Shown in pieces: positions 1 through 30,955 of a stretch of 30,955 bases of DNA. The notes beneath the pieces are model-generated. The model ran no database searches and had not been told where the DNA came from. It saw nothing but the letters and a program-made list of their open reading frames with translations. The stretch is from positions 207,127 through 238,081 of the forward strand of contig NW_003142805.1 of assembly GCF_000003605.2 (NCBI RefSeq). The letters run 5' to 3'. Made by a program: the position numbers and the translations under genes. Within the stretch, counting starts at the first letter, position 1. Every line of letters starts with the position of its first letter. Source of the DNA: Saccoglossus kowalevskii. Taxonomy: Eukaryota; Hemichordata; Enteropneusta; Harrimaniidae.

Positions 1-1198
1 TTCTTGTAAATGTATGTCCCATGACGTCACTCGTCTCAACCACGTACGAGAATAGTGATGATTATTGTATAACAATAATTTGAAAAAATGGTATACACTC
101 AACACATTATTTTTAATCAATAAAGTGTTATTTTATTTACTAAAAATAAGTATTCCCATTTACGAGTATGCGTATTTTGTCATAACCCACTTACTAATGG
201 CACGGGTTTTAATTACGTAATGAAACGATGACAGATATTCGCAAACATAAATAGAGCCAAGCTCTGTAGCGTTTGTATGGAATTATAAAGATTAATCAGA
301 ACGAGATTGTGTGTGCAATTCAAAACACATGTTCATGTGTTCGCTTCACGGGAGATCACGTGGCTTTCCGCTTGAATGCATACTGATAAATTGTAATCAG
401 TTACTATGGTTATTGGTAGGCCATAGACAGACATAGATGCGTTTTAAGATGCTTGTTATCTTGTAATATGGTTAATGCTTTGCAATAAAGGAGTTCTAAT
501 AGTTATTGATCAGTTGCTATAGTTACTGATTTGCTGTTCATTACTAATGACAATGCACATACGACCGTTATATAGCTTGGCTATCCAATTGCTTTAGCCA
601 CGTGACCTGGCGTCCCGATACAAAACAACAATACTGGACTACAGTGGCATTTAGTTGTGAGCAATATTCAAAGAATTTGTCAACTCAATCTGTACTAGAT
701 GGTTTTATTTAAAACACAATCCATGTCTAAAATAATACTATTTCGATTGAGTACGTCCTGTTTAAACACAACCTACTCACATATTCAATTATTTACTACT
801 CGAACCAAACCTAATTGGAATTTTGATAGTAGAAAATTTGAACACGCAAACAACACTACACTTTATGCCATTAACATATTACAATAAAAGTTTATTGACA
901 AGAACAACAAACTCAAAAGAACAGTCCCTTATCACACGAACTGTAGCTAATTCACACAAACCATGACGTCATATCATGTGCATCACCCACGTATGTATTT
1001 TTTGGAGCATCTACTGAGTTGATCGTTGGTGGCGTGGTTGCGAAACCCAGAATCGGTTCGATTCAATTGGAGCTCTATGAATAGGTGAACGCATTGTATG
1101 ATATCACCGACTTCCATGTTCATTGGAATGATTTTAAGGACATGGCTACAATGCTTGGAGACAAAATACATTCATTTGGAGTACTACGAGTATATTAT
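1..1198. other. Region 3' of Phox2: 3' UTR and intergenic
   Basis: AT-rich, with no ORF that resembles a known protein on either strand. The part next to 1198 is the probable 3' UTR of Phox2, up to the candidate poly(A) signal near 891. I see no RNA gene here. Confidence 0.6.
891..896 (-). terminator. Candidate polyadenylation signal for Phox2
   Basis: An AATAAA hexamer on the minus strand lies about 300 bases past the Phox2 stop codon, the first perfect one I noticed. In AT-rich DNA such hexamers arise often by chance, so this is only a candidate 3' end. Confidence 0.35.
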
Positions 1199-10295
<9,097 letters not shown>

Positions 10296-10432
10296 TTTAA
10301 CTTTTTTATTCACAACTTCAGTTTCTGAGTAGAGTCAGATGGGTCTTTACGGTTAGTAGTTTTCAATACTGATGTCAGAAAAATTCTTTGACGTTTTGTA
10401 GTCAGATAGAAGTCTTTCTTTTTTTCCGAGAA

Positions 10433-10513
10433 CCAATCGATTCCCTGTGATTGGTTAGTTTGACCGACAATTCAACCAATCATAATCACCCACTTCCAGT
10501 CCGTAGCAATTGG
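10433..10513 (-). promoter_or_regulatory. CCAAT-box cluster upstream of Phox2
   Basis: Four CCAAT pentamers within 81 bp: CCAAT at 10433-10437 and 10476-10480, and its complement ATTGG at 10450-10454 and 10509-10513. Three extend to CCAATCR, the preferred NF-Y core. They lie 138-218 bases upstream of the Phox2 ATG, the usual place for a proximal promoter. I see no clear TATA box. Promoter function is inferred from position and clustering. Confidence 0.55.
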
Positions 10514-13430
10514 TAGTGCGGAAAAAGCCATTTGTTTGCATGTATTAATGTGGAAGCCAGTTCTTTATCCATCGCTTTGGCTTCGTCTATTGACTCGTGG
10601 CCCCTTTCAGCAATGACAATTTACATGACACACACACTTAACACGATTGGCAACTTGTTCGGTCGCATAGCAAGCTATGGTTTTAATCATTGTAAAAAAG
10701 CTTGCCTACGGTTATTGCATTGACAATAGAGCTGTATAACATTGATTTCTTTATACTCGCTGTGTTTGTCTTCAATCAGCTAGGCGCTGTCAAGAAATGT
10801 ACACACACGAGCTGATTAGAGAACGCTTGGAGTATACCCAGGGGAAACACCCTCCCCTTATTGACCTCTTTAAAATGTTTAGTTTCACTTGTAAATAATG
10901 TACCTATCATCTGGTGTATTTCATCATCACTCATGTCCCTCGTAAATCAGTGTATTCGATAGACCGTCATATTTGTTATTCGAAATTCTTATAAAATTAT
11001 GTCGGTTATGAGAAAAGAGTGTTTTATATTGTTATTATCTTCTTCATTATTAAAAGTCATTTTTAAATAGAACGCAGTATACTGCGCGGAACTGATAAAC
11101 ACAGAACACAGTGAATGTACGGAATGGAAAACAATGTCAGTTTCATCAGTCGTGTTTCGTCTTAGTTATTGTATTCAACTAATTCCCCAGTCGGCTCAAC
11201 CTTTACAAATACAAAGTGACCAAATCAGCAAACTGTCACGGTTACAAATGCAAAATACTTCAAAAATGGAACAATATACATTATTAAATTAATATCCATG
11301 TGGGAGAAAATAAATTTAACTTTGAAAAACACAAAGATATTATCGTTAAGTGGATCATATTGTACTTGGATATCGCGCATACATTGAATTTACGTTCTTC
11401 GTATAACGCAAATGTCGCACTCGATTTTTCCAACGAAAACACTTAATCGATAAGTTATTAATTCAATAATTAATTAGGTATCTATTCTCACGCTCGTCTC
11501 AAACAAATGTATTTCATACTTGTCAGTTGGGATTGAATATACATATATCTTATATGCTGTATGTACACTGTGCATTATTTCGCGATTTCGTTGAATAATT
11601 ACAATACAATAGCCCCTACTTTAGATGAGCCTGTTTCTCCGCCATGAAACATGAAAAAGTCAAGAAAGTCTCATAAAAGTTTGAGCTTCGGATAATAAAT
11701 ATCACGCGACCATCAACTTACATCATGTTTATCACGATGGCAACATCAGACCACCACCGAACACTGATGAATTGGACATTTTCAGATCAAAGCGAAAATA
11801 TTACGCCATTTCTACTTATGATGGCTCATTGTTCAAATGTGCCGTTCTCAATCACCGGACACTCTGTCAATCAGCCTTCCACCTACAACGGGATACACGC
11901 AAGTCAAGGATATATCTAAGTCATCTCTGGAGTGACACATACGTAATCTAGGTGCACGATTGAAACGATAGCGTTTATCTTGTAGTGTTCAGGTTTTGAA
12001 AAACATTTTAACTACACTATGCCCAACTGTTCACCTAACTATATTAGCATTCCATTATGAAGCAATACAAACTAAATTTTCCGTTTCCGGTGTTTTGATG
12101 ACATATCGCCATGTCTGGTGTCGCGGCATTCAATTTGATATATTTTTATCAGTTCAAAAACAAGCGACGGTGAGTTCGACCATGGTCCACGGCCCGAGGA
12201 GAACCACAATATCTTGTTTATGTGGCCATACAGTCAAAACTCTGACGTGTAGAGATCTGTATAATTACATTATACCTTAATTTGATGGTGAGTCAGAGTA
12301 ACTTTATTGTATACATGGCGGTACCCACTTAATACCTATCATTGATCCCGGAATGCTCGAAGGAAACAATTTACAAAGACTGACATGTTTAGCTATTGGC
12401 ATTCCCATGACTGTAAACTACTCGTACTGTTGCACGTGACACCAACATCACGGAGGAACTTTAAAAGGAATCAGGTTTTAGAAGGGAATATCAGTGTGTT
12501 TATTGATTGTCAGTCAAAAAGGCATCGATTAAATTTAATTGATCTTCTCTCCCCGAAAGTACTTCATACGGTGATGTGAATTGATATATTCTCGGGGCGA
12601 GACACTTTCGAATAAAATAAATTATCAAGAGTCGAGTATATTTAAACCTTACAATGCTCTAAAGTTTTCTTCTGTTTTCTGTTGAGATTTCCATAGTAAC
12701 ACACTCAGTCCCTCTATCGTGATAGAGAGACTGGGATAGTAAGTAACACAATTACCAATCAAACTACGATATCACACTAGAATAAACATGTAAGAGGATT
12801 ATTTCCCCTGAAATGTGTATGATATTACTAGGAACAAAACAGATTGTTATCACTGAGGTGTTTTCAAGAAATCTAGTTGTTGTAGACTCAACATGTAGCC
12901 AATATTTTCGGGGATGTCTGAGAAATCCGAGTAATTTTCTGGTCAACAAGAAAAAATACATTGATGGATGTGACAACGGATCAATAATTTGAAAAGACAT
13001 TTACGATATACTGTGGTGTTTAATTGGTTACTGCTATGTTCCAAGGCAATTCATTCCGACTATATCATAATGGGCCACGTGCTGCAATAGCTAAGTATAA
13101 ATCAACTAAAGCAAGTCATACCAAAGTGGTATAGTGTTTGCAGTATCCGATCTTACTTTTTGTAAAGCATGGCACGAATTAAAAGTAAAATTTGATATGA
13201 TGATTTATAAACGACAATTTGCCAAGTGGATTACTAAAAAATGAATTTATGTTTGCATCAAATTTTATATTTTACAATGTCATATACTTAATAATTCGCC
13301 GTCACAAAACCTAACAGATTGTGCTGTTTATACAACGTTCGATGTTTATAGAGTGCTGCTGCGTTAGTGAAACACAAAGCCCATCGATGAACACCAATAT
13401 TCCGACTAGCGCATCGCACAGTCAATAGAG
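10514..13430. other. Intergenic, upstream of Phox2
   Basis: No recognisable gene. ORFs of 63-94 codons on either strand look like chance frames. The one structured element I found is the palindrome at 12707-12732. Any Phox2 enhancer would plausibly lie here or in intron 1, but none can be identified by eye. Confidence 0.65.
12707..12732. repeat. Palindrome AGTCCCTCTATC..GATAGAGAGACT
   Basis: Twelve-base arms with one mismatch and a 2-base centre. It shares its arm sequence with the palindrome at 6598-6623, so the two appear to be copies of one dispersed element. Confidence 0.8.
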
Positions 13431-13447
13431 AGTTACAAAACGCCGGA

Positions 13448-13664
13448 CGACCTTCACCACTCTATCATCACAGCGTCTACTCAGTTACCACATGACGGCT
13501 GTGACCATTACCACACCACCATCACAGCAAACAATGCGTGGCAACACAACAACAGTGATTATCAACATTCTTGCTTTAGCAGTTTTAGCGCAAATAGTAG
13601 GTTACAACACAACACCGTGAATAGTGGGTTACAACACAACACGACAGCGGCGACCTTCACCACT
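13448..13664. repeat. CAC/ACA-rich region with short duplications
   Basis: CGACCTTCACCACT occurs at 13448 and again at 13651. ATAGTxGGTTACAACACAAC occurs at 13594 and 13621, a 27-bp period. The stretch is rich in CAC and ACA triplets. No coding potential seen. Confidence 0.6.
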
Positions 13665-13733
13665 ATAATTCACTACAAATACTGCGTTAAAAGACAACGA
13701 TGATGACATCACCACTTCAGCCGTAACGCAAAT

Positions 13734-13945
13734 CACGTGATCCAAATACTGACTGTTTTTCGTCAATTCTATATTGTCACGTGATACGAATATTGACCAC
13801 GGGGATAAAATTCGTCTACCTTAGTTTTGTACTTGTTATAGCAAACTGACTAATTCTATATTGTCACGTAAAATACACATTGACTACTAATTTCATAATA
13901 AAATGTGATACAAATATTGATCACTAACTATAAGGTCATGTGACG
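13734..13945. repeat. Degenerate repeats with CACGTGA boxes
   Basis: Four diverged units of the form CACGTGATACxAATATTGACxAC, starting near 13734, 13778, 13865 and 13903, two of them preceded by AATTCTATATTGT. The CACGTG core is a bHLH E-box. Spacing is irregular (about 40 and 87 bp). Confidence 0.5.
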
Positions 13946-13949
13946 AATT

Positions 13950-16900
13950 ATTCCATGGGCATGGTGTGTATTTTTATGAGATAATCAAAATCGATATCTA
14001 AAATGATATCGATGAGTATTTCGTTTTAGTATGATGTTTGATTAGTATCGGCCGCAACTTGAAAAAGTGTCTTTGGCTATAAATTTAACCGTTAATACGA
14101 TGCCATACATTCACCGGCAGATGGGAGCTTCGAGAGTTGGAATTGTGTAATCACGACAGTTCGTCATTTAAAGGCAATTTAAACAATCACTCTCGTGGGA
14201 TTTGAGAAAAACAGACGACCAGTTGCTGTAGTAGACTTCTAAAGGCTTTGGTCACAATAGGAAAGCCTGAAAGCCACTCACAATAGAGTTGTAGATTCGT
14301 TACTGATGCTCATAGGAATCTCTTTATTCAAAATAATAAAAGCCCATTAAAGTGATATGAGTGGGCGATAAATACTCAAGAGTTAGACCGCAAATTTACT
14401 GAAAAAGTCGAAATTTTCACTATCAAATCTGAATCTAACAATCGACTTTGTTTCTAGTTATATTTTCTTTATATGCAATCAGTACGGTCATATTACCACC
14501 AACATTTCGGCCAAATCTCAATTAATTGACATTTTTCATCAATTTTGTTGATCATTAGATGTGGCAAGATGTAATTCATGGAGTCAATAAAAGTAATGCA
14601 TATAATCATAGGCGGGTGTGAATAGATTTATTAGAACGAAAACAAAAACAGCGGAAAACGGATTTAAACAAATTAATTTATTATAATTGCAGCCTGGTCA
14701 CTTTCATTGTCATTACTGTGAGTGGTCATTGCCATGGTCGTATTAAATTTAATTATTATTGTCGGTCACAGATATTTGATCTATAAACACATGAGCACAA
14801 TTTTGGTTACAACTTGAATACATTGTTTAAAATTTTGATTTTAAAGGCAATGCCATTTTAAAGTCATTCACATCCCAACTGACTTTCCACCAAAGAACAC
14901 AGCATTTTATTCACGTACCAGCAAGGTTCACGGATAAGTAACACTCCTTTAAAACAGCGAGTTATCTGAAACATTTTGTGTCACTGCCCGTCCTTCTCAG
15001 GTTAAGCTAAAACATAAACAAAATTTCCACTTTAACAGTGACAGAAACCAAAAATAGTCTTCAAACACACCCACGCTACAGCATTTTACATTATAAATTG
15101 TTGTAGAATTTGTATCTTGAAAGGTCGGTGGAAGGGGATTTTAAAGTGGCTTACTCACTCATCATTTTGGAGGTAACTAGAAAATACATATGATGCTCTG
15201 CTTCCTTTTATATTTTGCTATTTTCGGTATTATGAACGCTATAATGAGAATATTTTTAATGTAGAATATCTGTGGGCGTATTCCCCCACTACTGCATGTG
15301 TACAGAACGGTGTTGGTTGGTTGACATGACAGTCACGGTGACTTGTTTATTTGTTCATGGTATTTATAATATTGGTCATTGTCTTTAATTGTTTATTGAG
15401 ACACGAATTAGCGTTTCCAAATAGGGAAATAGAATGCTTTCTGAGCATATTTTAAGATATATAGCAGTGACATTATTCGTGTCAAAATCTATCTGCAATT
15501 AATCGTTTTAGTATTAGTCAACGGTATGTTGACATTGTTGATTCACTTTCAATCTTGATTTTGAGAAAAACGGTAAAATAATAGGAATGGAATGCCATTT
15601 TAGCAGTAATTTCTTATATACCACAATGACAAGAACTCACTTCCTTGTTAAAAAAATCTAAAAACATTGTCAATTTTTCAATAATTCTATACATCAACGC
15701 TGTTTTTTTTTCTCACTGTATGTCACCCGTGACATTTTGAGATATATTCTTGCCATGGAAACATGGTAAAACCCATTGTAAAACATAATGATGCTATTTT
15801 CACTGTATTTTATTGATTGAACTGAGTGCGGTGACCGTATCTCATGATATATCAAAAATGTAAAAATAAAGCATTCTACCCTAAGATAGTTGGAGTGCAT
15901 TGAGTAAACAAAACATGTTACAAATACTATTTTTACTATTTTTAATAGTTATTTAGGACTACGATTACCAAATATTATCTTCTATATATCTTACAAATAA
16001 TACAGTAGTCTATCTCAATCATGCCTATGGTAACATTGTTGGTCGTATCATTAAATTTCTCGATAATCACAACATTCTGTTTTTTGATAATTATAAACAA
16101 CAGTATGAAATTATGCTATTCCATGTGTTCAAATTTAATAGTAGTTAACTAGAGCTAGAAGTATTACTATATATGAGTATAACGGTGTGAACGTTGTTTC
16201 TATGCTCCTGGAAACTGAGTTGATATCGATGACGTCAATGTGTTTGTGAACAATGTGTAATCAGAATTCAGAAGTAGAGGAGGACATTAACAAATCAAAT
16301 CCAAGTTGAATCATAAATGAAAATACCAACAATTTGTCCAAACTGCATTATACTATATAATAATAATGGCGTATTTTATTTTGCATTTAACGTAGTGTGA
16401 AGCATTCATATATCGCGACTGTCATGATGTTTGAAATATATTTAAAATATCAGTTTTATAAGTTGCTTAAAGACAATTTTGAAATCTTAATTTTGGCATC
16501 ATATTGACACACACAGTTTTGTACGAAATAACATAATGTTATTTACTCCTCAATATATGTTAATTTGAACATAAAATACTCTCAAACCCATTTTCATATT
16601 TTTGTTCACGATTTATGCGTAGATTCTGCCACAATATAAAGCAGTAATATTCACCAGAGTGTGATTGGGGTTTGTCAAATTTCAGTCGATGTACGTTCCT
16701 GGCCATTCTAATTTTGAAAATTAAAACATAATTGAATTAGCTAGTTTGGACAAAATTAAAAAAAAAACGAATAGTAATTTATGTATCCTAACGTTTCCAT
16801 GCTACATAATTCTAAATCCAATTTATAATTTAGTGATTATTGGCTGTACACACGACGGCTTATTTTATGTTTTATTACAAATATTATTTTAGATATTTGT

Positions 16901-17100
16901 ACGAATAAAATCACGTTTCTATGATATTTTACACTGAAAATGGTTTATTATATTGCATGTATTAGTTTACACAACGTCACCAATATTCTAGCACGAAACT
17001 ATATTTTGTTATGCAATATATTTTATTATGTGAAGCATTTTTCCAGACACTACCGCAAAACAACAAATGTCTCGACAATGACGTTACAGATACATACTGT
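13950..17100. other. AT-rich intergenic DNA
   Basis: No recognised gene or RNA. A 68-codon minus-strand frame at 15694-15900 has no similarity I can name. A perfect TAATTGAATTA homeodomain dimer site lies at 16729-16739. Nothing else stands out. Confidence 0.6.
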
Positions 17101-17112
17101 AAAAGGATAAAT

Positions 17113-17303
17113 TATTCACTGGGTTTTAATTTTGTTTCAAGTTATTTCGCTGACTGGAAAATGCGCTAAATTAAAACCCAGTGAATATGTCAAATTTAAC
17201 ATACGTAGAACACATTATCTAACTGACAAAACCGTGAATTTAAAACCCACTGAATATGCCTGAAATGATGGTAAATCAGCAACATTTAAACCCAGTGAAA
17301 ATG
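17113..17303. repeat. Four copies of a TTTAAAACCCAGTGAATATG motif
   Basis: One inverted copy at 17113-17131 and three direct copies at 17168-17189, 17237-17258 and 17284-17303, about 50-70 bp apart. The first two form a perfect 19-base stem with a 36-base loop. Confidence 0.75.
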
Positions 17304-17337
17304 AGTCATTTTACAGTACCCAAATATGCAAATAGTA

Positions 17338-17374
17338 TTACAGCACGTGACCACAGGCTTTACAGCACGTGACC
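17338..17374. promoter_or_regulatory. Duplicated TTACAGCACGTGACC element
   Basis: A perfect 15-base direct repeat, second copy 22 bases after the first, each with a CACGTGAC E-box (USF/MiT-type consensus). It lies upstream of the weak plus-strand ORF at 17527 and of a TATAATAAAC stretch near 17478. Regulatory function is inferred from the motif alone. Confidence 0.4.
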
Positions 17375-17526
17375 GATTGTCTGACAGTAGTTGAAAAAAT
17401 AATGTTGACATATAACATGGCTGTGCTGTGCCCGCATAAACAAACGATATGAGAAAAACAGCATCACAGGGCGCCATTATAATAAACTATTTAGTTGTGT
17501 ACATGTGATTGTTGCAATATGTGAGT

Positions 17527-17715
17527 ATGGGCAGATTCATGACGTCACTTCTCTTTGCATTGTATTTTCGTATTGCATACACTGATGGGTTCGACGCACC
17601 ATGGGTTAATCATCTCTCTCGCCATGGCATTATCCCGCACACTCCAAACATACTCGGCGGCGACAAGGCCTGTATCGGCAATATGATTTACATATTCTCA
17701 AGATATACGTCATGA
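17527..17715 (+). CDS. Weak candidate: short secreted ORF, possible first exon or relic
   Basis: The ATG at 17527 opens 62 codons starting MGRFMTSLLFALYFRIAYTDG, which looks like a signal peptide. The next residues, PWVNHLSRHGIIP, recall the PxLNxLANHGxLP start of secreted haem-thiolate (family 2) peroxidases, but the catalytic Cys of that motif is Trp here. The ORF ends without a convincing splice donor and I find no further exons. The minus strand also has an open frame, so this may be chance or a relic. Confidence 0.2.
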   Translation: MGRFMTSLLFALYFRIAYTDGFDAPWVNHLSRHGIIPHTPNILGGDKACIGNMIYIFSRYTS

Positions 17716-17725
17716 AAGAACATGA

Positions 17726-17793
17726 CCAATCAGAGCTTGTTTGACAAGTAGATTCATTGGTCCGCTTTAATGGAAGGAATCCACGCTGATTGG
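17726..17793. promoter_or_regulatory. Second CCAAT-box cluster
   Basis: CCAAT at 17726-17730 and ATTGG at 17756-17760 and 17789-17793, within 68 bp. It sits just past the stop codon of the multidomain gene, so it is not an obvious promoter for either annotated gene. It may be chance or mark an unrecognised start site. Confidence 0.3.
17766..17771 (-). terminator. Candidate ATTAAA poly(A) signal
   Basis: The common variant hexamer ATTAAA on the minus strand, about 220 bases past the stop codon at 17993. Weak support for a transcript end here. Confidence 0.25.
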
Positions 17794-17992
17794 TGCATCT
17801 GTAAGCTACTCAATTTAGGTGTTTTTACAACAGCTTTCTTGTGGTCGCTATCAGGTACAGCGAAGAAAGTGACGATATGATAAAATGTTCGATTACTGAA
17901 ACGTATTAAAGTGATCTCAGAAAGCATTGAACCGACGACTGCAAAAATTGTTGACGCATGGATCCGCCGTCATTAGTCCATGTACACTGTAC

Positions 17993-18178
17993 TCACTCGT
18001 TTATATATTCACAACTGTTGCCATGGTGTTTATCTGATTGACATGTACACGAATATCCATACCGCGTATCTTGGCAATATGACAGATGCTGACATGGGTT
18101 GGTGGCGCACTTTCTTATAGGGCACGTCTGTAATATTTCAACGAAATCTTCCCATTCAAAGCCTCGAGACAATCGATC
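17993..18178 (-). CDS. EGF-like domain exon with stop
   Basis: Acceptor TTTTACTAG|GATCG, phase 0, matching the phase-0 donor at 20469. After a linker (DRLSRGFEWEDFVEILQ), cysteines follow the six-Cys EGF spacing: CATNPC, then SYC, then YSCTC, then NSC, with one extra Cys just before. TGA at 17995-17993 comes five codons after the last EGF Cys. There is no ATG in the first half, so the exon is easy to miss. A weak GTGAAT donor just before the final Cys would destroy the domain, so I read through it. Confidence 0.8.
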   Translation of the reverse strand, partial: DRLSRGFEWEDFVEILQTCPIRKCATNPCQHLSYCQDTRYGYSCTCQSDKHHGNSCEYINE

Positions 18179-21100
18179 CTAGTAAAACAGAGAATAAGTG
18201 TTGATATACACAATGTAATATGAGCTTATTACGAGATACCACAAAGTAAGCAGTATGGTGATCGATGCGATCCCGTGCAGTCGGAGAGCATATTTTGCAG
18301 CATTCATATGAAGTCTTATTAATATACAATTAATATCTTTCACTGTGTGTATTTATATTGTTGTGAGATATAGTAGCCCAAAATGCCAGCGAAAATATTC
18401 GTCACGTGATTATATATGTCATGCGCTACATTGTTGCAGTGTCCGTAAACAAAACAACTTATTCGAATGTTACGTAAACATGACGTATATTTATGAATAA
18501 GGAAGACAACCGACACATTCGAACACGTCCGTACAGCGTTTAAAAGACAGATGAATTCAATTGTTTACGGTGCCAGTTATATAATAATATTATTTATGTT
18601 TTGCAGTGAACAAACTAATATTCATTCGACGGAACAATGAACAATGCCACAGTTAATGCAATCTGATTAAAATCTGATGTAGTGTACGGGCTTTAATTAT
18701 TTTGGCTATAAACTGATTTTTATTATATTTGTTATTAATGCCCTTTTATTTTATTATTTAACTTTGATTTTTTTTTTAATTCCGCCCTACCTACATCTGA
18801 TCCGACGCCTATGTAAGTCCCGTTCAAATCTCGCGTAAGTAACAGCCAATCACAGCCCCCCTTTTATACAGGCTGTCGGTTGCTTACTTTTCAGTGTATA
18901 CGGGCAATCTTTCTGTACATTATATTTTGCCCACTTGAATAAAGCATTAATAGAAAATTGCTAGTATATTTTTATTTACAAAAGAAATTCCACTGCATTT
19001 TACAATTTTTGTCATTACATTGAATATTTCTAGATACATCTTCGCCAGCCAAAGTTCGTTCATTCAGTCATCGCTTCAATTTTACATCACTGAGCATAAT
19101 TATCTAGAATGGAAGCAAAAAAATAAGTAAATCGTAATGATTAGAACACTGTAAACAGCTATAGTAAACAATGCAAACTGATTTTAAATTGTATAACGGT
19201 CACCGGCCAACGGCATCGACGCAGAAAATTGGAGCAAACAAATATTTCCTGATCAATTGCGATGTGTTCCAAATAAAAAATATTTTATTCCAGCCCAAAT
19301 CAGCTCAATTACTTTAATAAAGAGTTATCGTATAATGTACAAAATGTTGATAAAATTTGATGAATATTTACAGCTTCAATACCGTAGACGATTTTGGCCC
19401 GATCGTCAACAAAACATCAGCCGTCTCCAGGGCAGGCGACTGGAAAAAGACACTGGTGTTCGGTCGAACCGGTGGAAACAAAATCGTCACTCCGAGAATA
19501 ACTATGCGAAATAACGATCTAAAGTCGAACCATTCGAGCCACAATATTAACATAAAAACGACTTTCGTTTGACAATGATAAACTTACCGAAAAGCCCGTG
19601 TTTATTCACGGTCGCTAACGTCGGTATAATCCGCCATTTTATTTGAGTGTTTGCCACCTGACTCTGCCCGGTGACGTCATCATGTGCGCTATAGAAGGAG
19701 GTCTATGATTCGTTGACTAAAATCGTCGATAGTGGGTCTCGTTGAAATCTCGTTACATAGGCATCGGGTCAGATGTAGGTAGGGCGGAATTAAAAAAAAT
19801 CACAAAATCAAAATCAAAGTAAAATAATGAAATAAAAGGGCATCAATAACAAAAGTAATAAAAAATTAAATTAAAATAAGTTTATAGCCAAAATAATTAA
19901 AGCCCGTACACTACATCAGATTTTAATCAGATTGCAGTTAATGGTCCCATGGAATTCCAAAACGATGGGTATTCTTCCGCTAAGGTGTGATTTGTACGGG
20001 ATGTTGATCTGAACTGACCTCGTTTGCACAAGGAATGTTCATGAGGACTCACATGCATTGTTCATGAGTACCTGTACTGTACAGAACATTGATGTGGGCT
20101 GACTTGTATTGGGAAAGATTTCCCTTTGTACCCCCATCACCCCTAACACCAAACCTACCACTACCCACCAGCACTCCCCAATGTAATTGTATATGTAGCT
20201 CCTAAGGACGCCTATAGTTATCTTGAGGGGGCATATACTATTGAATTGGAGGGCTTGGGGAAGGATACAAAGGAACTGCATTGTACAGGACGCTCAAGAC
20301 GATCTTGGTTGACTTTAATTGCGAAGGATGTTGATTGGGCGTAGACTAACATGTGTTGCACAGGACGTTGACGTGGACTGATTTTTACATCTGTTTTTTT
20401 GAATGTTTGAAAAGAGTACACAAATTTAAAAGTTCTGTGACAGAATGAAACTACGATACCCAAACTACCTGAAATGTATTAGTTGAAATGGTTTCATTGA
20501 GGAAGTAGCATAGTTGCATGTTTCCCTGTATGTAAACTCGTCCACCCACGTGACCCAATCTCATTAATGCATCAATGTGTTGTAGCTGTTCATTGTAAAG
20601 GAGTAGAATATTTCCTCCAATAAATTCGAGATTGTCAAGTCCCGATAGATGGAGCAATTCCTGTAATAAAGCGATATATATCAGTGAAAACAATTTTAAT
20701 GATGATCATTCTCAAATGTTCTAATTATCAATATTAGCGCAATCCCGATTCCCGAATCGATAGCGTAAGTTAGTGCGTTTATTGTTTTTGCACTTGTCTA
20801 CAAACCAGAAGATAGAACAGATTTCGAATGTTCCACACGTCACAGTACACCGCTTATCAGTGTTTCCAACTCGTAGCGCAAAAAATCCCCTCAAATAAAA
20901 GTACCATAATCTTTAAACTCGTCAGCCTCTGAAAATGTGCACAGTATTCTGTCTAAGCAAGAAAAATAAATATGCAATATATCTTTGGCTATAACGTAAT
21001 ATTTCATAGGGTACTTGAAATCTGAAAAACACGTCATATTTACTCAGCGAAACAAACACGTACTATCTTCTTTCCAGTACATTTTCTCTGCAAAAATCAT

Positions 21101-24100
21101 TTGTTCAACTGGTAATCCACGTTTCTCAACATTCTTATTATTTATATAAGTCTTTTTGTACCGACCCATTCCCACTCCGCCATTTATTAAAAACCGTTTC
21201 AATTATGCTACTGACTTCTTTCGGGGTTGCATGTCTATTGTTTCTCTTGATATTTTATATTTTTGTTTTACCCTCGCCTGCTGCTTTTTGGGTTACGCAT
21301 GCGCAAAACGAATTGGTGTTTGCATTGGTGCTTTATTATGATGCACTAATGCTTAATCAAACTTAATGACATTGATGAAATATCAGGTGATACATACCTT
21401 ATTACCGACAATGTAAAGAGAGCCGCCAATAACTCGTAAACTTGACATATCGTCCAACGTTTGAACGAGCATTGATAACAGGTACACGTCTCCATCAACT
21501 CGAGTGAGATTACGGAACTCTGTTAAATTTCTCAATTTTATATTCCGTTCCACACGAAGATTACCTAGAATGAACAATTAAATGTGTGGACGTAGTATAA
21601 ATAATGTGTACATGCTGTATAAATAATACATTGCATAAATATGTGCGTGTTGTGTAAACAATGGTTATTTAATTACCTTTAATATGCGTAACATCACGTA
21701 AAATAGCAACATCTAGCAAAGAGGGATTGTTTCTGATATCAATACTTTCTATCCATCTCAAATTCTCATCTCCATGGCGACCACCAAGACTAACAGTTGT
21801 TGCCAGATTTTCATTTCTCCAAATGCGTAGATTACCGATATGGTGAATGTTTTGTAATCCCTGCAGACTCCTTAGTGTGGGCACTTTGACTATTGATAAT
21901 TCATTGCGTACTACCTGAATATGTTGGGAACAGATTTCTGTGATTAGCATATTTTATCTTACATTACGTCACTATAGTTTATAGCCTATCACGTTAGTGT
22001 AACTTGAGATTGCCCGCAAGAATGTAAACTTGTCTCACGTGTGAGTCAACGCTAACATGGGGCAGTAGTGTTTAGACCACACAATAAAGTAGTCGTCCTT
22101 TTCAACATGTAGTAACTGACTTGTTATCTGATTCTGTAAAAGAACCTATACCCCACATTTTTTGGTGCCGGGACCAGGATGACCGATTCGGAAGAACAAG
22201 TTATTCAGCAGACAATTACGATGGATGCACGGACTGCTCATCGCGGAAGGATGACGACACTGCTCGCCCGAGCTCAAAATATTATGACTACGTTCAATGC
22301 CAAAGACCCAAATCAGTTCTAGGAACTCATCATGCTAAAGAAACGAATTCTTGAAAAGTTTGACACGATAAAAGGACTCGACGCCCTGATTGCTGATAAA
22401 GCAGATAGAAGCGAAATACATGCAGTCATAGCTGAAACTGAAGATTATACCGACGATATATTTGCCAAGAAATTCCAAATTTGCAGATTCGTCGAGAGAA
22501 ATACGCCAGATATCGCCCGCCAACGAAATACTCGAGAACATGTTGCGTGACAACAAATTCTTCCTCCGTTAACCTACCGAAACTCGAACTTCCGATGTTC
22601 AGCGGCGATGTTATGAAATGGAAGAATTTTGACAACAATATACATCTTGGTGCGGTTCAGAAGTTCCAATATCTTTGCGCCAAACTGTCCGGTGAAGCCG
22701 CACTGACAATTGAAAGATTACAGTTAAGTAATGATAATTATACGCATGCACTCGAACTTTTACGTAAACGATACGGCCAAGAACACAAAATTACCTCTGC
22801 GTATATGAAGTCATCATTGTGCGAGTTACCAAAACCGATAAATACCCGAGATAGTCTTCGTACCTTTTACGACAATTTAGAGAGTAGTATACGAGGACTG
22901 GAAGCGTTAGGGAAAGCGGAGAACTCCTTTGGTGATTTGCTTACGCCTCTCATTATGGAGAAACTTTCTGGGAACGTTCGTAAACAAATGGCACGGGACC
23001 ATGGTGATAATGAATGGACACTTCCCGGCCTACGCAAAGCTTTGTTAAAAGAAATCGTAGCAATACAAGCCGGGTACGCAATCGACGAAAGCCAGGACGA
23101 AATTCCACTTGTAAGCACCGCCGCCGCATTCTACACGGGTACCAAGACAAACGTTAAGCCATTCACACGTTAATCACAGCGCCCGAGCCTCAGTAAAACG
23201 AGAAATTGTGCCTACTGTAAAGGACCGCATTATCATAACGATTGCATTGTAGTTACGGATAAAAACAAACGACTTGGAACAGTCTAACGTTTAATATGTG
23301 TACGTAAACACCATACTTCGCTTTGCACTATCAACAATTGGACACCAGGCAAAACCCAACCCGCTGCTGTGCAAAATCAACCTCCTACTCCAACACACGT
23401 GAACTTCGCAAAGACGAAAGATATTCCGGCGCTGAGCCAGTCTTATTAAAAACTGCAGTAGCACCTATTTCCGCGGATACCGACATAGTCGCTATATACA
23501 TATATATATATACCGCGCACGTTGTGGCGTACACTCTGAGTGTACTTCGTGGGGCTATGCAACTTATCTCTGGAACTCCACAGCACTGACACCTAACCAA
23601 TATACGGGTAACCAGTGGGAAAACAGTCGGCAAATATGAGGACGTCTATATTATAACATTTATAGTTTGATATGAACATAACCAGGGGTAGTAGCTATAT
23701 GTAAGCTTAGATACCTTACATGCCTAACATGAGATGTTTTTTAAGCGAAAGCGCGGTGGTCGTCGCGCAGCGCGTGTTCGAATTTCATGTAAATAAACAA
23801 TGTATTTTACACGCGTTGTGTACGTCGCTATGAGTCCCATATCGAACAGGACGCGGTGCGACGACCACCGCCTTTTAATTTCAAAGATAACACGTGACTC
23901 AATATTCTAACAGTATTGTTACCAGCATAACTGTGCACTCATCGGAAAGAGCCTCACACTGACCACACACACAGTCTTGAAATCATGGAATCAAACACAA
24001 TACCTGAATATTTGCAAGCGATTTTAATGACATGACGTCACAACTTGCTGGGTGTCCATCACACGTGACCTCTAGGCCGCCACTCGACAGTATTTGGCTA

Positions 24101-27100
24101 CAGATTCCAGCATCGGTGAGGGCGTTGTTACTTCTGATGCTGATATCTCCTTTACAGGTGGCCTCCAGATTAATAAGAATAGTCGCAGTGCGTGTTTGCT
24201 TTTCTCCGTTTGCATTACCATGGTAACGCACATCAATTCGTCTACAAACAGAAAAGTGAATTACCCGATAAAACACATAAATATTGGATGTATATTGTTC
24301 TATGATATCTTCTCAATGGCTATTTTAACTTTAGCATTAAAGCCATAACAAATGCATATTGTCCGTCGGTAACTATCCTTCAGTATTTATTATTAGTCGG
24401 TACTCACCTTGTTTTCAAGTTTGGTTGGTATTTATAAATATTTTTCATTTTGTAATTGAAGTAACGTACATTATTGATCGCGTTCAGTATTTCGAGTGTA
24501 TTCATAGTTTTTCCATCTCGTTTTTTCATCAATAAAGATGACGTGTTATTGTCCGAACAAATAGTCTCATTGTTACAAATGAGAAACTCTCTGGTTCCGT
24601 CGAATCTTTCCCGAATAAATAATTCTAATGACGTCATGGAGTCAATATCTAAAAATAATGTAAACAAATTAATGGAGGAAACGTTCAACTTGACAGCTGG
24701 GTAATTAGTTTCGGTGAGTGTTTGAATTTGAATGATGTTTTCCGATGATATTTCAAAGACGCTGTAAACTGGAGAACTTGTGTGTACGCCATCAACGATC
24801 ACGAATTTGAAAATTATCCTGACATCTATGACGTCGGTAATAAATACAAGTTTATGTAATTCATTTTGCAATGCGTCGATTCGCACCAACCCAGACAAAC
24901 TGTACTTCCCGTCGCCCGTGTAACTCTCACGAAATTCAGCTGATAGATTGCGTATGCATAAATAGCCAATCACAGGCCTCGACTCATTTAAAAATTCATG
25001 CGGATCACGTTCTGTTTCCATTGTAACTTCTAAAGTGTATGGCCAAACTCCACCATCTTCATCCGTTAATGTCATTCCTGTGGTATTCACCACGTACACA
25101 TTGTCATATTTATTGTAATGCGTAGCAGTAAACAGCGCCCGCTCATGACCATTCACTAGCAACACTGGAACAAAGTCGTTCATCAGTAAAAACTCAATTC
25201 TCACCAAGTTTTGTTGGGATATATTATGGGATGTAATAGTGGTACTAATTTCCCGGCACCTAAATGGAATCATCGTATCTACATTTATATAAACAAGTGA
25301 ATGTAATATATCTCTGTACAGACCATCGCTGCCAGCGCCCGTAAGACTTAGATCGCCAGTGACTTGATTGAATGTTACGTCAATCTCGCCAGTTGTCATG
25401 TGATCTACGCGCAGCCAATCCCTGCACGCTAACACGCATCTAAGATGCTCTGAAATTAGTGGTCCTTCACTCAGAATCAAAGTGTCAATACTACCCTTGA
25501 AGTAACTCTTCATATCAGTGGTAGGTGTTGCTGCCATATAGAAGAACCCGTTGACATTTTGAATTAATGGCTGTTCGATCACTTGTACACCATGATATCG
25601 CCTATTTATGTATATTTCCACTGAAAAATTGCTACCACGATTCAAAATAAAAGTTAACTGATTTGGCTTTTCAAAATTCAGACCGATTTTTCCAAAAACA
25701 ACCCTTTTCAACCCGGACTGTGTTCTGTAATGAAAACATAACGTTTGGTTGTAGCCAATTTGCAAACTATAAAGAAGACTTGCAGTGAATGAAATTTTGG
25801 AGAATAGCGTACTGGTTTCGTTTTCCTGTGGATTCGATGTTCTAGGCGTGAACCACAAGAACGCCACCAACGACGAATGTTTGTGAGATGGCAATCTCGG
25901 GACGTCACCTTTGTAAATGGCGTATTGATTGACGCCATTGAACGTCAATCTGTCTCTACCATCGATGGACTTTATGGAAACGTCGCTCACTGATACCCGA
26001 TTCTTGTCAGAAACCAGAATTGGAGATGTAAATCCGCAAGTAGCAACCTTTCCCAGTTTATCTATTTCGCTTGAACAAATTGCACTTTCCCCACCATCAA
26101 TTATATAATCATGAATGACGCCATAGCCTCGACACGGTACAATGCTCACTGTTGCTGAATCCACGTGATCTGGGTAGCGCATGTCAACATTTAACGCTAG
26201 CTTGTGTTGACCCTCTAAAAAGTTATATGTCCCCGTGGCAATGTCGTCACCCACCGTGCAATTGTTAGATGAGTTTGTTTCTATAATCACAGTGAACACA
26301 CCAATTGTAGAGAGCGGGGGTTTCCCGTTATCCTCTGCAACAATTTCTAGTCTGAATATCGCTGATTGGTCCAGGGCAAGAACAGAATCTTGTGTCAAAA
26401 TTAGGGCGTTTTCATACGATATGCCGAATATGTTGTAATCGTTTCTCAAACGTAAGTGGACAATAGCGTTATGACCGCTATCTAAGTCGGTTACGTTCAA
26501 TCTGCATAACGGTTGGAGTTTTGGAAACTCAGAATCGATTGTAATCGTGTGTTTGTCCATGGCAAATGTTGGAGCGTTGTCATTGACGTCAGAAACCAGG
26601 GCAACAAATTTCACAACAGACTTTCTTGATATACTCCCATGATCCTTTGCGTATATATTGAACTTTAATGGGTTACTTGTTAAAGTGTCGAAATCAACCG
26701 CTGATAATAAAGAAACAACCCCAGATGTTGAGTCGATGCCAAAATAATTATTCGGCTCCATATAGTATGACACTGATCCATTTTCTCCAATATCCAAATC
26801 CGTTGCTGTTATTTGAATAACAGTTGAACTTGGTGTAAAATCTTCGCCGAACGATACCATGTATTGCCTATTTTCAAAATATGGAGAGTTATCATTGATA
26901 TCAAGTAATACAATACGGACATTGGTTATCGATGTACATTCCCGCTCAGCATCATTTGCTATCACAGTAATGTCGTACGCAGCATTTTCTTCTCTATCCA
27001 AAATGGCGGCGGTTTTTACTACACCTGTTGTGAATCCGACGTCAAAAAGGTCTGAGTTGCTGGAATATTGCAGGATATACTGGATCTTATTGTTGTGTGA

Positions 27101-27376
27101 GTCGGGATCATCAGTTCGCATCGAGAGGATTTCGGTTCCTATCGGTGATTCTTCTATGACAGATACAGAGATATTTTTACGAGAGAATAAGAGGCAGTTA
27201 TTATTCAATGTTGCATTCGATATGTCCTGCAAGAAATGATGACATGGAATATTATTTAGGAATACCGCGTGACTATAAATAATGTCACATGCAATACGCG
27301 ATTGTGTAATCTGTATTAAATGACTCCTATGTGCCTAACGCACTATATGTGTGTGTGTGTGGGGGGGGGGGTGTGG

Positions 27377-27414
<38 letters not shown>

Positions 27415-30400
27415 ACTAATATATCACACGTCCACTGTAATAATGGGCTCATACATTCAGTGCAATAATGAATATTGAAACAAGATAATACTAATGTATG
27501 AGCATAACTGTAATATTTCAAACACTGTTACAGAAATAAAGATCCAATCAATTCCATCGCAATGCTGTCAAATAAAGTATACAAAGTATTGCCAAAATAT
27601 AAATTCATCATATATTCATGCCTCAAATACTCTAAGGCAGAAGAAGTTTTTTCTTATAAGGTTTCTTCACTCGTAAAATTGTTGCAATGTATGTACTTGC
27701 AAAACACAGTTCTTGGCTTGGCGTGCGGCCATATCATTTCCTCGATTAGTGAATCAAGAGAATAACCATTGTGTGACGTCACAATGACACCGTGGAGTGA
27801 CGACTTACCTCCAATGGTATTGCTGTAGACATAACCTTATTTGCATTAATAGTCAGATTACACACATACTGCTCCGCTGAGTGTTGGCCACTATATAAAC
27901 ATATCACAATCCTGAAATGCAATCATAGTCAATCTTAAGGTGGACTCGACTAGAAAAGATTTGTTCAATACATAGCACTGCATGTAGACGTATAGTCAAC
28001 CGAATATATACACATGCCATCACGTAGAAGATAAAATAATATATTATTGATTATAATGCAAAAATAAGGATAGGTTGATCAATCATCCATTGGAACACAT
28101 ACTATTGTCACAAACTTAGGATGAACTAAGGGGCGGAGGTGGGCCAACAAATCTGTACGAGATTGTACAAAATATAATTAACCCCATCTAATTGAGTGAT
28201 CCATCATAGTGATGCATTCCAATGGAAGAAGGAGCAAATAGATCCCCACCACCACGATCTATTACCCGGAATATTGTAACAATTACTATTATTAAATGAA
28301 AATTAGTTTGCTAGTAGATTTTATTAGAAACGTTATGTTTTTTTTTATACGAATCTACATAAATATGTTAATATTGCTAACAAATACGTCATGTACATCC
28401 GTGTTCGCGGATAATTTGCAAACCTGATAAGTCTTTGGCTAAATCCTTATTTACCATAACTTATTTACATGAATTAGTAATTAAACAGATATATTAATGT
28501 AATTCACATACACCATTAGTTTAGAGTTGAAACCCATGCATATTACTTATTTAAGTTTGTATTAGGTCATTCTCTGATATCTCAATAACACTGTCTAATT
28601 AAATTAAACCTGGTGCATTGGTGCTCTGGTGTATTAAACTAACCACAGACTGAAAACCACAGATGCACACCATCGAATTGATTTTTCTTCGTGGATCGCA
28701 TCAAAGAGCTATATTAGTCGAAATGCTCCTTGCTTAAATGGGTAGCTCTATAATAATTATTAATCCTCATATTCTACTTCATACACAATAATACAACAAT
28801 ACAACATTGTATCTAAAAAATAAAATCAATGTGCCCATTATTAAATGTCATTCTCGTGTAGATAAACGATACACTATAATCGAGTAAGGTTGCTCGTATT
28901 TAACACTAGTGACAGACGAATTTATGTTTTTTTGAAGTTATGCTCTGTGAAAAAAACTAAACTAAACTGATACCTAAACTAAATTTATGCTATTAAGGAC
29001 ATCACTTGTAATCATTTTGAGAAATTCAAAATCGCCACAATAAAGAAGAACGTTATTGGAAATCACCATTAATCATTTTCATTGAATCATTTACGGCACC
29101 AGAATTTTATTTAGCTGTGTAAATTTCTACCTCGAAATACACTCATATATATACGATGACGTTGTAGTATATATACGCATGCATGCATAAAACCTTCTTA
29201 TGATATATAATAAGCGATATTTTGTAATCGTTTTTTTAAATAACAATTCAGAATGAAAGGTCATTGGCCGAAATACCAAACTACTTTCAATTGACTCTTA
29301 TAACAACAATTGCGAAATACCACCCACTATATATATTTATCCGTTTTAACAGCTTGTATCTATTCACTAACCTTCTTGTCGTTAAACTAGGCTGGTCAGC
29401 TGTATTGTTGTACCGTACACGTTGTAATATGTGACTGTATACGGAAGATGACGCCTGTCCTGAAATTATTAAATCTAAAAACGAAAGGGAACTTCATTCA
29501 TTAACTTCATTCATTAAATTCTTGTATTTGAATTGCATATATATATTATAGACTCAACAATTTGATTTACTTTCGTCCCACACGTGTCTGAAACTACATA
29601 ACCTGTCTGCATATCCATGTTAATTGATTACGCTGTGAGTGATTCAATAGTCAGAATAGTCAGTAATAGAGAAATTGACCGCCATGTAATTCCTTAGACA
29701 AACATTCATACACCATATGTACTAATATATTTTCCTATATCTAAGTTTTCAGATGAGGTATAGGTTGCTATAGTAACATGCTTAGTAACTTTTATAAAAT
29801 ATCTAAATCGCACATCAATTTTTAACTAGTTTTCCCGCTTTTGTATGTGTTCATGTTGAGGCATAATAAATGTATCGTCTGCGTGGCTTCTGAGGCAAAC
29901 GCATAAAACTATATAGCATATTCTTTATAAGCAGGCCGTTGTTGATTGATGTGTTTTGAATACTTACTTGAAGTTTGTGAATTATAGCCTATTGATAGAT
30001 TCTCATACTGACTGTGGCGTTCTGGGGATAATGCCACTTCCAATGATTGATGTAAACTGTCCGATGTGTCGGGAGTGATTTCAATCCTGGCAAACTGTAG
30101 TGGATTAACAATGACAGGCAAAAATACAATGGAAAAAAATTACTCATTGGTAAGTGGTTATTGCAGCACAATGAACTAATGTTGTTGCATTGGGATAAGA
30201 CAATTAAAATATTGCACAATAACCACGTAGGCATGAGTGGCATCAATTATGAGATGCACATACAATTGACCCACTTATTTTAACAGTTTATGACTTTTGT
30301 TATTGTGAACAAACCAACTGTGTTGAATCAAAATAAATAGATACAAGTCAACATACATTTATAAAATCTTATACAGCACTAGCGTTAGGTTAAAATAGTG

Positions 30401-30520
30401 GAAATGCGAATATTATAATACAAAAAGTGAAATAACTATTCACCGTGTAACTCGATGACTGGAGATTATATAACCACTCTGATGAATTTACATCAATAAG
30501 TAGAGTAGATCCCCCATTCA
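17993..30520 (-). CDS. Large extracellular protein: cadherin, calsyntenin-like, receptor L-domain and EGF modules (5' partial, 10 exons)
   Basis: Ten exons join in phase at all nine junctions: 30520-30444, 30094-29968, 29459-29372, 27911-27809, 27226-24408, 24241-24004, 21914-21677, 21564-21398, 20660-20469 and 18178-17993. They give 1410 aa and a stop. Order in partial-protein numbering: N-terminal segment of unknown type (1-67), beta module (68-131), cadherin repeats (148-247, 248-350, 351-449), LNS/laminin-G-like block resembling calsyntenin (about 559-729), more beta modules (about 758-819, 912-959, 1040-1100), receptor L-domain repeats (about 1100-1349), EGF-like domain (1373-1405). NxS/T glycosylation sites are frequent. 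No signal peptide is visible because the 5' end is missing, and no membrane segment is seen. Adhesion or ligand binding outside the cell is inferred from the domains. I cannot name an orthologue. Confidence 0.85.
18657..19936. mobile_element. Foldback / non-autonomous DNA transposon with long inverted ends
   Basis: Inverted ends at 18657-18816 and 19753-19936 share long runs of identity. The outer 56 bases, starting TGCAATCTGATTAAAATC, appear perfect, and the inner ends carry AATTCCGCCCTACCTACATC. Directly outside both ends is GTTAA (18652-18656 and 19937-19941), a likely target duplication. The 936-bp interior has no transposase, so the element depends on another for movement. It sits in the intron between the last L-domain exon and the EGF exon. 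Superfamily is open: the duplication could be 5 bp, or TTAA plus one base. Confidence 0.92.
19375..19520. other. GC-richer island inside the foldback element
   Basis: This part of the interior is open in several frames on both strands, with CpG-containing sequence unlike the AT-rich ends. A TTTACAG acceptor-like sequence precedes it on the plus strand. It may be a captured host fragment. I recognise no protein. Confidence 0.35.
19985..20390. repeat. Degenerate ~32-bp repeats
   Basis: Units resembling TGTACAGGATGTTGATGTGG followed by ACTGACTTG recur near 19990, 20022, 20074, 20280, 20319 and 20352, interrupted by a C-rich stretch near 20130-20175. They lie directly next to the right end of the foldback element. 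Confidence 0.5.
20469..20660 (-). CDS. Receptor L-domain exon 3
   Basis: Acceptor TTATTACAG|GAATTG and donor TTTCAG|GTAGTT, phase 0 at both ends, 64 codons. The pattern LSGLDNLEFIGGNILLLYN, then LGHVGGRVYIQGN and MQLCY, matches the repeating strand-turn layout of EGFR and insulin-receptor L domains, including the closing N-x-x-LCY. Confidence 0.9.
21398..21564 (-). CDS. Receptor L-domain exon 2
   Basis: Acceptor CATTCTAG|GT and donor AATAAG|GTATGT; the first codon is split 1+2 with the previous exon. It carries NLRVERNIKL, LTRVDGDVYL and LRVIGGSLYIVGN, three turns of the L-domain repeat. Confidence 0.92.
21677..21914 (-). CDS. Receptor L-domain exon 1
   Basis: Acceptor CATATTCAG|GTAGTA and donor AAAG|GTAATT, starting in phase 0 and leaving one base. 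NELSIVKVPTLRSLQGLQNI, then IGNLRIWRNENL, SIDIRNNPSL and ILRDVTHIKG, give four turns of the repeat. The conserved Asn after each strand (RN, NN) is the L-domain turn residue. Confidence 0.92.
22140..23500 (+). mobile_element. Broken BEL/Pao LTR-retrotransposon fragment
   Basis: A TGGTGCCGGGACCAGGATG stretch (22163-22181) resembles the primer-binding leader found just after the LTR in such elements, and the first gag ATG overlaps its end. A gag region, a CCHC-type zinc knuckle and the first residues of a protease-like part follow. The sequence then degrades into a TA repeat, and no reverse transcriptase or integrase is present. AATAAA near 22083 may belong to the remaining 5' LTR, but the LTR start is not visible. 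It lies antisense in the intron between exons 24241-24004 and 21914-21677. Confidence 0.8.
22179..23280 (+). pseudogene. gag: Disrupted BEL/Pao gag
   Basis: The frame from 22179 has a stop at 22320-22322 and another at 22548-22550. The gag core (DUF1759-like, with KLELPMFSGD and the GEAA motif) resumes in a second frame around 22560, so there is a frameshift. About 15 residues usual after the KW(K/Q)xF motif appear missing. A further stop at 23171-23173 is followed in the same frame by the knuckle CAYCKGPHYHNDC (from 23207), spacing C-x2-C-x3-H-x4-C as in this family. At least four lesions make it non-functional. Confidence 0.85.
23496..23512. repeat. TA dinucleotide run
   Basis: Short imperfect TA repeat at the decaying 3' edge of the retroelement fragment. 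Confidence 0.7.
23743..23881. repeat. GC-rich hairpin, possible small MITE
   Basis: A perfect 14-base inverted pair, GCGGTGGTCGTCGC at 23753-23766 and its complement at 23858-23871. It extends imperfectly inward to TGTTCGA / TCGAACA and outward to TTAA-like ends. It is CpG-rich within AT-rich surroundings. The TTAA-like outer bases could be a target duplication but are not exact. Confidence 0.65.
24004..24241 (-). CDS. End of fourth beta module and start of L-domain region
   Basis: Acceptor TTTGTAG|A and donor ATTCAG|GTATTG; the first base completes a codon started in the large exon (Arg). It opens with RRIDVRYHGNANG, the second half of the beta module. The later CKGDISIRSNNALTD, GLEVTCDG and LKSLANIQ resemble the Cys-bounded start of a receptor L domain. 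Length 1 + 79 codons. Confidence 0.9.
24408..27226 (-). CDS. Large 2.8-kb exon: three cadherin repeats, calsyntenin-like LNS block, beta modules
   Basis: Acceptor TTTCTTGCAG|GACATA and donor AACAAG|GTGAGT; 939 codons plus two bases, with no stop. Cadherin calcium motifs are DINDNSP (residues 240-246), DVNDNAP (344-350), LDRE (207-210), TDLDIG and TDLDSG. Repeat 3 lacks a closing DxNDN. A laminin-G/LNS-like region follows, opening near FNGVNQYAIYKGDV and closing with FKGSIDTLILSEG and CVLACRDWL. Then DLSLTGAGSDGLYRDILHSL and a YIN stretch resemble the block after the LNS domain of calsyntenins (recalled, not computed). Calsyntenins have two cadherin repeats and a membrane segment, unlike this protein. 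Shadow ORFs on both strands overlap. Confidence 0.93.
27347..27411. repeat. GT microsatellite with G run
   Basis: Two GT runs separated by a tract of about ten G bases, in the intron upstream of the large exon. The opposite-strand ORF of His/Thr repeats is an artefact of it. Confidence 0.97.
27809..27911 (-). CDS. Exon: second half of first beta module
   Basis: Acceptor GCATTTCAG|G and donor TTGGAG|GTAAGT; one leading base plus 34 codons, running into the cadherin exon in phase 0. RIVICLYSG...CNLTINAN parallels RRIDVRYHGN...ATILINLEA in the later module, which supports the exon independently. Confidence 0.82.
27912..29371. other. Intron of the multidomain gene
   Basis: AT-rich. Inverted CCATTGGAA (near 28090) and TTCCAATGG (near 28213) might bound a small decayed element. 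No ORF of interest. Confidence 0.6.
29372..29459 (-). CDS. Exon: first half of first beta module
   Basis: Acceptor AATTTCAG|GA and donor AGAAG|GTTAGT; 2 + 28 codons + 2 bases. It encodes VYSHILQRVRYNNTADQPSL, which parallels LNAINNVRYFNY in the module at the end of the large exon. The frame works only with the neighbouring exons proposed here, and both junctions fit. Confidence 0.8.
29968..30094 (-). CDS. Exon of N-terminal segment
   Basis: Acceptor CCACTACAG|TTTGCC and donor TTCAA|GTAAGT; 42 codons plus one base. FARIEITPDTSDSL and the following polar stretch match no family I can name. The donor is strong and the phase fits both sides. Confidence 0.75.
30444..30520 (-). CDS. First visible exon (5' partial)
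   Basis: Donor TACACG|GTGAAT, phase 0, joins FARIEITP. The most likely acceptor is CATATACAG|TG, giving two bases plus 25 codons (NGGSTLLIDVNSSEWLYNLQ and five more). The acceptor is uncertain, because the frame stays open upstream through the adjacent tandem array. Earlier exons and any signal peptide lie beyond the window. Confidence 0.6.
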
Positions 30521-30555
30521 CTGTATATGAATTACATCTTATATCATTGCAGTAA

Positions 30556-30955
30556 ACAACATGTATGGTACTGAATATATGTACTTCAATCAGCAATATT
30601 ATTAGACGTCTGTTAAGAAAAACAACATGTATGGTACTGAATATATGTACTTCAATCAGCAATATTATTAGACGTCTGTTAATAAATAAATACAACATGT
30701 ATGGTACTGAATATATGTACTTCAATCAGCAATATTATTAGACGGCTGTTAAGAAAAACAACATGTATGGTACTGAATATATGTACTTCAATCAGCAATA
30801 TTATTAGACGTCTGTTAATAAATAAAACATGTATGGTACTGAATATATGTACTTCAATCAGCAATATTATTAGACGTCTGTTAAGAAAAACAACATGTAT
30901 AGTACTGAATATATGTACTTCAATCAGCAATATTATTAGACGGCTGTTAATAAAT
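30556..30955. repeat. 66/70-bp tandem array with alternating unit types
   Basis: Six copies to the window edge, starting at 30556, 30622, 30692, 30758, about 30825 and 30890, each beginning ACAACATGTATGGTACTG or close. Units alternate between endings GTTAAGAAAA (copies 1, 3, 5) and GTTAATAAAT (2, 4, 6), so the true repeat is a dimer of about 134 bp. Copies are nearly identical apart from a TCT/GCT variant. The two long minus-strand ORFs here come from the 66-bp (22-codon) period and are not genes. Confidence 0.95.

Follow-up and report, generated by a model that had tools for sequence, protein, structure and literature searches.

A probable hemichordate gene that combines cadherin repeats, a receptor L-domain solenoid and an EGF domain

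The stretch of DNA analysed here, referred to as the window, comprises 30,955 nucleotides of a Saccoglossus kowalevskii contig, and is likely to contain most of a single animal gene whose product would be a large, atypical cadherin of the extracellular space. In the predicted product, an N-terminal stretch, which we call R1, precedes the three cadherin repeats; these lead into a ConA/LNS-like stretch and then additional stretches, an L-domain solenoid and an EGF domain. The gene model consists of ten minus-strand exons between 30520 and 17997. The initial annotation had joined these in phase at nine GT/AG junctions, and indeed, when the model was rebuilt, the phases were consistent across all nine introns and the exons gave 4231 nt, or 1410 open codons, with neither a start nor a stop. 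Residue numbers below follow a 1417-codon version of the model, which begins seven codons before the 1410-codon version and whose two alternative frames contain 95 and 113 stops. That cadherin repeats, a receptor L domain and an EGF domain occur in one model, as was also proposed at the outset, was borne out by Pfam matches that passed their cut-offs, in the case of EGF when the piece was scanned alone. There are no runs of N in the window.

The N-terminal stretch is encoded by the first four exons. Exon 1 (30444..30520), with the acceptor ..tatacag/TG and the donor ACG/gtgaat, holds the first codons of what looks like a β-rich stretch, and contains no Met. Exons 2 (29968..30094) and 3 (29372..29459) continue R1, which lacks a Pfam match in exon 2, and were placed by boundaries, frame and codon usage; exon 4 (27809..27911), containing the end of R1, was placed by boundaries and frame, its codon usage alone not being distinctive. 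For the model as a whole, the chosen frame was the best of the three in 10 of 10 exons with two codon-usage scorers, a result to be read in the light of the stops that lower the scores of the other frames and of the use of exon 5 to train one of the scorers. When scored against stop-free intronic stretches, exons 4 and 10 were indistinguishable from this null (0.34 and 0.47 of which scored as high as exon 4, and 0.43 and 0.34 as high as exon 10), exons 1 and 3 were weakly distinguishable (0.07–0.14), and for exons 6 and 7 the null comprised 8–11 stretches only.

The cadherin part lies in exon 5 (24408..27226). Its 939 codons encode three cadherin repeats, a linker, the ConA/LNS-like stretch and then stretches unmatched in Pfam. 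Searching the whole model with Pfam Cadherin gave three stretches above the cut-off (E 2e-31, 108.7 bits, residues ~159–455), that is, three consecutive repeats where membership of the cadherin superfamily takes at least two. By eye, the motifs LDRE, DINDN, DVNDN and ATDLD can be recognised in this part, the third repeat being degenerate, and we take LDRE, DINDN, DVNDN and DLD to be the calcium-binding motifs located between cadherin repeats. The best 60 of 175 solved-chain matches were CELSR, protocadherins and other cadherins, and of those listed, CELSR1 and protocadherins matched the cadherin part best. A search of the genome with the full model placed 49 of 55 matches outside the gene, all of them to residues 114–456, i.e. 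the cadherin part; this search scored 33 of 238 candidates and, being conducted exon by exon in six frames, can miss short exons. Many cadherin-repeat matches were also seen on each of five other contigs (C2180, C4133, C4774, C347 and C1913; 150 of 476 candidates scored), and an open frame on C2180 was listed at 4971 aa, a length to which N runs may have contributed.

The L-domain solenoid starts, as judged by eye, at Cys 1108 in exon 6 (24004..24241), after the end of the preceding stretch, and its turns continue through exons 7 (21677..21914), 8 (21398..21564, Recep_L) and 9 (20469..20660). Exon 9 closes with LCY and the residues adjoining it, which make up the first part of a probable C-terminal L-domain cap, and exon 10 (17997..18178) holds the rest of this cap (W..F..IL) and one EGF domain. 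Recep_L matched three stretches of the whole model (E 8.5e-11, 42.4 bits, cut-off 21.8). Scanned by piece, exon 8 alone gave 12.7 bits and exon 9 alone 14.8 bits, both below the cut-off, and the piece running from exon 7 through exon 9 gave 43.1 bits. About ten turns were counted by eye. The turn motif is present six times in the L region vs a mean of 0.6 in 1000 shuffles (the maximum among which was also 6), and it spans the exon 6/exon 7 and exon 7/exon 8 junctions once each, while the last five motifs are spaced at 23–24 residues, a spacing kept across the exon 8/exon 9 junction. The EGF domain, with six cysteines at about 18109–18011, scored 16.2 bits on the whole model, below the cut-off of 21.5, and 23.7 bits as a separate piece.

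Against solved structures, the L and EGF region had 58 matches at E ≤ 10, the majority to EGF domains from Notch and clotting factors; the sole L-domain receptor among the solved matches of the L region was erbB-3 (E 0.0082), and a few other weak matches look like chance. Elsewhere in the genome, Recep_L gave five matches on four contigs (7 of 7 candidates scored), of which L009 and L010 look EGFR-like by eye, L012 and L013 look insulin-receptor-like, and L011 carries no family label. This genome-wide search missed the split exons of the window itself and thus may miss other split L domains.

The cadherin and L-domain parts probably belong to one gene, with a single predicted transcript across all ten exons. 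The alternative that fares best, though an improbable one in our view, is that the cadherin/LNS protein has a gene of its own, which stops at exon 6 or shortly thereafter, and that an L-domain/EGF protein is encoded by a neighbouring gene starting past a retroelement. Several properties of the region between 24004 and 21914, where the initial annotation had allowed for a break, would fit such an arrangement. Inside intron 6, on the opposite strand, lies a retroelement gag-like DUF1759 ORF (22481..23173, plus strand, E 3.6e-28), which is presumably a BEL/Pao-type gag and is not in the product. The donor of exon 6 (CAG/gtattg) is the weakest in the model, at 1.2 bits on home-made scores, and past it the exon 6 frame reads on for six further codons to a stop. 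Neither exon 6 alone nor exon 6 with the start of exon 7 matches any Pfam family, Recep_L included, so the exon 6/exon 7 junction rests on the turn motif. At this junction, LKSLANIQ/VVRNELSI agrees in its hydrophobic spacing with LSFLKDIQEVSGYVSI of the EGFR-like exon L009, and the spacing also equals that of L010; by chance, 15 of 176 phase-0 acceptors would be compatible with the motif. This turn motif argues against a break, as the first L-domain turns seem to lie in exon 6, the last of them being completed by exon 7, and exon 7 starts mid-solenoid. The long introns do not in themselves call for a gene boundary either, because intron 6 contains the DUF1759 ORF and intron 9 a stretch of long inverted repeats (18650..19943, arms of 60–88 nt, 88–91% complementary), the latter likewise not in the product.

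In the single-gene model, the region after the cadherin repeats is best called ConA/LNS-like and not calsyntenin-like, with LNS homology that is only suggestive. We chose this label because the best Pfam match is sub-threshold and there is no solved relative: Laminin_G_3 on the excised piece (residues ~596–729, about 25858–25457) gave 19.4 bits, below the cut-off of 27.6 (E 0.0012), the other Pfam matches were weak and to unrelated families, and no solved chain was matched at E ≤ 10 by the region that separates the cadherins from the L domain. The "calsyntenin-like LNS" of the initial annotation was accordingly not established, since it comes down to this one sub-threshold match and CLSTN_C (PF19699) is absent among the five families matching the model at E ≤ 10. 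Searching the genome with CLSTN_C gave no match, and neither did the positive control.

A diverged calsyntenin, i.e. the animal's calsyntenin or a paralog with extra domains, seems to us less likely still than two genes. The accessible part of PMC9064300 gives the calsyntenin order as two cadherin domains and then one LNS domain, which the succession of cadherin repeats and a possible LNS/ConA-like stretch does resemble. Where a calsyntenin would have two cadherin repeats, an LNS domain and then a transmembrane segment, however, our model has three repeats, an LNS match below cut-off and no transmembrane segment found, the 3' end being missing; it also has an added L domain and EGF domain, and no CLSTN_C match. 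Moreover, a separate calsyntenin ortholog, CSTN1, is reported for S. kowalevskii (PMC10734073, accessible part).

For R1 and the stretches between the LNS-like stretch and the L domain, there was no credible match to a Pfam family. We also looked for a repeat family among the stretches around LNS (36 pairs), and saw no clear one: R1–R4 and R2–R3 each reached z 3.2, but R4–LNS reached z 3.5, and cadherin pairs, the yardstick for internal similarity, gave z 3.8, 8.4 and 8.6. The R2–LNS pair (z 5.3) was dropped, as ten residues were common to both pieces from how they were cut. R1 and R4 also have in common a TRR motif with a phase-2 intron, at positions that differ by one codon, and this is suggestive only. 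An AlphaFold2 prediction for exon 5, run without an alignment, had a mean pLDDT of 32.5 and was unusable.

L domains are known from the EGFR and insulin-receptor families, and it would be on this ground that the gene might be a receptor tyrosine kinase relative with its kinase in further 3' exons, a very remote prospect given that no HRD or DFG motif was seen in the minus-strand frames from 17996 to the window start (a motif scan only, which would miss an intron-split motif) and that no furin-like region was matched by Pfam in this incomplete model. The atypical-cadherin model does resemble these receptors in its Recep_L match, in the turn spacing shared with the EGFR-like exons of the genome and in the LCY..W..IL cap, and it differs from them in having one longer solenoid that is attached to cadherins. 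Among cadherins, CELSR and Fat also combine cadherin repeats with EGF and laminin-G-type domains. The same combination is described for type III classical cadherins in the accessible part of PMC10734073. Our model is similar to all of these in that respect, and unlike them has an L-domain solenoid and few cadherin repeats, with no cytoplasmic part found, such as the catenin-binding tail that marks the type III group.

Searching the genome with the non-cadherin part (23 of 23 candidates scored, exon by exon in six frames, which can miss short exons) gave 20 matches at E ≤ 10, six of them within the gene itself and 13 in the EGF end only (query 883–962, best E 0.0035). L041 (E 0.28) was considered as a paralog match and turned out to be a tandem-repeat artefact; beyond it, the LNS and L regions matched nothing outside the gene, and the search turned up no second copy of the non-cadherin parts. 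The architecture appears unusual and perhaps unreported, assembled from familiar modules, and presumably arose by exon shuffling, through which new extracellular proteins commonly originate. The domain order had initially been annotated as undescribed, and with regard to a protein that has both a cadherin part and an L domain this agrees with the open-licence papers listed, as judged by titles and opening abstracts, where no description was found, a weak negative. Similarly, no protein of this kind is mentioned in the accessible part of the survey PMC10734073. We regard it as rather doubtful, if conceivable, that this is the first known family to have an L-domain solenoid mounted on a calcium-dependent cadherin stalk, a kinase-less, adhesion-coupled ligand receptor present only in hemichordates or in animals closely related to them.

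We read the protein as extracellular because of the 24 N-glycosylation sequons in the model, the EGF domain and the calcium motifs of the cadherin repeats; its visible part contains no enzymatic domain. The cadherin repeats, assuming that they bind calcium, would make up a stalk that is stiffened by calcium and presents an adhesive face, a protein or glycan partner would be bound by the L-domain solenoid and the ConA-like stretch, and the protein would most likely act as an adhesion and recognition molecule in the matrix or, if membrane-attached, at the cell surface. Should transcripts confirm the architecture, and should it be found nowhere else, it would join two extracellular systems that are usually separate, adhesion of cells through cadherins and growth-factor-type recognition through L domains, in a hemichordate, a member of a group used for inferring deuterostome origin, and would offer one defined protein for testing adhesion and ligand capture together. 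If it is merely another exon-shuffled extracellular protein, it would be ordinary.

Both ends of the gene are open. The 5' part is missing because the window end is also the end of the contig (C3361), so that this part lies beyond it, and at the other end the frame is still open where exon 10 stops. For the model, neither a start nor a signal peptide, a transmembrane segment, a 3' end or a stop was found within the window. None of 28 candidate terminal exons (acceptor score ≥ 2) was convincing, and a hydrophobic, GPI-like tail noted by eye near 16.2 kb has a poor acceptor and was not adopted. Downstream on the minus strand, only one run of at least 19 permissive hydrophobic residues was detected, far off at 2401, in a scan that would miss a membrane segment interrupted by an intron. 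A tandem repeat with a 66-base unit occupies 30554–30955, at the assembly break that ends the contig. Since a search of the genome with this repeat, in which common words are skipped, matched only the repeat itself, no 5' partner contig was found.

Lastly, two observations concern other genes. Downstream of the cadherin/L-domain gene, a homeodomain is encoded over two minus-strand exons (2854–3012 and 4281–4640 of the window) of a gene that resembles Phox2; a possible first exon of this homeobox gene lies near 10.3 kb, at a position with no Pfam match. The mitochondrial contig of the assembly (C4830, 17037 bases) contains a tRNA with anticodon UUU, has COX1 on the opposite strand, and shows a single AGG across nine open frames in which codons were counted, located close to where the COX3 frame begins. 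At conserved sites, we take ATA to be Ile, AAA to be Lys and AGA to be Ser on this contig. This hemichordate-type code and the COX1 inversion fit S. kowalevskii as the host. For the mitochondrion of this species, the accessible part of PMC3121625 reports AUA as Ile, AAA as Lys, AGA as Ser, a missing AGG, a tRNA-Lys with anticodon UUU and an inverted COX1, in contrast to AAA as Asn in echinoderms and AUA as Met in chordates.
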